Below, piece by piece: positions 1 through 64,000 of a stretch of DNA of 64,000 bases. The position numbers and the translations under genes were made by a program. A model generated the notes under the pieces. That model had not been told where the DNA came from and searched no databases. It saw only the letters and a list, made by a program, of their open reading frames with translations. Origin of the DNA: Lachnospiraceae bacterium (GTDB lineage: Bacteria; Bacillota; Clostridia; Lachnospirales; Lachnospiraceae); the NCBI GenBank assembly GCA_017396555.1, contig JAFQLS010000024.1:1-64000 (forward strand). Direction: 5' to 3'. The first letter of the stretch is position 1, and each line of letters starts with the position of its first letter.

Positions 1-1
1 A

Positions 2-412
2 AAGAGATATCCTAAGGATGAGCATGATGATAGTGAGCGTGTGTTAGAGATATTAAGTTACGAAGATGGAGTAGTATATGGTTACCAATTACCAACTTGG
101 ATGTATGTTATTGGTGATAGTGTTGTATCGTGGAATAATGTAGATATGCCCGGATATGAAGTAGGAGATACTTTTATGGAAGGATATGCAATAATTAAAA
201 TAGAGAAAAAAGAGTTAATTTATACATATTTCTTTGAAAAAGAAGGTAGTAAAGAAGAAGAATGGTTAAGGAAGAGTGGAGTAATATCTGATAAAGATAA
301 TGTTATATATGTGGGTAAAGATTATCATAAATACATATATTCCGGTTATAAATACAATGTAAGTATAAGTGGTCGTACAAAGGAGGAAGAAATTGATAAG
401 TATATTAGATAA
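2..412 (+). CDS. Hypothetical protein, 5' end cut by window
   Basis: The reading frame is open from base 2 with no stop before the GTG at 41, so this is the C-terminal 136 residues of a longer protein that begins outside the window, not a gene starting at 41. The visible part is acidic and rich in Tyr, Lys and Glu. It has a short hydrophobic stretch (roughly WMYVIGDSVVSW) and a charged tail, with no transmembrane helix or motif that I recognise. It ends about 20 bases before the MerR-type operator of the next gene. No function can be assigned from what is visible. Confidence 0.6.
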   Translation, partial: KRYPKDEHDDSERVLEILSYEDGVVYGYQLPTWMYVIGDSVVSWNNVDMPGYEVGDTFMEGYAIIKIEKKELIYTYFFEKEGSKEEEWLRKSGVISDKDNVIYVGKDYHKYIYSGYKYNVSISGRTKEEEIDKYIR

Positions 413-431
413 ATTAAATATTAAAATCTTC

Positions 432-462
432 TTGACCTTGCCCCTAGGGCAAGGTTTAATCT
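432..462 (+). promoter_or_regulatory. MerR-type operator-promoter
   Basis: TTGACC at 432-437 is followed by a perfect 9-bp dyad, ACCTTGCCC (435-443) and GGGCAAGGT (447-455), centred on CTA. A 19-bp spacer then leads to a weak -10 (TAATCT, 457-462); a 17-bp alternative is TTTAAT at 455-460. A dyad filling an over-long 17-19 bp spacer is the hallmark of MerR-family promoters such as the BmrR site. The next gene encodes a MerR protein, so autoregulation is likely. The same dyad could also terminate the upstream gene. Confidence 0.7.
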
Positions 463-491
463 TTATATAGAACAAAATATTCGAAAGGCAA

Positions 492-1682
492 GTGGTTATA
501 TTGAAGGAATTTTATACAGCCGGAGAACTGGCTAAATTGACAGGTGTATCATATAAAACTATAAGATATTATGTTGATAAGGAATTGATAGAACCTGAAT
601 ACATAACCGATAGTGGTTATCGTATGTATGGTAAAAGGATGCTAGAGATACTGCAAAGAATATTGTTGCTAAAATATTTGGATTTCTCATTGGATGACAT
701 TAAGGATATATTGAAAAAAGATGACTCAATAGCGGTATTTAAGAAGCAGGAGGAATTATTACAGGCACAGAAGAATCATTTAGAGCAAGTTCTTTTAGCT
801 GTTAAAGAGATTCAAAATGTAGAAGAAAACGAGAAGTGGGATAAAATGCTTAATATAATAAATATGACATCACGCAAAGAAGAATTGATAAAACAGTATA
901 TAAAAGGAGAAAATTTGCAAAAACGTATAAATATACATGAGTATAGTACATCTAAGGTGGACTGGTATCATTGGGTTTTTGAAAAGCTACAACTTAAAAA
1001 TGATATGAAGATTTTGGAGGTTGGATGTGGTAATGCATGTTTCTGGACTTCCGTGTGTAAAGAATTACCGGATAATCTTGAGATTATTTTAACTGATAAT
1101 TCAGAAGGAATGCTAAATGAAGCAAGAGAAGAAATACAAAAATATAGCAATATATTTGATAGGAAAAAAATTAAGTTTACATTTTTACAGAAAGATGCGG
1201 AAGAATTTAGTATTGCTGAAAAAGATTTTGATATAATTATGGCAAACCATATGCTATATCACATATCAAATGAAAAACGTCAGAGTTTATTTGAAAAGTG
1301 TGTTAAACTTTTGAATCCGAATGGAGTGTTTTTTGCAACAACTGTGGGGCAAACTCATTTCAAAGAACTATTTGAATTAATAGAAAATTTTGATAAAAGA
1401 ATAGAAGTTCCTAACTGGATATCAGAAAACTTTGAATTGGAAAATGGAGAGAAACAGTTAAAGAAAGTTTTTAGCAAGGTAAGTGTTGAAGAACAGAAGA
1501 ATGATTTGCTTGTATCAGATCCTGAAGCGATATACCAGTATGTTATATCATTGCCCGGTAGTATAAGTATAACTATAAAGGAATATGATAAGGAATTTAG
1601 AAAATATTTGACAGCAAATATTTCACAGGATAAGCCGTTTTTTATACATAAGTCGGCGGGAATATTTAAAGCTTGTAATTGA
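492..1682 (+). CDS. MerR-family regulator fused to SAM-dependent methyltransferase
   Basis: Residues about 6-75 form a MerR winged helix-turn-helix (FYTAGELAKLTGVSYKTIRYY, then the ITDSGYRMYG wing) followed by a coiled-coil dimerisation helix to about 130. From about residue 165 a class I methyltransferase begins, with motif I ILEVGCGNA, an acidic LTDNS turn and a DIIMANHMLYH segment typical of type 11 methyltransferases. It probably senses a small molecule through, or modifies it with, its C-terminal domain. The GTG start has AAAGG just upstream; TTG at 501 is an alternative start. A second methyltransferase follows after 16 bases, so the two probably form an operon under the MerR-like operator at 432-462. 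The ligand and methyl acceptor are unknown. Confidence 0.88.
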   Translation: MVILKEFYTAGELAKLTGVSYKTIRYYVDKELIEPEYITDSGYRMYGKRMLEILQRILLLKYLDFSLDDIKDILKKDDSIAVFKKQEELLQAQKNHLEQVLLAVKEIQNVEENEKWDKMLNIINMTSRKEELIKQYIKGENLQKRINIHEYSTSKVDWYHWVFEKLQLKNDMKILEVGCGNACFWTSVCKELPDNLEIILTDNSEGMLNEAREEIQKYSNIFDRKKIKFTFLQKDAEEFSIAEKDFDIIMANHMLYHISNEKRQSLFEKCVKLLNPNGVFFATTVGQTHFKELFELIENFDKRIEVPNWISENFELENGEKQLKKVFSKVSVEEQKNDLLVSDPEAIYQYVISLPGSISITIKEYDKEFRKYLTANISQDKPFFIHKSAGIFKACN

Positions 1683-1698
1683 TTGGAGGAAGATAAAA

Positions 1699-2385
1699 AT
1701 GGAATTACAACCTTGGGAATTATTATTGAAAAAGCTTGTGTGGAAGCAACTTGATTTTATTAATGGTAAGAGAGTGTTGGATTTTGGAAGCGGTCATGGA
1801 GTAACAGCTAACCATTTTGCAAAAAATAATCAGGTGGTGGCAGTAGAACCTTCAGAAGAAATGTTGCTTACAACTGATATGGAAAATGATTATATACAGA
1901 TAAAAGGCGGAGTAGATGAACTACGAAGATTAGAATCAGAAAGCTTTGATGTGATATTATGTCATAACGTACTTGAATATGTGGATGATAAAGCAGAGGT
2001 GCTTAGGGAATTTGACAGGATTCTTAAGGGGAATGGAATTATATCAGTGGTTAAGCATAATCGTGCGGGTAGAGTTATGCAAATGGTGGTACTGTTAAAT
2101 GATTTTGCTGAGGCAAAGCATTTGCTTAATGGTGGAAATAGTATGGCAAAACAATTTGGTGAAATTAAGTACTATGAAGATGAATATTTGACCGAACAGC
2201 TTAGCGGCTATGAAGTTGTTAAAAATTACGGCATAAGAACATTTTGGGATTTGCAGCAGAATCAGGAGATTCATAAGGATAGTGAGTGGCAGGATAAGAT
2301 GATAGAGATGGAAGCTATGGTATCAGAAATGGATGAATATAGGGCGATAGCATTTTTTCATCATTTGATATTAAAAAAACTATAA
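1699..2385 (+). CDS. Class I SAM-dependent methyltransferase
   Basis: This 228-residue protein has a Rossmann methyltransferase core: motif I VLDFGSGHG near residue 33, the acidic VAVEPSEEML segment, and FDVILCHNVLEYVDD as motif II/post-motif. It resembles UbiE/type 11 small-molecule methyltransferases. A ribosome site (GGAGG, 1684-1688) precedes ATG, and the gene lies 16 bases after the MerR-methyltransferase fusion, so the two are probably co-transcribed. Substrate is unknown. It may methylate or detoxify a compound sensed by its neighbour; that is inference from the pairing only. Confidence 0.88.
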   Translation: MELQPWELLLKKLVWKQLDFINGKRVLDFGSGHGVTANHFAKNNQVVAVEPSEEMLLTTDMENDYIQIKGGVDELRRLESESFDVILCHNVLEYVDDKAEVLREFDRILKGNGIISVVKHNRAGRVMQMVVLLNDFAEAKHLLNGGNSMAKQFGEIKYYEDEYLTEQLSGYEVVKNYGIRTFWDLQQNQEIHKDSEWQDKMIEMEAMVSEMDEYRAIAFFHHLILKKL

Positions 2386-2389
2386 AGAA

Positions 2390-2423
2390 ATCCTTGCTTT
2401 GTGTAAGTTACGCAAAGCAAGGA
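2390..2423. terminator. Bidirectional intrinsic terminator
   Basis: A perfect 12-bp stem, ATCCTTGCTTTG (2390-2401) with CAAAGCAAGGAT (2412-2423), sits between two convergent genes. A-rich DNA on one side and T-rich DNA on the other allow use in both directions. Confidence 0.85.
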
Positions 2424-2433
2424 TAAATTTTTA

Positions 2434-3687
2434 TTAACCTCTTTTATCTATAATAGTTTTAAGCTTACCTGTTCTTTGATTATATTCAAGCTCAGAGGTA
2501 GAACACCAAATAATTTCTGGAGCGATAACATCATCGGCATCCACAGCATCCTTTAATAAAGGTCGTTGTTCGTAGAGTATCTCTATAAATTTTTCTGTAT
2601 TTACGTTGTTAGTATCAGAAACTGCAATTTTGAAAGTAAACTTGTCCTTTATATCATGAGTAACTATAATCTGATATGCTTCGTAATCAATAGAAGCTAT
2701 TTTAAGCACATCGGCAATATCTTGAGGAGATATGGAAACATAACCGGCTTTAGCTGAGGTTTGTGCTCTTCCCAGTAATCTGAACTTTCGATCCGGTATA
2801 CCTTCTGGTTCAGTGTATTCACCAAGATCTCCTGCAGGATAACGGATTAGAGGAATAAGTGTTTTGAAAAGTGAAGTAATATATATGGCTCCCGGACGGT
2901 TCATTTCATGAATTACCTCACCTGTATCAGGATCAATAAGCTCAATAATAGTAAGGTCTGATAGAGTCCTATGTTCGTTATAGCCGCAATCTTTGGTAAA
3001 ATAGCCTATGGGACCGCCATCATTTGAAGCATAGAATACTGAACGAAACTCAATTTCTCGTCCAAATGTTTTACAGATTCGTTCTCTTTGATCGGGATAG
3101 AGAGTTTCACCTGCAAAATATATTGTGTCAACAGTAAAGCCTGTAAGGTTATTTTCATTTATGTATGATATTATTTGGTTGATAATAGAAGGAAGTCCGG
3201 CAATACAATTTATCTGATGTTCTAAAATAGTTTTTGTCATTTCTTCAATAGAACCGTTTCCGGAAATGTTATACATTATGGTTTTTGCAGGAGCAAAATA
3301 TAGCATACTATAAGTATAGAGAAAACTTGCATACATTCCGCCAGCATAAAATAAGTTTGCTATCTTGCTTCCGTTTTTAAGACCACCCTTTGCGAGGACT
3401 GCACCACTATATTCACACATAGTTTGCCATTCTTCGGCAGAATAAAGCGAATATTTTGGTTCACCGGTGGTACCGCCACTTTTAAATACTTGTCCATCGT
3501 GTTGGGTAAATGTTGCTACTTTGCCGCCGTGTTTATCACAATTATCCCAAAAATCACTTTGGTTTATAAGTGGTAGTTCTTCTAATGTTGCATTTTCAGG
3601 AATGTCCCTATAAAGCTCTTTGTAATAAGGTGAATTAGTTCTTGCATGTTTTATTATCTCATTCAGAGAATATAGCTTGTAACTCAT
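2434..3687 (-). CDS. PaaK-like adenylate-forming ligase
   Basis: This 417-residue ANL-superfamily enzyme is of the phenylacetate-CoA ligase/coenzyme F390 synthetase type. The phosphate-binding loop SGGTTGEPKY is at residues 70-79, followed by FYASNDGGPIGY (acceptor/aromatic motif region), RYPAGDLGEY (the conserved Y-x-x-x-D motif) and a short C-terminal lid ending in RTGKLKTIID. It should activate a carboxylic acid as its adenylate and pass it to a thiol. It is the last gene of the five-gene minus-strand operon, 11 bases after the ATPase-fold/GNAT gene, and has a GGAGG site. It is the second PaaK-like module of the operon. The acid substrate cannot be read from sequence. Confidence 0.85.
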   Translation of the reverse strand: MSYKLYSLNEIIKHARTNSPYYKELYRDIPENATLEELPLINQSDFWDNCDKHGGKVATFTQHDGQVFKSGGTTGEPKYSLYSAEEWQTMCEYSGAVLAKGGLKNGSKIANLFYAGGMYASFLYTYSMLYFAPAKTIMYNISGNGSIEEMTKTILEHQINCIAGLPSIINQIISYINENNLTGFTVDTIYFAGETLYPDQRERICKTFGREIEFRSVFYASNDGGPIGYFTKDCGYNEHRTLSDLTIIELIDPDTGEVIHEMNRPGAIYITSLFKTLIPLIRYPAGDLGEYTEPEGIPDRKFRLLGRAQTSAKAGYVSISPQDIADVLKIASIDYEAYQIIVTHDIKDKFTFKIAVSDTNNVNTEKFIEILYEQRPLLKDAVDADDVIAPEIIWCSTSELEYNQRTGKLKTIIDKRG

Positions 3688-3698
3688 AAATGTACCTC

Positions 3699-5138
3699 CT
3701 ATTCTTTGTTTGATGTCATATTAATTATATCGTTTTTAAGTTCTTCAAATTCTCCCACAACAACCAAATCATTGTAGTTAAAACTATCGCCAGGGAGCAT
3801 TTGCATTATGAGGTAATCACCATTTTCACTACCGGGAATAACACCGGAAAGTGCAAACCCGCATTTTTTAGCGATATCATAGGCATAAGCACAACTTTGT
3901 GTGTTGAGTAATATGACGAGTTCTACCATTTCGCTTTTTTGTTTTATTATGTTTTTTATGGATTGTTGTAACTCATTTTCCAAATCAAAGCCTGCCTTGC
4001 GAATAATAATTTTAGACATTTTAAGAGTTGTACTTGTTTCCAAGGATATTTCCGTACAATTATCAGCTTTAGATTCGCAGATAATATCGTATCGTATCCC
4101 TAATCTTTTATATATCTTATCTAGGAAATCTCTGAGTTCATCAGGTGAATATATCTTGCTGTATATATCTTTATCAAGAATTTTTACACAAGCGCTAAGA
4201 CCTAATCTTTCACCTTTATTGTATTCCGTTTCGATTTCCGTATTTATGTATGACATAAGTAAGGCGGTTGCAGTGTAGCCGGCTCTTAAAAAGGCTTTCT
4301 GTGACATAGGGTGGTAGGTAACAGGTTGTCCCATGAGTGCGCGGAAGCCTTCTTCTTTGCCTAAAATTTCACAGTATTCAATAAATTTTGCAAATAGACC
4401 TAATCCACGAAATTCTTTTTTTATAACTACTGTAGAAATTTCCGGCATATTTTTGTAAAGGTCAGAGAAGGCGAGGGCAAAATGTCCTGCGGTTTGTCCG
4501 TGCTCGTTTACAGCTAGGAAAGACATTATTTCTCTGTTTTTGATAAGTTGAATAAAGGAATTCACGTAATAAAGTCGCTCATAAGAATATGAATATCCAT
4601 ATTCAGAGTAAATGCATCGGATTGCTTCAATAACATCTTCCTGACTTGTAACGGGACGAATTGATATATTTGTATCAAGTGCGACTGTTTCTTTGTAAGG
4701 CTCCGGTTTTGCAAATTCTAAAGGATTAATGAATTTTTTGCGTATATAAACGCGTTGTCCTTCGTTACCTAGCTTTTCCATACCAACTTCGTCTACATAG
4801 AGACTGATAAGATAATTATTTAGATCGTCCCTGTTTTCTGTAATTTCATTTTTATCATAGGTAAAATCCTGCCAACCGGGTACGCCCTTATCTTTTACGG
4901 AAATTTCAATAAAATCACCTACTAAATAAAGCTCTACATATATTGGACCTGTTGCTCCGGGATATGAATTTTCAATTCTTTGCTTTAACATTCCTGCTGC
5001 TACATATCTTAGTTGTTGATATCTTGAAACATCCATAGTTGTATGGCGTTGAGCAAGAGAATCTATAAAGCTTAGTACAGGGAAAATATACGCCTTGTCA
5101 TTTTTTATTTCTATAGAAACTAGTTTTTTTCTATTCAT
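3699..5138 (-). CDS. HATPase-like domain fused to GNAT acetyltransferase(s)
   Basis: I place the start at 5138, where AAAGGAG lies 9 bases upstream; the frame itself is open to 5222 inside the MATE gene. The 479-residue product has an N-terminal RsbW/anti-sigma-like GHKL fold: an ISVKDKGVP box around residue 80-87 and a GNEGQR loop at about 124-129. A GNAT domain follows (about 160-315) with acetyl-CoA loop EFRGLGLF at about 245-252. The C-terminal third ends in a second, degenerate GNAT-like unit (AKKCGF segment). The gene overlaps the MATE gene by 8 bases, implying coupled translation. It probably acylates an amine in the Lux-like pathway; the role of the GHKL part is unknown. Confidence 0.78.
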   Translation of the reverse strand: MNRKKLVSIEIKNDKAYIFPVLSFIDSLAQRHTTMDVSRYQQLRYVAAGMLKQRIENSYPGATGPIYVELYLVGDFIEISVKDKGVPGWQDFTYDKNEITENRDDLNNYLISLYVDEVGMEKLGNEGQRVYIRKKFINPLEFAKPEPYKETVALDTNISIRPVTSQEDVIEAIRCIYSEYGYSYSYERLYYVNSFIQLIKNREIMSFLAVNEHGQTAGHFALAFSDLYKNMPEISTVVIKKEFRGLGLFAKFIEYCEILGKEEGFRALMGQPVTYHPMSQKAFLRAGYTATALLMSYINTEIETEYNKGERLGLSACVKILDKDIYSKIYSPDELRDFLDKIYKRLGIRYDIICESKADNCTEISLETSTTLKMSKIIIRKAGFDLENELQQSIKNIIKQKSEMVELVILLNTQSCAYAYDIAKKCGFALSGVIPGSENGDYLIMQMLPGDSFNYNDLVVVGEFEELKNDIINMTSNKE

Positions 5139-6852
5139 TATTTTCAGCTCCTTTGATGCATAATCTGTTAAGTCCAAGGACAGGTCCATATTCTGTTTCG
5201 AGACCCTCATAGTGGAGTGCATTTAAGTCATTGCGAATACTTGAGTGGTTAATATTATCGCGTATAATTACCTTCTTTTGGTAATTGTTTTTTTCAACCT
5301 CTATGTATTTGCCGGTCTTTATGTCGGCTACGGATTGAAGCTTTACAAGATATTCTTTAACAATGTTTAAGATTTGTGTACCATAAATTTTGTCTTTTTC
5401 TATAGTTGAAATAACGATGTTATTAAAGCTTTCGAAATCATCTGAATTACACTTTAAAATAAAAGAAGATGTATTTTTTTCTTCATCTTTATTTAAAAAG
5501 AGTAAATTAAGGTTAGTGCCATTTTTAGAAAGCTTTTTTCTTTTAAGGATATTTAATATACCAAATATTACTAAGGTTAAAAATTCTGCTACTGTGTAAG
5601 CTGCCCATATACCGTTTACTCCAAATATTTTGCTTAGAACAAAAGTGCTTGCGAGGAGTAGAACACAACATCTAAGGCTGATAAGTACACTTGCCATAGA
5701 ACTCATTTCAATAGATTGAAGATAATATCCTATTATTACATTTACTGTCATAATAAGCATGCTTGTAGCATAAATTCTAACTGCCATAGAAGACTGGTTT
5801 ACTAAATCTATATCTGCAATTCCGAAAATATGAGGAACAATTTCCGGAATGATTTCTAATACAAGCATAATACTGCCGCATATTACAACTGCTGCCAGTA
5901 GTGCAAGCTTGATGCTGCCTTTGATTTTCTTATTGCTGTTTTCACCATAATACACACCTACCATAGGTTGGATTGTTTGGCTTAGACCTTCAAATACCGC
6001 AAGAGAAACAGTGCAAAGATTAAATACTACTGTATAAATTACGACACCCTTTTCGCCGGCCATTGATACCACATAATGGTTTAGTATAATTATTGTGATA
6101 AACTGATATATAAAGGTAAGCGCAGAACCAATACCGTTTTTTATAATTCGAAGTATTGAACGGTCAAATGCTAAAGATAGGCGAAGAGTATTTTTGGATG
6201 AAAAAAAGTGACTCGCTATTATGATAACACTAATACCTTGACCTAATACGGTTGAATAAGCTGCTCCTGCAACGCCCATATTCATATATCCAACGAATAC
6301 AAGATTGAAAGTAATATCTACAACAATTGATGTAAACATTCCTGCCATTGAGAGGTTAGGTCTACCATCATTTCTTACAAAAAATGCAATAGCAATATTC
6401 ATTATAAATATTGGTGCTCCCATTAAAATAATCTTTACATATGTCTTAACTTGTTCAAACACCTCGGTATTTCCGGCACCGAGCAAATAGGTTATTTGTT
6501 CGGTGAAAAATATTCCTGAAATAAATAAAATCAAAGCTGTAGCCAGTAAAAACTCCATAGAAATACTAAAGGAGCGGTTGGCACTTTTTTTATCGCCCTT
6601 TCCAATGTCAACGCTCATTGCTATACAGCCACCAACTGCAAAAAGAGCTGCCAATGTATTTATGACCATATAAACGGGTGTTGCATAGGTTACAACTGAT
6701 AAGGATAAATCATCAAGGTATTGACCTATTATTACGGTGTCAGCCATTGAACCTATTGCAGTTGTAAGATTCATAAGAATTGTGGGTATTAAAATGCTCA
6801 TAAATGTTTTGATTACGAGAGGATTTCGTTTTACATAAAATGTATTTTCCAT
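5131..6852 (-). CDS. MATE-family exporter with cytoplasmic GHKL-like tail
   Basis: The likely start is 6852, with AAGGTGG upstream, 13 bases after the LuxC-fusion stop. The first about 440 residues form the twelve-helix MATE/DinF-type fold, with GSMADTVIIGQYL near the N-terminus and a second half beginning near IRIIKNGIGSAL; such proteins export drugs or lipophilic metabolites using Na+ or H+ gradients. An unusual hydrophilic tail of about 130 residues follows, ending in YGPVLGLNRLCIK. That ending resembles the last strand and helix of RsbW-like ATPase domains but lacks clear N and G1 boxes. It may bind the GHKL domain of the next protein. Its position in the operon suggests it exports the pathway product. 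Confidence 0.85.
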   Translation of the reverse strand: MENTFYVKRNPLVIKTFMSILIPTILMNLTTAIGSMADTVIIGQYLDDLSLSVVTYATPVYMVINTLAALFAVGGCIAMSVDIGKGDKKSANRSFSISMEFLLATALILFISGIFFTEQITYLLGAGNTEVFEQVKTYVKIILMGAPIFIMNIAIAFFVRNDGRPNLSMAGMFTSIVVDITFNLVFVGYMNMGVAGAAYSTVLGQGISVIIIASHFFSSKNTLRLSLAFDRSILRIIKNGIGSALTFIYQFITIIILNHYVVSMAGEKGVVIYTVVFNLCTVSLAVFEGLSQTIQPMVGVYYGENSNKKIKGSIKLALLAAVVICGSIMLVLEIIPEIVPHIFGIADIDLVNQSSMAVRIYATSMLIMTVNVIIGYYLQSIEMSSMASVLISLRCCVLLLASTFVLSKIFGVNGIWAAYTVAEFLTLVIFGILNILKRKKLSKNGTNLNLLFLNKDEEKNTSSFILKCNSDDFESFNNIVISTIEKDKIYGTQILNIVKEYLVKLQSVADIKTGKYIEVEKNNYQKKVIIRDNINHSSIRNDLNALHYEGLETEYGPVLGLNRLCIKGAENNE

Positions 6853-6865
6853 AGAGTCACCCACC

Positions 6866-9340
6866 TTAATTAGAATTTCTACGGTCGATGACACTTCTTA
6901 CTTTTCCTCCGGCAGAACTAAGTTCGAATTCATCTTTTTTCTGCTTTAAAATACGTACATCACCAGTTTTATCTGTAAGACATTCTTTAATTTCGTCATA
7001 ATTCTTCATTAGAATCTCAATTGCAGCTTCAGTAGTATAGTCAAAATCTTCTTCGACACAAATTGTTAAAACACTAATGGTATCATATGATAAGATAACC
7101 TGAAGCCAGCCGTTATAATTCATTTCTTTAGAAAAAATCGCCTTGATATTTTTGTAGTTTACATAGTTTGTTGCAAATTTGAACACGTCACCAAATCTAC
7201 CTAAAAGTTCAAAACGAGGTGAGAGTCTGCCACATTTACAAGGTTCTTTTATAAAGCGGCCAAGGTCACCTATTTCATATCTTTTGATTGTTGTATTTTC
7301 TTGATTTGTTGGAGTCCATATAAGTCTTCCTATTTCACCTTCATCTACAGGTTCATCACTATCAAGCTTTAAAATTTCAAGATATTTGCTTGGCGCAATA
7401 TGATGAATTCCTCCATCACAGTATTCACAAGCATAACCCATAGAACCGATTTCATTACAACCGTAGGTGATTGAGGCGATTCTTTTTATATTAAACGTTT
7501 CCTTGAGATATTCTGCCTGAGCAGTATCAAAATGTTCACCACCATATAAAATAAGGTCTATTCCGCCATATTCTTTTAAGGTTTCCTTCTCTTCCGAAAA
7601 TAGTCTCAAAAGGTATGTAGGCATTCCCATAAGTACGTTTACTTTATTTGCTACAATTTCTTCTGCAACATGTTTCATGTCCATGGCTGCAGTCATAGGA
7701 AGCTGAATAATGTTTGCACTTTTTAGTGCTTCATAAATGCTTATGAAACCTCCATATAATTCTCCTGAATAAAATAGATTCATACATATATCTTTTTCGG
7801 GATCAACACCTGCGGCTATGATAAAACGACCTGTTTCTTTGTAAGTGACTTCTGCATCGCTATAGGTATGAAGTGCATATTTTGATTTTCCTGAGCTGCC
7901 ACCACTTTTTAATACAAGATAACCTTCATTCTCGATTTCTCTCGTTGTAGGAAAGTCGTCTTTCTTTAGTATAGGGGTGCCGTCTTCAAAAGGTTTCATA
8001 ATGTCAGTAGTCATTTCGACAAGAGAGGTACAACCTTTTGGTAGTCTGTTGTTAATGAAACTTATTCTTTTAAGATAACGGGTCATGGCATATACACCAT
8101 CATGAGGTTCGCCGGTGTATCCACCCATCATAAGTCCCGGCTCTGTTATACGTGTAACGCCACCGGCAATTAATAGATTTGTAAGTTCAATAATTTCATC
8201 CGACCTGCAAGCAAGACCAACACTTTGAAGATATGAGCGAAATGGTCTTAATACGCTAATCAAATCACTTCTTTTTATAGCTTTAACAATAATTGTGCGA
8301 TATAGTGGTGAGGCACAAAGTTCATTATCAAATTTAACAAATATACGGCAATCTTTTCCTTCAATAAGTTTGGCTTCTCCCATAATTTCATCAAGATAAC
8401 ACAATTTGGTTTGAGCTGTAAGTTCGGCTCTCTCAGCTTGTGTCATAGGATGGAGAGGATATGTATCAGACACCTGACTAAGTGCCATGAATAAATCATC
8501 GGCAAATTTCAAAAGCTGTTCCCTCGAGTCGGTTTCAAAGTACACAATTTGAGGTGCACTACAAGCTTGTTGGTCATTTATACATATATCATGAGAAAGC
8601 CCTACTAATTTTTCTTTGCTACAACCATTTGGAGTGAAGTAAGCAAAGCTTATTCTATTACCCCATTCAATAATATTTACACCGGTCGGTGCAAGTTCCC
8701 TTACACCTGAAACAGCACCGTCGCCACCCCAGACAGCAACAGAGTTACAGAGACTAAAAAGCTCCTTTAATAGCTCTTTATCCTTTGAAGAAAGTGGAAA
8801 TACATAAAAATAAGGACAAAGTAATTCGTCAATTTCACAAAGTTTTTCTACAAGCTTCATAGCAACCTTGTGAGCACCGGAAGCTGTTTTTATAACATTT
8901 ATATTGCCTGTTAAAATTCCTTCAACAGAACTGTAAAAAGGAAGCATTGCATCGTTTGAACTTGTAACATGTCCTAAGACACCTACAGGCATCCAGCCTT
9001 CAAAATGATTTTCTCTTGTGTTTTGTAAAGTGATTTCAAAGGGAAGACAACCAAGCTCTCTATCTATTTTTTTGTAAAGTTCCTCGGCAGATAAAATACC
9101 AAGAGAATCCTTTTTTGTCTGAATAGCTTCTTCCTTTGATAAACCTAGTTCCATAAGTTCCGGAACTAAAAATATTTCATCTTCAGCAAGGAATTTACCA
9201 AGTTTATCAAGACTGGTAATCACTCTTCTGGTGTCAGGAACTCCATTAGACAGGTCTTTGCTGATTTGTTCGTTTATACCTTGAAAACAGCCTTCTTTTT
9301 TTAGTGTTTCTCTTTTTCCTCTAATTATAAATTCTGTCAT
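6866..9340 (-). CDS. LuxC-like acyl reductase fused to PaaK-like AMP ligase
   Basis: The start at 9340 has a near-perfect AAGGAGGTG site; the upstream extension of the frame overlaps the LuxE gene and is ignored. Residues about 1-440 are an acyl-CoA/acyl-ACP reductase of the LuxC family (aldehyde-dehydrogenase fold), with the candidate acyl-accepting cysteine C260 in NDQQACSAPQ. Residues about 450-824 are a PaaK-like adenylating domain, with P-loop SGGSSGKSKY from residue 479, GCNEIGSMG and KRYEIGDLGR. The combination could activate an acid and reduce it to an aldehyde within one polypeptide, analogous in logic to carboxylic acid reductases but built from different parts. It lies 14 bases after the LuxE-like gene. 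Substrate is unknown. Confidence 0.85.
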   Translation of the reverse strand: MTEFIIRGKRETLKKEGCFQGINEQISKDLSNGVPDTRRVITSLDKLGKFLAEDEIFLVPELMELGLSKEEAIQTKKDSLGILSAEELYKKIDRELGCLPFEITLQNTRENHFEGWMPVGVLGHVTSSNDAMLPFYSSVEGILTGNINVIKTASGAHKVAMKLVEKLCEIDELLCPYFYVFPLSSKDKELLKELFSLCNSVAVWGGDGAVSGVRELAPTGVNIIEWGNRISFAYFTPNGCSKEKLVGLSHDICINDQQACSAPQIVYFETDSREQLLKFADDLFMALSQVSDTYPLHPMTQAERAELTAQTKLCYLDEIMGEAKLIEGKDCRIFVKFDNELCASPLYRTIIVKAIKRSDLISVLRPFRSYLQSVGLACRSDEIIELTNLLIAGGVTRITEPGLMMGGYTGEPHDGVYAMTRYLKRISFINNRLPKGCTSLVEMTTDIMKPFEDGTPILKKDDFPTTREIENEGYLVLKSGGSSGKSKYALHTYSDAEVTYKETGRFIIAAGVDPEKDICMNLFYSGELYGGFISIYEALKSANIIQLPMTAAMDMKHVAEEIVANKVNVLMGMPTYLLRLFSEEKETLKEYGGIDLILYGGEHFDTAQAEYLKETFNIKRIASITYGCNEIGSMGYACEYCDGGIHHIAPSKYLEILKLDSDEPVDEGEIGRLIWTPTNQENTTIKRYEIGDLGRFIKEPCKCGRLSPRFELLGRFGDVFKFATNYVNYKNIKAIFSKEMNYNGWLQVILSYDTISVLTICVEEDFDYTTEAAIEILMKNYDEIKECLTDKTGDVRILKQKKDEFELSSAGGKVRSVIDRRNSN

Positions 9341-9354
9341 GTTGTAACACCTCC

Positions 9355-10473
9355 TTATCTTTTTAACAACTCGCTTGCTTTTATTGCACAGCTTTTTGTA
9401 GCACTTGTTCCCGCTCTTCCAAGAATTTCCATATATGGCGTATCTATACCGCAACCGCATTTGCCCGGTTCGTGTAATACAGCCATATCTCCCATAAGAA
9501 CAGAGACCGCAGGTACACTCATAAGATGTGGAGTAATAAAATTAGCAAATCCTGGTTGACCGTAAGGTAAAGGTTTAAGTGTTTCTACATCACGAATAAT
9601 CATTCTGCTATATACAGGAATGTGAAAATGATGATTTTTACATTCAAAGTATGGTACAGAATGTTCTGTGGAACCATAACCATCACGGCAATTTTCCTGA
9701 GGGATTCCAAGCATTTCTTCAACTAATGCGTAGAGTTCACTTTTTTGAATTTGTTTATCTGCATAGCCCTTCCAGCCACCACCGAGCAGTGTCATTGATT
9801 GAGGGTTAAGTTTTAATGGTCGATGATTAGTTTCTTTCATCTGTCTAACTGTAAAATACAAGAATGATGGGAAACCAAAGATTCTAACAGGTTTACCTTG
9901 TTTTTCGTATTCTTCTAATATGTTAATTGTGCCATATACATCAAAATCATGACCTTGACCATTATAGCGAAGGGCAAAAAAAGTATCATTTACCGGTGCA
10001 TAACTTAAAAGACCTAAATCTGTTTTGGCAGTACCTAAATCTTTGCTGACTTCAGCTGGTTCATATGTAAATAAAAGATAGTTTGTAAGTTCTTCTGAAA
10101 GAAAACCATAATAACGAAACTCATTTTCTATCATGGAATTTCCAAAATCAAAACTATCTTTATCAAAAAACATCTGACTCTTTTGTCCGCCGGTTCCGGA
10201 GCTTGTAGCATGTTCTGTAATTGATTCCCGTGGAACAGAAAGAACCTCGTACTTTTTAAAGAAATTTGCATGAATAACCGGGATTTTTTCTAAATCAGCT
10301 TCTGTTTGTAGACATTCTGCTTTAAATCCTGAATCTTCGCAGAGTTTTGAAAAAAAATCACAGTTTTTAATATGATGTTCCAAACATTCCCTCATAGCTT
10401 CTAAGAAAAGTTCTGACGAATGCTTGTGATCATAAACATTTTCGAGTTTTAATAGTTCGTGTCTTGCCGTCAT
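9355..10473 (-). CDS. LuxE-family acyl-protein synthetase
   Basis: The 372-residue protein matches the LuxE family in length and motifs. The adenylate loop SSGTGGQKS is at 91-99, DGYGSTEHSVPYFEC is the acceptor region and RAGTSATKS lies near the C-terminus. In luminous bacteria LuxE activates a fatty acid as AMP ester and hands it to LuxC for reduction. Here it is the first gene of a minus-strand operon whose next gene contains a LuxC domain, so that partnership is conserved. No luxAB is nearby, so the aldehyde is not for light. The GAGGTG site supports the ATG. A possible promoter with TATAAT at 10539-10534 has only a weak -35. Confidence 0.86.
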   Translation of the reverse strand: MTARHELLKLENVYDHKHSSELFLEAMRECLEHHIKNCDFFSKLCEDSGFKAECLQTEADLEKIPVIHANFFKKYEVLSVPRESITEHATSSGTGGQKSQMFFDKDSFDFGNSMIENEFRYYGFLSEELTNYLLFTYEPAEVSKDLGTAKTDLGLLSYAPVNDTFFALRYNGQGHDFDVYGTINILEEYEKQGKPVRIFGFPSFLYFTVRQMKETNHRPLKLNPQSMTLLGGGWKGYADKQIQKSELYALVEEMLGIPQENCRDGYGSTEHSVPYFECKNHHFHIPVYSRMIIRDVETLKPLPYGQPGFANFITPHLMSVPAVSVLMGDMAVLHEPGKCGCGIDTPYMEILGRAGTSATKSCAIKASELLKR

Positions 10474-10631
10474 TCAAATCACCTCAATTAATTAAATAAA
10501 ATATACATTTACGTAGTCCAAAATCATATAGTAATTATATAACAATAAACGACATAATTCTATTAAAAAATAAATATGCATATAACTACTTCGAGTATAC
10601 TTTGTGAATTGAAGGTTTTGAATTAAACTAA

Positions 10632-10660
10632 TTGACATTTTAATTATAAATAAGTATAAT
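10632..10660 (+). promoter_or_regulatory. Sigma-A promoter of ileS
   Basis: A perfect consensus promoter: TTGACA (10632-10637), 17-bp spacer, TATAAT (10655-10660). Transcription would start near 10667 and give a roughly 300-nt leader containing the T-box. Confidence 0.9.
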
Positions 10661-10680
10661 ATCATAGATAATATTCAAAT

Positions 10681-10950
10681 GCGAAGATGGAGACAGGCAT
10701 TATTTGGAAAGTCACAGAGAGTCCACGTTGGTGCGAGTGGATACGAGTAAGGATAATGATGAATCACTCCGGAGCAGCAACCTGAAGAGACACATTTATG
10801 TGCGAGTAGGTGTTGACGGTTTTTCCACCGTTATATGGAACACATATACAAGTATGAAGGAATAATCCTAATATTTAAGTATGGCTGTAACAGGTGGTAT
10901 AACGAATTTTAAGAGCTTTCGTCCTATTACAGGATTGAAGCTCTTTTTAG
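10681..10950 (+). promoter_or_regulatory. T-box leader (isoleucine-specific)
   Basis: The leader has a long stem I with a specifier-loop context GA-AUC-ACUCCGGAG. The AUC triplet at 10763-10765 is an Ile codon. The conserved T-box-like sequence CAGGTGGTATAACG (10891-10904) is followed by a terminator: AAGAGCTT (10911-10918) pairs with AAGCTCTT (10938-10945), with TCCT/AGGA inside, and then a T-run. Uncharged tRNA-Ile would stabilise the antiterminator and switch on ileS, which starts 22 bases downstream. Confidence 0.95.
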
Positions 10951-10971
10951 TATTTATTTGGAGGTAAAAAA

Positions 10972-13900
10972 ATGTATAACAAAGTATCGAACAATCTCAA
11001 TTTCGTTGAGAGAGAAAAGCAGACAGAACAATTTTGGAAAGACAATGACATTTTTAGAAAGAGTATGGAGAATAGAAAGGAAGGAAAGACTTATACCTTC
11101 TACGATGGCCCTCCGACTGCAAATGGTAAGCCACATATCGGACACGTGCTTACTCGTGTAATTAAGGATATGATTCCAAGATATAGAACTATGAAGGGTT
11201 ACATGGTTCCAAGAAAGGCCGGATGGGATACCCATGGTCTTCCGGTTGAGCTTGAAGTAGAGAAGTTACTTGGGCTTGACGGTAAGGAACAGATTGAAGA
11301 ATATGGTCTTGACCCATTTATTTCAAAATGTAAGGAAAGCGTTTGGAAATACAAAGGAATGTGGGAAGATTTCTCAGGAACAGTTGGTTTCTGGGCTGAT
11401 ATGGATGATCCATATGTAACATATCATGATGACTTTATCGAGTCTGAGTGGTGGGCACTTAAGCAGATTTGGGATAAGAAGCTTCTTTATAAGGGATTTA
11501 AGATTGTACCTTACTGCCCAAGATGTGGTACACCATTATCAAGCCATGAGGTGGCACAGGGATATAAGGATGTTAAGGAACGTTCAGCAATCGCTAGATT
11601 TAAGGTTGTAGGTGAAGAGTCATACATTCTTGCATGGACAACAACACCTTGGACACTTCCATCTAACGTTGCACTTTGTGTAAATCCGGATGAAACATAT
11701 GTAAAGGTAAAGACAGCAGATGGATACACATATTATATGGCTGAGGCATTGTGCGAACAGGTATTAGGCGGAGATAAGCCTACTGCACCATATGAAGTAG
11801 TTGAAACATATAAAGGAAAAGAACTTGAAGGAAAAGAATACGAGCCATTATTTGATTTTGCAAACGAAATAATTGCAAAACAGCATAAGAAGGGACACTA
11901 TGTTGTATGTGATACTTACGTAACACTTACAGATGGTACTGGTGTAGTTCATATTGCACCTGCATTCGGTGAAGACGATGCTAAGGTTGGACGTAACTAT
12001 GACCTTCCGTTTGTACAGCTCGTTGATGGTAAGGGTGAAATGACTGCTGAAACAGCATACGCAGGAGTATTCTGTAAGAAGGCTGACCCTATGGTACTTA
12101 CAGACCTTGATAAGAAGGGATTATTATTTGATGCTCCTAAGTTTGAGCATAGCTATCCACACTGCTGGAGATGTGATACTCCGCTTATTTACTACGCTAG
12201 AGAATCTTGGTTCATCAAGATGACAGCAGTTAAGGATGACCTTGTAAGAAATAACAATACAGTTAACTGGATTCCTGAATCAATTGGTAAGGGAAGATTT
12301 GGTGACTGGTTAGAAAATATTCAGGACTGGGGTATTTCCCGTAACAGATATTGGGGAACACCGCTTAATATTTGGGAATGTGAGTGTGGATGCCAGCATG
12401 CAATCGGAAGCCGTGAAGAGCTTGCTAAGATGAGCGGTAATCCTGATGCAGTAAATGTAGAGCTTCACAGACCATATATTGATGAAGTTACAATTAAATG
12501 TCCGGATTGTGGCAAGGATATGCACAGAGTACCGGAAGTAATTGACTGCTGGTTCGACTCGGGAGCAATGCCATTTGCACAGCATCATTATCCATTTGAA
12601 AATAAGGAATTATTTGAGCAGCAATTCCCTGCACAGTTTATTTCAGAGGCTGTTGACCAGACTCGTGGATGGTTCTATTCATTAATGGCTGAATCAACAT
12701 TATTATTTAATAAGGCACCGTATGAAAATGTTATCGTTCTTGGACATGTACAGGATGAAAACGGACAGAAGATGTCTAAGTCAAAGGGTAATGCAGTTGA
12801 TCCGTTCGATGCACTTGAGGAGCATGGAGCAGATGCAATCAGATGGTATTTCTATACAAATAGTGCACCATGGTTACCAAACCGTTTCCATGCTAAGGCT
12901 GTTACAGAAGGACAACGTAAGTTCATGGGTACACTTTGGAACACATATGCATTCTATGTATTATATGCAAATATTGACAAGTTCAATCCAATGGATTACA
13001 AGCTTGAATATGATAAATTATCTGTAATGGATAAATGGTTATTATCAAGACTCAACACAGTAGTTAAAACAGTTGATGACAACCTTGACAAATACAGAAT
13101 TCCTGAAGCAGCAAGAGCATTACAGGATTTTGTAGATGAAATGAGTAATTGGTATGTAAGACGTTCAAGAGAAAGATTCTGGGCTAAGGGAATGGAACAG
13201 GATAAGATTAATGCTTATATGACATTGTATACATCACTTGTGACAATTTCAAAGGCAGCAGCACCAATGATTCCGTTTATGACAGAGGATATTTACCAGA
13301 ACCTTGTTAGAAATATTGATAAGGATGCACCGGAAAGTATTCACCTTTGTGACTTCCCTGTATCTGATGAGACATTTATCGATAAGAAGCTTGAGGCTGA
13401 TATGGAAGACTTATTAGACATCGTTGTAATGGGTCGTGCTTGTAGAAATGCATCCAACATCAAGAACAGACAGCCAATCGGCCAGATGTATGTTAAGGCA
13501 GAATTTGAGCTTTCACAGTTCTATGTAGATATCATTGCAGATGAGTTAAATGTTAAGAAGGTTGAATTTACAGACGATGTAAGAAACTTCACTTCATACA
13601 CATTCAAGCCACAGCTTAAGACTGTTGGACCAAAATACGGCAAGCAGTTAGGAGCTATCAAGGAAGCATTAACAAATCTTGATGGAAATGCAGCTATGGA
13701 TGAGTTAAATGCAAATGGCGAGCTTAAATTTGATTTACCAGGTGGAGAAGTGGTTCTTACTAAGGAAGATTTACTTATCGAAATGACTCAGATGGAAGGC
13801 TATGTATCAGAAAATGACAACAAGATTACTGTTGTACTTGACACAAATCTTAGCGAAGAGCTTATTGAAGAAGGTTTCGTAAGTGAAATCATCAGTAAGG

Positions 13901-14118
13901 TTCAGACTATGAGAAAAGAAGCCGGATTCGAAGTAATGGATAAGATTACAGTATATGCTGAAGGTAACGATAAGATTGCTGGTATCATGACAGCAAATAA
14001 GGATGATATCATGTCAGTAGTAATGGCATCTGATATTGTAATTGGAACTGCAGACGGATATGCAAAAGAGTGGAATATCAATGGGGAAGATGTAACATTA
14101 ACAGTTAAGAAGAATTAA
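10972..14118 (+). CDS. ileS: Isoleucyl-tRNA synthetase
   Basis: This 1048-residue class Ia aminoacyl-tRNA synthetase charges tRNA-Ile. The HIGH signature appears as PHIGH at 54-58 and KMSKS at 600-604. The GWDTHGLPVE segment, the CP1 editing domain (WTTTPWTLPSN) and the DQTRGWFYSL segment before KMSKS are all typical of IleS. Cys pairs in the connective region (CPRCG, CECGC, CPDCG) suggest zinc sites. The length and large C-terminal region fit the eukaryote-like (type 2) IleS group. GGAGG lies 6 bases before ATG. Expression is controlled by the Ile T-box and consensus promoter just upstream. Confidence 0.98.
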   Translation: MYNKVSNNLNFVEREKQTEQFWKDNDIFRKSMENRKEGKTYTFYDGPPTANGKPHIGHVLTRVIKDMIPRYRTMKGYMVPRKAGWDTHGLPVELEVEKLLGLDGKEQIEEYGLDPFISKCKESVWKYKGMWEDFSGTVGFWADMDDPYVTYHDDFIESEWWALKQIWDKKLLYKGFKIVPYCPRCGTPLSSHEVAQGYKDVKERSAIARFKVVGEESYILAWTTTPWTLPSNVALCVNPDETYVKVKTADGYTYYMAEALCEQVLGGDKPTAPYEVVETYKGKELEGKEYEPLFDFANEIIAKQHKKGHYVVCDTYVTLTDGTGVVHIAPAFGEDDAKVGRNYDLPFVQLVDGKGEMTAETAYAGVFCKKADPMVLTDLDKKGLLFDAPKFEHSYPHCWRCDTPLIYYARESWFIKMTAVKDDLVRNNNTVNWIPESIGKGRFGDWLENIQDWGISRNRYWGTPLNIWECECGCQHAIGSREELAKMSGNPDAVNVELHRPYIDEVTIKCPDCGKDMHRVPEVIDCWFDSGAMPFAQHHYPFENKELFEQQFPAQFISEAVDQTRGWFYSLMAESTLLFNKAPYENVIVLGHVQDENGQKMSKSKGNAVDPFDALEEHGADAIRWYFYTNSAPWLPNRFHAKAVTEGQRKFMGTLWNTYAFYVLYANIDKFNPMDYKLEYDKLSVMDKWLLSRLNTVVKTVDDNLDKYRIPEAARALQDFVDEMSNWYVRRSRERFWAKGMEQDKINAYMTLYTSLVTISKAAAPMIPFMTEDIYQNLVRNIDKDAPESIHLCDFPVSDETFIDKKLEADMEDLLDIVVMGRACRNASNIKNRQPIGQMYVKAEFELSQFYVDIIADELNVKKVEFTDDVRNFTSYTFKPQLKTVGPKYGKQLGAIKEALTNLDGNAAMDELNANGELKFDLPGGEVVLTKEDLLIEMTQMEGYVSENDNKITVVLDTNLSEELIEEGFVSEIISKVQTMRKEAGFEVMDKITVYAEGNDKIAGIMTANKDDIMSVVMASDIVIGTADGYAKEWNINGEDVTLTVKKN

Positions 14119-14132
14119 TTAAAAAATAAAAA

Positions 14133-14165
14133 TGGCCATAATGCATTAGCATTGTGGCTATTTTT
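14133..14165 (+). terminator. Intrinsic terminator of ileS
   Basis: Stem GGCCATAATGC with GCATTGTGGCT around an ATTA loop (one wobble pair), followed by ATTTTTG. Confidence 0.85.
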
Positions 14166-14290
14166 GCGAATAATAAAAATTTTTTCTTTTGATGCAATAA
14201 AATTTTCTTTTTTTGCATTTACTCAATGTAAGTGAATATTTAGTAAGGCAAATTCTGAAAATAGGAAGCGTTAGAAAGAGAGGTATTTTA

Positions 14291-15028
14291 ATGAGAAGAT
14301 TATTAAGAAAGTTGGTTATTGGAACTGTAGCAATGAGTTTACTTGCTGGTATGAGTGTGGTAACATATGCAGCGGAGGCTCAAACAGAGCAGACAATTGT
14401 GACAACACAGAAGGACAAGAAGAATAAAACGGATAAGAAGGATAAGAAAACCAATAAGGTTAAGGCAGAAGCGCAAAAGGTATCTAAGGTTACATGTACA
14501 GCGGCAGGAAAAGTAAATGTTTCGTTTAGAGGAAAAGTTACATATACAGATTCATTAAAAGTTACAATAGTTGACGAAGAAGGAAAAGTAATTGAATGTA
14601 AAATAGCTAAGAAAAATAAAGCACTTATGTCAGTTAAGGCAACAGGATTAGTTAAAGGTCAGAAATATACAATTACAATTGAAGGTGTTTTAGCTAAAAA
14701 TGTAGAAGAGCCTGCAACAATTACAAAGACCTTTGTTGCAAAGGGAATGAAGACAACATGTAAGGTAAAAACAGCTAAGGTTATAGGTAAGAAATTTGTT
14801 AATATAAAAACAAGTGCTCCTGCTTACTATAAGGATGCTGTAGTAACAGTAAAGGATTCAGATGGAAATGTATGTGAAGCTAAGATTATAAAGAAATCAC
14901 GTAGCTCGATTAAGGTACAGATTAATGGAATGAAAAAAGGAAATAGCTATACTGTTACAATTACTGGAATTAAAACAAAGAAAGAACAGAACTTTTCGTC
15001 TATTACAAAGACAGTTAAGGTTAAGTAA
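14291..15028 (+). CDS. Secreted lysine-rich protein with two Ig-like repeats
   Basis: The start at 14291 has AGAGAGG upstream. The 245-residue protein begins with a clear signal peptide (basic MRRLLRKLV, hydrophobic core to about residue 25, cleavage near TYAAEA). A Lys-rich linker follows, then two copies of an all-beta module of about 85 residues. Each copy runs V-N/K-V-x-x-S, D-S/A-x-x-VTV, K-x-YT-x-T-I-G and ends in TKTFVAKG or TKTVKVK. The modules resemble fibronectin III/Ig-like folds of cell-surface proteins. No sortase motif is visible, so it may be secreted or bound to the wall by charge. The function is unknown. Confidence 0.75.
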   Translation: MRRLLRKLVIGTVAMSLLAGMSVVTYAAEAQTEQTIVTTQKDKKNKTDKKDKKTNKVKAEAQKVSKVTCTAAGKVNVSFRGKVTYTDSLKVTIVDEEGKVIECKIAKKNKALMSVKATGLVKGQKYTITIEGVLAKNVEEPATITKTFVAKGMKTTCKVKTAKVIGKKFVNIKTSAPAYYKDAVVTVKDSDGNVCEAKIIKKSRSSIKVQINGMKKGNSYTVTITGIKTKKEQNFSSITKTVKVK

Positions 15029-15047
15029 GAGTGCCGATAAGGCACTC
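15029..15047 (+). terminator. Short hairpin, probable terminator
   Basis: GAGTGCC (15029-15035) pairs with GGCACTC (15041-15047) around GATAA immediately after the stop codon. The following T-tract is poor, so termination may be partial. Confidence 0.5.
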
Positions 15048-15106
15048 TCTTGCAATGTTTCAGAATTTGTCCTACTACAATATATATACAAAAAGGAGAA
15101 CAGCTA

Positions 15107-15628
15107 ATGGGAAGTGCTCCAAGACAAAGGTTTAATGTAGACAAAGAAATATTTAAAAGAATTGTAGAAAATGATAAGGATGCATTTAAAGAACTATATG
15201 AGAAAACACATACAGTACTTTATGCATTCCTTCTTTCGTATACTCAAAATGCTGAGGATGCAAAAGACTTATTACAGGAAACATATATAAATATATATAA
15301 GAATTGCTACCGATATAAAGAAAAAGGTAATCCCATGGCATGGATGATGGAGATAGCAAAAAATTTATTTTTAATGAAACATAGAAAAGAAAAAAATATA
15401 CAGGAAGTTAATTTTGAGCATATAAATAGCGTATGTGGATTAGAACAAATATCTAATGTAGATAATAGAATCCTTATAGAATCTTTGTTTAAAGTACTGT
15501 CTGATGTAGAGCGAAAAATAATTGTCTTGCATGATGTTGCAGGTCTTAAAAATAGAGAAATTGCAAATATTTTAGATTTGCCAATAGGAACTGTTTTGGC
15601 AAAATATAGTAGAGCAATAAAAAAATGA
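15107..15628 (+). CDS. ECF-type RNA polymerase sigma factor (possible frameshift at 3' end)
   Basis: The start at 15107 has AAAGGAG upstream. The 173-residue product has sigma region 2 (DAFKELYEKTHTVLYAFLL, then AEDAKDLLQETYINIYKN) and region 4 (LSDVERKIIVLHDVAGLKNREIA, then GTVLAKYSRAIKK), as in ECF sigma-70 factors. The ORF stops inside an A7 run (15619-15625). In the -1 frame it would continue for ten more residues (MKKEYMGGDQ) to a TAA overlapping the ATG of the RsgI-like gene as TAATG. Typical ECF factors end in such a Lys-rich tail, so either a one-base indel or ribosomal slippage is plausible. The neighbouring gene encodes its probable membrane anti-sigma factor. Confidence 0.88.
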   Translation: MGSAPRQRFNVDKEIFKRIVENDKDAFKELYEKTHTVLYAFLLSYTQNAEDAKDLLQETYINIYKNCYRYKEKGNPMAWMMEIAKNLFLMKHRKEKNIQEVNFEHINSVCGLEQISNVDNRILIESLFKVLSDVERKIIVLHDVAGLKNREIANILDLPIGTVLAKYSRAIKK

Positions 15629-15657
15629 AGAAAGAGTATATGGGAGGTGATCAGTAA
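15619..15657 (+). other. A7 slippery run with -1 frame continuation to TAATG
   Basis: The sigma gene ends AAA AAA TGA within seven A residues. A shift of -1 continues the frame to TAA at 15655-15657, overlapping the next start codon. The same segment carries the GGAGGTG ribosome site of the next gene (15643-15649). Confidence 0.6.
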
Positions 15658-16613
15658 TGAAAACAAATGAATTAATAGCAAAGTTACAAGATGGATTTGA
15701 TGAGCTGGCACCTGATGTATATTCAGAAGTAGAAAAATCTATTGCGAAAACAGAGATTATCTATGAAAAAGAAAATTCAAAAATTAGCATGATTAAGTAT
15801 ATATTTTCAGGAGTAAGTCTGGCTGTAGTTTGTGTAGTGTTTTTTCTAATTATGATTAATTCGGAAGAAAATGTGAGTATAATAATCGATGTTAATCCAA
15901 GTATAAAACTTGTTATTAATGAATCACAGGAAGTGATTAGTATTAATGGACTTAATGAAGACGGAGAAAGAGTAGTGAATATGCTTGACTGGGAGAAAAA
16001 AGATTCATCGGAATCTGTTATAAAAAAAATGATTAAAATAATGGCGGAGGAAGCTTATATAAAAAATGAATCAGATATACAGGTTACTATACAGACAGTT
16101 GATTATGAAATATATGGAAAGATGGAAGAAGCAATCAAATATGAAATATATGAAAGTTTAAAAGAAAATGAAATAGAGGACATAGAAGTAGAGTTTTATC
16201 AGAAAAATAAGTCAAATCAGACAGTTGGTGATAATAAGCAAGATGATACAAAAGAACCTGAATTGATAGAGACCATTAATGAGGAATCGAAAATTAATCT
16301 TGAAACTACTACAAAAGAATTTGAAACTCAAGATGAAACCACATTGAAACAAACGAATATAGAAGATACAACAATGGAGATGGATAAGGAAACAAAGGAA
16401 GAAAAGACGAAGAAGGAAAAAGAAAGCAAGGAAGAGAAAACGAAGAAGGAAAAAGAGAGCAAAGAAGAGAAAACGAAGAAAGAAAAAGAAAGCAAGGAAG
16501 AGAAAACGAAGAAAGAAAAAGAAAGCAAGGAAGAGAAAACGAAGAAGGAAAAAGAGAGCAAAGAAGAAAAAAACAAGAAAGAAAAAGAATCAAAGGAAAA
16601 AAACGTTAAATAG
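15657..16613 (+). CDS. RsgI-like membrane anti-sigma factor with Lys/Glu repeats
   Basis: The 318-residue protein has a cytoplasmic N-terminal region of about 45 residues and one transmembrane helix (about 48-68, YIFSGVSLAVVCVVFFLIMI). It then has the RsgI-type extracytoplasmic core with the hallmark IIIDVNPSIKLVIN and NGLNEDGERVV. The C-terminus is a Thr/Glu linker and six tandem 11-residue repeats (KEEKTKKEKES type). It probably holds the adjacent ECF sigma factor at the membrane and releases it on an envelope signal. RsgI proteins usually pair with SigI, so pairing with an ECF factor is of interest. GGAGGTG precedes ATG by 7 bases. Confidence 0.82.
   Translation: MKTNELIAKLQDGFDELAPDVYSEVEKSIAKTEIIYEKENSKISMIKYIFSGVSLAVVCVVFFLIMINSEENVSIIIDVNPSIKLVINESQEVISINGLNEDGERVVNMLDWEKKDSSESVIKKMIKIMAEEAYIKNESDIQVTIQTVDYEIYGKMEEAIKYEIYESLKENEIEDIEVEFYQKNKSNQTVGDNKQDDTKEPELIETINEESKINLETTTKEFETQDETTLKQTNIEDTTMEMDKETKEEKTKKEKESKEEKTKKEKESKEEKTKKEKESKEEKTKKEKESKEEKTKKEKESKEEKNKKEKESKEKNVK
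16395..16592 (+). repeat. Six 33-bp tandem repeats (coding)
   Basis: Six consecutive in-frame copies of a 33-bp unit encode KEEKTKKEKES (the sixth has N for T). Copies differ at few bases, suggesting recent expansion by slippage. Copy number may vary between strains. Confidence 0.9.
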
Positions 16614-16688
16614 CGAATGGAAATGTTGAAAATAATGCCATTTAGGAGTAAAATAGATATAGAAAATTTTACTGAATGGAGACTAGTT

Positions 16689-19139
16689 ATGAACACATTT
16701 TCTAAGGACGAATTTAAAAAAGAAGTAAATGATTATGTTAAGATGTTGTCAAGAAAGACAATTAAAGAGGCGTCACAGTTGGATTTATATCATGGTGTTG
16801 CATATGCTCTTAAGGATTTCATAATCGACCAGTGGATTGAGACTCATAAAGAGTACGAGAAACAGGATGCAAAAACGGTGTATTATTTATCTATGGAATT
16901 CCTCACAGGAAGAGCACTTGGAAATATTATTATTAACCTTTCTGCAAGGGACGATATTAAAGAGGCTATAGAAGAATTAGGATTAGATTTGAACGTAATT
17001 GAAGATCAGGAACCAGATGCGGCACTTGGTAACGGTGGACTTGGAAGACTTGCGGCATGTTTCCTTGATTCACTCGCAACACTTGGATATCCTGCATATG
17101 GATGTGGTATCCGTTATAAATACGGCATGTTTGAGCAGAAGATTATAGACGGATATCAGGTAGAGGTGCCTGATAACTGGTTAAAGAATGGTAATCCTTT
17201 TGAAGTAAGAAGAGATGAATATGCTTGTGAAGTCAAGTTTGGAGGACATACCAAACCTGTTACAAAAGAGGACGGCAGAGTAGTATACGTTCTCGAGGAT
17301 TATCGTTCAGTTAAAGCGATTCCATATGATTTGCCAATTGTAGGATATGGCAATAATGTTGTAAATACACTTAGAATATGGGATGCAGAGCCTATACAGT
17401 ATTTTATGCTTGACTCATTTAACAGAGGAGATTATCAAAAAGCAACAGAGCAGGAAAACCTTGCAAAGACTATTGTAGAGGTATTATATCCTTGTGACGA
17501 TCATTATGCAGGAAAAGAGCTTAGATTAAAGCAGCAGTATTTCTTTGTATCGGCAAGTATCCAGACTGCAATTAAAAAATATATGGATAATCACAAGAAT
17601 ATTAAGAAGTTATACGAAAAGGTTATATTCCAGATGAATGATACTCATCCAACTATTACTGTTGCAGAGCTTATGAGAATTCTTCTTGATGAATACTACC
17701 TTACATGGGATGAGGCTTGGGAAGTAACTAACAAATGCTGTGCATATACTAATCATACAATTATGAGTGAGGCACTTGAGAAATGGCCAGTTGATTTATT
17801 TAGAACACTACTTCCAAGATGCTATGATATTATAGAGGAAATTAACAGAAGATTTGTATTGGAAATACAGAAGATGTATCCTGGTAATAATGAAAAGGTT
17901 GCTAAAATGGCAATTCTCTATGATGGTCAGGTAAGAATGGCAAATCTTGCAATTTGCGCAGGCTTTTCTGTAAATGGAGTTGCAAGGTTGCACACAGAGA
18001 TTCTAAAGAATCAGGAATTAAAGGATTTCTATGAAATGATGCCAAATAAATTTAATAATAAGACAAATGGTATCACACAGAGAAGATTCTTAAAGCATGG
18101 TAATCCGTTGCTTGCCGATTGGATAACTAAGAAAATCGGAGATAAATGGCCGGTTGATTTGTCTCAGATGATTAAGCTTGAAGAATTTATTGATAACAAA
18201 AAATGTCAGAAAGAATTTATGGATATCAAGTACAGAAATAAGATAAGACTTGCTAAATATATCAAAGAACATAATGGTGTTGATGTTAATCCATATTCTA
18301 TATTTGATGTACAGGTTAAGAGACTTCATGAATATAAGAGACAGCTTCTCAATATACTTCATGTAATGTACCTCTATAATGAGATTAAGGAGCATCCGGA
18401 GAGAGAATTTTACCCAAGAACATTTATCTTTGGTGCAAAAGCAGCAGCAGGCTACAGAAGAGCTAAGCTTACTATCAAGCTTATCAATAGCGTAGCTGAT
18501 GTTATCAATAATGATGCGTCAATTGAAGGAAAACTTAAGGTTGTATTTATTGAAAATTATAGAGTATCGAATGCAGAACTTATTTTTGCAGCAGCAGATG
18601 TAAGCGAACAGATTTCTACTGCAAGTAAGGAAGCGTCAGGTACTGGTAATATGAAATTTATGTTAAATGGTGCGGTTACTCTTGGTACAATGGACGGAGC
18701 AAATGTCGAAATTGTTGAAGAGGTTGGTGGAGATAATGCATTTATCTTTGGTATGAGCTCAGATGAAGTTATTAATCACGAGAAATACGGTGGATATAAT
18801 CCGATGGACATTTATAACAATGATATGGATGTACGCAAGGTTATGATGCAGCTTATAAATGGCACATATTCTCCAGAGGATACAGAGCGTTTTAGAGAAA
18901 TTTATGACTCTCTTTTAACGGATAAATATGGTCGTGCAGATGTGTATTTTATTCTTAAAGATTTTAGAAGCTATGCAGAAGCACAGAAAAAGGTTGAAGA
19001 GGCATATAAGGATAAAAATAGATGGGCTAAAATGGCAATGACAAACGTGGCTCATGTCGGAAAATTCTCTTCAGACCGTACGATTGAAGAATATGCAACC
19101 GAGATTTGGAAGCTTAAAAAGGTAGAAGTAAAAATGTAG
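16689..19139 (+). CDS. glgP: Glycogen/starch (maltodextrin) phosphorylase
   Basis: The start at 16689 has GGAG 7 bases upstream; the frame is open from 16617 but lacks a ribosome site there. The 816-residue enzyme releases glucose-1-phosphate from alpha-1,4-glucans. It shows the GT35 signatures ALGNGGLGRLAACFLDSLATL, FQMNDTHPT, QRRFLKHGNP and VKRLHEYKRQ, with the pyridoxal-phosphate lysine at K656 in EASGTGNMKF. Length is typical for bacterial phosphorylases. It stands alone without other glycogen genes. It follows the sigma/anti-sigma pair by 75 bases, so read-through is possible. Confidence 0.97.
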   Translation: MNTFSKDEFKKEVNDYVKMLSRKTIKEASQLDLYHGVAYALKDFIIDQWIETHKEYEKQDAKTVYYLSMEFLTGRALGNIIINLSARDDIKEAIEELGLDLNVIEDQEPDAALGNGGLGRLAACFLDSLATLGYPAYGCGIRYKYGMFEQKIIDGYQVEVPDNWLKNGNPFEVRRDEYACEVKFGGHTKPVTKEDGRVVYVLEDYRSVKAIPYDLPIVGYGNNVVNTLRIWDAEPIQYFMLDSFNRGDYQKATEQENLAKTIVEVLYPCDDHYAGKELRLKQQYFFVSASIQTAIKKYMDNHKNIKKLYEKVIFQMNDTHPTITVAELMRILLDEYYLTWDEAWEVTNKCCAYTNHTIMSEALEKWPVDLFRTLLPRCYDIIEEINRRFVLEIQKMYPGNNEKVAKMAILYDGQVRMANLAICAGFSVNGVARLHTEILKNQELKDFYEMMPNKFNNKTNGITQRRFLKHGNPLLADWITKKIGDKWPVDLSQMIKLEEFIDNKKCQKEFMDIKYRNKIRLAKYIKEHNGVDVNPYSIFDVQVKRLHEYKRQLLNILHVMYLYNEIKEHPEREFYPRTFIFGAKAAAGYRRAKLTIKLINSVADVINNDASIEGKLKVVFIENYRVSNAELIFAAADVSEQISTASKEASGTGNMKFMLNGAVTLGTMDGANVEIVEEVGGDNAFIFGMSSDEVINHEKYGGYNPMDIYNNDMDVRKVMMQLINGTYSPEDTERFREIYDSLLTDKYGRADVYFILKDFRSYAEAQKKVEEAYKDKNRWAKMAMTNVAHVGKFSSDRTIEEYATEIWKLKKVEVKM

Positions 19140-19181
19140 GTAATATATGAATAAATTTGTATATTATGAATACATTTTACT

Positions 19182-20072
19182 ATGAAGACAAAAATAATTA
19201 TTATATGCATTTCACTGATTATACCTTATATAGCAACTCTGATGTGTGTCAGACATAGTGGTAGTTTGTATAAGGTATATGAAGTGAAAGATAGCGGATA
19301 TACAATTAAATTAGAAAATGGCAGTGTTGACATGGAAAGGTTTATACCAATGGTGTTAATGACGAGGATGGATATTGATTCCGAGGAGGAAGCGCTAAAG
19401 GTTCAGGCTGTTATTATCAGAACCTTCATTGCCGGGAAAATGGAGGAAAATAAAACTACAAGTATATCTGTTTCAGACTTGAATTTGGATTATTTAACCT
19501 ATGATAAAATGAAAAATATCTGGGGAAATGATTTTACAAAAAACTATAATTTTCTTAATAAAATAATTTCTAATACCTCTATGCAGGTTATAACTTATGA
19601 AGATAAATTAATTATGCCATATTATCATGAGGCTAGTTACGGTAAGACAAGAAATTCGGACAAAGAATATTTGAAGACTGTAAAAAGCGAAAATGATATT
19701 ATGGCTAAAAATTTCCTAAAAATTCAATATTTTACCCTTGATGAAGTTAACAATAAGATAAAAATAGATAAAGGTAAAGGCGCTTCAAATTTTGAATTTG
19801 TCTATAATGAGGGTACGGAATATGTTGAAGCCGTTAAGGTAGGAGAAGAGGAAATTTCCGGAAGCGAGTTTGTTAAAATGTTTGAACTTCCATCACATGC
19901 TTTTGCCATTGAAGATTATGAAGGACAGCTTAGAATTATAAGTAAAGGCATTGGGCATGGATATGGTGTGAGTATGTATGGAGCTTCTGTTATGGCGGAA
20001 AAAGGAAATAGCTATGAAACAATAATTAAGCATTATTTTACCGGTGTAAACATAGCTGAATTGGAAGTATAA
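19182..20072 (+). CDS. spoIID: Stage II sporulation protein D (peptidoglycan lytic transglycosylase)
   Basis: The 296-residue protein has an N-terminal membrane anchor (IIIICISLIIPYIATLM) and a SpoIID domain: MVLMTRMDIDSEEEALKVQAV near residue 62, HEASYGKTR and the C-terminal GHGYGVSMYGA signature. SpoIID degrades peptidoglycan with SpoIIP and SpoIIM to drive forespore engulfment. The ATG has only a weak Shine-Dalgarno. A 12-codon frame from 19147 ends in ATGA overlapping the start, so translational coupling from a mini-ORF is possible. The adjacent spoIIQ-like gene fits a mother-cell/forespore engulfment pair. Confidence 0.93.
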   Translation: MKTKIIIICISLIIPYIATLMCVRHSGSLYKVYEVKDSGYTIKLENGSVDMERFIPMVLMTRMDIDSEEEALKVQAVIIRTFIAGKMEENKTTSISVSDLNLDYLTYDKMKNIWGNDFTKNYNFLNKIISNTSMQVITYEDKLIMPYYHEASYGKTRNSDKEYLKTVKSENDIMAKNFLKIQYFTLDEVNNKIKIDKGKGASNFEFVYNEGTEYVEAVKVGEEEISGSEFVKMFELPSHAFAIEDYEGQLRIISKGIGHGYGVSMYGASVMAEKGNSYETIIKHYFTGVNIAELEV

Positions 20073-20130
20073 TGCCAAATATTTTTGGGCAAGATAATAT
20101 CAGACCTAAAATAGAAAGGAATGGTATTAT

Positions 20131-20889
20131 ATGAAGAGTAAAACATATTTGGGCCTTCTTTTGGTATGTCTGGTAGCAATTACAGTTATTGCTGTTGGTG
20201 CTGTTGCCATAAGACAGGGGAAGGAAAATGAGACAACAGAAATTCTTGATATTAATTCTCAGGAAGATGTTGCTATGAATACAGAAGAGGTAACTACTCA
20301 GGAACCGACGAGCAAGCTTGTAAGTTCTATTGATGTAACCGAAAAAAGTGATGAAACATTTGAAGATATCGATGGGGAAGAGGTAACTACAACCAAGGCT
20401 ATGGAAAATACTGCTCAGACAGAGACAACTGCTGTTGCCGAGACTGTAAATGCTGAGGTATCAAAATTACATTTTGATAAAAATGATATACTTACATGGC
20501 CTGTAGATGGTAACGTTATAGTTGATTTTAATATGGAGAACACAATTTATTTTAAAACACTTAATCAGTATAAATGTAGTTCAGCTATCGCTATTCAGTC
20601 TGAATTAAATAATGATGTATTATGTGCGGCTACAGGAGAAGTTGTTGAAGTGGGTACAAATGAGGAGATTGGTAATTATGTAGTTATGTCCTTAGGGGAT
20701 GGATATGAATTGACATATGGTCAGTTAAAGGATATTCAAGTTAATGAGGGACAAGTGGTTGAAAGTCAGGAATTGATTGGATATATTAATGAGCCAACAA
20801 AATACTATACTTTAGAGGGTTATAATCTATATCTAAAGCTTACGGAGAATGGAACTCCAATAGACCCATTAGATTATTTGAACTATTAG
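20131..20889 (+). CDS. spoIIQ: SpoIIQ-like protein with degenerate LytM/M23 domain
   Basis: The 252-residue protein has one N-terminal transmembrane helix (LGLLLVCLVAITVIAVGAVA), a Thr/Glu-rich linker, and a C-terminal LytM-like beta domain (about 125-250). The position expected for the HxGxD zinc motif reads CSSAIAIQS. The later H-x-H segment is absent (ELTYGQLKD, YNLYLKLTEN), so the protease should be inactive, as in Bacillus SpoIIQ. It probably docks SpoIIIAH across the engulfing septum. It follows spoIID by 58 bases with AAAGGA before ATG. The name rests on domain layout and neighbour; a generic M23-like envelope protein is the alternative. Confidence 0.72.
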   Translation: MKSKTYLGLLLVCLVAITVIAVGAVAIRQGKENETTEILDINSQEDVAMNTEEVTTQEPTSKLVSSIDVTEKSDETFEDIDGEEVTTTKAMENTAQTETTAVAETVNAEVSKLHFDKNDILTWPVDGNVIVDFNMENTIYFKTLNQYKCSSAIAIQSELNNDVLCAATGEVVEVGTNEEIGNYVVMSLGDGYELTYGQLKDIQVNEGQVVESQELIGYINEPTKYYTLEGYNLYLKLTENGTPIDPLDYLNY

Positions 20890-20906
20890 AAAAATTTTGA
20901 ATATAA

Positions 20907-20992
20907 TATATCAAGCAAAAAAATTCGCAACAAGACTATTTTACACGAATTAATTCGTTTGATAACTCTATTAAAGTCTGTTGCTTGATATA
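20907..20992. repeat. Nested inverted repeat, possible structured RNA or terminator
   Basis: A 12-bp inverted repeat TATATCAAGCAA / TTGCTTGATATA (20907-20918 and 20981-20992) encloses CAACAAGAC / GTCTGTTG and a central ACGAATTAATTCGT palindrome (20945-20958). It would fold as one long interrupted stem. There is no T-run, so its function is unclear. Confidence 0.55.
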
Positions 20993-21009
20993 GATTTTAC
21001 CCAGTGGGT

Positions 21010-21029
21010 GAGCGTGCAGGAGCACGCTC
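21010..21029. repeat. Strong 8-bp hairpin
   Basis: GAGCGTGC (21010-21017) pairs perfectly with GCACGCTC (21022-21029) around an AGGA loop, GC-rich against an AT-rich background. No poly-T follows. Confidence 0.6.
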
Positions 21030-21106
21030 TACATAATTATACGAGTAGCATTATTTTAAAAATAAAAAGAGCAACAACTCCTAGAAGATTTATAGGAACT
21101 ATTTGA

Positions 21107-21135
21107 TTGCATTTATGGTTGGCTTGATGTAGAAT
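21107..21135 (+). promoter_or_regulatory. Probable sigma-A promoter of MFS gene
   Basis: TTGCAT (21107-21112), 17-bp spacer, TAGAAT (21130-21135), about 38 bases before the ATG at 21173. Confidence 0.45.
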
Positions 21136-21172
21136 TATCTAAGATATTTTGAATAACAAACGGAGAATTAAT

Positions 21173-22345
21173 ATGTATAGTTTACTTTTGGCAGTTATAT
21201 ATATTTCATTTATAAGTCTGGGATTACCGGATTCGTTGTTGGGTGCTGCATGGCCTACTATATATCCGGAATTTGGTGTGCCGGTATCGTTCGCCGGTGT
21301 GATTTTTATTGTTATTTGTGGTGGAACAGTTATATCCAGTCTCCTTAGTGACAGGCTTACTAAGTGGGTTGGACCAGGCAGAGTTACAGTGATTAGTGTA
21401 ATGATAACGGCCATTGCATTAGCAGGTTATTCTTTCAGTACGTCATACTGGATGCTTCTTGTGTGGGCAGTGCCATATGGTCTTGGAGCAGGTAGTGTTG
21501 ATGCAGCACTTAATAATTACGTGGCACTTCATTATAAGAGCTCGCATATGAGTTGGTTGCATTGTATGTGGGGTGTTGGTGCAAGTGTAGGACCATACAT
21601 AATGAGTTTTGCTTTGTCGGTAGGGCAGCATTGGAGTAGTGGATATAGATATATTGCCATTCTTCAGATAATACTTGTTGTGATTATATTTGCGAGTCTT
21701 CCACTATGGAAATGTGTGAATGAAAGGCAGGATGTTAAAAGGGATGATGAGCGTAAGAACGCATTAACACTTAAGGAGATATTCAGTATTCCCGGAGCAA
21801 AACAGGTAATGCTTATGTTTTTTTGCTATTGTGCATTAGAACAATCAGCGGGACTTTGGGCAAGTAGTTATATGGTGCTTAAATATGGATTAAGTGAAGA
21901 AATTGCTGCAAGCTATGGAAGTATGTTTTTTATAGGTATTACAATAGGTCGAGCAATAAGTGGTTTTGTTGCTATGAAGTTGGACGACCATAAGATGATT
22001 AAACTAGGATGTTACATAATACTTATAGGAGTAGTATTTATGTTTATACCTTTTGGATATCAGATTTCTTTGATTGGTATAATAATTGTTGGATTTGGTT
22101 GTGCTCCAATCTATCCTTGTATAATCCATTCTACTCCGAAAAATTTTGGCTCAGATAAATCGCAAGCATTAATAGGAGTGCAAATGGCAAGTGCATATTT
22201 AGGAAATATTATCATGCCACCACTATTTGGCGTAATTGCAAATAACATCAGTGTAAATTTGTTGCCAATGTATCTTTTACTTATATTGATTGTGATGAGT
22301 GAAATGCATAGAGAGGTATTAAAAAGAACGGTTAATAATAAATAA
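21173..22345 (+). CDS. Major facilitator superfamily transporter
   Basis: The start at 21173 has GGAG 7 bases upstream. The 390-residue protein has about 12 hydrophobic helices. The first repeat has LGLPDSLLGAAWPTIYPEFGVP, typical of the FucP-like/FHS group of sugar-type MFS proteins, and a loop 2-3 basic motif region SDRLTKWVGPGRV. The second half starts near residue 200 after the charged loop NERQDVKRDDERKNA. Substrate is unknown; related proteins carry sugars or export drugs. It is monocistronic, with its own probable promoter and a terminator at 22347-22379. Confidence 0.88.
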   Translation: MYSLLLAVIYISFISLGLPDSLLGAAWPTIYPEFGVPVSFAGVIFIVICGGTVISSLLSDRLTKWVGPGRVTVISVMITAIALAGYSFSTSYWMLLVWAVPYGLGAGSVDAALNNYVALHYKSSHMSWLHCMWGVGASVGPYIMSFALSVGQHWSSGYRYIAILQIILVVIIFASLPLWKCVNERQDVKRDDERKNALTLKEIFSIPGAKQVMLMFFCYCALEQSAGLWASSYMVLKYGLSEEIAASYGSMFFIGITIGRAISGFVAMKLDDHKMIKLGCYIILIGVVFMFIPFGYQISLIGIIIVGFGCAPIYPCIIHSTPKNFGSDKSQALIGVQMASAYLGNIIMPPLFGVIANNISVNLLPMYLLLILIVMSEMHREVLKRTVNNK

Positions 22346-22346
22346 A

Positions 22347-22379
22347 ACAAGTGCTCTGGATTTAGCCAAGGGCACTTGT
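22347..22379. terminator. Bidirectional terminator
   Basis: ACAAGTGC (22347-22354) pairs with GCACTTGT (22372-22379), with CTGG/CCAAGG extending the stem, between convergent genes. Confidence 0.75.
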
Positions 22380-22385
22380 CTGTGA

Positions 22386-23399
22386 TTAGTTGGTTAACTT
22401 ATTTAGCTCATCCTTTAATTTAGCTATTTCTGCTTCAGCAGCAGCTAATTTTTCATCAGTTTCCTGATAGCGCTTCTCTTTTTCTAGATAAATTTTATCT
22501 TTTTCTTGATAGGTTTTATCTTTTTCTTGATAGGTTTTATCTTTTTCTTGATAGGTTTTATCTTTTTCTTGATAGGTTTTATCTTTTTCTTGGTAGACTT
22601 TTTCTTTTTGCTGATACATTTTATCTTTTTCTTCGTACATTTTATCAAGATGGTCATATTCAAGTATTATTGATTCATCCATATCTTCTATAACCTCCAT
22701 TTGAGTATAGTCGGAATAGAGATGCTTGTATAATAGTTTTGTTAGCTGAATTAATCGACCAGCATCGCTTCCGGTTATATTTCCTACAGAGTGATTCATC
22801 TGTATACTACCGATTATATCATTGTGAATTAATTTTTTCAATGCGATTAAATTCTTCTCTGAATGATCTTTTTTTAATAAATCTCGCAGTCTAAGCAATT
22901 CAAAAGGTATTAATATAATCATTTTTTTGTTATTAATTTCTTCTACGGAGTATTCTTGATACTTAAAAGTTTTAACCTTATATTTAAACTGACCCTGCTC
23001 ACCAAAATCAATAGTTAAAGTGTATGTATCAGGTACTTTTTTGGTATTTCCAAAGTAAACTATTTTTGGCTCTGGAAAATGTAATATATCAGGTTCATAT
23101 TGATTCATAATACTATGCTTATATCCGTAGTCAAAGACACGCATAACAATGTCATCATCTTCGTAAAGCTGTGCCTCAATATGATAAATATTATGTCTGT
23201 TAACGGTGATTATAGTATCTGCCAATGTTTTCCTAAGATCGTCATCTATAAACTCCGTCCAATGATATTCTATCTCGCTATCTAAAGGATAATCTGTGTC
23301 AAATAATCCGTTAATCATATTGATTACTGCGGTTGAGGATAGAGTGATAACTTTTTTAAAAATCTTATCGTAAATATGTTGAATGTTGTTATTTGATAT
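22386..23399 (-). CDS. Rpn/PD-(D/E)XK-family protein with heptad-repeat tail; apparent AUA start
   Basis: The first ATG is at 23318, but the frame upstream encodes a coherent N-terminus (ISNNNIQHIYDKIFKKVITL), which is the conserved beginning of this Lachnospiraceae family. A GGAGG site (23407-23411) is spaced 7 bases before an AUA codon at 23399 that would replace the usual ATG. With that start the protein has 337 residues. The core shows ADTIITV and YHIEAQ, fitting the D...ExQ active site of Rpn (PDDEXK) nucleases. The C-terminal third is a coiled coil of YQEKDKT heptads. The AUA may be used weakly or may mark a decaying gene; starting at ATG 23318 would delete the conserved helix. Function is inferred only from family. 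Confidence 0.75.
   Translation of the reverse strand: MSNNNIQHIYDKIFKKVITLSSTAVINMINGLFDTDYPLDSEIEYHWTEFIDDDLRKTLADTIITVNRHNIYHIEAQLYEDDDIVMRVFDYGYKHSIMNQYEPDILHFPEPKIVYFGNTKKVPDTYTLTIDFGEQGQFKYKVKTFKYQEYSVEEINNKKMIILIPFELLRLRDLLKKDHSEKNLIALKKLIHNDIIGSIQMNHSVGNITGSDAGRLIQLTKLLYKHLYSDYTQMEVIEDMDESIILEYDHLDKMYEEKDKMYQQKEKVYQEKDKTYQEKDKTYQEKDKTYQEKDKTYQEKDKIYLEKEKRYQETDEKLAAAEAEIAKLKDELNKLTN
22493..22597 (-). repeat. 21-bp tandem repeats encoding heptads
   Basis: Four identical 21-bp copies (22493-22576) and a fifth imperfect one encode YQEKDKT heptads of the preceding gene. Perfect identity suggests recent slippage; the repeats encode a coiled coil. Confidence 0.92.
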
Positions 23400-23492
23400 A
23401 AATATTCCTCCAATCTAGTTATTATGCGCATAATTTATATATTATAAATATAGTATACAAAAAAGATACAAAATAGTCAATACCAAAAATAT

Positions 23493-23519
23493 AAAAAGTT
23501 GCCAAAATGGCAACTTTTT
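23493..23519. terminator. Intrinsic terminator
   Basis: A perfect 12-bp stem, AAAAAGTTGCCA (23493-23504) and TGGCAACTTTTT (23508-23519), with a 3-base loop. It lies 11 bases beyond the stop of the minus-strand membrane protein gene and is T-rich on either strand. Confidence 0.9.
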
Positions 23520-23529
23520 TGCTTATTTA

Positions 23530-24084
23530 TTATAAGTTATTTTCAATAGCTTCCTTAACATCTACATAATAACCGCCTGTTTTTTTCTTGTGGAAATAAA
23601 CAGGAATTTCTTTTAAGTTGTATCCATCTATTGGATGTAAGTGCCCTGGACTTATGCATACCATATCTTCTCCGGTATGTGGATTAGTGACTCTTACATA
23701 TACTCGGTATGCTTGACGGCCATAGCCGGAATTACTGTAGTCAGTGAATTCTGTGCTTGCACTTCTTGTATGTCTGTTATGGTATATGCTATATTTTTCG
23801 AACTCCTCAACCTTTCCCATAACCCTAATACCATTTTTCTTGCACTTATTAACTCCCTTTTTGCGGTTATTGACAAATAGAAATAGAATACAATAAAAAA
23901 TGGCAAGTGCAGGTACAAGGAACATCGATAAATCAACATATTTTCCAGTGTAGTATCTGTATATAGATGCGATTTCTACGAAGACGCATAATAGAATAGC
24001 ACCTACCATAGTAAAATTTACAAATCCTTTTTTTTCTTCTCTTGTCATGGCACCATAACCATGGCCTGCTCTTGGTCTGGACAT
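23530..24084 (-). CDS. Small membrane protein with DUF3592-like cytoplasmic domain
   Basis: The start at 24084 has GGGAG about 10 bases upstream; TTG at 24105 is less likely. The 184-residue protein has a basic, Gly-rich N-terminus, two hydrophobic helices (about 22-43 FVNFTMVGAILLCVFVEIAS and 55-75 FLVPALAIFYCILFLFV) and a hydrophilic C-terminal half. That half contains the GKVEEFEKY and YRVYVRVTNPHTGEDMVCISPG strands, then PVYFHKKKTGGYYVDV, a pattern seen in DUF3592-like proteins. Function is unknown. It is monocistronic, with a strong terminator. Confidence 0.7.
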   Translation of the reverse strand: MSRPRAGHGYGAMTREEKKGFVNFTMVGAILLCVFVEIASIYRYYTGKYVDLSMFLVPALAIFYCILFLFVNNRKKGVNKCKKNGIRVMGKVEEFEKYSIYHNRHTRSASTEFTDYSNSGYGRQAYRVYVRVTNPHTGEDMVCISPGHLHPIDGYNLKEIPVYFHKKKTGGYYVDVKEAIENNL

Positions 24085-24334
24085 AAATATACATCTCCCT
24101 TTCAATCAAAATTTTTAATAATTTTATCATAATAATATTAGATATAAAAGTGGTAAATGGATATTTTATATGTATTTAATGTGTTGGATTATGCACGAAG
24201 ATTTATGATGTTTCATGGGCAAGCATGTGTAATGAGAAAATAAAATCATTTACATTTTAAGCTGTATATTTTAATATTAAAAAATAGGAGCGTATTAATC
24301 TTGATTCTTGAGATGCTTCAAAATGGAGGTTAAT

Positions 24335-24403
24335 ATGATATTAAAGAAATTATTAATAAGTACAATAAGTGAAATTGTAAGGCGTTTGAATTTAATGCAT
24401 TAA
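24335..24403 (+). CDS. Candidate 22-residue basic amphipathic peptide
   Basis: A short frame, MILKKLLISTISEIVRRLNL followed by MH, has an excellent GGAGGT site (24325-24330) 4 bases before its ATG. The peptide alternates Leu/Ile with Lys/Arg and could form an amphipathic helix, as in small toxins, leader peptides or quorum peptides. It lies in the 357-base gap between divergent genes, 38 bases before the 76-residue gene, and may be a leader of that operon. The length alone cannot prove it is translated. Confidence 0.4.
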   Translation: MILKKLLISTISEIVRRLNLMH

Positions 24404-24441
24404 ATCATAGAACATAAGAAAAGAAAGGTTGGTATATAATT

Positions 24442-24672
24442 ATGGTAAATCCAGCATCTGTAATGAAGCTTATGAAAGCAAAGAACAAGTTTAGCGAGAA
24501 TCATCCAAGATTTGTGGCGTTTTTAAATATGATATTTTCAAGAGGAATAACGGAAGGCACAATTATTGAGATTACGGTTACAAGACCGGGAGAACAACCG
24601 ATTACTTCGAATATTAAGGTGTTACAGTCGGATCTTGAGTTGATGGAGGAATTGAAGGGAATAGCGAAATAG
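24442..24672 (+). CDS. Small conserved-looking hypothetical protein
   Basis: This 76-residue soluble protein starts MVNPASVMKLMKAKNKF. It has a hydrophobic centre (FVAFLNMIFSRGI) and a C-terminal beta/alpha part (IIEITVTRPGE, then LQSDLELMEELKGI). It has no Cys. It precedes the DUF5714 gene by 2 bases, so the two are surely co-transcribed. I do not recognise a family beyond similarity in style to short Clostridia helper proteins. Its role is probably tied to that of DUF5714/ArsC, by context only. Confidence 0.7.
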   Translation: MVNPASVMKLMKAKNKFSENHPRFVAFLNMIFSRGITEGTIIEITVTRPGEQPITSNIKVLQSDLELMEELKGIAK

Positions 24673-24674
24673 TT

Positions 24675-25229
24675 ATGGAAGAAAGAGCAAATGAAATAAT
24701 TAAAGCATGTTTAAATGAGAAAAGTATTAGCCCGGTAGAAATATTTCTAAATATTGCACAGAAAGATTTTGTAAGAATTCATGGTCCGGAACATCACATT
24801 TTAGATGGTGCAGCAATGCTTACAGCATTTTACAATGCTGGTGGGAGGATTGATTTGGAAGACAGTCTTAATGAACTTATGAAACGTGGTTTGCAGATGC
24901 CAGGTGCGACCTGTGGTATGTGGGGCGTATGCGGAGCAGTTAGTTCAATGGGAGCTGCATTATCTATTATTGATGGTACAGGTCCTTTAACAGAGGATGC
25001 TTCATGGGGAAAACATATGGAGTTCACTTCTAAGGCATTACATAGCTTATCAGAAGTAGGTGGACCTAGATGCTGTAAAAGAGATGCATTTTTATCTTTT
25101 GAAGAAGTAATAGCTCACATAAATAAAAATTATGATGTAGAACTTAAGAAAGATGAAATTGTATGTTGTCATAGCGATAGGAATGCACAATGTATTAAGG
25201 AGAGGTGTCCGTTTTATGCTAAAAAATAG
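24675..25229 (+). CDS. DUF5714-domain protein, Cys-rich
   Basis: The 184-residue protein carries the DUF5714 pattern: VRIHGPEHHILDGAAML near residue 32, QMPGATCGMWGVCGAVSSMGAALS, and a Cys-rich C-terminus (PRCCKRDAF, then IVCCHSDRNAQCIKERCPF) that could bind a metal or Fe-S cluster. Some relatives adjoin radical-SAM or molybdenum-related genes; the function is not established. The ATG has no close Shine-Dalgarno and probably relies on coupling to the gene ending 2 bases upstream. The last 14 bases overlap the ArsC-like gene, suggesting a linked role in oxyanion or thiol chemistry. Confidence 0.8.
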   Translation: MEERANEIIKACLNEKSISPVEIFLNIAQKDFVRIHGPEHHILDGAAMLTAFYNAGGRIDLEDSLNELMKRGLQMPGATCGMWGVCGAVSSMGAALSIIDGTGPLTEDASWGKHMEFTSKALHSLSEVGGPRCCKRDAFLSFEEVIAHINKNYDVELKKDEIVCCHSDRNAQCIKERCPFYAKK

Positions 25230-25617
25230 AAAGAAAGTTGCGTTTATATGTGTTCACAATTCATGTAGAAGTCAGATAGCTGAGGCATTAGGAAAAAAGT
25301 ATTTATCGGATATTTATGATTGTTATTCAGCGGGAACTGAAACAAAACCGCAAATCAATCAAGATGCTGTTAGACTTATGAAAAAGCTATATGGTATAGA
25401 TATGGAAGAAACACAGTATTCTAAATTGCTTAAGGATATTCCGGAGCCAGACATAGCTATCTCTATGGGATGTAATGTGGGATGTCCTTTTATAGGAAGA
25501 GGATTTGATGATAATTGGGGATTAGATGATCCTAGTGGAAAATCGGATGAGGAATATACAAAGGTTATTAAGGAAATTGAAGAGAGGGTATGTAGTATGC
25601 GTCACTTTTCTTTATAA
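25216..25617 (+). CDS. ArsC-like arsenate reductase / LMW phosphatase family
   Basis: The start at 25216 has AAGGAGAGG upstream, inside the DUF5714 gene. The 133-residue protein has the low-molecular-weight phosphatase P-loop CVHNSCRS (C-x5-R) at about residues 12-19. It also has a SMGCNVGCPF pair of cysteines in the place of the resolving cysteines of thioredoxin-coupled arsenate reductases, and a WGLDDPSGK aspartate loop. It probably reduces arsenate to arsenite with thiols. No ars pump or ArsR is nearby, so a protein-phosphatase role remains possible. Its 3' end overlaps by 16 bases the convergent PBECR4 gene. Confidence 0.85.
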   Translation: MLKNRKKVAFICVHNSCRSQIAEALGKKYLSDIYDCYSAGTETKPQINQDAVRLMKKLYGIDMEETQYSKLLKDIPEPDIAISMGCNVGCPFIGRGFDDNWGLDDPSGKSDEEYTKVIKEIEERVCSMRHFSL

Positions 25618-26201
25618 TCTGGATGTTTGTAAAGAGTAATACGTGTATGAGGGTATATTTTTTCTTTTATCATCCAATATAGAGCGTCGCCACCATATAT
25701 TATATCATTTTTTCTAAAAAATGAAACTATGCAGTAAGTATTGGGTTGCTCCTTTCTTTTTCTAAGAAATATGTATACAGTATCTTTGGTATTGTTTAGT
25801 TTGCTTTCTATGAGATAATCAGCTTTTATATTGGTATTAAGATATCTCATATTTTTAGTGTTATAAATACTAATCAGATTATCGGTATCTAGATATTCCT
25901 CTAAGAAACACAATAATGTAATTCTTGATTTTATATTATGTTCAGCACATGTGTAAAAACGACTTTTGTTTAATGTAGAATCTGTTATCTTGTTTTTAAT
26001 GAGGATGTTTTTGAGAATATCTTTTCGATTTCTAGGAATGTTAATATCTGTAAGATGCTGTAAACCAGCTAGATGAAAGAAATCACTATTAGAAAAATTT
26101 AAGATTAGTTCTTGTGTCTTACGATTTTTAGAAACAACAAAACGATATTCGCAATGTTTTATAGCAACGAATTTGGTTGCACATGCATATATCAAATCCA
26201 T
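25602..26201 (-). CDS. PBECR4-type RNase-like toxin-domain protein
   Basis: The 199-residue protein fits the PBECR4 domain (phage-encoded Barnase-EndoU-ColicinE5/D-RelE-like nuclease fold). It has a basic YRFVVSK strand, the FFHLAGLQHLTDI signature at about residues 41-53, then a helical region and a beta-rich end (YLIESKL, TVYIFLRKRKE, TYCIVSFFRKND). It probably cleaves RNA. It has GGGAG before ATG and lies 16 bases downstream of the terminator of an independently promoted RNA on the same strand. That layout resembles RNA-antitoxin/toxin loci. It overlaps the ArsC gene tail-to-tail. The catalytic residues and target are unknown. Confidence 0.72.
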   Translation of the reverse strand: MDLIYACATKFVAIKHCEYRFVVSKNRKTQELILNFSNSDFFHLAGLQHLTDINIPRNRKDILKNILIKNKITDSTLNKSRFYTCAEHNIKSRITLLCFLEEYLDTDNLISIYNTKNMRYLNTNIKADYLIESKLNNTKDTVYIFLRKRKEQPNTYCIVSFFRKNDIIYGGDALYWMIKEKIYPHTRITLYKHPDYKEK

Positions 26202-26217
26202 ATAATACTCCCTATGT

Positions 26218-26407
26218 AAAAAGCCTTGCTATAAAGCAAGACTTTTTAGTTCTATTTGTAATACAACTTTCTTTCGCATACGCTAAGATGGATTATGGTA
26301 AGTTGCCACCTTTGTAAACCTCCATAGTCACCGCATTCCATCACGGATTCTACTTCAAAGGTAAATAAAGCATTTTAGTGAGTGCGCGTCTCAAGAAGTA
26401 TTCTTCT
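26218..26407 (-). ncRNA. Candidate structured small RNA with own promoter and terminator
   Basis: A strong minus-strand promoter (26414-26442) would start a transcript near 26407. It opens with an AGAAG/CTTCT hairpin and contains possible pairings such as ACCTTTG/CAAAGGT and GATGGA/TCCATC. It ends in a 13-bp terminator stem, AAAAAGTCTTGCT with AGCAAGGCTTTTT (26247-26218). The only notable ORF inside (26341-26252, 29 codons) lacks a ribosome site. The RNA, about 190 nt, lies directly upstream of the PBECR4 gene and could be its RNA antitoxin, an attenuated leader, or an independent sRNA. No tandem repeats typical of type III antitoxins are visible. Confidence 0.65.
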
Positions 26408-26413
26408 AGTTTT

Positions 26414-26442
26414 ATAATATGTCTATATGAATATATTGTCAA
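26414..26442 (-). promoter_or_regulatory. Consensus sigma-A promoter of the small RNA
   Basis: On the minus strand TTGACA (26442-26437), a 17-bp spacer and TATTAT (26419-26414) match consensus at 11 of 12 positions. Confidence 0.85.
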
Positions 26443-26523
26443 GTGTTTTTTAAAAAAATTATTTGTATATTTGATATATCTATTTTGGGGTAAGAACAGG
26501 CAGATACAACTAAACAGTAAATT

Positions 26524-26919
26524 CTATCTATTTCTATTTGTCTTCGCTAATATTTTTTCAAATAGTAGTCCTGCCAACATCCAGCAAGGAGTATAGTCTA
26601 GTCGTATAACACCATTAATATTACTTTTGGATTTGCTATAATCCCATGGACAAATATTGTGCTTTTTTAGAAAAGAGCCGGATAAGAATTCAACAGTGAA
26701 AATTCCAGCAGCATAGATAGTTCCTCTAAGTAAAAGTGGGAATTTCTTTATTAAGAAATAAATAGGTTGAATAAGAATAGCCATACCATAAATAGGGAAC
26801 ATCCACAGGGAGGTTTGCCCTATTAATTTTAATTCTCGATGACGTAAGGAACAAAAAGCAGTGAAAAGGATTTCCATACACCAACCGGTAAGTCCGCATA
26901 TAAAGAATTTTTTTCGCAT
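26524..26919 (-). CDS. CmpB-like putative ABC-transporter permease family membrane protein
   Basis: The 131-residue protein matches the PF06541 style of short membrane proteins annotated as putative ABC transporter permeases. The features are FFICGLTGWCMEILFTAF, SLWMFPIYGMAILIQPIY, AAGIFTVEFLSG and a C-terminal CPWDYSKSKSNINGVIRLDY. The WxME and Pro-Trp-Asp-Tyr segments are conserved in this family. It has about four hydrophobic helices. Its true role is unknown; no ATPase is adjacent. It follows the PepSY lipoprotein gene by 4 bases, so they are co-transcribed and may act together at the membrane. Confidence 0.75.
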   Translation of the reverse strand: MRKKFFICGLTGWCMEILFTAFCSLRHRELKLIGQTSLWMFPIYGMAILIQPIYFLIKKFPLLLRGTIYAAGIFTVEFLSGSFLKKHNICPWDYSKSKSNINGVIRLDYTPCWMLAGLLFEKILAKTNRNR

Positions 26920-26923
26920 AAGT

Positions 26924-27289
26924 TTAGTGCCCTATATTGTTATCTCTATCCAGTTCTATTATCTCGCCGGAATGTGCATCTACGTTAAATGAATATTCGG
27001 TATTATCGAATATAAAATCAATTTCGTACACAAGAATTTCATCATCGTAATCTAATTTATTTTCAATAACAGATACCTGGTCTTTGGTTACTCCTGCATA
27101 TTCAAGAGCAATTCCTAAAGCTTCATCAGCTGATATTTTTGCTGCAGACACAGTAGTAGCATCATTGGCTCTGTAAGTTCCGTTGTCTTGAGTGAGACTA
27201 ATATCGTCATAGCTCTTTTTTGAATAAGAACATGCAGAAAGTGCTAAACAAGCAATAAATGTAGTTAATAGTAACAATGTTCGTTTCAT
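26924..27289 (-). CDS. PepSY-domain lipoprotein
   Basis: The start at 27289 has GGAGGG upstream. The 121-residue protein has a lipoprotein signal peptide (MKRTLLLLTTFIACLALSAC; lipobox LSAC, lipidated Cys about 20). It then has one PepSY domain: SADEALGIALEYAGVTKDQV, ILVYEIDFIFDNTEYSFNVDAHSGEIIELDRD. PepSY proteins are thought to modulate secreted peptidases or to bind cell-envelope ligands. It is the first gene of a two-gene minus-strand operon with the CmpB-like membrane protein. Confidence 0.88.
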   Translation of the reverse strand: MKRTLLLLTTFIACLALSACSYSKKSYDDISLTQDNGTYRANDATTVSAAKISADEALGIALEYAGVTKDQVSVIENKLDYDDEILVYEIDFIFDNTEYSFNVDAHSGEIIELDRDNNIGH

Positions 27290-27389
27290 AATTTCCCTCC
27301 ATTTTGATGTAATAAAATTCATCTATATTAGTTTGAACAAAATTTTGTGTAATATGTGTGAAGGGAGAATTGATGTGAATTTTACAATG

Positions 27390-27418
27390 TTGACATCAGG
27401 AGAATATGATACTAATAT
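27390..27418 (+). promoter_or_regulatory. Promoter of the BIG2 gene (twin of 29573-29601)
   Basis: TTGACA (27390-27395), 17-bp spacer, TAATAT (27413-27418). The 15 bases ATGATACTAATATAA (27406-27420) recur at the same distance from TTGACA at 29589-29603. Confidence 0.6.
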
Positions 27419-27462
27419 AAAATAAGTAATATAAGTTTATCTTTGATTTGAGGAGACTAACT

Positions 27463-28341
27463 ATGAAGATAAAAAATAGCTATAATAAAAATTTTTTGAA
27501 AAGATTATTTGTAAGTACTTTTATGATGATATTATTGTTGCTAATATTTGTACCTCAAAATGTAAATGCTGCAACGGATATTTCAATGATTCAAAACACA
27601 ACCAAAAAAGCAAAAAAAGAAGTAGGTATTAGCCTTAATAGAAAAAAAGTTACTCTTCGTGTTGGAGAAAAAGTGAAAATAAAGGCAACAAAGTATCCTT
27701 CAAATTCGAAGGTTACGTGGAAGACAAGTAATAAGCGAGTTGCTACTGTTTCAAAAGGAACTATAAAGGGGATAAGGAAAGGGAAGGCAACGATAACAGC
27801 CAAGATAAAAGTCAAGGGAAAAACGTATAAGAGAACCTGCAAGGTAATCGTTAAAGAGTCATATTTTGATGTTGTTAAGAAATATTTGCTTAAAAATAGT
27901 AGGGGAAATTCCACGGATGATTTATTTATATATTCTGAAGAAATTGAATCAGATGGTGATTGCTATAGAACTAAAATAAACTATGATAAAGGTTATAAAC
28001 GATTAAGATTTACTGTCTGGATGGAATTTGCGGATATAGATACTAATGTAAAAGTTTCATTTAATTTGTACAAGGGAGAAAATAGAATTTGGGTAAAGCA
28101 ACTGATTATAATTCCAAGTTTAGAATGTGCATGCAGAGCTAAATATACTGTTCCTATAGAAAAATACTATAATAGTTATGGATTGGATATGACCATAGTT
28201 ACAGCGGGTGAGCTTAAACCAAAAGATTATGAAGAAATGTTAACTTCGATAGATACTTTGTCGTTTATTATGTGGGATGAGTTGTTGTATAATGAGATAG
28301 GCATTGGATTAAAGGAATTGGGATTTTTAAGTTATGAGTAA
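27463..28341 (+). CDS. Secreted/surface protein with BIG2 Ig-like domain
   Basis: The start at 27463 has GAGGAG upstream. The 292-residue protein has a signal peptide (hydrophobic FVSTFMMILLLLIFVP, cleavage near VNAATD). It has one bacterial Ig-like (BIG2) domain of about 80 residues: KVTLRVGEKVKIKATKYPS, VTWKTSNKRVATVSKGTIKG, GKATITAKI. A C-terminal beta-rich domain of about 165 residues follows, which I do not recognise (YRTKINYDKGYKRLRFTVWM, WMEFADIDTNVKVSFNLYKG). There is no anchor motif. It may bind polysaccharide or wall. It shares an unusual promoter sequence with the SUKH gene 2.2 kb downstream. Confidence 0.8.
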   Translation: MKIKNSYNKNFLKRLFVSTFMMILLLLIFVPQNVNAATDISMIQNTTKKAKKEVGISLNRKKVTLRVGEKVKIKATKYPSNSKVTWKTSNKRVATVSKGTIKGIRKGKATITAKIKVKGKTYKRTCKVIVKESYFDVVKKYLLKNSRGNSTDDLFIYSEEIESDGDCYRTKINYDKGYKRLRFTVWMEFADIDTNVKVSFNLYKGENRIWVKQLIIIPSLECACRAKYTVPIEKYYNSYGLDMTIVTAGELKPKDYEEMLTSIDTLSFIMWDELLYNEIGIGLKELGFLSYE

Positions 28342-28386
28342 TATGAATAATAAAGCCAAGTTATTTCAAATGCTTTGTTTATTATA

Positions 28387-28440
28387 GAAATTCGCTTTAA
28401 ATTATTTTAAAGCGAATTTCTCTTTGGTTAAAGCGAATTA
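28387..28440 (+). repeat. Left 54-bp inverted repeat flanking DUF4325 gene
   Basis: A 15-bp dyad GAAATTCGCTTTAAA / TTTAAAGCGAATTTC (28387-28401 and 28406-28420) plus a half-site TTAAAGCGAATTA (28428-28440) that includes the gene's stop codon. By hand alignment, 46 of 54 bases match the reverse complement of 29479-29532. The dyad may also act as a terminator. Confidence 0.85.
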
Positions 28441-29448
28441 CCCGCGTACATGGTTATACATTTTAGATATATCTTCGTTCATATTAATAGGAATTAGTTC
28501 TATTTCAGGATATGCATTGGTAAATACAACAAATAACTGATGTGCAAATCCCTGTCCTATCCATTCTACTCCATCAAAATCAAGTATAACTTCTTTGAAT
28601 TTTTCAAGTCGGTTACATATTCTTTTAGCCTGAGATCTTGATACGGGAGAAGATTCAAATATATTTTTGATTGGAATCTTGGTTTTAGTAAAACTGCCAT
28701 CATCATTTGCGTATAAGTCAAAGACTTCCTTTGCTTCTTTGTGTGAATAGTTGGATAAACTCATTACTACACAGGTACCTTGTATATTGGATGAGACCAA
28801 GTCTATAATGTGACTGTTATCAAATTTAATAATTGTGAATATTTTATTATCTGAAATTATAAAAAAATCATCCATCATTCTAGAAGAAAAGAAAATTCCT
28901 TCACCGGAATGATTTATATGGTCTGTTGTTAATTTTCCCTTAAATAGTTCGCATATAGCATCATCAAGGGTTGGAAAGTTAAAGTGCTCTTTTATTTTTT
29001 TAAATATTCCAATTCCATTGTCTGTCATAGCCACCGTTGTAGTAAGATAATCTTGCTCAACTATTATATTAAAAATATCCGATTGTGAATGATCAATAAC
29101 ATTGTTTGTCATTTCTGTAAAAACATAGCTCCATATTGATTTTATATTACTACTCATATTTTTTATGTGATTTATAAAATATGTCTCAAAGGCATAAGTA
29201 TCGGAATCTAATTCGCCTCTTTTACGCTCTAAAGAGTACACAGATTTTGTTTTAATTAGTTCGTATTCGCCACGTTTGACTCTTCTGATAATATTACTAT
29301 TAACCAGTTCATTAATATAGGTATGAACGGTATTTTGGTTTATTGAGAAATTTTCAGATACTTTTTTAGATATTTCACTATCCTTATTTTGAATTTTTTC
29401 TAAAAGATAAATTATAATGGTTTCTTTTCTTTCTTTATCAAACTTCAT
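28438..29448 (-). CDS. Winged-helix / HATPase / STAS-like (DUF4325) regulator
   Basis: The start at 29448 has GAGGTG upstream. Residues about 1-70 form a winged HTH (SEISKKVSENFSINQNTVHTYINEL, wing VKRGEYELI). Residues about 85-230 form a GHKL ATPase domain: N box TEMTNNVIDHS, G1 DNGIGIF, G2 HSGEGIFFSSRM. Residues 235-336 are a DUF4325 STAS-like domain (PVSRSQAKRICNRLEKF, VILDFDGVEWIGQGFAHQLF). This is a one-polypeptide version of a kinase/STAS partner switch that binds DNA. It is bracketed by inverted AATTCGCTTTAA sites at both ends, probably its own operators. Its targets and signal are unknown. Confidence 0.85.
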   Translation of the reverse strand: MKFDKERKETIIIYLLEKIQNKDSEISKKVSENFSINQNTVHTYINELVNSNIIRRVKRGEYELIKTKSVYSLERKRGELDSDTYAFETYFINHIKNMSSNIKSIWSYVFTEMTNNVIDHSQSDIFNIIVEQDYLTTTVAMTDNGIGIFKKIKEHFNFPTLDDAICELFKGKLTTDHINHSGEGIFFSSRMMDDFFIISDNKIFTIIKFDNSHIIDLVSSNIQGTCVVMSLSNYSHKEAKEVFDLYANDDGSFTKTKIPIKNIFESSPVSRSQAKRICNRLEKFKEVILDFDGVEWIGQGFAHQLFVVFTNAYPEIELIPINMNEDISKMYNHVRG

Positions 29449-29478
29449 TCTAATCACCTCTTCTCTTTATTATACGAG

Positions 29479-29532
29479 TAATTCGCTTTAAGTCAATAGA
29501 AATTCGCTTTAGAACATTTTAAAACGAATTTC
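29479..29532 (+). repeat. Right 54-bp inverted repeat flanking DUF4325 gene
   Basis: Half-site TAATTCGCTTTAA (29479-29491) and an imperfect dyad GAAATTCGCTTTA / TTTTAAAACGAATTTC (29499-29511, 29517-29532) lie upstream of the gene start. This mirrors the left copy at 28387-28440, and each end is bounded by a TA dinucleotide. Confidence 0.85.
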
Positions 29533-29572
29533 TATTTATTATGAGCTGAAAATAAAAAAATAGTATGTGATG

Positions 29573-29601
29573 TTGACACTAATGAAACATGATACTAATA
29601 T
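29573..29601 (+). promoter_or_regulatory. Promoter of SUKH gene (twin of 27390-27418)
   Basis: TTGACA (29573-29578), 17-bp spacer, TAATAT (29596-29601). The 10-base gap and the 15-base ATGATACTAATATAA match the BIG2 promoter exactly. Confidence 0.6.
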
Positions 29602-29632
29602 AATAAAGATAGCGATTTAAGGAGGGACTATG

Positions 29633-30112
29633 ATGGATATTTCGTATTGGGAACAAAGAAGTAATGGATTATGGTTGGAAAATGATATTAGAGAGCAATT
29701 TGTAAAAATAGAACAGGAATTTGACGAAGAAACATTTGATTCATTTGCGAAAAATAATAAATTTACATTTCCACAAACCTATATAAATTTTCTAAAAAAA
29801 TACAATGGTGTTGAAGTTGATAAAACTATTGTTTACCATAATACACGAGGAACAAGGATTACAATGATTGTACCTATTGTTCTTCCGTTTGAACAAGCAA
29901 TGCCATATTATGAAAGATTGCAGGAAATTAAAAAAACTAAAAGTGGTTATTGGCCGATTGCTCTTACTCCAACAAAGTTTCATATATATTTGCTCAAGGT
30001 TAAGGGTGTTAATAAAGGAAAAATATATAAATTTGATGGCTTAATGAATGATGTCACATTAGAGTTTGAAGATATTGAGACTTTCTTTAAGCTACTAGAA
30101 ATCGATATTTAG
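29633..30112 (+). CDS. SMI1/KNR4 (SUKH) family protein
   Basis: Two ATGs occur; 29633 is 7 bases after AGGAGG, better than 29630. The 159-residue protein has the SUKH pattern: FDSFAKNNKFTFPQTYINFLKKYNGVEVD near residues 40-66, then a beta-rich core (RITMIVPIVLPFE, YWPIALTPTKFHIYLLKV) and a C-terminal helix (DIETFFKLLEI). SUKH proteins are commonly immunity proteins to polymorphic nuclease toxins, but orphan copies also exist. No matching toxin is visible here. The promoter is shared in sequence with the BIG2 protein gene, so co-regulation is likely. Confidence 0.8.
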   Translation: MDISYWEQRSNGLWLENDIREQFVKIEQEFDEETFDSFAKNNKFTFPQTYINFLKKYNGVEVDKTIVYHNTRGTRITMIVPIVLPFEQAMPYYERLQEIKKTKSGYWPIALTPTKFHIYLLKVKGVNKGKIYKFDGLMNDVTLEFEDIETFFKLLEIDI

Positions 30113-30127
30113 ATTATAAATAACAGT

Positions 30128-30260
30128 ACAAGCCATGCTCCATCTCGAAAGCCTACAGCTTTCTCGTTGGACGGCTGGCGCCGTATAAGTCTAAAATAAA
30201 AATAACTGGATTAGCACAAGTGCCATCCAGCTATTTTTATTTTATCCTTGCATGGCTTGT
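30128..30260. repeat. Nested hairpin array between converging genes
   Basis: An 11-bp inverted repeat ACAAGCCATGC / GCATGGCTTGT (30128-30138, 30250-30260) encloses GAAAGC/GCTTTC, ACGGC/GCCGT and the terminator stem at 30193-30243. This 169-base intergenic segment therefore folds as a multi-stem structure and contains no gene. Confidence 0.6.
30193..30243. terminator. Long bidirectional terminator
   Basis: AAAATAAAAATAACTGGAT (30193-30211) pairs with ATCCAGCTATTTTTATTTT (30225-30243) apart from one mismatch. Confidence 0.85.
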
Positions 30261-30264
30261 ATCA

Positions 30265-30283
30265 AAACCAACTTCGTTGGTTT
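30265..30283 (-). terminator. Terminator hairpin of rubrerythrin gene
   Basis: AAACCAAC (30265-30272) and GTTGGTTT (30276-30283) form an 8-bp stem that overlaps the stop codon, followed on the minus strand by a T-run. Confidence 0.65.
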
Positions 30284-30824
30284 AGCCAAAGTATCTCTTC
30301 AACAGACCTTCGAATGCTTTACCATGTCTAGCCTCATCTCTAGCCATTTCATGAACTGTATCATGGATAGCATCAAGGTCTAATTCTTTTGCTCTCTTAG
30401 CAAGGTCTACCTTACCTGCTGTTGCTCCGTTTTCAGCAGCTACTCTAAGCTCAAGGTTCTTCTTTGTACTGTTTGTTACAACTTCACCAAGTAATTCTGC
30501 AAACTTAGCAGCATGTTCTGCTTCTTCCCATGCGGCTTTTTCGTAGTATAAACCTACTTCTGGGTAGCCTTCTCTATGTGCAACTCTTGCCATTGCAAGA
30601 TACATACCAACTTCTGAACATTCACCTTCGAAATTAGCTCTAAGGTCAGCAATAATATCTTCTCTTACGCCCTGTGCAACACCGATTACGTGCTCTGCTG
30701 CCCAAGTCATTTCACCCTTCTGTTCCTCGAATTTATCAGAACTTACATGGCAGATTGGGCACTCTTCTGGTGCTGAATCTCCTTCGTGAACATAACCACA
30801 TACTGAACATACAAATTTACTCAT
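30282..30824 (-). CDS. Reverse-type rubrerythrin (rubredoxin-ferritin-like peroxidase)
   Basis: The 180-residue protein has an N-terminal rubredoxin domain with Cys pairs [10 protein letters not shown] and [12 protein letters not shown] four-helix diiron domain follows, with metal ligands in [35 protein letters not shown], and [18 protein letters not shown]. The rubredoxin-first order defines reverse rubrerythrins, which reduce hydrogen peroxide with electrons from NADH oxidoreductases in anaerobes. It has a GGAGG site. A Fur/PerR-like box lies between its start and the perR-like gene, so peroxide control is likely. Confidence 0.95.
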
Positions 30825-30871
30825 ATTTTACCTCCATCCTGTCACCGCTAAGTGACATCTAAAATTTAAAA

Positions 30872-30886
30872 TTGATAATCATTACT
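30872..30886 (-). promoter_or_regulatory. PerR/Fur-type box
   Basis: TTGATAATCATTACT resembles the 7-1-7 palindrome TGATAATNATTATCA and lies 48 bases upstream of the rubrerythrin start, just after the perR-like gene. Confidence 0.5.
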
Positions 30887-30894
30887 GTTTTATA

Positions 30895-31296
30895 TTAACA
30901 TTCGTTTTTTCTTTTGTCAACACATTTTTTACAAAAACCATAAAAATATGTGAAATTCCCCAAAATCTCGCCATCAAATGCTGATGAAGCAAGGGTATTT
31001 ATAAAGTCAAAGTTATCCATTTTAATATCTAGAACATCACCACAGTCCTTACATATAAAATGAATATGAGGCTCGACGTTTCCGTCAAAATGTTCCACAC
31101 CATCACCGCAGTTAAGCTTAAGAATCATGCCGTTATCAGATAAAAGAGCAAGATTTCTATATACTGTACCAAGACTAATATTAGGAAATTCCTTGCGGAT
31201 ATCGTTATATAGTACCTCAGCTGTAGGGTGGTCGTATCTGTTATGTAGGGACTCGAGAATAGCTTCACGTTGCCTACTGTAATTCATCTTTTTCAT
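30895..31296 (-). CDS. perR: Fur-family regulator, PerR-like
   Basis: This 133-residue metalloregulator has an N-terminal winged helix (YSRQREAILESLHNRYDHPTAEVLY, then PNISLGTVYRNLALLSDNG). Its metal-binding part includes HFDGNVEPHIHFICKDCGDVLD and a second FCKKC pair, i.e. the structural Cys4 zinc site of Fur proteins. The H-F-D and H-x-H residues are those that bind iron and are oxidised in PerR. Its place directly upstream of rubrerythrin supports a PerR rather than iron-uptake role. The AAGGAGG site supports the first ATG; ATG at 31287 is an alternative. Its promoter carries AT-rich repeats over the start point that fit autoregulation. Confidence 0.87.
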   Translation of the reverse strand: MKKMNYSRQREAILESLHNRYDHPTAEVLYNDIRKEFPNISLGTVYRNLALLSDNGMILKLNCGDGVEHFDGNVEPHIHFICKDCGDVLDIKMDNFDFINTLASSAFDGEILGNFTYFYGFCKKCVDKRKNEC

Positions 31297-31339
31297 ATGA
31301 ACCTCCTTAGAATTAATAACAGTAACTATTACTATTATT

Positions 31340-31368
31340 ATCTTACAATAATTTTACGTTACCGTCAA
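31340..31368 (-). promoter_or_regulatory. Sigma-A promoter of perR-like gene
   Basis: On the minus strand TTGACG (31368-31363), 17-bp spacer, TAAGAT (31345-31340). Downstream repeats of ATAATAATAGTAAT (about 31343-31322) overlap the expected start site and may be a PerR operator. Confidence 0.6.
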
Positions 31369-31378
31369 TCTCTTTTAG

Positions 31379-31406
31379 TTGAAAAAAACTAAATTTTGGT
31401 TATAAT
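31379..31406 (+). promoter_or_regulatory. Sigma-A promoter of pyk
   Basis: TTGAAA (31379-31384), 16-bp spacer, TATAAT (31401-31406), about 46 bases before the start codon. It is divergent from the perR promoter. Confidence 0.7.
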
Positions 31407-31452
31407 AATTTATAGAAAAATAAAATAATCAACGTAGATATTAGGAGGATAT

Positions 31453-32886
31453 ATGAGAAAGACTAAAATAGTATGTACTCTTGGTCCGGCAACGGATGAG
31501 GAAAATGTTCTTAAAACACTTGTTGATGAAGGTATGGATGTTGCCAGATTTAATTTTTCTCATGGTGACCACGATATTCATAAAGAGAGACTAGAGATGC
31601 TTAAACGCCTCCGTGAACAGGAAGGAAAGCATGTTGCAGCACTTCTTGATACTAAGGGTCCCGAGATTCGTGTAAGAAGTTTTGTTGATGGTAAGGTAAT
31701 GCTTGAAAATGATCAGACATTTACATTAACCACAAGGGAAGTTGATGGTACTAATGAGATAGTTAGTATAACATATGAAAATCTACCAAAAGATATAACC
31801 ATAGGAACCAGAATTCTTATTGATGATGGTCTTATTGAAATGGTAGTTGAAGATATTGTAGATGAAACAGATATTGTTTGTAGGGTTATTAATGGTGGTG
31901 CTGTATCAAACAGCAAGGGTGTTAATGTGCCTAATGTTGAGTTATCCATGCCATATATTAGTGAAAAAGATAAAGAAGATATATTATTTGGTATTGAACA
32001 GGGATTTGATTTTATTGCTGCTTCATTTGTTAGAACAGCGGGAGATGTACTTGCTATAAGAAGAATTCTTGATGAATACAATTGTACATCAATTAATATT
32101 ATCGCAAAAATTGAGAATAATCAGGGTGTGGAACATATTGATGAGATAATTCAGGTATCAGATGGTATCATGGTGGCTCGTGGAGATATGGGTGTTGAGA
32201 TTCCAAGTGAGGATGTTCCGGTTATTCAGAAAATGATTATCAGAAAGGTTTATAATGCCGGTAAACAGGTTATTACAGCTACGCAGATGCTTGATTCGAT
32301 GATGAAAAATCCTAGACCTACAAGAGCTGAGACTGCTGACGTTGCCAATGCCATTTATGACGGAACATCGGCAATAATGCTTTCAGGAGAAACAGCAGCC
32401 GGTAAATATCCTGTAGAGGCACTTAAGACAATGGTTAGAATCGCTGAAAGAACAGAAAAGGATATTGATTATAAGAAGCGTTTCTTCCATAATGAGAGAA
32501 AGGCAAATCCGAACATAACAGATGCGATTTCTCACGCGACATGTACAACGGCACATGACCTTAATGCTAAATCCATAGTAACTGTAACAAAGTCTGGTGT
32601 TACAGCGAGAATGATTTCTAAGTATCGCCCAACATGTGATATTTTTGGTTGCACCACATATCCTAATGTGTGCAGACAGCTTAATATGTCATGGGGAGTT
32701 ACGCCAATTTTAATAGAAGAAGAGCAGGATACATTTGAATTGTTTGAAAATGCTGTACAGACAATTGCACAGGAGGGATATCTTGATACAGATGATTTGG
32801 TAGTAATTACCGCAGGAGTTCCGCTTGGTCGCTCCGGAACAACTAATATGTTAAAGGTTCACAGAGTAGTTAAACGTAAAAAATAA
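31453..32886 (+). CDS. pyk: Pyruvate kinase
   Basis: The 477-residue enzyme makes pyruvate and ATP from phosphoenolpyruvate in glycolysis. Signatures include RKTKIVCTLGPATDEEN at the start, RFNFSHGDHDIH, LLDTKGPEIRVR, the active-site IIAKIENNQGVEHIDEI (catalytic Lys and metal-binding Glu), MVARGDMGVEIP, and TATQMLDSMMKNPRPTRAE. The C-terminal allosteric domain is present, but the extra PEP-utiliser domain found in some Bacilli is not. AGGAGG precedes ATG. A strong terminator follows at 32896-32917. Confidence 0.98.
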   Translation: MRKTKIVCTLGPATDEENVLKTLVDEGMDVARFNFSHGDHDIHKERLEMLKRLREQEGKHVAALLDTKGPEIRVRSFVDGKVMLENDQTFTLTTREVDGTNEIVSITYENLPKDITIGTRILIDDGLIEMVVEDIVDETDIVCRVINGGAVSNSKGVNVPNVELSMPYISEKDKEDILFGIEQGFDFIAASFVRTAGDVLAIRRILDEYNCTSINIIAKIENNQGVEHIDEIIQVSDGIMVARGDMGVEIPSEDVPVIQKMIIRKVYNAGKQVITATQMLDSMMKNPRPTRAETADVANAIYDGTSAIMLSGETAAGKYPVEALKTMVRIAERTEKDIDYKKRFFHNERKANPNITDAISHATCTTAHDLNAKSIVTVTKSGVTARMISKYRPTCDIFGCTTYPNVCRQLNMSWGVTPILIEEEQDTFELFENAVQTIAQEGYLDTDDLVVITAGVPLGRSGTTNMLKVHRVVKRKK

Positions 32887-32895
32887 ATTATAGTG

Positions 32896-32917
32896 GGCTG
32901 TTGCTTGTGCAGCAGCC
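32896..32917 (+). terminator. Intrinsic terminator of pyk
   Basis: GGCTGTTGC (32896-32904) and GCAGCAGCC (32909-32917) form a GC-rich stem with a TTGT loop, followed by ATTTCT. Confidence 0.75.
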
Positions 32918-32942
32918 ATTTCTATTAATATTAGGAGGGAAA

Positions 32943-33752
32943 ATGTTACCATTTATTACGGTGTTTGATAAATTTAAAATGCCATTATACGGACCGGTTT
33001 TTTTAATTGGTTTGATTATAGCTATAGCTATCGCTATTAAAATTGCACCTAAGTATGATGTATCAAGAGAAGATATGCTCTTTACGTCGATACTTGCGGC
33101 TGTTGGAATGTTTGTTGGAGCTAAAATATTGTTTTTTATAACAAAGCTTCCGGACATAATTGACAATTTTGACAAATTAGTTAATCAAATATCAACAGAT
33201 ATAAATTATGTAGTAAATTATGCCTTTGGTGGTTTGGTTTTCTATGGAGGACTTATAGGAGCAATACTTGCAGCTTTTTGGTACTGTAAAAGATACGATG
33301 TCAACTTTCTTGGAGTTATAGATATATATGCACCATTAATACCATTGGTTCATGCATTTGGAAGGGTAGGATGTTTCCTTGCAGGTTGTTGCTATGGAGT
33401 AGAATATCATGGTTTTTTGGCTGTTGAATTTCCGTATAATGAAATGGTGCCTGAACTTAACGAAGTGCCAAGATTTCCGGTACAGCTTGTGGAGGCAGGA
33501 CTTAATTTGATTTTATTTATTGTGCTATTTACTATAATGAAAAAAAAGAAATTAAAACCGGGTAGAGCTTTAGGAATTTATCTGATATACTATACAATTA
33601 TAAGGTACATTTTAGAGATGCTTCGAGGTGATGTGATAAGAGGTGGAATTGGGATATTTTCAACCTCACAGATAATTAGTATTATTTTGTTACCTATAGG
33701 AATTATTTTGGTTAGGGGTAAATGGATTAAAAATGTATCACAAAATGATTAA
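32943..33752 (+). CDS. lgt: Prolipoprotein diacylglyceryl transferase
   Basis: The start at 32943 has AGGAGGG upstream. The 269-residue membrane enzyme attaches diacylglycerol to the lipobox cysteine of prolipoproteins. It has about seven hydrophobic helices and the family signature HAFGRVGCFLAGCCYG near residue 140 (the essential H, R and G residues of Lgt). The N-terminal YGPVFLIGLIIAI and the FPVQLVEAGLNLILF segment are also typical. It lies in tandem with the AAA+ ATPase gene 20 bases downstream. Several lipoproteins in this window (26924, 35242, 36410) would be its substrates. Confidence 0.96.
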   Translation: MLPFITVFDKFKMPLYGPVFLIGLIIAIAIAIKIAPKYDVSREDMLFTSILAAVGMFVGAKILFFITKLPDIIDNFDKLVNQISTDINYVVNYAFGGLVFYGGLIGAILAAFWYCKRYDVNFLGVIDIYAPLIPLVHAFGRVGCFLAGCCYGVEYHGFLAVEFPYNEMVPELNEVPRFPVQLVEAGLNLILFIVLFTIMKKKKLKPGRALGIYLIYYTIIRYILEMLRGDVIRGGIGIFSTSQIISIILLPIGIILVRGKWIKNVSQND

Positions 33753-33772
33753 TTTATATAGAAGGTGTCGAT

Positions 33773-35125
33773 ATGGAAGAATTAAAGAAGAAAATTGAAG
33801 AATGTTATAATATGTGTGATGCGATTGAAAAAGCAGGGGTTGTAAAGCAACCGATGAAGACTAGTCTCAGGGAAAATCTTAAGTTTGAGTTTTTGAAATT
33901 TCTTGTGTATTTGTCATGCCTTGATGGAACCATACTTGCGGCAGAACAAAAGTTTATTAAGGATATGCTTGACTTTGATATTAATCTTGAGAGAGCCAAT
34001 AAGTTGAAATATGATAATGCTTTATATGTAGGAAAGTATGATTCAGTTGTACCAATGGTGTTTAAATATTTTGTTCTGGCTGATGCAGGCAGGAAAATAG
34101 AAAATGATGAATATAAGAATAAGAAGGCTAAGATGCTTTCTGATACATATAGATTATTGGGACAGAGTTATGCAGCAAGTACTGATATTAATAGTGGCAA
34201 GGAAGTGGAATGTCTGACAAAATATTGTACGATGCTAGATATTTACCTTAAAGAATTTGGCCTTTTGAGACAGGATAAAAAGACAAAGGTAGAAATCGAA
34301 AAAGAAGTAGAAAAGCTGGATCTGGATACACTTATGGGTGAATTTAATGGTCTTACAGGTCTTGGTGCAGTTAAGCAGGATGTTAATGAGATGATTAATC
34401 TTATGAAGGTTCAGAAAATGCGTGAGGAACGTGGAATGAAGCAGACATCTGTTAATAAGCATATGGTATTTATGGGAAATCCCGGTACAGGTAAGACTAC
34501 AGTTGCAAGACTTTTGTCTAAAATATATGCTGCAATTGGTGTTGTAAGCAAGGGACATCTGGTTGAGGTTGATCGTTCCGGACTTGTTAGTGGATATATA
34601 GGTCAGACAGCTATGAAAGTGACAGATGTTATAGAAGAGTCTCTTGGTGGAATATTGTTTATTGATGAGGCGTACACTCTTACAGCGGGAAAGGGTGAGG
34701 GTGATTTTGGACAGGAGGCTATCGATACACTTCTTAAAGCAATGGAGGATAACAGGGACGACCTTATTGTAATTGTTGCCGGCTACACTGATTTAATGGA
34801 AGAGTTTCTTGACTCAAATCCCGGACTACGTTCAAGATTTAATAAATTTATTATGTTTGAGGACTACAAGGCAGAGGAATTGATGGAAATTCTTAATAGT
34901 ATGTGTAAGAATCAGGATTATATGTTATCAAGAGATGCTTATGATGCGTCTATGGAATATTTTAAGAATAGATGTGAGGAAAAGCCGGAAGGATTTGCAA
35001 ATGCAAGAGATGTAAGAAATTATCTTGAAAAAGCTATAGCTAAGCAGGCAAGCAGAATAGTTAATCTGACAGAGGTTGATAATAATATTTTGGCAATAAT
35101 AGAGAAGGAAGATTTGCCGATTTAG
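33773..35125 (+). CDS. CbxX/CfxQ (SpoVK-like) AAA+ ATPase
   Basis: The 450-residue protein has an N-terminal helical region of about 180 residues. An AAA+ domain follows: Walker A GNPGTGKTT, ARLLSKIYAAIGVVSKGHLVEVDRSGLVSGYIGQTA, Walker B GILFIDEAYTL, sensor region VIVAGYTDLMEEFL and the arginine-finger segment NPGLRSRFNKFI. This is the CbxX/CfxQ family, which includes Rubisco activases and Bacillus SpoVK. Clostridial members may act in sporulation or as protein-remodelling factors. The N-terminal region resembles tellurite-resistance TerB-like folds only loosely. It is co-transcribed with lgt. Confidence 0.88.
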   Translation: MEELKKKIEECYNMCDAIEKAGVVKQPMKTSLRENLKFEFLKFLVYLSCLDGTILAAEQKFIKDMLDFDINLERANKLKYDNALYVGKYDSVVPMVFKYFVLADAGRKIENDEYKNKKAKMLSDTYRLLGQSYAASTDINSGKEVECLTKYCTMLDIYLKEFGLLRQDKKTKVEIEKEVEKLDLDTLMGEFNGLTGLGAVKQDVNEMINLMKVQKMREERGMKQTSVNKHMVFMGNPGTGKTTVARLLSKIYAAIGVVSKGHLVEVDRSGLVSGYIGQTAMKVTDVIEESLGGILFIDEAYTLTAGKGEGDFGQEAIDTLLKAMEDNRDDLIVIVAGYTDLMEEFLDSNPGLRSRFNKFIMFEDYKAEELMEILNSMCKNQDYMLSRDAYDASMEYFKNRCEEKPEGFANARDVRNYLEKAIAKQASRIVNLTEVDNNILAIIEKEDLPI

Positions 35126-35241
35126 ATTATAAATGTGAAAAAAGTGTGAATTAGTATTATTTCCTTTTACATTTGGTGTTTTATATGGTATAACTTTTAT
35201 TGGAGTTTTCCTTAAAATTTGTGAGAAAGAAAGGTATGAAA

Positions 35242-36336
35242 ATGAAAAAGAAGATTTTAATTTTAGGTATGTGTGTCGCAATGGCATTTTCGATTACTGC
35301 TTGTAGCGATAAGGATAAGAAAGAAAACGAAACAACTACAACAGCTAGCGAGGATAGTTCGGAAGAAGAAACAACAATTGCCGGTTCTAATGAAAAGGAT
35401 AAGGTTGTAGATGGTGATAGTGAAGTGGTAGAACTTGCGGATTATACTAAGCTTGAAGCCCCTAAGGCGGATGTTGAGGTTGCTGCAACAGATGTGGAAT
35501 CATCAATTGATAGTATTTTAGCCGGATTTCCGGTTACAGAGGGAACGGTAAAAGATACAGATGTTGTTAACATTGATTTTGTGGGAAAATTGAATGGCGA
35601 AGAGTTTGAAGGTGGTTCTGCAGAAGGTCAGACACTTGATATAGCAAATAGCACATATATTGAAGGCTTTGCAGAAGGTCTTGTGGGTAAAAAGATTGGT
35701 GATACAGTAGATTTAAATCTTAAATTTCCAGAAGATTATGGTAAGGAAGAACTTAATGGTAAGGATGTTGTCTTTACTGTAACAATTAATTCTGTATCCT
35801 CAGAGCTTACAGATGAGTTTGTAGAAAAGAATCTTAAGAGCCAGTATGATGTCAGTAATGTAGAAGAGCTTAAAGCTTATGTTGAAGACCAGATGAGACT
35901 TAGCAAGATATATGAATTAGTATGGTCAAAATATATGTCTGATTGTGTAGCAAATGTATCAAAAGAAAAGGTTGAAGACCTCGTTGAGTCAGGTGTTAGT
36001 TATTATGAAGCATATCTTTCTTCTATGACAGAGACGAAGCTTGAAGATTATCTTGTTGAGCAGGGTTCTTCGCTTGATGAATTTAAGGAAGTGTTAAGAG
36101 AAGAGGCAGTTGTAAGCATCAAGGAACAGGGCGTTATCGAGGAAATTGCATCGAAAGAAAAGATTGAAGTGACTGAGGAAGAATACGAAAAAGAAGTTGA
36201 GTATTATATGGAGACATATGATATTAAAACAAAAGAGGAATTCGAAGAACAGTACGCAAAAGAAGAGGTTGTTGCAAATGTATTATACTACAAGGTAGTT
36301 GAATGGGTTTGCAATCAGGTTAAAATTACCGAATAA
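35242..36336 (+). CDS. FKBP-type/trigger-factor-like peptidyl-prolyl isomerase lipoprotein
   Basis: Two close ATGs exist (35236, 35242); AAAGAAAGG spacing favours 35242. The 364-residue protein has a lipoprotein signal peptide ending at lipobox ITAC, then a Thr/Ser/Glu linker. An FKBP-like domain follows (about 85-190: VNIDFVGKLNGEEFEGGSAEGQTLDI, FAEGLVGKKIGDTVDLNLKFPEDYG, VVFTVTINSV), and then a trigger-factor-C-like helical region. It is probably an extracytoplasmic foldase for secreted proteins. The strong terminator at 36346-36400 ends the unit. Confidence 0.88.
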   Translation: MKKKILILGMCVAMAFSITACSDKDKKENETTTTASEDSSEEETTIAGSNEKDKVVDGDSEVVELADYTKLEAPKADVEVAATDVESSIDSILAGFPVTEGTVKDTDVVNIDFVGKLNGEEFEGGSAEGQTLDIANSTYIEGFAEGLVGKKIGDTVDLNLKFPEDYGKEELNGKDVVFTVTINSVSSELTDEFVEKNLKSQYDVSNVEELKAYVEDQMRLSKIYELVWSKYMSDCVANVSKEKVEDLVESGVSYYEAYLSSMTETKLEDYLVEQGSSLDEFKEVLREEAVVSIKEQGVIEEIASKEKIEVTEEEYEKEVEYYMETYDIKTKEEFEEQYAKEEVVANVLYYKVVEWVCNQVKITE

Positions 36337-36345
36337 AAAATATTG

Positions 36346-36400
36346 ATCCCAAACTAATACAGTGGTTGCATCTCAAAATTCTGTGTTAGTTTGGGATTTT
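36346..36400. terminator. Strong intrinsic terminator
   Basis: ATCCCAAACTAATACAG (36346-36362) pairs with CTGTGTTAGTTTGGGAT (36381-36396 plus flanks), followed by TTTTTT, between convergent genes. Confidence 0.9.
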
Positions 36401-36409
36401 TTGGGAAAA

Positions 36410-38398
36410 CTATCTTCCGAGCTCAGCCATTATCTCATCTACATTCATCTTGCCTTCGATATATTCATATTCACCGTCTATAACATAAGAATTATATTCT
36501 TCTTCAGTGATTTTTTTATTGCCGTAATAATATAGAGTTTCATCAACAAATTCATCGTCAGAAGGGTATCCGCTATCATCTTTATCATCGAAGAGCCAGC
36601 GGGTTAGACTTTCCTCATAATGATAGTCTATTTCGTTGTTTTCGTTTATTTTCATATAAGTTTCATATACAATTGCACCAGCAAGGTCAGCGTTATAGTT
36701 CCTAAGTGTATTTTTGTAAGGAGCATATTCATATCCTACATTGCCCATAGCGCCATATCCCCAATCATCGATGATGGTATAAATTTTACCGGAATCGTAG
36801 GTGTACATATTGATGAAGCAAGGGAGTGCGGCGACAAGCTCGGGTACATCATCTCCATCAAAATAAATCAGATTATAGGTATAATCATCATTAGGGAATA
36901 GTCTTTCGAATTCAGCCACAATATCAGCATAGGCTGTCTGATAAGGAGTATCTGCAGAATATTCCTTAATCTCAATGTCAGATGGTAAGAAAAATTCCTC
37001 GTCCTCATTATTGTCTGTCTTAACGCCTTCTTTTCTAATAACACCATCATCATCTATTTTTATTCCAAATGAAATGTCTTCCATATAATCATAAATACGT
37101 CTGCTTTCTTCCTTGTCGGTAACAAGGGAGGTTATACCATCTTCCCTTCTGCAAGGAACAAAAGACATCTTGCTAGTCCCCTTGAAGTTGATGTTAAGAC
37201 AAAGAATACCAGTGTCATCATGCAGGTCATTAAACCAAAAGTCACCAAGACTGTAAGCAATAGGAGAATCATCATAATAATCTACACCCTGAAGTACATG
37301 AGGGTGTCCGCCGATTACAGCATCGGCTCCGGCTTCGAAAAATTCTTCACCCATTTCAAATTGATAGTCGGCAACAACATTACTGTCTTCAGTTCCCCAA
37401 TGGACATAAGCAACTAAATAATCACAGTCATCCTTTGCTTCACGTATTGCCTTAACAAATTTTTCGGATTCATAGGTTCTAAGAACTCCTGAGGAATCGT
37501 TAGTTGCTTCTGGAGTAAAGATATATTTTTCTGAGCGATTAGCAGCAACGTAACCTATCTTAATTCCGTTTATGTAGAAGTATACAGGAGCACTTGCTTC
37601 ATCAATATTGCGTCCTGCACCAACATAAGGAATTCCGGCATTTTTGAGAGTATCAAGTGTATCTACAAACGCTTCCTCTCCAAAGTCATAGACGTGGTTA
37701 TTAGAAAGAGACACTATATCTGTTCCTAATTCCTGAATAATACCAACTCGTTCAGGATTTGCACGGAAGGTATAATATTTACCTGCAAGAGCTTCGCCTC
37801 TTGTGCTATAGGTAAATTCGTTGTTCAACATAAAAATATCATATGAGTTAGTAAGCTCGATAAGACCGTTACTGATACCCTGAGATAAATCCTGATTATG
37901 GGAATCATAGAAATCAAGTGTTGACCAGCCCTCGCTGAGACATAAATCTCCGGCAAAGCCTAGTGAAACTGTAGATTTGCCGTTATTGTAGGTGGCAACC
38001 TCTTCTGTGATGGTTCCGTTATACCAGTCCATTAAAGTATTCAAACTTAGTCCGGTCACGTTATACCAGAAATCAGGATATTTGTTTTCTAAATGTGTAT
38101 CAGAATTTAAAAAGCTATCTAATTCTGGATATATATCAATATTAAGGTTTTTTTCGACAAAATCCAGAAAATCCTCTGTTATGGTCCAGGCAGCATTTGC
38201 ACTGACTTTATTCTTGATTAAATCATTGATGGTAGGAAACATCTCGGCATGAATTTGTTCGGGCGTTTTAGTTATTTTTTCAGTAGTTATTTCGGTCGTT
38301 GTTGGGGTTTGATTTGAAATTTTATCTGTGCTACAACCATATATCAAACATAAACTTAACGAAATAATAATAGGTATACGTATATATTTTTTCTTCAT
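36410..38398 (-). CDS. CapA-family lipoprotein with long C-terminal extension
   Basis: The start at 38398 has AAGGAG upstream. The 662-residue protein has a lipobox (LIYGC). A CapA/PGA_cap metallophosphatase-like domain follows (about 145-430): SLGFAGDLCLSEGWS, DIFMLNNEFTYS, DIVSLSNNHVYDFGEEAF, YVAYVHWG-like (LVAYVHWGTED), ADAVIGGHPHVLQGVDYY, and IAYSLGDFWFN. The domain is shared with poly-gamma-glutamate biosynthesis CapA and other calcineurin-like hydrolases. The last about 230 residues form an unrecognised, acidic domain with aromatic repeats. No capB/capC is adjacent, so a polyglutamate role is unsupported. It may be a surface hydrolase. Confidence 0.86.
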   Translation of the reverse strand: MKKKYIRIPIIISLSLCLIYGCSTDKISNQTPTTTEITTEKITKTPEQIHAEMFPTINDLIKNKVSANAAWTITEDFLDFVEKNLNIDIYPELDSFLNSDTHLENKYPDFWYNVTGLSLNTLMDWYNGTITEEVATYNNGKSTVSLGFAGDLCLSEGWSTLDFYDSHNQDLSQGISNGLIELTNSYDIFMLNNEFTYSTRGEALAGKYYTFRANPERVGIIQELGTDIVSLSNNHVYDFGEEAFVDTLDTLKNAGIPYVGAGRNIDEASAPVYFYINGIKIGYVAANRSEKYIFTPEATNDSSGVLRTYESEKFVKAIREAKDDCDYLVAYVHWGTEDSNVVADYQFEMGEEFFEAGADAVIGGHPHVLQGVDYYDDSPIAYSLGDFWFNDLHDDTGILCLNINFKGTSKMSFVPCRREDGITSLVTDKEESRRIYDYMEDISFGIKIDDDGVIRKEGVKTDNNEDEEFFLPSDIEIKEYSADTPYQTAYADIVAEFERLFPNDDYTYNLIYFDGDDVPELVAALPCFINMYTYDSGKIYTIIDDWGYGAMGNVGYEYAPYKNTLRNYNADLAGAIVYETYMKINENNEIDYHYEESLTRWLFDDKDDSGYPSDDEFVDETLYYYGNKKITEEEYNSYVIDGEYEYIEGKMNVDEIMAELGR

Positions 38399-38519
38399 AA
38401 ATTTAATCTCCTTTTGCAATTATATTAACATATTATTATGAGTTTTTTTATTACAATAATATTATATTTATGTTATAATATATTTAAAGATAAGCCCCAA
38501 GCGAAGGGAGATGTTACAT

Positions 38520-38930
38520 ATGAGCAGGATGTGGAACGAATATACAAGTCTTGATGCTATGCAACAGCAAATTGGTGATATTTTTCAAAAACAGCTGGGC
38601 GGTGGTATTCTAATTTGTGATGTATTCAAACCCGACCCACAGGATTTTGAATTATTGTACCAAAAAGTATTAATGGTAAACAATACAGAATTATTTATGA
38701 AGTATCCGTTGGCATTTATAACAGTGTGGGCATTATCTTTTAAATATGGCAAGGACTTCGATTTTGACGACGTAAGGAAAAGTAATATAGGAGCTATGCC
38801 ACAACATCATGCAAGGTTTATAACTGAATATTTTGTTACAACGTTTTATGATTATAATATCTATACGGATGGAATAAAAATCAAGACCTTACAGGATATT
38901 AGAAGAATTATTAAGCTGCAACATGAGTGA
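38520..38930 (+). CDS. Hypothetical protein upstream of dGTPase
   Basis: ATG at 38520 has GGGAG 9 bases upstream; ATG 38511 lies on the ribosome site itself. The 136-residue protein is soluble, mostly alpha-helical, with MWNEYTSLDAMQQQIGDIFQKQLGGGILICDVFKP at the N-terminus and a hydrophobic AFITVWALSFKYGKDFDFDD segment. No known motif is seen. It precedes the dGTPase gene by 24 bases and is likely co-transcribed. A weak promoter (TTACAA, TATAAT at 38474-38479) is upstream. I do not recognise a family; it may be a partner of the HD hydrolase. Confidence 0.7.
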   Translation: MSRMWNEYTSLDAMQQQIGDIFQKQLGGGILICDVFKPDPQDFELLYQKVLMVNNTELFMKYPLAFITVWALSFKYGKDFDFDDVRKSNIGAMPQHHARFITEYFVTTFYDYNIYTDGIKIKTLQDIRRIIKLQHE

Positions 38931-38954
38931 TGGTTTTAAAAATGGAGGGAAAAA

Positions 38955-40157
38955 GTGTCTAAGTACAATTATCTGAGTTACAGTATCAATAACAGAATAC
39001 TTGAGGATAAGAAAAATAATATTACAAATGAATATGCTTGTCATGATGGACAGGCAATTAGAAGAAATATGGACAGGGACAAAGCAAATCTGTGGCGTCC
39101 GGCATACATCAGAGACGTTGAGAAGATTATGCACTGTCCATATTATAATCGTTATACGGACAAAACTCAGGTATTTTCGTTTTATAAAAATGATGATATA
39201 TCAAGGAGAGCTTTGCATGTACAACTGGTATCAAGAATAGCAAGAAATATCGGCAGAGTACTCGGGCTTAACGAGGATTTGATAGAAGCAATTGCGCTGG
39301 GGCATGATATAGGTCATACGCCATTTGGGCATGCGGGAGAGAGATTTTTAAATAAACTATATAATACTGAGACTGGAAGATATTTTAATCATAACGTTCA
39401 TAGTGTAAGGGTTCTTGATAAAATATTTTCAAGGAATATAAGCCTGCAGGCTTTGGATGGAATATTATGTCATAATGGAGAATTTGAACTTAAGGAATAC
39501 AGACCATGCCCAATTAATAGCTTTGAAGAGTTTGATAAGAAGTTCGAGGAATGCTATGTAGATAAGGGTGCAATCAAGAGGCTTATCCCTTCTACGCTTG
39601 AGGGCTGTGTTGTAAGAATTTGTGATATGGTAGCGTATCTTGGTAAGGACAGGCAGGATGCCATTCTTGCTAAAATCATAGATAATACAGAGATGTTTAC
39701 AAATGGTGCAATAGGTATAGATAATGCAGAACTGATTAATAACCTTACTGTAAATATTTTAGAAAATAGCTATGGTAAGGATTATATTATGCTTGATGAA
39801 GATTATTACAATGCACTTAAGATTGCCAAAAAGGAAAACTATGAGTATATATATCGAAATGATGCTCTTGAAGAAAAGTATATAAAAGTAATTGAACCTA
39901 TGTTTGAGAAGATGTATTATAGATTACTGGAAGATTTAGAAAGGGAAAATAAAGATTCATACATATATACTCATCATATTGACTATATAAACATGCATCA
40001 GAGATTTTACGATAGCGACGGTTACGAAAAGACTGAGAAGAATCAGATAGTTGTGGATTATATAGCAAGTATGACGGATGATTACTTTATGGATTTGTAT
40101 AAGAGTATGTTTCCGGAGGATGACAAGAAGATTGTCTATGTATCATATTTTGAATAG
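38955..40157 (+). CDS. dgt: dGTP triphosphohydrolase-like HD-domain protein
   Basis: The 400-residue protein starts with GTG after GAGGG. It has the dGTPase/HD signature: R-R-x-L-H-V-x-L-V (SRRALHVQLVSRIARNIGR), then LGHDIGHTPFGHAGERFL, and a distal D in RICDMVAYLGKD. These His/Asp residues bind the metal that cleaves dGTP or other dNTPs to nucleoside and triphosphate. The NTP target may differ from dGTP. In many Clostridia a deoxyguanosinetriphosphate triphosphohydrolase-like gene lies near DNA-repair or primase genes; here it precedes map-secC and greA. Confidence 0.93.
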   Translation: MSKYNYLSYSINNRILEDKKNNITNEYACHDGQAIRRNMDRDKANLWRPAYIRDVEKIMHCPYYNRYTDKTQVFSFYKNDDISRRALHVQLVSRIARNIGRVLGLNEDLIEAIALGHDIGHTPFGHAGERFLNKLYNTETGRYFNHNVHSVRVLDKIFSRNISLQALDGILCHNGEFELKEYRPCPINSFEEFDKKFEECYVDKGAIKRLIPSTLEGCVVRICDMVAYLGKDRQDAILAKIIDNTEMFTNGAIGIDNAELINNLTVNILENSYGKDYIMLDEDYYNALKIAKKENYEYIYRNDALEEKYIKVIEPMFEKMYYRLLEDLERENKDSYIYTHHIDYINMHQRFYDSDGYEKTEKNQIVVDYIASMTDDYFMDLYKSMFPEDDKKIVYVSYFE

Positions 40158-40169
40158 AGAGTGAAAATT

Positions 40170-41039
40170 ATGAAGATTGAGAGAAATGCACCATGTCCAT
40201 GCGGAAGTGGTAAAAAATATAAATTATGTCATGCAGCATTTGATGATAAGATTAAGAAATATGAAAGAGAAGGGTGCGTGCTTCCGCCGAGAGATATAAT
40301 AAAGACACCTGAACAACTAGAAGGAATAAGGGAAAGCGCTAAAATTAACATAGCTGTTCTTGACTATGTGGCAGAAAATATCAGAGAAGGAATGTCTACA
40401 GAGGAGATAGATAAGCTTGTTTATGAGAAGACAATAGAGCTTGGTGGCATACCGGCACCGCTTAATTATGAAGGATATCCTAAGAGCGTATGTACATCTA
40501 TTAATGATGTAGTGTGTCATGGAATTCCGTCGGAGGATGAGATACTAGAAGAAGGAGATATTGTAAATGTAGATATTTCTACTATATATAATGGATATTA
40601 TTCTGATTCATCAAGGATGTTTATGATTGGAGAGGTTCATGAGGAAATGAAAAGACTTGTGGATGTAACTAAGGAATGTGTGGAAAAAGCATTAGAGCAA
40701 GTACGACCTTGGGGATTTCTTGGAGATATAGGACAGGCAATAAATGACCATGCGAAGGCAAATGGTTATACAGTTGTGCGTGAAATAGGTGGTCATGGTA
40801 TAGGGCTTGAATTTCACGAGGAGCCTTGGGTTAGTCATGTTGGAACCAAGGGAACAGGAATGTTGCTTGTGCCGGGAATGGTTATTACTATAGAACCTAT
40901 GGTAAATATGGGAGATGCAGAGGTTTGTATAGATGAAGAGGATGATTGGACGGTGTTTACCGCTGACGGATATCCTTCGGCACAGTGGGAAGTTATGATT
41001 GCAATAACTGAAGATGGTTATGAATTATTAGCATATTAG
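40170..41039 (+). CDS. map: Type I methionine aminopeptidase with SEC-C zinc motif
   Basis: The start at 40170 (ATG) is preferred over GTG 40161. The 289-residue enzyme has an N-terminal SEC-C motif ([15 protein letters not shown]), which binds zinc and is typical of ribosome-contacting Map of Clostridia. A pita-bread aminopeptidase follows, with metal ligands in [18 protein letters not shown] (two Asp), [13 protein letters not shown] (His), ITIEPMV (Glu) and QWEVMIAI (Glu). It removes the initiator Met from nascent chains. It lies 12 bases after the dGTPase gene and 11 before greA, in one operon. Confidence 0.96.
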
Positions 41040-41050
41040 AGAGGATAGTT

Positions 41051-41554
41051 ATGGGAGAGAGATTAACAGAGGCAGATGTAAAAAAGATACAGGATGAGAT
41101 AGAATATCGTAAACTTGTGGTAAGAAAAGATGCTATTGAAGCTGTAAAAGAAGCAAGAGCACAGGGTGACCTTAGCGAAAACTTTGAGTATTATGCTGCA
41201 AAAAAAGATAAAAACAAAAATGAGAGTAGGATAAGATATTTGGAGAAAATGCTAAAAACGGCTACTATTGTTAAGGATGAGTCGGAGTCAGATGCGATAG
41301 GCCTTAATAATACCGTTGAAGTTATGTTTGAAGATGATGGAACAACTGAAACATACAGAATAGTTACCAGTATCAGAGGAAATTCTATGAAAAATCTTAT
41401 AAGCATTGAATCACCTATTGGCAAGGCGTTATTGAATCATAAGGTTGGGGACAGAGTGTATGTTAAAGTAAATGAACAGATAGGCTACTATCTTATTGTT
41501 AAAAATATTGAAAAAACCAGTGATGAATCAGACGATGTTATAAAATCTTTTTAA
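41051..41554 (+). CDS. greA: Transcription elongation factor GreA/GreB family
   Basis: The 167-residue protein has the N-terminal antiparallel coiled coil with the tip motif ARAQGDLSENFEYYAAKKDKN, whose acidic residues reactivate backtracked RNA polymerase. It also has a C-terminal FKBP-like domain (SPIGKALLNHKVGDRVYV). It rescues arrested transcription by stimulating RNA cleavage. GAGAGGAT precedes the ATG, and the gene follows map in the same operon. It could be a paralog of the main GreA, as the coiled coil is a little divergent. Confidence 0.92.
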   Translation: MGERLTEADVKKIQDEIEYRKLVVRKDAIEAVKEARAQGDLSENFEYYAAKKDKNKNESRIRYLEKMLKTATIVKDESESDAIGLNNTVEVMFEDDGTTETYRIVTSIRGNSMKNLISIESPIGKALLNHKVGDRVYVKVNEQIGYYLIVKNIEKTSDESDDVIKSF

Positions 41555-41616
41555 TTGTTGTCATAGCTTATAAAAAAATTACATATCTTGTATAAATAAG
41601 TTTTTTAGGATGTGTA

Positions 41617-41874
41617 ATGAAAGAATATATTGAACATCGTGCAATAGAAATTGCAAATTACATTGTAGAAAACGGTGCAACTGTACGTCAGACAGCAAAG
41701 GAGTTCGGTGTTAGTAAAAGTACCGTACATATGGACATTACTAAAAGATTGAAAAACATTAATCCGGAGCTTGCACTAAGAACGAGACAGGTGCTTGATG
41801 TGAATAAGTCGGAACGTCATATAAGGGGAGGAATGGCAACCAAAGAAAAATATTTGCATCAGAATAATAACTAG
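41617..41874 (+). CDS. spoIIID: Sporulation transcriptional regulator SpoIIID
   Basis: The 85-residue protein has the helix-turn-helix ANYIVENGATVRQTAKEFGVSKSTVHMDIT (about 12-42) and the basic C-terminal helix with RHIRGGMATKEKYL, as in SpoIIID. It activates and represses mother-cell sporulation genes. In Bacillus the order is spoIIID-mbl-flhO-flhP. Here a phosphate two-component system and Na/Pi transporter separate spoIIID from mbl-flgF-flgG, so the synteny is interrupted by an insertion. Confidence 0.97.
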   Translation: MKEYIEHRAIEIANYIVENGATVRQTAKEFGVSKSTVHMDITKRLKNINPELALRTRQVLDVNKSERHIRGGMATKEKYLHQNNN

Positions 41875-41893
41875 GGATATGGAGGATAAGAAA

Positions 41894-42565
41894 ATGATAT
41901 TTTGCGTAGAGGATGATACAAGTATCAGAGAATTAATGGTATATACATTGAAGGCGTCAGGTTTTGAAGCAGAGGGATTAATAGATGGAAAATCTCTATT
42001 TGAAGCGATTTCAAATAAAAAACCAAAGCTCATAATGTTAGATATAATGCTTCCGGAAATGGATGGAATAGAAATTCTTAAAAAGCTTAAGTCGAAATCC
42101 TCTACGGCATCAATCCCTGTAATTATGGCAACAGCCAAGGGAACTGAATACGATAAAGTAATGGGGCTTGACCTGGGTGCAGATGATTATCTCACAAAAC
42201 CATTTGGAATGATGGAAATGGTATCAAGGGTAAAGGCAGTGCTTAGACGCACTATTACAGAAGAAGTGGATGAAACACTTAAAGTAGGCGAACTTGAATT
42301 GAATATGACAGAACATACGGTTATTTCATGTGGAGAGAAGATTCAACTTACCTTAAAAGAATACGAGATGCTTAAATTATTTATGAAACATCTTGGAAGA
42401 GTATATTCGCGAGACCAGCTGTTACAGAAAATATGGGAAGCAGATTATGCAGGTGAGACAAGAACTGTAGATGTTCATGTAGGAACACTTAGAACTAAGC
42501 TTGGTAAATGTGGAGGATATATCGAGACTGTCAGAGGCGTAGGCTATAGGATGCAGGAACATTAA
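41894..42565 (+). CDS. PhoB/PhoP-like response regulator
   Basis: ATG 41894 has GGAGG 8 bases upstream; the ATG at 41879 overlaps that site. The 223-residue regulator has a receiver domain with the phospho-acceptor D50 in KLIMLDIMLPEMDG and the KPF switch lysine in DDYLTKPFGM. It also has an OmpR/PhoB winged helix (LTLKEYEMLKLFMKHLGRVYSRDQLL, VDVHVGTLRTKLG). It pairs with the histidine kinase 11 bases downstream. Its likely target is the Na/Pi transporter, whose promoter has Pho-box-like repeats. Confidence 0.93.
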   Translation: MIFCVEDDTSIRELMVYTLKASGFEAEGLIDGKSLFEAISNKKPKLIMLDIMLPEMDGIEILKKLKSKSSTASIPVIMATAKGTEYDKVMGLDLGADDYLTKPFGMMEMVSRVKAVLRRTITEEVDETLKVGELELNMTEHTVISCGEKIQLTLKEYEMLKLFMKHLGRVYSRDQLLQKIWEADYAGETRTVDVHVGTLRTKLGKCGGYIETVRGVGYRMQEH

Positions 42566-42576
42566 GGAGAAATATT

Positions 42577-43944
42577 GTGAAAAGACGTATTTATAAATCA
42601 ATATGTATGGTGGTTTTGTTAGTTATTGCAGTCTCTATGCTTATGGTGTATGGAGTGTTTTATTCTTATTTTGATGAAAGAATAGCAGTTAATGAAAGTG
42701 TTAATAATATTACTGTTGAAATTCTGCTACCAGTTATGTTAATAATAGGGGTTGATTTGTTTGTGGCGTTTATGCTTGCTTCAAATCTTACCAAAAAGGT
42801 TATTAAACCACTTAATGAGTTGGATTTAAATAATCCATTGTCCAACAGTGAATATGAAGAAATTTTACCACTATTAAGAAGAATTGACGATCAACAACAG
42901 AGGTTGAGATTTCAGTCGGAACAGCTTAAGAGACGTAGGGATGAATTTAATGCAGTTACCCTTAGTATGAATGAGGGACTTGTGCTTTTAAATGATAAAG
43001 GAATGGTATTAAGCATTAATCCTGCGGCATCAAATATTCTTGATGTAAAAGAAGATTGTGTTGGTATGAATATTCTTGAAATAAATAGAGAAGCTATTTT
43101 GCAGGAATTAATAAAGAATGCAATGGACGGCAGCAGAATGGAGGGGGTAATTGAACGTGCAGATGGAGAATATCAGATTGATGTAAGTCCGGTTATATCG
43201 CAGGGAATTATTTCCGGTGCAGTTATTCTAATATTCGATGTAACAGAAAAGGAAAAAGCAGAGCAGGTAAGAAAAGAATTTACTGCTAATGTATCTCATG
43301 AATTAAAAACACCTCTTCAGTCAATACTGGGATATGCTGAATTACTTAAATGTAATATTGCAAAAGAGGAGGATGTTAGTAAATTCAGTTCTAAGATATA
43401 TAGTGAAACTAAGAGAATGATTCATCTTGTAGAGGATATAATTAATTTGTCGGAGCTTGATGAAGGTCCGAAAGGGATGCTTAGGACAGATATTGATGCA
43501 TTTGTTATTGTGAAAGATGTGGTGGATAATCTTACAGCAAGTGCACAGAATTCTGGTGTTAACCTTGTGGTTATAGGTGAGCATATTATTGTAAACGGAA
43601 TTTCACAGCTTATCACAGCGATTGTTTTTAATCTTGTAGATAATGCTATTAAATATAATAAAACAGGTGGCAAGGTTATAATAAACATAAATGAAAATAA
43701 AGATTATGTAATCATTTCTGTAAGGGATACAGGTATTGGTATTCCACAGGAAGATTTAGACAGAATTTTTGAAAGATTTTACAGAGTAGATAAAAGTCAC
43801 TCTAAGGAGGTTGGTGGAACCGGTCTTGGTTTGTCGATTGTAAAACATTCTGCAAAGTTGCATAATGCACAGATTGAAATTGATAGTAAAGTTGGAGAAG
43901 GGACAATTATTAAAGTTCTTTTTCCGAAAAAAATAACAATCTAA
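42577..43944 (+). CDS. PhoR-like sensor histidine kinase
   Basis: The 455-residue protein has two transmembrane helices (about 6-28 and 48-68) with a very short outside loop and a HAMP-like stretch. A PAS domain follows (about 110-215), then a DHp with phospho-His H241 in FTANVSHELKTPLQSILGYAE, and a HATPase (N box VFNLVDNAIKYNK, G1 DTGIGIP, G2 GGTGLGLSIVK). The short sensor loop fits PhoR, which senses the transporter status rather than phosphate directly. GTG start with AGGAG upstream. It is co-transcribed with the response regulator. Confidence 0.93.
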   Translation: MKRRIYKSICMVVLLVIAVSMLMVYGVFYSYFDERIAVNESVNNITVEILLPVMLIIGVDLFVAFMLASNLTKKVIKPLNELDLNNPLSNSEYEEILPLLRRIDDQQQRLRFQSEQLKRRRDEFNAVTLSMNEGLVLLNDKGMVLSINPAASNILDVKEDCVGMNILEINREAILQELIKNAMDGSRMEGVIERADGEYQIDVSPVISQGIISGAVILIFDVTEKEKAEQVRKEFTANVSHELKTPLQSILGYAELLKCNIAKEEDVSKFSSKIYSETKRMIHLVEDIINLSELDEGPKGMLRTDIDAFVIVKDVVDNLTASAQNSGVNLVVIGEHIIVNGISQLITAIVFNLVDNAIKYNKTGGKVIININENKDYVIISVRDTGIGIPQEDLDRIFERFYRVDKSHSKEVGGTGLGLSIVKHSAKLHNAQIEIDSKVGEGTIIKVLFPKKITI

Positions 43945-43952
43945 ATTAAAAC

Positions 43953-44002
43953 TTTACATAGATTTTACAATTGTATGATATTGAATTTGATAATTGTTTG
44001 AT
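43953..44002 (+). promoter_or_regulatory. 11-bp-phased Pho-box-like array
   Basis: TTTACA at 43953 and 43964, ATGATA at 43975, TTTGAT at 43986 and 43997: five hexamers exactly 11 bp apart, with a TATAAA -10-like site at 44007-44012. PhoP/PhoB sites in Bacillus consist of TT(A/C/T)ACA repeats with 11-bp period. The next gene is a phosphate transporter following a PhoB/PhoR-like pair. Confidence 0.6.
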
Positions 44003-44044
44003 AGCATATAAACAAACTTACACAAGAAAGGTAGAGAAATAGAG

Positions 44045-45799
44045 ATGAATATTGACATTATTAAGATACTTGAGTTTATCGGTGGCTTGTGCCTGTTCCT
44101 TTTCGGTATGGATGCAATGGGTAAGGCTCTTGAACGTCGTGCAGGAAGTAAGCTTAGAGGAATACTTGGTAAGCTTACAACTAACAGATTTGCCGGACTT
44201 TTAACAGGTATGGGTGTTACGGCAGTTATTCAGAGTTCTTCTGCTACGACTGTAATGGTAGTTGGATTTGTTAACTCGGGTATTATGAGTCTTAAGCAGG
44301 CTATAAATGTTATTATGGGTGCTAATATCGGTACTACTATAACAGCCTGGATATTGAGCTTAAGTGGTATAGATGGTGATAACCTTTTTATGAAATTGCT
44401 TAAGCCTACATCGTTTTCGCCAATTTTGGCACTTATAGGTATTATATTTCTTATGTTCAGTAAAAGTAGTAAGAAACATGATACGGGTACAATTTTGTTA
44501 GGATTTGCTACACTGATGTTTGGTATGGATACGATGTCGACTGCAGTAGAGGGACTCGCTAATGTACCAGAGTTTCAGGAATTGTTTATAATGTTTGAGA
44601 ATCCAATTCTGGGTATGCTTGCAGGTGCTGTTCTTACTGCTGTTATACAGTCAAGTTCGGCTTCAGTAGGTATTTTGCAGGCTTTGGCTGTTACAGGTAA
44701 AGTATCTTATGGTGCAGCTATTCCTATTATAATGGGTCAGAATATAGGTACATGTATTACAGCTCTTATTTCATCTATAGGTGCTAATAAGAATGCTAAG
44801 AGAGCGGCGGCAGTGCATCTGTCATTTAATGTGATTGGTACAGTTGTGTGGCTTACTGTATTTAGTATTGTTAATGCAGTGATTAGTCCGGCATTATTTG
44901 CAGAGTCGGCAACTAAATTTGGTATAGCCGTGGCACATTCGATATTTAATTTTGCGTGTGTACTCTTGTTGTTCCCGGCGGCAGGCTTACTTGAAAAATT
45001 TGTTATGAAGATAGTCGCAGATTCTAAGACACCGGAAGTAGTTGCAGAATTGGATGAGAGATTGTTAACTACACCACCTATTGCTTTGGAGCGTTGTAGA
45101 ACTTATGCTAATGAGATGGCAGAATGTGCAGTGAGATGTTTTAAGGATAGTATAAAAGCAATTAAGGAATACAGCCCTAAGCTTGCAGAGGAAATCAGAG
45201 AGAATGAGGAAAGAACAGATCACTACGAAGATGTTCTTGGAAGTTATTTGGTAAAACTTAGTACAATGCAGATTAGCGAAGAAGACAATCGTGAAGCAGC
45301 AATGATGCTTAAGGCTATTAATGATTTTGAAAGGATTTCAGATCATAGCGTAAATATATTAGAATCTGTAGAAGAGATAAGAGAAAAGGAATTAGAATTG
45401 ACAGATAGTGCATTGGAACAGCTTGATGTTCTTACCAATGCTATAAATGAAATTCTTGACTTGTCATTGCAGGCATATAAGGATTATGATATTGATACCG
45501 CATATAAGGTGGAACCTCTTGAACAGGTAATTGATGAAATGAAGGAAAAAATGCGAAGCCAGCATATATATCGTCTTCAGAAGGGTAATTGTAGTATAGA
45601 AGCCGGATTTGTGTGGTCGGATTTATTAACAAACTTTGAAAGAACATCAGACCATTGCTCCAATATTGCGGGAGAATTAATTGATAAGGCTCATGAAACT
45701 ATGAATATACATGAGTCGATTAGAAATATTAAAACTACAGACAGTCATTTTAAGGATATGTATGAATCCTATGTTGAAAAATATGGAACGTTCATTTAA
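44045..45799 (+). CDS. Na/Pi cotransporter with C-terminal PhoU-like domain
   Basis: This 584-residue NptA/PNaS-family protein has two inverted repeats with the QSSS motifs GVTAVIQSSSATTVMVVGF and VLTAVIQSSSASVGILQAL, and about eight or nine helices in the first 330 residues. From about 345 on it carries PhoU-like helical repeats (ERCRTYANEMAECAVRCFKDS, INDFERISDHSVNILE, LLTNFERTSDHCSNIA), with the metal-binding E-R-x-S/T-D-H motif twice. It imports phosphate with sodium, and the PhoU part probably regulates flux or the adjacent kinase. Confidence 0.95.
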   Translation: MNIDIIKILEFIGGLCLFLFGMDAMGKALERRAGSKLRGILGKLTTNRFAGLLTGMGVTAVIQSSSATTVMVVGFVNSGIMSLKQAINVIMGANIGTTITAWILSLSGIDGDNLFMKLLKPTSFSPILALIGIIFLMFSKSSKKHDTGTILLGFATLMFGMDTMSTAVEGLANVPEFQELFIMFENPILGMLAGAVLTAVIQSSSASVGILQALAVTGKVSYGAAIPIIMGQNIGTCITALISSIGANKNAKRAAAVHLSFNVIGTVVWLTVFSIVNAVISPALFAESATKFGIAVAHSIFNFACVLLLFPAAGLLEKFVMKIVADSKTPEVVAELDERLLTTPPIALERCRTYANEMAECAVRCFKDSIKAIKEYSPKLAEEIRENEERTDHYEDVLGSYLVKLSTMQISEEDNREAAMMLKAINDFERISDHSVNILESVEEIREKELELTDSALEQLDVLTNAINEILDLSLQAYKDYDIDTAYKVEPLEQVIDEMKEKMRSQHIYRLQKGNCSIEAGFVWSDLLTNFERTSDHCSNIAGELIDKAHETMNIHESIRNIKTTDSHFKDMYESYVEKYGTFI

Positions 45800-45893
45800 T
45801 TTTCATAATTAGAACAAAATTTGAACACAATTTTAATTTATTATGTCTATATGCTATTTAAGGTAGCATACAACATAACATTTTCATAACTCG

Positions 45894-45913
45894 GTCCGAC
45901 CTTCGGGTCGGAC
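45894..45913. repeat. UUCG-capped hairpin
   Basis: GTCCGACC (45894-45901) and GGTCGGAC (45906-45913) with a TTCG tetraloop, GC-rich and very stable, without a T-run. Confidence 0.7.
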
Positions 45914-45931
45914 ATCCTTCTAATTTAAGGG

Positions 45932-45958
45932 ATGCTTCGTGGTGAAGCATTCTTTTTT
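45932..45958 (+). terminator. Intrinsic terminator of Na/Pi transporter
   Basis: ATGCTTC (45932-45938) with GAAGCAT (45944-45950), followed by TCTTTTTT. Confidence 0.85.
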
Positions 45959-45980
45959 GCGTATTTTTAGTAAAAATACC

Positions 45981-46008
45981 TAAAGTTTTCACCTGAAAAT
46001 GCCGATAA
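45981..46008 (+). promoter_or_regulatory. Sigma-D (FliA-type) promoter upstream of mbl-flgF-flgG
   Basis: TAAAGTTT, a 12-base gap, then GCCGATAA; this matches the sigma-28 consensus TAAAGTTT-N11-GCCGATAA except for one extra spacer base. It lies 158 bases before the mbl start. TATAAT at 46075-46080 and 46117-46122 are possible housekeeping -10 sites with poor -35 sequences. Confidence 0.75.
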
Positions 46009-46166
46009 TATTCCGTAAGAGTAGAAAAATCCCAAATTTCAAAAAAAGTTCTTCCATATTTGAAAGTTATTGTTTATAATGACTTAAGGTGGGCATTTTT
46101 TTGGCTAAAATAAGATTATAATAACAATAATTAATAATATAGAGATAATAAGGAAGGAGTTTCATT

Positions 46167-47159
46167 ATGTTAACAACAGATATTGGAATTGATTTGGGAA
46201 CAGCGAGTATTCTTGTATATATTAAAGGTAAAGGCGTAGTACTTAAAGAGCCTTCAGTAGTAGCATTTGATAGAGATACGAATAAGATTAAAGCAATAGG
46301 TGAAGAAGCAAGACTTATGATTGGTAGAACACCTGGAAATATTGTAGCAGTAAGACCACTTAGACAGGGTGTTATTTCTGATTATACAGTAACAGAGAAG
46401 ATGCTTAAACATTTTATTCAAAAGGCTATGGGCAAGAGAATTCTTAAGAGACCAAGAATTAGTGTCTGTGTACCTAGTGGTGTTACTGAGGTTGAGAAGA
46501 AGGCGGTTAAGGATGCTACATTCCTTGCCGGAGCGAGAGAAGTATCAATTATCGAGGAACCAATTGCAGCCGCTATCGGCGCAGGTATCGACATTTCAAG
46601 ACCATGTGGAAATATGATAGTCGATATCGGTGGTGGAACAACGGATATAGCAGTTATCTCATTGGGAGGAACTGTTGTTAGTGCATCTGTTAAGGTTGCA
46701 GGTGACGATTTTGATGAGGCTATCGTTAGATATATGCGTAAAAAACACAATCTTTTGATAGGTGAAAGAACTGCGGAAGAGATTAAGATTCAGATAGGTG
46801 CGGCATTTAGGAGACCTGAGGTTGCTACAATGCAGGTTAGAGGACGTAATCTTGTTACCGGTCTTCCTAAGACTATAACAGTTACATCTGAGGAAACAGA
46901 AGAAGCACTTAAGGAAACTACATCTAAGATTGTTGAAGCAGTTTGTAGTGTTCTTGAGAAGACTCCACCGGAGCTTGCTGCTGATATTTCGGATAGAGGT
47001 ATCGTGCTTACAGGTGGTGGTGCGTTATTGCAGGGACTTGAAGAACTTATTGAAGAGAAAACAGGAATTAACACAATGACAGCGGAAGATCCTATGACAG
47101 CAGTAGCCATTGGAACAGGAAAGTTTATTGAATTTTTAAGTGAACATGGCATTGACTAA
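46167..47159 (+). CDS. mbl: MreB/Mbl-family actin-like protein
   Basis: The 330-residue actin homologue has phosphate 1 loop IGIDLGTASILVYIKGKG, the connect and phosphate 2 motifs (NMIVDIGGGTTDIAVIS) and the adenosine motif GIVLTGGGALLQGL. It forms filaments that guide lateral cell-wall synthesis. Its place between spoIIID and flgF/flgG is the Bacillus mbl-flhO-flhP order, so Mbl is the better name than MreB. The mbl-type gene being downstream of a sigma-D promoter couples it to the flagellar regulon. The AAGGAG site is well placed. Confidence 0.95.
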   Translation: MLTTDIGIDLGTASILVYIKGKGVVLKEPSVVAFDRDTNKIKAIGEEARLMIGRTPGNIVAVRPLRQGVISDYTVTEKMLKHFIQKAMGKRILKRPRISVCVPSGVTEVEKKAVKDATFLAGAREVSIIEEPIAAAIGAGIDISRPCGNMIVDIGGGTTDIAVISLGGTVVSASVKVAGDDFDEAIVRYMRKKHNLLIGERTAEEIKIQIGAAFRRPEVATMQVRGRNLVTGLPKTITVTSEETEEALKETTSKIVEAVCSVLEKTPPELAADISDRGIVLTGGGALLQGLEELIEEKTGINTMTAEDPMTAVAIGTGKFIEFLSEHGID

Positions 47160-47187
47160 ATAGTGAAAATTCCAGAAAGGAGTACCT

Positions 47188-47964
47188 ATGGTTAGAGGAT
47201 TGTACACAGCATATACTGGTATGATTAATCAACAGTACAGGTTGGATACCATCACAAATAACCTTGCCAATTCAGCAACAACCGGCTACAAGAGAGAAGG
47301 AGCTACGTCGAAGGCGTTTGATGAAGTGCTTGCCATCAAAGTAAAGGATGGTTCAGAAGCATACATCAACAGAGGAATAGGAAATGTAAGCCTTGGTGTA
47401 AAGATAGGTGAAAATTACACAGACTATTCACAGGGTTCTTTTAGAAGTACGGGTAATACTTATGATTTGGCATTAGAGGGAAACGGATTTTTCTCTATAT
47501 CCTTTACTAATCGATACGGTGAAGAGAGTACAAAATATACCAGGGATGGTAGCTTTATTACAGATAATGAAGGTGCCTTAAGAACTAAGGACGGCGATTA
47601 TGTTCTTGGTCAGGGTGGAGAGATTTACATTCCTACGGATGCTGCCGAAGTATCGATAAATGCCCTTGGAGAAATTTATGCAGATGATATGTATGTAGAT
47701 ACTCTTGATATTGTTGATTTTGAAGATTACAACTATCTGAAAAAATATGGTGAAAATATGTGTGAACCTGTAGATGGAGCGCAGATGAAGGATGTTACCG
47801 CAAAGGTGCATCAGGGATATTTAGAAGCATCTAATGTAAATGTTGTTTCTGAAATGGTTGAAATGATTACAATAACAAGAGCATATGAGAGTAATCAGAA
47901 GGTTATTCAGAGTATGGATACAATGCTTGATAAATCTGTTAATGAAGTGGGCAGAGTGATGTAA
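47188..47964 (+). CDS. flgF: Flagellar basal-body rod protein FlgF/FlhO-type
   Basis: The 258-residue protein has the N-terminal rod/hook helix LYTAYTGMINQQYRLDTITNNLANSATTGYKRE and the C-terminal EMVEMITITRAYESNQKVIQSMD helix shared by FlgE/F/G/K. A central beta domain contains GNGFFSI and the TRDGSF loop. It builds the rod that joins the basal body to the hook. The gene lies 28 bases after mbl and 20 before flgG, in one operon, and AAAGGAG precedes the ATG. Confidence 0.93.
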   Translation: MVRGLYTAYTGMINQQYRLDTITNNLANSATTGYKREGATSKAFDEVLAIKVKDGSEAYINRGIGNVSLGVKIGENYTDYSQGSFRSTGNTYDLALEGNGFFSISFTNRYGEESTKYTRDGSFITDNEGALRTKDGDYVLGQGGEIYIPTDAAEVSINALGEIYADDMYVDTLDIVDFEDYNYLKKYGENMCEPVDGAQMKDVTAKVHQGYLEASNVNVVSEMVEMITITRAYESNQKVIQSMDTMLDKSVNEVGRVM

Positions 47965-47984
47965 CGGATGGAGGTTGATGCGAT

Positions 47985-48800
47985 ATGATGCGTTCATTAT
48001 GGACTGCGGCTTCGGGTATGATAGCACAGCAGACAAATGTAGATACAATTTCAAATAATTTAGCAAATGTTAATACAACAGGTTATAAAAAAGACACTGT
48101 TGAATTTAAATCATTATTATATCAAACAGTACAGTCAAAGACCACGAGCTCTAATGGTGAGACTAAGCCGGTGGGAGCACAGGTTGGACTCGGTGTAAGA
48201 AATTCTTCAATAACCTCAGTATTTACTCAGGGAAATCTGACAGAATCCACTAAATCCACGGATTTTGCTATAGAAGGAGAAGGTTTCTTTGCAGTTCAGG
48301 GCCTTGATGGGGAAACTTATTTTACTAGAAATGGTTCGTTTAACTGGGCACTTGGAACATATGGAATGATGCTCTGTAACACGGAAGGTTTACCGGTTAT
48401 GGATACTCAGGGATATCCGATTGAACTGGGTGAAGATTATGACATTTCCAAAGTTACAATAGATGCTAATGGTAATATTTGTTATCCGGATGAAAATAAT
48501 AATCCGGCACAGACAGGAATTCAGATAGGTCTGGTACAATTTAGTAATCCGTCAGGAATGGAAAAACAGGGTGGAAGCTTATATAAAGCAACTGAAGCCT
48601 CTGGTGAACCGGTTCTTGAAAGCGAGAACGATGCAATTAAGAAGAGTAAAATCAGACAGGGTTATTTGGAGGCATCTAATGTTCAGGTTGTTGATGAAAT
48701 GGTTAATTTGATTGTGGCACAGAGAGCTTACGAGATGAATTCTAAGGCTATTCAGGCATCGGATGATATGCTTGGACAGGCTAACCAGTTGAAGAGATAG
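47985..48800 (+). CDS. flgG: Flagellar basal-body rod protein FlgG
   Basis: This 271-residue distal-rod protein has LWTAASGMIAQQTNVDTISNNLANVNTTGYKK at the N-terminus, GEGFFAVQ and FTRNGSF in the middle, and YLEASNVQVVDEMVNLIVAQRAYEMNSKAIQASD at the C-terminus. The VNTTGYKK and QRAYE motifs are diagnostic for FlgG versus FlgF. It is the second rod gene of the mbl operon and corresponds to FlhP of Bacillus. GGAGG is 10 bases before the ATG. Confidence 0.95.
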   Translation: MMRSLWTAASGMIAQQTNVDTISNNLANVNTTGYKKDTVEFKSLLYQTVQSKTTSSNGETKPVGAQVGLGVRNSSITSVFTQGNLTESTKSTDFAIEGEGFFAVQGLDGETYFTRNGSFNWALGTYGMMLCNTEGLPVMDTQGYPIELGEDYDISKVTIDANGNICYPDENNNPAQTGIQIGLVQFSNPSGMEKQGGSLYKATEASGEPVLESENDAIKKSKIRQGYLEASNVQVVDEMVNLIVAQRAYEMNSKAIQASDDMLGQANQLKR

Positions 48801-48816
48801 GAATGAGGTGTAGTGT

Positions 48817-49185
48817 ATGAGTATGAAGATAGATAACTATACAAATTCCCTAATAGATATGTATAATACTCAGACAGACAATACTTCTGAAAGGACATCT
48901 AAGCTTGAAGGTAAATTATCAGGAGATTTATCTACGGCAACCACGGATGAGTTGATGGAAGTATGTAAGGAGTTTGAGGCTTATTTTACAGAACAGGTAT
49001 TCAAATCTATGCAGAAGATGGTGCCTGAAAGTGAAAGTTCTGATACGGCTACTAAGACAACTATGGATTACATAGAGGATATGCTAACGCAGGAATATGC
49101 AAGCAGTTCCAGTGAAAATGGTGGTCTTGGGTTAGCACAAATGTTATATGAACAGATGAAAAGAAATTATAATATTACAGAATAA
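48817..49185 (+). CDS. flgJ: Rod-binding protein FlgJ-like (no muramidase domain)
   Basis: The 122-residue protein matches the rod-binding half of FlgJ: LMEVCKEFEAYFTEQVFKSMQKMVP and DYIEDMLTQEYASSSSENGGLGLAQMLYEQM. The peptidoglycan hydrolase half found in Proteobacteria is missing, as is usual for Clostridia. It caps the growing rod. It follows flgG by 16 bases with GAGGTG upstream. A weak hairpin (GTCGCC/GGGCGAC, 49191-49216) ends the operon before recD2. Confidence 0.9.
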   Translation: MSMKIDNYTNSLIDMYNTQTDNTSERTSKLEGKLSGDLSTATTDELMEVCKEFEAYFTEQVFKSMQKMVPESESSDTATKTTMDYIEDMLTQEYASSSSENGGLGLAQMLYEQMKRNYNITE

Positions 49186-49270
49186 GGATATGTCGCCTAC
49201 AATTATTGTGGGCGACTGTTGTTATATTCTGCATAACACATAAAAGACAACTATAATATAGGAGAAGAAG

Positions 49271-51493
49271 ATGCTAAGCTTAGAGGGATATATAGAGAAA
49301 ATAGTATATAGAAATGAGGAAAATGGTTATACGGTGTTTACTCTCGTTGCTGACGGAGAGGAGATAACCGGTGTAGGAACTTTTTCTTATATTGCAGAGG
49401 GTGAATGTGTTGAGATTTCAGGTGAGTATATAGAGCATGTTATCTATGGTACGCAGTTCAAAGTAGAAAATCTTACCGAGAAAGCACCTGAGGATGAGAT
49501 TTCTATAGCAAGGTATTTGGGGTCTGGTGCGATTAAAGGCATTGGCGCTGTTATGGCAGACAAAATTGTCAGAAAATTTGGTAAGGATACTTTCAGAATT
49601 ATCGAAGAAGAGCCGGAGAAGCTTGCTGAGGTAAAGGGCATAAGTTTGAATAAGGCTATGGATATATCTGCACAGATTGAAACAAAGAAGGATATGCGAA
49701 AGGCAATGATATTCTTGGGTCAATATGGTATATCTTTAAATCTTGCCATTAAAATTTATAACAGATATGGAATGGAAATATATTCTGTTATTAAAACTAA
49801 TCCGTATAAGATGGCAGATGATATAGATGGTGTAGGTTTTAAGATAGCTGATGAAATTGCTCAGAGAGTAGGCATTCATAGTGACTCGGATTTTAGAATT
49901 CAAAGTGGGATATTGTATACGCTTCAATGTGCTGGTGCTAATGGTCATGTATATTTGCCGGAAAATTTATTGATAGAGGAAACCGTGGAATTGCTTGGTG
50001 TTAAGTCTGAAACCGTGGCTAAGCATTTGATGGATATGGTGATTGACAAAAAAATAGTTATCAAGGAATATGAAAATGAAGGTAAAATAGTATATGCTTC
50101 TGTGTATTATTACACAGAAATGAATATAGCTGCAATGCTAAAGGGGTTGAATGTTACATTTAAAACAGATGAATCAAGTGTGATTAATCGACTTGAAAAA
50201 ATAGAAAAGAATGAGGAAATAACACTTGATGATATTCAAAGAGAGGCTGTTATTGAAACCACTAGGAATGGTCTGATGGTTATTACAGGTGGACCGGGTA
50301 CTGGAAAAACAACTACGATTAATAATATAATTAAATTTTTTGAGTCAGAGGAAATGGACATACTCCTTGCAGCACCTACAGGTAGAGCGGCTAAAAGAAT
50401 GACAGAAGCAACAGGATATGAAGCACAGACAATTCACAGATTACTTGAATTATCTGCTGTGCCGGAGGATGGAAATGCGAGAGGGAATTTTGAAAGAAAT
50501 GAAAACAATCCGTTGGAGGCAGATGTGATTATTATAGATGAAATGTCTATGGTGGATATGTTCTTGATGAATGCATTGTTGAAGGCTATTATACCGGGAA
50601 CAAGACTAATTCTGGTAGGAGATGTTAATCAGCTTCCGAGTGTAGGACCCGGCAATGTTCTCAGAGATATTATAGAATCTGATAAATTCAAGGTTGTAAG
50701 ACTTACTAAGATTTTTAGACAGGCAGGGGAAAGCGGAATTGTTGTAAATGCACACAGAATTAATAAAGGAGAAAAGGTTATGCTTGATAATTCTATGAAG
50801 GATTTTCTTTTTATGAAAAGACCTGAAGCAGATGCTATCATAAGTGCAAGCTTAACACTTATAAAAGATAAGCTTCCTAAGTATGTAAATGCGTCAATGC
50901 AGGATATACAAGTGCTTACTCCTATGAGAAAGGGACTGCTTGGAGTTGAGAGAATAAATGAAATTCTGCAAAAATATCTTAATCCGCCATCTGATAATAA
51001 GAGAGAACACGAAACGGTAAATGGTATATTCCGTGAAGGCGACAAGGTTATGCAGATAAAAAATGATTATCAGCTTGAATGGGAAATCAGGAATAAATAT
51101 AATCTGGTAACTGCGAATGGGCTTGGTGTGTTCAATGGTGATACAGGAGTTATTAGAACTATCAACACCTATAATGAAACATTAGAAGTTGAATTTGAAG
51201 AAAAAAAGATGGTTAGCTATACATTTAAACAATTAGATGAGCTGGAGCTTGCTTATGCAGTTACTATACACAAGTCTCAGGGTAGTGAATATCCGGCAGT
51301 TATTATTCCACTGCTTACGGGACCAAGGCTTCTTATGAACCGCAATCTGTTATATACAGCGGTTACAAGAGCTAAGAAATGTGTATGTATAGTGGGTAGC
51401 GATGAAACATTTAATAATATGGTTGCAAATGAAAATGAACAGAAGAGGTACTCTGGTCTTAAATATAAAATAATTGAATTATGGGAGGGGTAG
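49271..51493 (+). CDS. recD2: RecD2-type DNA helicase
   Basis: The 740-residue SF1B helicase has an N-terminal OB fold (about 1-80), helix-hairpin-helix motifs (GAIKGIGAVMADKIVRKFG, VKGISLNKAMDIS, DGVGFKIADEIA), Walker A GGPGTGKTTT near residue 339, Walker B IIDEMSMVD, and the C-terminal SF1 motifs (YAVTIHKSQGSEYPAVI, LLYTAVTRAKK). It unwinds DNA 5' to 3' in repair and replication. It sits inside the flagellar cluster together with comF and yvyF. Confidence 0.96.
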   Translation: MLSLEGYIEKIVYRNEENGYTVFTLVADGEEITGVGTFSYIAEGECVEISGEYIEHVIYGTQFKVENLTEKAPEDEISIARYLGSGAIKGIGAVMADKIVRKFGKDTFRIIEEEPEKLAEVKGISLNKAMDISAQIETKKDMRKAMIFLGQYGISLNLAIKIYNRYGMEIYSVIKTNPYKMADDIDGVGFKIADEIAQRVGIHSDSDFRIQSGILYTLQCAGANGHVYLPENLLIEETVELLGVKSETVAKHLMDMVIDKKIVIKEYENEGKIVYASVYYYTEMNIAAMLKGLNVTFKTDESSVINRLEKIEKNEEITLDDIQREAVIETTRNGLMVITGGPGTGKTTTINNIIKFFESEEMDILLAAPTGRAAKRMTEATGYEAQTIHRLLELSAVPEDGNARGNFERNENNPLEADVIIIDEMSMVDMFLMNALLKAIIPGTRLILVGDVNQLPSVGPGNVLRDIIESDKFKVVRLTKIFRQAGESGIVVNAHRINKGEKVMLDNSMKDFLFMKRPEADAIISASLTLIKDKLPKYVNASMQDIQVLTPMRKGLLGVERINEILQKYLNPPSDNKREHETVNGIFREGDKVMQIKNDYQLEWEIRNKYNLVTANGLGVFNGDTGVIRTINTYNETLEVEFEEKKMVSYTFKQLDELELAYAVTIHKSQGSEYPAVIIPLLTGPRLLMNRNLLYTAVTRAKKCVCIVGSDETFNNMVANENEQKRYSGLKYKIIELWEG

Positions 51494-52197
51494 TTATAGA
51501 TATATTTGGAATATTTTTTCCTAGAAGGTGCCCAATGTGTGGTAAACCTACAGGATATGGCAAGGATTTAATACATAAGGAGTGCAGAGAAAAGCTACCA
51601 TATATTACAGGGGCAAAATGTTTGAAATGTGGTAAAAGTGTGGAAAACGCTGAGGTTGAATTTTGTTATGATTGCACCAAAACAGAACATATATATGACA
51701 AGGGCAGGTGCCTGTATAGTCATAACGGACAAATGAAAAAGTCTCTTTATGATTTTAAATATAAAAATAAAAGAGAGTATGCAAAGGCGTATGGTGAAGA
51801 ACTGGTTAATAATCTGAAATATGAGATTTTGGCTTGGAATGCAGATGTTATTATGCCGGTACCTTTGCATAAATCCAAGCTACGTCATAGAGGGTATAAT
51901 CAAGCGGAATTGATTGCCAGGGAGCTTTCCAGGAGGCTTGAAATACCAATGGATAGTAAGATTTTAAAAAGAACAAGAAAAACTAGAGCACAAAAAGAGC
52001 TTAATGATTCTGACAGGAAGAAAAATGTCAAAAATGCTTTTATTGTAGACAAAAGTATAGTAAAATATAAGAAGGTTATTTTAGTGGACGATATATACAC
52101 AACTGGAAGTACTATTGACAGTTGTGCGAAGGTACTTAAGGAGAAAGGCGTGGAAAAGGTATACTATGTTAGTTTGAGCGTAGGAACCGGTATATAG
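51481..52197 (+). CDS. comF: ComF-family phosphoribosyltransferase-like competence protein
   Basis: The 238-residue protein has an N-terminal zinc region (RRCPMCGKPTG, KCLKCGKSV, FCYDCTK) and a phosphoribosyltransferase fold with VILVDDIYTTGSTIDSC and PVPLHKSKLRHRGYNQAELIAREL, as in ComFC/GntX. It is linked to DNA uptake and possibly to recycling of DNA fragments. The ATG is inside the recD2 end (13-base overlap) without a clear ribosome site; a GGGAGGGG follows the ATG, so the start is uncertain and coupling is likely. Confidence 0.92.
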   Translation: MGGVVIDIFGIFFPRRCPMCGKPTGYGKDLIHKECREKLPYITGAKCLKCGKSVENAEVEFCYDCTKTEHIYDKGRCLYSHNGQMKKSLYDFKYKNKREYAKAYGEELVNNLKYEILAWNADVIMPVPLHKSKLRHRGYNQAELIARELSRRLEIPMDSKILKRTRKTRAQKELNDSDRKKNVKNAFIVDKSIVKYKKVILVDDIYTTGSTIDSCAKVLKEKGVEKVYYVSLSVGTGI

Positions 52198-52206
52198 GAG
52201 GAAGTC

Positions 52207-52611
52207 ATGGAAGTAAAAAATTGTAGAGAATGTGGAAGGTTGTTTAACTATATAGGCGGACCTAAGTTGTGTCCGGCATGCAGGGATGAACTTGAGAAGA
52301 AGTTTAATCAGGTAAAGGAATATATACAAGAGCATAGAACTGCACAAATGCAGCAGATATCTGATGATAACGAGGTATCTGTGCAGCAGATTAAGCAATG
52401 GGTAAGAGAAGAGAGACTTACATTTACTGAGGATTCTATGATAGGTGTGGAATGCGAAGGATGTGGAAGAACTATCAAGACAGGACGTTTTTGTGATGGC
52501 TGTAAATCTGAGATGGCGAGAGGTTTTAATAATCTTTACAAGAAAAATGAACCACAACAGAGGGCTAAAGATCCTAGGGAAAGAGCCAAGATGAGATTTT
52601 TGGATAATTAA
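52207..52611 (+). CDS. yvyF: YvyF-type flagellar-region zinc protein
   Basis: This 134-residue protein of the TIGR03826/YvyF family has an N-terminal zinc knuckle (KNCRECGRLFNYIGGPKLCPACR). A helix-turn-helix-like segment (EVSVQQIKQWVREERL) and a second zinc knuckle (CEGCGRTIKTGRFCDGCKSEM) follow. In Bacillus yvyF lies between comFC and flgM, as here, and it is thought to influence flagellar gene expression. AGGAGGAAG precedes the ATG. A terminator at 52703-52738 separates it from flgM. Confidence 0.92.
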   Translation: MEVKNCRECGRLFNYIGGPKLCPACRDELEKKFNQVKEYIQEHRTAQMQQISDDNEVSVQQIKQWVREERLTFTEDSMIGVECEGCGRTIKTGRFCDGCKSEMARGFNNLYKKNEPQQRAKDPRERAKMRFLDN

Positions 52612-52638
52612 ATGAATATGTTTTAAAGATAGGAAGAA

Positions 52639-52675
52639 TATAGAAAATAGAGATTATTATCTGGTATTTTCTATA
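52639..52675. repeat. 11-bp inverted repeat
   Basis: TATAGAAAATA (52639-52649) and TATTTTCTATA (52665-52675) are perfect complements with a 15-base loop, between yvyF and flgM. They could be an AT-rich operator or hairpin. Confidence 0.5.
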
Positions 52676-52702
52676 GTTCCGGATAAAATAACAGTTAAAG
52701 TG

Positions 52703-52738
52703 AAATAAGATCGGCAAGCCGGTCTTATTTTTGTTTTT
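52703..52738 (+). terminator. Intrinsic terminator before flgM
   Basis: AAATAAGATCGGC (52703-52715) pairs with GCCGGTCTTATTT (52718-52730), then a T-rich run. Confidence 0.85.
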
Positions 52739-52763
52739 TTTCTAAAAAAATAATAAAAAAGAC

Positions 52764-52790
52764 TAATGAAATATTTAAAACTACCGATAA
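52764..52790 (+). promoter_or_regulatory. Sigma-D promoter of flgM operon
   Basis: TAAT (52764-52767), 15-base gap, ACCGATAA (52783-52790): matches sigma-28 -10 in seven of eight positions, 36 bases before the flgM start. Confidence 0.65.
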
Positions 52791-52826
52791 AATATATGAA
52801 AGAATATTTGCAAGGAGGCGAAAGTT

Positions 52827-53111
52827 ATGAGAATTGATGCGTATAATCAAATTAGTCAGGTTTATAAGACTAACAACAAAATGAAAGCTCAGAGTGCTTA
52901 TACGGCAAGAGCCAATGACAAAGTTGAAATATCTGATTTTGGCAAGGTTCTCCAAAGCGCGAAGCAGGCAGTTAAAGAAAGCTCTGATGTCAGAGAAGAC
53001 AGAATTGCTGAATTAAAGGCAAGAATTGAGAACGGAACATACGAGGTTAGTGGTGAAAGCTTTGCTGATAAGCTGTTAGATGATTATCAGTTAGTAGGAA
53101 AGCTTTGGTAA
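52827..53111 (+). CDS. flgM: Anti-sigma-D factor FlgM
   Basis: The 94-residue protein starts MRIDAYNQISQVYKTN. It ends in the sigma-binding FGKVLQSAKQAVKESSDVREDRIAELKARIENGTYEVSGESFADKLL, matching FlgM. It binds and inhibits sigma-D until the hook is finished, when it is exported. It heads the late flagellar operon, behind a sigma-D-like promoter, so it is autoregulated. AAGGAGG precedes the ATG. Confidence 0.95.
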   Translation: MRIDAYNQISQVYKTNNKMKAQSAYTARANDKVEISDFGKVLQSAKQAVKESSDVREDRIAELKARIENGTYEVSGESFADKLLDDYQLVGKLW

Positions 53112-53129
53112 AGGGAAGGAACATAGAAC

Positions 53130-53642
53130 ATGGCAAGCCTTATAGAAGTATTGATTGATACTTTAAATGCAGAAAATGATGAATATGTTAAGATTCTTAA
53201 GATTTCCCAGGAGAAAACACCGATTCTTGTAAAAGGTGATGTTGAGGCTCTTAGGGAAATTGTGGCTAAGGAACAGGTTCATGTTGACAGAGTTGCCAAT
53301 CTGGAAAAAAAGAGAGTTGAAGCAGTAAATGATATTGCTACAGTTCTTAACAAGGATGCTGATACTTTGACTGTTAAGGAAATAATTGATTTGTTAAAGG
53401 GTCAGGATGAGGTTCAGAACAAACTGATTGAGGCACATGCAAAAATCAAAGCTACGCTTAATGATGTGGTTGCGATTAATGAGATTAATAAGAATCTTAT
53501 CAGAGAATCATTGGAAATGGTTGAGTTTAATATCAACTTGATTAATAGCTTTAAGAAGGCTCCGGAGGTTAATACCTATACCAAGAATGCATATAATGTA
53601 AATGCTTATACAGAGCCACCAAAATTTGATGCGAAGAACTAG
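53130..53642 (+). CDS. flgN: FlgN-like flagellar export chaperone
   Basis: The 170-residue, highly helical protein has a long coiled-coil-like body (IEVLIDTLNAENDEYVKILK, KEQVHVDRVANLEKKRVEAVNDIATVL). A C-terminal helix (IRESLEMVEFNINLINSF) corresponds to the substrate-binding region of FlgN. It escorts the hook-filament junction proteins FlgK and FlgL, whose genes follow. It is 18 bases after flgM in the same operon. The Tyr/Asn-rich C-terminus (NTYTKNAYNVNAY) is probably unstructured. Confidence 0.88.
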   Translation: MASLIEVLIDTLNAENDEYVKILKISQEKTPILVKGDVEALREIVAKEQVHVDRVANLEKKRVEAVNDIATVLNKDADTLTVKEIIDLLKGQDEVQNKLIEAHAKIKATLNDVVAINEINKNLIRESLEMVEFNINLINSFKKAPEVNTYTKNAYNVNAYTEPPKFDAKN

Positions 53643-53659
53643 GAAAGGTAAGTGGAAAT

Positions 53660-55399
53660 ATGGCTAAAATGACAAGCTTTTATGTTGGCGTGTCTGGTTT
53701 GCAGGCTAGTCAGAATGCTATCAATACAACTGCACATAACTTGTCTAATGTTAATACCACGGGGTATGTAAGACAACAGGCTATATTAGGAGACAGAGAT
53801 TACAGCCTAGTAGGAAGAAAAGCGACAAGTTATATGCAGGTCGGCCTTGGTGTTGATTCTATTGCGACAAGCAGAATAAGAGACATTCTTCTTGATTCCG
53901 CATATAGAAGTGAGAATAGCCGAGGTGGTTTTTATGAAGCGCAATACGAAGCTATTACAGAAATAGAAACTATAGTCGGAGAGACTGAAGGTGAACAGTA
54001 TCAGAACATCATTGAGAAGCTGTGGAGTGCAATTAATGAAATGTCAAAGACTCCGGATAGTCTTGTGGCACGTTCGGAGCTGGTTATGTATGCGGAAGAA
54101 TTTTTGAACCGCTCACAGAATATATATGACACTCTCATAGCATATCAGGATAACCTTGATACTAAGATAACAGAATTAGTGAATGAAGTGAATTCATATG
54201 GTGCAAAGCTTAATGAATTAAATAAATTAATATCTAGTGTAGAAGCTGTTGGCGTGGAAGCGGCGAATGATTTGCGTGATGAAAGAGATGTAGTGCTTGA
54301 TGAATTATCTAAATTAGTCAAGATGTCTTATACTGAGATTGATAACGGAATTGTTACGGTTAAGATAGAAGGTGTTGATTTTGTATCGGAAACATCAGTT
54401 TTCCCAATGGAAACAGCTGAATTAGATGGAGACAGAGGTTCTACCTATTTATCGTGTGTGTGGCCTCATCTTGAAGGAAGGGAAGTGTTTTTCCTTGAAG
54501 AAGAGATATCTACAGCTAATAACAATGATAAAGGGGAACTTAAAGGATATCTGTTGGCAAGAGGTGATTATGTAGCTGATTACACAGATATTCCGCAGAC
54601 AAAAGATTATGATTTGACAACGGAAGAAGGAAGAAATCAGTATTATGATGCTGTTGATATATATCACAGAGAAGTTTCGCCATCGTCTGTAATGTCTATG
54701 CAGGCGATGTTAGATACATTGGTTAACGGAATAGTAACTTCGATAAATGATGTTATGGCGCCGAAGGCAGAAGAAAGAGTATCGTTTGTAGGTGCAGATG
54801 GAACTGTGTATGATAACGTAGAGGTGCTTGATATAAATTGTTCTGTAGGTGCAGATGGAGAGTTGCCACCTGCTGAATTATTTTCAAGATTATATACAGA
54901 CAGATTTGTAGAGGTGCTTGCTGATGATGGAACGACATATTATGTGTATAATGATTTGAATACATTTGGAACTGAGTCATTATATTCGATAAAAAATATG
55001 GAAATTAATCAGGAAGTAATAAGTGACTATTCAAAATTGCCTTTTACCACCAGAGAAGGCGAGATTGATTTGGAAATGGGACTTAAAATGGTTGAAGCAT
55101 GGGGTGAACCATTTGCCAGCTTGAATCCTGATAATCTTACTAAAAAAACATTTAAACAATATTATAATGAAGCAATATATAATATAGGTAACAGAGGAAC
55201 ATTGAATCAGGCGATTGCAGAAAATCAGGTTATCGCAACTTCGCAGATTAATGCAAAACGAAATGAGATAATGGGTGTTTCTTCCGATGAAGAACTTACT
55301 AATCTTATCAAGTTCCAAAACGCATACAATGCTTCGTCAAGATATATAAATGTGATTAGTGAAATGCTTGAGCATATAATAATGAGATTAGGAAGCTAA
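53660..55399 (+). CDS. flgK: Flagellar hook-associated protein 1 (FlgK), copy 1
   Basis: The 579-residue protein has the N-terminal HAP helix SFYVGVSGLQASQNAINTTAHNLSNVNTTGYVRQ and the C-terminal FlgK signature ELTNLIKFQNAYNASSRYINVISEMLEHII. The central region (about 150-480) is large and acidic and includes coiled-coil stretches. HAP1 forms the first junction layer between hook and filament. A second flgK-like gene follows after 27 bases, and FlgN is the probable chaperone of both. The length is typical for FlgK. Confidence 0.94.
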   Translation: MAKMTSFYVGVSGLQASQNAINTTAHNLSNVNTTGYVRQQAILGDRDYSLVGRKATSYMQVGLGVDSIATSRIRDILLDSAYRSENSRGGFYEAQYEAITEIETIVGETEGEQYQNIIEKLWSAINEMSKTPDSLVARSELVMYAEEFLNRSQNIYDTLIAYQDNLDTKITELVNEVNSYGAKLNELNKLISSVEAVGVEAANDLRDERDVVLDELSKLVKMSYTEIDNGIVTVKIEGVDFVSETSVFPMETAELDGDRGSTYLSCVWPHLEGREVFFLEEEISTANNNDKGELKGYLLARGDYVADYTDIPQTKDYDLTTEEGRNQYYDAVDIYHREVSPSSVMSMQAMLDTLVNGIVTSINDVMAPKAEERVSFVGADGTVYDNVEVLDINCSVGADGELPPAELFSRLYTDRFVEVLADDGTTYYVYNDLNTFGTESLYSIKNMEINQEVISDYSKLPFTTREGEIDLEMGLKMVEAWGEPFASLNPDNLTKKTFKQYYNEAIYNIGNRGTLNQAIAENQVIATSQINAKRNEIMGVSSDEELTNLIKFQNAYNASSRYINVISEMLEHIIMRLGS

Positions 55400-55426
55400 T
55401 GGTATAGACAGAAAGGCGGTGTAGCG

Positions 55427-56902
55427 ATGGCTTCAACATTTTTTGGACTAACAATTGGAACATCAGGCTTATTTACAGCTAATGCCGGAATTAATACAAC
55501 TGCGCATAATATAGCAAATGAAAACACGGAAGGTTATTCAAGACAGCAGGCTACACAGTCTGCTACAAGTGCTTTAAGGGTATATCAGAGCTATGGTATG
55601 GTTGGCTCGGGTGTAACGGTTGATAAGATTGAACAGGTAAGAGATTTTTATTATGATGTAAAATATTGGAGAAATAATGCGAGTCTTGGTGAACAGTCAA
55701 TAAAAAATACATATAATCTTCAAATGGAGGATTATTTTAATGAAATGAAGGTTGAAGGATTTACGGCTGAATACCAGAATTTATTTAATTCATTAACACA
55801 GCTTGAAGGGGATCCTGATAACGTAACTATAAGAGCAGAGGTTCTAAACTATGCTCAGAGTTTGGCAGATTATTTGAATGATATAGATACTAAATTATCA
55901 CAGCTCCAACAGGAATGTAATACAGAAGTAAGTAATAAGGTAGACCAGATTAACACCTTGGCTTCTCAGATTGCAGCCCTCACTAAGCAGATTAGTACAG
56001 TTGAATTAACAGGAGCGCCTGCTAATGATTTAAGAGATCAGCGAGCAGTTCTCGTGGATGAACTTTCATTAATTGTTCCGGTAACAGTTAAAGAAGAATT
56101 AAATGCAAATAACCAGTTGGAATTTACGATTGATGTTAAAGGTTTTAATATTGTAAATAATTTTGATACTCATCAGCTTAAGGTTGTTACAAGAGAAGAA
56201 CAAGTAAATGATTCTGATATTGTAGGATTGTATGATATATATTATAATTATGATGAGAGATTAGGAACGGGAACAAGATTTGATGTTCAGGCTATGGGGT
56301 TAAGTGGAGAACTTAGAGGCATACTTGATATCAGAGATGGAGATAACGGAGAGATAATTGATTACAAGGGAATACCACACTATAAGGAAAGACTTGGTTC
56401 TTTTAAAGAAGCATTTATGGAGCTTTTTAATGATGTACATGATGGTGGTTATAATCTGTATGGTGATAAGACGGAAGGTGTAGATTTCTATTATATAGAT
56501 GGTGAAGGGAAGCTTATGGTTAATGAAGATTTAGTTCATGATCCAAAGCTTCTTGGTGCATCGGATTCGGTAATTCATGATGGTGTGGGTAATTCGGGAA
56601 TAGTTTCAAAATGGATAACATTTCAGGATAAGACAGTGCTTCAAAATGCATCAGCTCAGGAATACCTACAGAGTATAGTATCAGAGCTTGGTGTAACAAC
56701 GATGAAGTCAAGTACATTACTTTCAAATTATTCACATATTGAGAATAGTATTAGTAATCAGAGATTGTCTGTGTCGGGTGTAGATAGTGATGAAGAAGCT
56801 ATGAATCTTGTTAAATATCAGGATGCTTACGAGTTAGCTGCTAAGGTTATACAGGTAATGTCAGAAATGTATGAAAAACTTATAAATGAAACAGGAGTAT
56901 AG
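55427..56902 (+). CDS. Flagellar hook-associated protein FlgK-like, copy 2
   Basis: The 491-residue paralog of the preceding FlgK starts TFFGLTIGTSGLFTANAGINTTAHNIANENTEGYSRQ and ends DEEAMNLVKYQDAYELAAKVIQVMSEMYEKLI. Both conserved terminal helices are intact, but the centre is shorter and unrelated at a glance. The pair may form a two-component first junction, or the second may have taken over the role. AAAGGCGG precedes the ATG. Its gene overlaps nothing and leads to flgL with a 16-base gap. Confidence 0.9.
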   Translation: MASTFFGLTIGTSGLFTANAGINTTAHNIANENTEGYSRQQATQSATSALRVYQSYGMVGSGVTVDKIEQVRDFYYDVKYWRNNASLGEQSIKNTYNLQMEDYFNEMKVEGFTAEYQNLFNSLTQLEGDPDNVTIRAEVLNYAQSLADYLNDIDTKLSQLQQECNTEVSNKVDQINTLASQIAALTKQISTVELTGAPANDLRDQRAVLVDELSLIVPVTVKEELNANNQLEFTIDVKGFNIVNNFDTHQLKVVTREEQVNDSDIVGLYDIYYNYDERLGTGTRFDVQAMGLSGELRGILDIRDGDNGEIIDYKGIPHYKERLGSFKEAFMELFNDVHDGGYNLYGDKTEGVDFYYIDGEGKLMVNEDLVHDPKLLGASDSVIHDGVGNSGIVSKWITFQDKTVLQNASAQEYLQSIVSELGVTTMKSSTLLSNYSHIENSISNQRLSVSGVDSDEEAMNLVKYQDAYELAAKVIQVMSEMYEKLINETGV

Positions 56903-56918
56903 AAAGGAGTGCCAATAT

Positions 56919-58406
56919 ATGAGAATAACTAATGGAATGATGATTAGCAATACACTTGCAAATATAAGCAGAAATAAAACAAAAATGGACACCTTAAATA
57001 CTCAGTTATCTACAGAAAAGAAGATACAGAGACCGTCAGAGGATCCGATCGTAGCTATCAGAGCATTGAGATTTCGTTCTACTTTATCAGAAATAGATCA
57101 GTATCTTGAGAGAAATATACCGGATGCGGATGCATGGTTATCTACAGCGGATTCAGCACTTGGAAATATTGTTAAACTCTTTGGCGATATAACAACCTAT
57201 TGTAATCAGGCTATAAATGGTTATTATGACAGCGATGATAAGAGAACAATCGTAGAGACGTTAAAGGCGTATAGAAGTCAGATTTTCTCGGATGCAAATA
57301 CTGATTATGCAGGAAGAACAATATTTACGGGTTTTAAGACAGATACAAATTTAACTTATACAAAGGAAATGCCGGAAGAGTCATTTGAGATAACACAGAA
57401 ATTAGATAGTACGGTATTTGATAATATAAGAAAAATTAATAATAGTGTTGATATAGAAGGTATCACGGTAACTAATGTTGGCACTTTTGATGTGGCTTCT
57501 CTTGAAGCACCGGGATATACAGATGCTTACAGAGTAAGACTGGCATACGATGGAATAAATCCTGGAAGTACAGGCACAATCGAATACTACAATCTTGATG
57601 AAGATGGTAATAAGGTTGATGTAAATACCGTAACTGCCATAGAAAAAAGTGTGAACGACGCAGATGCATATCTTCCGGGTGACGATGAGGTTTATTTTAT
57701 TCCAGAAACAGGAGAATATATTTTTGGAAAAAATGTTTATTCAGAGGTTGCAGAATATGATGAGTTTGAGGTAACATATAGTAAGACAGGATTTGATGAG
57801 GACGAATTAAATCCAATTCATTATTTTGATTGTAAGGATTTGAATACTGGGTTAGAATATACATATGATGAACAGATTATTGAGTATGAAGTAAGCTTTA
57901 ATCAAACTATAGAAATCAATGTTCAGGGCTCGAAGGTGTTTAATCATGATATGGCAAGGGACTTAGATGACGTTATTAATGCGGCTAACACAGTTTCAGA
58001 TGTAGAAAATAAGATTAATCAGCTGACATTTATGCAGGGCAATGTCGAAGAAGGCTCGGATGAGTATAATAATCTCCAGGTTCTTATAGATAATTGTAAT
58101 AGAGAGTTGGATTTTGCAAAGGATGAATTGACAGCAAGATTCTCGTCGGCTCTTTCGCTTTATCAGGATCATATGAATACAGTGAGTCTCGCGAGAGCAG
58201 ATGTAGGTGCAAGAGAGATAAGACTCCAGCTAACCAGTGATAGATTAAGTAATCAAAGAACTACAGTAAAAGCTCTTAAGAGTACAAATGAAGAGGTTGA
58301 CGTAACAGAGATAGCAGTAGAATTTGCAGAAGCAGAAAGTATTTATGATGCATCGCTTGCAGCAGCAGGTAAGGTAGTAAAGAACAAATTAATTGATTTT
58401 ATATAA
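56919..58406 (+). CDS. flgL: Flagellar hook-associated protein 3 (FlgL), long form
   Basis: The start at 56919 has AGAAAGGAG upstream. The 495-residue protein has the FlgL/flagellin N-terminus MRITNGMMISNTLANISRNKTKMDTLNTQLSTEKKIQRPSEDP and the C-terminus VDVTEIAVEFAEAESIYDASLAAAGKVVKNKLIDFI. FlgL is usually about 300 residues; here a central domain of about 200 residues is inserted, acidic and rich in Tyr. It makes the second hook-filament junction. It is preceded by the two flgK genes and followed by fliW. Confidence 0.94.
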   Translation: MRITNGMMISNTLANISRNKTKMDTLNTQLSTEKKIQRPSEDPIVAIRALRFRSTLSEIDQYLERNIPDADAWLSTADSALGNIVKLFGDITTYCNQAINGYYDSDDKRTIVETLKAYRSQIFSDANTDYAGRTIFTGFKTDTNLTYTKEMPEESFEITQKLDSTVFDNIRKINNSVDIEGITVTNVGTFDVASLEAPGYTDAYRVRLAYDGINPGSTGTIEYYNLDEDGNKVDVNTVTAIEKSVNDADAYLPGDDEVYFIPETGEYIFGKNVYSEVAEYDEFEVTYSKTGFDEDELNPIHYFDCKDLNTGLEYTYDEQIIEYEVSFNQTIEINVQGSKVFNHDMARDLDDVINAANTVSDVENKINQLTFMQGNVEEGSDEYNNLQVLIDNCNRELDFAKDELTARFSSALSLYQDHMNTVSLARADVGAREIRLQLTSDRLSNQRTTVKALKSTNEEVDVTEIAVEFAEAESIYDASLAAAGKVVKNKLIDFI

Positions 58407-58436
58407 AAGCTATAGATAGCAGAAAGAAGGGTATAT

Positions 58437-58895
58437 ATGAATATTTATACTAAATTATTCGGAGAGGTAACTGTAGATGTTAATAAGGTAATTAACTTTG
58501 ATGCAGGCTTAATCGGATTTGAAAATTGTAAGCAGTATATGCTTATACATGATTCTGAAAAGGAAGAGGGCAAAATTGTATGGTTACAGTCAATTGATGA
58601 ACCGGAACTGGCTTTACCGGTTATAGATCCTTTGGTGATAGTACCTGATTATAACCCTACTGTTGAAGATGAATTGTTAAAGCATTTAGGTGAAGGAGAG
58701 GAAATGCCTCTTGTTCTTACGGTTATAACAGTTCCGCAGGATATTACAAAGATGACGGTTAATCTTAAGGCTCCAATCGTTATTAATCCAACATTGCTTA
58801 AGGGATGTCAGATGATTGTTGAAGACGAAGAATATTTGGTAAGACAACCAATATACGATATGCTTGCAGCAAATAATAGAAAGGATGGTGAATAA
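58437..58895 (+). CDS. fliW: Flagellar assembly factor FliW
   Basis: This 152-residue protein has the FliW pattern: INFDAGLIGFENCKQYMLIHDSE, VWLQSIDEPELALPVIDPLV and LTVITVPQDITKMTVNLKAPIVINPTLLKGCQMI. FliW binds flagellin and, when flagellin is exported, binds and inactivates CsrA. Its gene is 1 base before csrA, the standard pair, and its targets (flagellin genes) are in this window. GAAGGG lies before the ATG. Confidence 0.96.
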   Translation: MNIYTKLFGEVTVDVNKVINFDAGLIGFENCKQYMLIHDSEKEEGKIVWLQSIDEPELALPVIDPLVIVPDYNPTVEDELLKHLGEGEEMPLVLTVITVPQDITKMTVNLKAPIVINPTLLKGCQMIVEDEEYLVRQPIYDMLAANNRKDGE

Positions 58896-58896
58896 T

Positions 58897-59115
58897 ATGT
58901 TAGCACTATCCAGAAAAAAAGGCGAAGCAATAATTGTTAACAATAATGTAGAAATCACTGTTATTGAGGTAAAGGGTGATCAGGTTAAACTTGGTATATC
59001 AGCACCAAAATCAGTACCTATTTATAGAAAAGAAGTCTACGAACAGATTCAGGAAGCTAATAAAGAAGCTATGAATTCAACCGGAGTAGAAGCATTAAAG
59101 AATTTATTGGGATAA
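58897..59115 (+). CDS. csrA: Carbon storage/translation regulator CsrA
   Basis: The start at 58897 has AAGGATGG upstream. The 72-residue protein begins MLALSRKKGEAIIVNNNVEITVIEVKGDQVKLGISAPKSVPIYRKEVYE, the CsrA RNA-binding fold with the conserved L4, R6 and R44-type residues. It blocks translation by covering GGA in flagellin leaders; FliW relieves it. A GGA hairpin and a CAAGGAGG ribosome site in the flagellin leaders at 62941 and 63825-63858 fit this circuit. Confidence 0.97.
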   Translation: MLALSRKKGEAIIVNNNVEITVIEVKGDQVKLGISAPKSVPIYRKEVYEQIQEANKEAMNSTGVEALKNLLG

Positions 59116-59118
59116 TCT

Positions 59119-59145
59119 TAAGAAAATAAGAGATTGTGCCGATAT
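59119..59145 (+). promoter_or_regulatory. Sigma-D promoter of flaG-fliD-fliS operon
   Basis: TAAG (59119-59122), 15-base gap, GCCGATAT (59138-59145), matching sigma-28 consensus; 78 bases before the flaG start. Confidence 0.7.
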
Positions 59146-59222
59146 ATATATGAAGAAGTCACAAGGAAGTGCAGTGTACATTATGCCAATGGATGGGCAT
59201 ATGTAGGAATGGAGGTTTTATT

Positions 59223-59636
59223 ATGGCAATAGAAGGCGTTACATCAACAATATCAACTTATCAGAATACTATAAGTAGACCGGTAGTAACACCTACTGCA
59301 AAGGACATAGTAATAGGAAACAATCCTGGTACAATAGCACAGGAGGTGCTGCCTGTTAAAGAAAACGAACATGCGAGTAATGATGAGGCAGGAAAGGGAA
59401 ATTCACAAGGGAATCCTCCTGATGAGAAAGTCAAAAAAGCAGTAGAAGAAATCAACAAGAAACTCGACAACACAGAGTGTGTATGGGGAGTTGATGAAAA
59501 TACCGATAGAATAGTAATAAGAATAGTTGATAAAGAAACAAAAGAAACTGTTAAAGAATTACCACCAGAGAAGACTTTGGAAATGATAGCTAAGGTTTGG
59601 GAACTGGCAGGTATCATGGTTGATGAAAAACTGTAG
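59223..59636 (+). CDS. flaG: FlaG-family flagellar protein
   Basis: The start at 59223 has GGAGG upstream. The 137-residue protein has a variable N-terminal half and the FlaG C-terminus: VKKAVEEINKKLDNTECVWGVDENTDRIVIRIVDKETKETVKELPPEKTLEMIAKVWELAGIMVDEK. FlaG helps set filament length or assembly. It heads the flaG-fliD-fliS operon behind a good sigma-D promoter. Confidence 0.93.
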   Translation: MAIEGVTSTISTYQNTISRPVVTPTAKDIVIGNNPGTIAQEVLPVKENEHASNDEAGKGNSQGNPPDEKVKKAVEEINKKLDNTECVWGVDENTDRIVIRIVDKETKETVKELPPEKTLEMIAKVWELAGIMVDEKL

Positions 59637-59652
59637 GAAGGAGATGAGGTAG

Positions 59653-61905
59653 ATGGCAATCAGATTATCAGGTTTGGTATCAGGTTTGGATACGGATGCA
59701 ATTATTGAAGAACTTGTATCAGCGTATAGTACAAAAAAAGATTCTTACGTTAAGGCTCAGACAAAGCTTGAGTGGAAACAGGAAGCATGGAAAGACCTCA
59801 ATACTAAGATATATGGCTTCTACAGTAGTTCATTATCAAGCTTAAGATTTAGTAGTGCGTTTAATAAGAAGGTGGCCAGTTCAACTTCTTCAAAGGCTAA
59901 TGTTACAGCCGGCTCAGATGCGGTTATTGGAACACAGACACTTGAAGTCAAGCAGCTTGCTAAGAGTGGTTATCTTACAGGTGGTGTGGTAAAGAATGCA
60001 AACAATCCATCACAGAAATTAAAAGGAAGTTCTAAGCTTAGTGAACTTGGAATAACCGGAGAGAACTCATTTACAATATCAGTAAATGGCAAGGAAACTA
60101 CAATTAATGCCAATGAAGATATGTCGATTAATGAGTTGGTGGTACAGCTTAAGGACGCAGGAGTGTCTGCTAATTTCGATGAAAATAATCAGAGATTTTT
60201 TGTTAGTGCTACAAAGAGCGGCAAGGAAGGCGATTTTACACTTAATGCTGATTCGGCTACAGGTATAGAAGCACTTAAGTCTTTGGGTCTTTATTCTACA
60301 ACCGCTAAAGAAATGAGTGTATATCAGTCAAGAGCGAATATGGATGTAGATGCTGAAACAGATGCTAAGTACGAAGCTACTAAAGAGGCTTACACAACTA
60401 CAGAGGAACAGGCAAAGATACTTGAAGAACAATTAGAAGCTTTTAATAAGAAGATTAAGGAACTCACTGATAAAAAGGCAAAGAATGACTATAGAGTTGA
60501 ATATGCTAATATGTCGGTAGAAGATAGAACAGCTGAGTACAACAGTGTTAATTCCAGATTAGAAGAATTAAAGGCAAAAAAAGATTCAGAGCTTACAGAA
60601 GAAGAAAAGGCTGAGAAGGCTGAACTTACATCTAAGCTTGAGACAATTGAAGAAGTTGATGGAGCTATAGGAAATGCTACATTAACAGAAGAAGATAAGC
60701 AGGTATATTTAGATAAGTGGCAGGCTGAAGCTGATAAGACCAACGAAGAATTAGCGGAGGTTTCAGAAGAAGCAGCTAAAAATCAGGCAATATTGGACGG
60801 AACAGCTAATGCAGACGAACTTGGATATTCGGATCTTGATTCTTATGTTGCGTATTGTAATGAGCAGGTAGATGCAAGAAATGCTGAGCTTGAGGCTAAT
60901 ATCAGGACAGATTTGGAAACACAAAAGGCTACAGCTCAGGAAATGGTATCAGCTTATGAGGTTGTTCAGAATTATGCAACTATAGAAACACCAACAGCAG
61001 ATAACAAGGCAGAGTATGAAGCAGCGCTTGCCAAGCTTGGTATGTCAGCGAATGGTGCTGTTAGAATTGAAGGACAGGATGCGCAGATAACATTAAATGG
61101 TGCGGATTTCACATCTACTACTAACAACTTCACAATTAACGGACTTACAATTCAGGCAACTGCTGTTACAGATGAGGATGAAGTTATTAACATAACAACT
61201 GATCAGGATATTGATGGAATGTACAATATGATAAAAGATTTTATCACAGAGTACAATACATTGGTAAATGAGATGGATTCTCTTTATAATGCAGCATCAG
61301 CTAAGGGTTATGAACCATTAACAGAAGAAGAAAAGACCGCACTTAGTGAAAAAGAAGTAGATAAATGGGAAGAAAAGATTAGAAAATCACTTCTTAGAAG
61401 AGACTCTACTTTGGATTCGGTTACAAATGCAATTAAGAATGCGATGTCAAGAAGTTATAGTGTTAACGGAGAGATGCTTAGCTTATCAAGCTTTGGTATT
61501 AAGACATTGAGTTATTTTACAGCAGGTGATAACGAAAGAGGTGCTTACCATATCGATGGTGATAGCGATGACAAGCATTCATCTGGTAATACAGACAAGC
61601 TTCGCGAAGCTTTGGCAGCAGATCCGGATAAGGTTACGGCATTCTTTAATAAGCTTGCTGAAGGTGTATATACCGAGCTTACTAATAAGATGAAAGCTTC
61701 TTCGGTAAGTAGTGCATATACTGTATATAATGATAAGCAGATGCAAAAAGAATACAACAATTATAAAGAAACAATTAGTGATTGGGAAGACAAGATAGAA
61801 GCATACGAAGAAAAATACCGTAAGCAATTCAGTGCTATGGAAACAGCTTTATCAAAACTCAATTCACAGCAGTCGGCATTGGGTAATATGCTTGGCGGAC
61901 TATAA
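59653..61905 (+). CDS. fliD: Flagellar filament cap protein FliD, long form
   Basis: The 750-residue protein has the FliD N-terminus (MAIRLSGLVSGLDTDAIIEELVSAYSTKKDS) and central IGTQTLEVKQLAKSGYLTG. The C-terminus is SALSKLNSQQSALGNMLGGL-like (METALSKLNSQQSALGNMLGG). FliD is usually about 450-550 residues; here an insertion of about 200 residues (roughly 235-440) is predicted to be coiled coil, Glu/Lys-rich. It caps the filament tip and folds incoming flagellin. It may also bind host mucus. Confidence 0.94.
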   Translation: MAIRLSGLVSGLDTDAIIEELVSAYSTKKDSYVKAQTKLEWKQEAWKDLNTKIYGFYSSSLSSLRFSSAFNKKVASSTSSKANVTAGSDAVIGTQTLEVKQLAKSGYLTGGVVKNANNPSQKLKGSSKLSELGITGENSFTISVNGKETTINANEDMSINELVVQLKDAGVSANFDENNQRFFVSATKSGKEGDFTLNADSATGIEALKSLGLYSTTAKEMSVYQSRANMDVDAETDAKYEATKEAYTTTEEQAKILEEQLEAFNKKIKELTDKKAKNDYRVEYANMSVEDRTAEYNSVNSRLEELKAKKDSELTEEEKAEKAELTSKLETIEEVDGAIGNATLTEEDKQVYLDKWQAEADKTNEELAEVSEEAAKNQAILDGTANADELGYSDLDSYVAYCNEQVDARNAELEANIRTDLETQKATAQEMVSAYEVVQNYATIETPTADNKAEYEAALAKLGMSANGAVRIEGQDAQITLNGADFTSTTNNFTINGLTIQATAVTDEDEVINITTDQDIDGMYNMIKDFITEYNTLVNEMDSLYNAASAKGYEPLTEEEKTALSEKEVDKWEEKIRKSLLRRDSTLDSVTNAIKNAMSRSYSVNGEMLSLSSFGIKTLSYFTAGDNERGAYHIDGDSDDKHSSGNTDKLREALAADPDKVTAFFNKLAEGVYTELTNKMKASSVSSAYTVYNDKQMQKEYNNYKETISDWEDKIEAYEEKYRKQFSAMETALSKLNSQQSALGNMLGGL

Positions 61906-61937
61906 TAAAATACCATTAACGGAAGTGAGAGACAATT

Positions 61938-62324
61938 ATGGCATATAAGAATCCGTATGATAACTATCTTAAAAGCAAGGTTATGACAGCGTCACCTGCA
62001 CAATTAACATTAATGTTGTATGATGGCGCTATCAAATTTTGCAATATAGCTATGGAAGCTATAGAAAATAAAGAAATAGAGAAAGCTAATACCAATATTC
62101 AAAAGGCGCAGAGAATAATTGAGGAATTTAGATCGACACTTGATTTTAAATATCCGGTTGCGGCTGAATTTGATAAAGTATATGAATACATATATAGACG
62201 TATGGTGGAGGCTAATCTCAAAAAGGATAAAGAAATTCTTGAAGAAGCCTTGGGTCATATCAGAACTATGAGAGAAACATGGATTGAGGTTATGAGACTT
62301 TCTAAAACTCAAGGGAAGGGATAA
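61938..62324 (+). CDS. fliS: Flagellin export chaperone FliS
   Basis: This 128-residue, all-helical protein has the FliS signature NPYDNYLKSKVMTASPAQLTLMLYDGAIKFCNIAMEAIENKEIEKANTNIQKAQRIIEEF. FliS holds unfolded flagellin in the cytoplasm before export. It overlaps the next gene by one base (TAATG). It lies 32 bases after fliD. Confidence 0.96.
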   Translation: MAYKNPYDNYLKSKVMTASPAQLTLMLYDGAIKFCNIAMEAIENKEIEKANTNIQKAQRIIEEFRSTLDFKYPVAAEFDKVYEYIYRRMVEANLKKDKEILEEALGHIRTMRETWIEVMRLSKTQGKG

Positions 62325-62812
62325 TGCCTATGGATAATGGAAGAACATATATAACGATATTAATCGACAGTCTTAATAAGAAGATAGAGATTTTAAATCG
62401 TATAAAGGAGATTAATGTATCTCAGAAAGAAGTGGCATCAAGTAGTGAATTTGATGACGAGAAGTGGGAAAAAACGTTGGATGAAAAGGCGGAACTTATC
62501 GACAAGCTTCAAGAGCTTAATAATGGTTTTGAAAGCGTATATGAAAGAGTCAGAAGTGAGTTGACTGAGAATTCGTCTAAGTATAAGGAAGAGATTACCC
62601 GGTTAAAAAATCTAATTAGTAAAATAACTGATCTTAGTATGGATATTCAGGCTGAGGAGAAGAGGAACAGCGAGTTGGTTACTAAGTGTTTTACTAAGAT
62701 GCGTGCTAAGCTTAAAGCTACTAAAGATACAAACAAGGTAGCTAGTAGTTATATGCAGACTATGGCTAAAATGAACTATGTAGAACCGCAGTTTATGGAT
62801 AAGAAAAAATAA
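62324..62812 (+). CDS. FliT/FlgN-like flagellar coiled-coil protein
   Basis: The 162-residue protein starts by a TAATG overlap with fliS. It is a long helical coiled coil (LIDSLNKKIEILNRIKEIN, EITRLKNLISKITDLSMDIQAEEKRNSELVTKC) with an ordered C-terminal NYVEPQFMDKKK. Such genes after fliS are usually FliT-type chaperones for FliD or FlgN-family proteins. No strong signature separates the two. The KKK end is followed by an AT-rich stretch and the flagellin promoter at 62847. Confidence 0.8.
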   Translation: MPMDNGRTYITILIDSLNKKIEILNRIKEINVSQKEVASSSEFDDEKWEKTLDEKAELIDKLQELNNGFESVYERVRSELTENSSKYKEEITRLKNLISKITDLSMDIQAEEKRNSELVTKCFTKMRAKLKATKDTNKVASSYMQTMAKMNYVEPQFMDKKK

Positions 62813-62846
62813 AATCAAAAAAAATAAAATTTTTTGAAAAAAGGTA

Positions 62847-62873
62847 TAAAGTATTATCAAATCCTTCCGATAT
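62847..62873 (+). promoter_or_regulatory. Sigma-D promoter of first flagellin gene
   Basis: TAAA (62847-62850), 15-base gap, TCCGATAT (62866-62873), matching sigma-28 at all but one -10 position. The leader is about 70 nt and ends in CAAGGAGG (62936-62943). Confidence 0.8.
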
Positions 62874-62950
62874 ATAATACAAGTAAGACAAACAACAACA
62901 AATAATAACAAAAATAAAAAAAGTTATTGTATATTCAAGGAGGAATTATT

Positions 62951-63763
62951 ATGGTAGTACAACACAACCTTACAGCGATGAACGCTAACAGACAATTAGG
63001 AATCACAGCAGGCAATCAGGCAAAGGCAACTGAAAAGTTATCTTCAGGTTATAGAATTAACCGTGCTGGTGATGATGCAGCAGGACTTTCAATCTCAGAA
63101 AAAATGAGAAGTCAGATTAGAGGTCTTGACAAAGCTTCTTCAAATGCTCAGGATGGTATTTCACTTATCCAGACAGCAGAAGGTGCTCTTAATGAAGCAC
63201 ATGCTATTCTTCAGAGAATGAATGAACTTTCAACACAGGCAGCTAACGATACTAATACATCAGCAGATAGAACAGCAATCAAGAAAGAAATTGATGCTCT
63301 TGTATCAGAGTTAGACAGAATTGCATCTACAACACAGTTCAACACAATGAACTTATTAGATGGTTCGTTCACAGGCAAGAATCTTCAGGTGGGTGCTCTT
63401 GAAGGACAGACAATTGGAATTTCTATAGTTGCAATGAATGCTTCTGCAATTGGAATTACAGATGTAGCAGTAGATACAAATGCTAATGCAGGTGCAACGA
63501 TGACTAAGGTTCAGGCAGCTATTGAGAAGGTATCTGATCAGAGATCTTCACTTGGTGCAATCCAGAACAGATTAGAGCATACAATTGCTAACCTTGACAC
63601 AACATCTGAGAATACACAGGCAGCTGAATCTCGTATCCGTGATACAGATATGGCAGAACAAATGGTTGATTACAGCAAGAACTCAATTCTTGCACAGGCT
63701 GGTCAGTCAATGCTTGCACAGGCAAATCAGTCAACACAGGGTGTACTTTCACTCTTAGGCTAA
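62951..63763 (+). CDS. fliC: Flagellin, short D0-D1 form
   Basis: The start at 62951 has CAAGGAGG upstream. The 270-residue protein has the N-terminal D0/D1 domains ([52 protein letters not shown]). It also has the TLR5-recognised ILQRMNELSTQAANDTNT segment and the C-terminal IQNRLEHTIANLDTTSENTQAAESRIRDTDMAEQMV. Outer domains D2 and D3 are absent, so the filament is thin. The CAAGGAGG ribosome site suits CsrA control. A second flagellin gene follows after a hairpin. Confidence 0.97.
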   Translation: MVVQHNLTAMNANRQLGITAGNQAKATEKLSSGYRINRAGDDAAGLSISEKMRSQIRGLDKASSNAQDGISLIQTAEGALNEAHAILQRMNELSTQAANDTNTSADRTAIKKEIDALVSELDRIASTTQFNTMNLLDGSFTGKNLQVGALEGQTIGISIVAMNASAIGITDVAVDTNANAGATMTKVQAAIEKVSDQRSSLGAIQNRLEHTIANLDTTSENTQAAESRIRDTDMAEQMVDYSKNSILAQAGQSMLAQANQSTQGVLSLLG

Positions 63764-63773
63764 TGGTAATTAT

Positions 63774-63797
63774 CCCATAGGCTGTTAAGCCTATGGG
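63774..63797 (+). terminator. 10-bp hairpin between flagellin genes
   Basis: CCCATAGGCT (63774-63783) and AGCCTATGGG (63788-63797) form a perfect stem with GTTA loop. There is no T-run, so it could be an mRNA stabiliser, processing site or partial terminator. Confidence 0.55.
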
Positions 63798-63824
63798 TGG
63801 TTATAGAAACTATTTTATAAGAAC

Positions 63825-63844
63825 CGGTGGCAAGGAAGCCACTG
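63825..63844 (+). promoter_or_regulatory. CsrA-binding hairpin in second flagellin leader
   Basis: CGGTGGC (63825-63831) pairs with GCCACTG (63838-63844), presenting AAGGAA in the loop. GGA in a hairpin loop is the preferred CsrA site. A second site is the CAAGGAGG ribosome binding sequence at 63851-63858, giving the two-site arrangement known for the Bacillus hag leader. Confidence 0.65.
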
Positions 63845-63865
63845 TATATTCAAGGAGGAATTTTT

Positions 63866-64000
63866 ATGATAGTACAACACAATCTCACAGCGATGAACGC
63901 TAACAGACAGTTAGGAATCACAGCAGGCGCACAGGCAAAGGCAACAGAAAAGTTATCTTCAGGTTACAGAATTAACCGTGCTGGTGATGACGCAGCAGGA
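63866..64000 (+). CDS. Second flagellin gene, cut by window end
   Basis: ATG at 63866, 7 bases after CAAGGAGG, opens a frame of 45 codons that runs off the window: [17 protein letters not shown], then [21 protein letters not shown]. It is nearly identical to the first flagellin at protein and DNA level, including the leader around the ribosome site. It is a tandem duplicate or paralog, probably co-transcribed or driven by read-through, since I find no sigma-D promoter in the 102-base gap. Its C-terminal D0/D1 part is not visible. Confidence 0.9.

Follow-up and report, generated by a model that had tools for sequence, protein, structure and literature searches.

Leupeptin is acetyl-Leu-Leu-argininal. 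A leupeptin operon, leupABCD, has been described in Xenorhabdus, Photorhabdus and the Klebsiella oxytoca complex (Li et al. 2020, as cited in excerpts of PMC8283571, PMC11480411 and PMC11212599), and synthesis of the compound by separate AMP-dependent ligases and a reductase is already in print. An excerpt of PMC7714073 has leupeptin acid reductase reduce the peptide acid in a reaction that uses NADH and ATP; a LuxE/LuxC pair would do just this. The quoted [M+H] mass of leupeptin is 427.30, and the region table of a 2025 paper has a 'Leupeptin' entry. In K. oxytoca CAV1374, leupA-D correspond to AB185_06775 to 06790 (CP011636.1). In Klebsiella, leupABCD spans positions 315353-321183 (5.83 kb) with a transporter adjoining it, and an amplicon that begins at the leupA start enters leupB within 1,235 bp (excerpt of PMC8283571). 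From the product we infer that leupABCD includes an N-acyltransferase.

The stretch of DNA analysed here, 64,000 nucleotides of a Lachnospiraceae contig (the window), carries a five-gene operon which, judged by its parts, probably builds and exports a small, N-capped, leupeptin-type peptide aldehyde by an NRPS-independent route. The chances that this product is leupeptin itself are, in our estimate, slightly short of even. The preliminary description of the locus knew of no described pathway with this gene set; in this it was probably wrong, as leupABCD, with its separate ligases and reductase, was published in 2020 (per the excerpts above). The literature searched yielded no report of leupeptin in Clostridia or the rumen.

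Layout and boundaries of the operon

The five genes occupy positions 2434-10473 of the minus strand in the order LuxE, LuxC-PaaK fusion, MATE, GHKL-GNAT and PaaK (Table 1). Gene starts were taken as those preceded by a ribosome-binding site, judged by eye. The intergenic gaps are 14, 13 and 11 bases long, and the MATE and GHKL-GNAT genes overlap by 8 bases. Re-reading thus reproduced the coordinates, strand, gene order and tight spacing (gaps of at most 14 bases and one 8-base overlap) of the preliminary description, and its domain assignments for the five genes agree with the Pfam and NCBIfam profiles, the homologues and the AlphaFold2 models presented below. Its remark that the operon comes without a luciferase also held, as the genome (85% complete) contains no match to the bacterial-luciferase family. 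The same genome has a single LuxC-family gene.

A terminator-like hairpin separates the operon end from a convergent methyltransferase gene. It has the longest stem of the six terminator-like sites in the region, a count which is not above chance (shuffle mean 4.3, sd 2.7). On the other side, the T-box leader of the divergent ileS gene, which scores below the Rfam gathering score of 93 bits for T-box, is the operon boundary and lies outside the pathway.

Table 1. Positions of the operon genes and flanking elements in the window.
Feature	Position	Strand	Size	Basis or remark
LuxE-like acyl-protein synthetase	9355..10473	-	372 aa	First gene; Pfam LuxE
LuxC reductase and PaaK-like AMP ligase fusion	6866..9340	-	824 aa	From ATG at 9340
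MATE-family exporter	5131..6852	-	573 aa	Pfam MatE
GHKL-GNAT, predicted N-acyltransferase	3699..5138	-	479 aa	Weak Pfam, homologues, AlphaFold2
Stand-alone PaaK-like AMP ligase, predicted peptide-bond-forming	2434..3687	-	417 aa	
Terminator-like hairpin	2390..2424		16 pairs	Pattern scan
T-box leader of ileS	10675..10929	+		Rfam T-box 75 bits, E 1.9e-16

Domains and catalytic residues of the five proteins

The first protein matches the LuxE family (PF04443, E 1.5e-37) and aligns, C-terminal cysteine included, with the LuxE of the solved LuxC-LuxE complex (7xc6_E) at 81 bits; it is 44-46% identical to the Streptomyces and Salmonella members of the gene set. The second combines a LuxC domain (residues ~40-430; PF05893, E 2.3e-74), whose DQQAC active-site stretch aligns with the LuxC of the same complex (7xc6_A), with a PaaK-like ligase domain (residues ~455-824; Pfam AMP-binding, E 2.1e-7). 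Both proteins are far from reaching the NCBIfam equivalog cut-offs (70 of 750 bits for LuxC and 104 of 550 bits for LuxE). Residue counts were confined to proteins from the 86 loci whose alignment covered more than 90% of the query (80 fusion, 81 LuxE and 73 PaaK proteins). Every aligned row, the window included, keeps the two acyl-transfer cysteines and the two ligase lysines: Cys362 of LuxE in 81/81, Cys260 and Lys813 of the fusion in 80/80, and Lys408 of the stand-alone PaaK in 73/73. With both catalytic cysteines kept, the LuxE/LuxC pair is predicted to be a reductase able to turn an activated acid into an aldehyde.

The AMP-binding match of the stand-alone PaaK (Pfam, E 3e-5) falls under the Pfam cut-off when the window protein is considered alone. 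Its three best NCBIfam matches are all AMP-ligase models (E 3.1e-22 to 1.3e-13), and its AlphaFold2 model (mean pLDDT 88.6) matches the PaaK1 structure (E 3.1e-28) and also AjiA1, NatL2 and ClxA, PaaK-like ligases with roles in natural-product pathways. The structures of NatL2 and ClxA were solved with salicylic and 3-amino-4-hydroxybenzoic acid. Assignment as a phenylacetate-CoA ligase proper was rejected, the scores being 52.6 and 54.7 bits against the TIGR02155 equivalog cut-off of 646.3. The PaaK, the PaaK domain of the fusion and LuxE give the operon stand-alone AMP-dependent ligases in place of an NRPS, and no NRPS domain was matched by Pfam or NCBIfam in the five genes.

The GHKL-GNAT protein is built of an N-terminal degenerate GHKL domain, a GNAT domain and a second, C-terminal half that is GNAT-like by eye. 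Its own Pfam matches are weak and under the cut-offs (GNAT E 6.7e-4, GHKL E 8.4e-4). Both calls are supported by strongly scoring homologues: the Dokdonella protein matches HATPase_c_2 with E 8.3e-20 and GNAT with E 8.2e-11, and that of a Methanomassiliicoccus bin matches HATPase_c_2 with E 1e-13. The AlphaFold2 model (mean pLDDT 84.7) matches N-acetyltransferases (E 3.6e-8). In the clostridial clade the GNAT pyrophosphate loop is non-canonical (RGLGLF in the window versus RGQGVA in Dokdonella), and hence the cap may be other than acetyl. The GHKL-GNAT fusion is a variant. The MATE protein (Pfam MatE, E 3.6e-28), which places a transporter next to the GNAT-fold N-acyltransferase, has 12 predicted membrane segments by hydropathy count and a C-terminal extension of ~120 aa, possibly a degenerate GHKL domain. 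A homologue from an archaeal bin (L084) has a tail that is RsbW-like by eye; no profile confirmed a GHKL identity for the tail of the window's MATE protein.

Distribution of the gene set

Related contig loci were taken as the best 80 of 397 relatives, and five of the six plasmid records with a full fusion were also taken into the analysis. All four enzymes are present in 72 of these 85 loci, and 65 of the 72 full sets lie on a single strand within 10 kb, the other seven having one gene on the opposite strand or farther off. One or more core genes are missing from 13 loci, in at least six of which a contig end is no excuse. The exact five-gene order was found again in four other loci among those examined. 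Because the four enzymes recur together so often, and the order in four further loci, the five-gene set is not a chance assembly, and the outcome that would have counted against the preliminary description, a set not conserved in other genomes, did not occur. A tree of 38 of the 86 loci, for which long ORFs were trimmed to their last 870 residues, spans nine phyla by record titles, one of them archaeal (a genome bin).

By record title, the nearest loci include four from goat gut bins (L028, L029, L031, L034) and two from deer gut bins (L030, L032). The ileS and two methyltransferase genes that flank the operon gave no tblastn match in L026-L036, four of which (L026, L027, L032, L035) are under 10 kb, while the window itself was recovered as a positive control. 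A genomic neighbourhood conserved across these loci was consequently rejected. So were a phage origin, with 2 of 50,697 phage records matched and neither covering 80% of the fusion, and a viral origin, with none of 32 IMG/VR candidates confirmed.

Among the loci fetched, the gene set is common in Streptomyces, megaplasmids included. It is carried by S. albireticuli (L096) and S. noursei (L064), which are classic leupeptin producers. A plasmid of Streptomyces sp. NBC_00158 (L022) has the order PaaK-MFS-GNAT-LuxE-LuxC/PaaK and the same four enzyme types as the window, with identities of 36% for the fusion, 46% for LuxE and 34% for PaaK. It differs in the gene order, in an MFS transporter in place of MATE and in a GNAT protein without a GHKL match, to which the window GNAT protein has no BLASTP match at E 1e-3. 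An excerpt of PMC8546846 names Streptomyces as known leupeptin producers, and a title in its references speaks of leupeptin production transferred by conjugation; the four producer species named in that excerpt are absent from the titles of the best 80 of 397 loci. The Streptomyces argument is not clean, because PMC10548850, in an excerpt, lists leupeptin itself among the NRPS-made Streptomyces compounds.

A Salmonella plasmid carries a homologous cluster, LuxE-fusion-PaaK-GNAT, of 5.76 kb with a first gene of 1.13 kb; a short ORF upstream of it resembles an MFS transporter fragment by eye. The published leupA and leupB primers have no site in this cluster at up to 3 mismatches. The first residues encoded by the leupA primer look as much like the start of an ATP-grasp protein as like that of a LuxE. 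A 3.9-kb stretch of the cluster has no match in E. coli genomes, and among 369 sampled gammaproteobacterial genomes a single match reached E 1e-100, namely the centre of the sample itself. In an rpoB check on a 339-genome gammaproteobacterial sample the best identity was 76%, above which an Enterobacterales rpoB would score; this suggests that the sample holds no Enterobacterales.

Candidate pathway and comparison with known systems

The leupeptin-type reading is preferred because the parts fit: three adenylations (for two amide bonds and one reduction), a reductase, an N-acyltransferase and an exporter. We infer the substrates, the assignment of ligases to bonds, the product and its export. 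Acylation of an amino acid, for instance leucine, on its alpha-amine would fall to the GNAT part of GHKL-GNAT. Each of the two PaaK modules, the stand-alone protein and the fusion domain, would adenylate an acyl-amino acid and join it to the amine of the amino acid that follows, two ligations thus giving a capped tripeptide acid. LuxE would then adenylate the C-terminal carboxylate, take the acyl group on Cys362 and hand it over to the LuxC domain at Cys260 for reduction to the aldehyde with a nicotinamide cofactor, and MATE would export the finished inhibitor. The three adenylating modules, one reductase, one acyltransferase and exporter counted in the preliminary description are all present by profiles and models. 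From them it had proposed an exported small acyl or aryl aldehyde, alcohol or amide, of which the exported aldehyde is retained as the best reading; the N-capped tripeptide aldehyde had not been recognised.

The operon might instead encode a LuxCE-type pathway to a long-chain aldehyde or alcohol, with the extra ligases and GNAT making a lipid amide or ester for export by MATE. Fatty-acyl substrates define the LuxE and LuxC families and both acyl-transfer cysteines are kept, but we consider this pathway improbable, as there is no luciferase-family match in the 85% complete genome, the equivalog cut-offs are distant, LuxE is only a modest match to the solved LuxE compared with its identity to the Streptomyces and Salmonella set, and two further ligases and a GNAT would be superfluous for a plain aldehyde. 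Plain bioluminescence-type aldehyde synthesis was rejected as the main reading for the first two of these reasons. We also give little credence to an aryl pathway, in which aromatic acids would be activated by the PaaK modules, in the manner of benzoxazole or bagremycin biosynthesis, to yield an aryl aldehyde or amide. AjiA1, NatL2 and ClxA are indeed among the fold matches and BagE/FevW among the profile matches; however, the BagE/FevW scores (40 and 38 of 800 bits) are far under the cut-off, no recognisable aromatic-acid-making gene is found among the five operon genes, and the leupeptin pathway needs no additional genes to explain the full set.

It is very improbable that the operon is a cassette for acyl modification of a glycan or of flagellin. 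Two papers on flagellin modification or glycosylation (PMC4875605, PMC7874193) appear to mention LuxE/LuxC-type genes, and genes that look flagellar by eye lie at ~47-64 kb of the window, but these are ~37 kb or more from the operon, whose five genes have no glycosyltransferase or sugar-gene profile match and include a drug-type exporter.

If the peptide-aldehyde reading is true, commensal Clostridia carry a pathway for an exported small-molecule protease inhibitor, and a pathway described from nematode symbionts and bacteria of the respiratory tract has a wide bacterial distribution. Such a peptide aldehyde could, in the gut, hit trypsin-like enzymes of the host or proteases of competitors; a local target was rejected, the 85% complete genome having no match to a clostripain-type C11 protease. 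A LuxE gene adjoining a LuxC-PaaK fusion, together with a PaaK and a GNAT, would be a signature for finding such inhibitors. More speculatively, the NRPS-free peptide-aldehyde operon family would be old and very widespread, over at least nine phyla, and the gut Clostridia would make MATE-exported inhibitors with a cap and sequence other than those of leupeptin, setting local protease activity, with GHKL domains borne by the acyltransferase and maybe also by the pump.

With the bioluminescence LuxC-LuxE system (7xc6) the window operon has the two families and the two acyl-transfer cysteines in common, but its LuxC carries a fused PaaK domain, it has a GNAT and one more ligase, and the genome lacks a luciferase match. 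The NRPS-made aldehydes antipain, MAPI and flavopeptin and the tRNA-dependent livipeptin, as described in excerpts, share the expected product class, whereas antipain, MAPI and flavopeptin are made by NRPSs, for which the five genes have no domain match. Judged by gene content, by gene sizes and by stoichiometry, the link to leupABCD probably holds, and with it the other outcome that would count against the preliminary description, a match to a known, characterised cluster. As far as the excerpts describe it, leupABCD shares with the window operon four enzymes and an adjacent transporter, separate AMP-dependent ligases and an aldehyde-forming reductase, and it is similar to the homologous Salmonella cluster in total and first-gene length (5.83 versus 5.76 kb in total). 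The window operon differs from it in belonging to another host phylum, in having MATE inside the operon and in the fusion of GHKL to GNAT.

Layout and surroundings of the operon

The preliminary description had given the positions of five minus-strand genes encoding LuxE, a LuxC reductase fused to a PaaK-like AMP ligase (the fusion), a MATE exporter, a GHKL-GNAT protein and a stand-alone PaaK, and these positions were confirmed. The tight spacing that it had reported, with gaps of at most 14 bases and one 8-base overlap, also held when starts were chosen by eye for a ribosome-binding site: the intergenic distances come to 14, 13 and 11 bases, with an 8-base overlap between MATE and GNAT. The operon points away from ileS. 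The frequency in the region of hairpins of the type found at its end is not above that in shuffled sequences. The MerR-methyltransferase pair convergent with the operon was not found in the related loci L026-L036.

Coordinates of the operon, its borders and other features of the window
Feature	Position	Strand	Remarks
MerR-type regulator fused to methyltransferase	492-1682	+	convergent with operon
Second methyltransferase	1699-2385		convergent with operon
Long hairpin	2390-2424		operon end, common to convergent methyltransferase gene
Five-gene operon	2434-10473	-	
T-box leader of ileS	10675-10929		Rfam 75 bits, E 1.9e-16, under gathering score
Protein-coding gene	15657-16613		comes after gene resembling sigma factor by eye
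In-gene tandem repeat	16395-16589		33-base units, 5.9 copies, tail of protein at 15657-16613
In-gene tandem repeat	22477-22633		21-base units, 7.5 copies, in protein at 22386-23318
Drum RNA	26259-26363	-	Rfam RF02958, 50.9 bits vs gathering score 43
Predicted protein	28438-29457	-	by eye, N-terminal helix-turn-helix, GHKL ATPase core, C-terminal STAS-like stretch

Conservation and distribution of the gene set

A tblastn search of a plasmid collection with the fusion gave 97 records. In six, the match spans 80% or more of the query; four of these come from Streptomyces/Streptantibioticus (two being one strain) and the remaining two from Salmonella. All five of these six that were fetched carry the same enzymes. 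With an alignment of five fusions as query, 397 relatives turned up in genome contigs; the 80 best were combined with the five plasmid loci into a sample of 85. The four enzymes (LuxE, fusion, PaaK and GNAT) were present at a coverage of at least 60% in 72 of the 85 loci, and in 65 all four share a strand and a stretch of at most 10 kb. In the seven other full sets, PaaK is on the opposite strand (L055, L067, L082, L100, L103) or distant (L089), or LuxE is split into two pieces on both strands (L036). The PaaK of the archaeal bin L084 is a weak match (23% identity, 55.5 bits). Thirteen loci lack the full set. Five end at or near the cluster (L026, L027, L032, L039, L065), two have scant DNA on the side where relatives have PaaK (L086, L097), and for six (L038, L072, L073, L077, L078, L079) a contig end is no excuse.

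With the window counted, LuxE is the one among the genes sought that adjoins the fusion in 83/86 loci, and the window's exact gene order on one strand occurs in 5/86. A crude, uncontrolled count places an ORF with seven or more predicted membrane segments no more than 3.5 kb away in 64/86. Both Salmonella sets are located on IncF plasmids near recombinase genes, and in one of them (L024) the acyltransferase gene is broken in two pieces.

In a tree of 38 fusions spanning nine phyla by submitters' titles, where bins may carry stray contigs, the window groups with two Clostridia bins (support 100/100) inside a larger clostridial clade. The outer members of this clade are Fibrimonas, Eubacteriales and Methanomassiliicoccus bins. 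It is on these nearest loci that the label 'Clostridia-type' for the genome is based. One side of a branch is made up of actinomycete rows; the Salmonella and archaeal rows have long branches and unsure placements. In a sample of 397 genomes from the window's own family, 18 matched at E 1e-40. Among the matches listed, only the window's own genome matches the whole fusion, the other 17 matching the LuxC part; the operon is therefore patchily present in the family. The stand-alone LuxC genes of those 17 genomes (L003, L004, L006-L020) are 31-35% identical to the LuxC domain, and one (L007) has two internal stops.

Catalytic residues and folds

Cys260 of LuxC lies in a DQQAC motif aligned with that of a solved LuxC and is kept in 80/80 aligned fusions, while Cys362 of LuxE aligns with the C-terminal cysteine of a solved LuxE and is kept in 81/81. 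These are the acyl-carrying cysteines of LuxC and LuxE. The C-terminal lysines of the fusion's PaaK module (Lys813, 80/80) and of the stand-alone PaaK (Lys408, 73/73) are likewise invariant. Because the catalytic Cys and Lys residues are invariant, the reductase and all three adenylating modules appear to be functional.

Family assignments are strong for LuxE, LuxC and MATE and weak in Pfam for PaaK, GNAT and GHKL when the window proteins are taken alone. Homologues and models strengthen the latter three. A Dokdonella homologue matches HATPase_c_2 at 8.3e-20 and GNAT at 8.2e-11, and the Methanomassiliicoccus bin matches HATPase_c_2 at 1e-13. For PaaK, the AlphaFold2 model (mean pLDDT 88.6) has PaaK1 as its best match, with AjiA1, NatL2 and ClxA lower in the list. 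The GHKL-GNAT model (mean pLDDT 84.7, pTM 0.66) resembles N-acetyltransferases, including RimL and SpeG, in alignments of about 170-190 columns, with no GHKL protein in the 50 rows listed. Distant homologues have a clear GHKL domain; that of the window is, by eye, degenerate and may have a purely structural role. Proteins of the clostridial clade have a GNAT loop that terminates in a bulky residue instead of the small one found at this position in canonical GNATs, so that the cap may not be the expected one or may be missing.

Comparison with leupeptin biosynthesis

These data point to a genuine, conserved operon that is probably active in making a peptide aldehyde. To build a capped tripeptide aldehyde, a pathway would have to acylate one N-terminus, form two amide bonds and carry out a single activated reduction. 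The operon's count is one N-acyltransferase, two PaaK-kind ligases, one LuxE/LuxC reduction and one exporter. In the literature, leupeptin is described as the work of a reductase together with separate AMP-dependent ligases (PMC11212599), and the peptide acid as reduced with NADH and ATP (PMC7714073). Three compounds are linked to the leup operon: leupeptin, a lysine analogue, and a pyrazinone that derives from leupeptin (PMC11480411). One paper lists Streptomyces leupeptin as NRPS-made (PMC10548850). Published leup primers had no match in the Salmonella cluster, nor did this cluster match E. coli genomes, the Enterobacterales chromosomes that the search covered. Klebsiella leupABCD span 5.83 kb with a transporter beside them (PMC8283571), a length similar to that of the four homologous genes on the Salmonella plasmid (5.76 kb).

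By gene content, stoichiometry and gene sizes, a leupeptin-type pathway is the likely class. Leupeptin itself is a tentative assignment, with slightly less than an even chance, and the choice of amino acids, of cap and of end product is a prediction. In summary, we regard the operon as a probable variant of the leupeptin-type pathway in a Clostridia-type genome.
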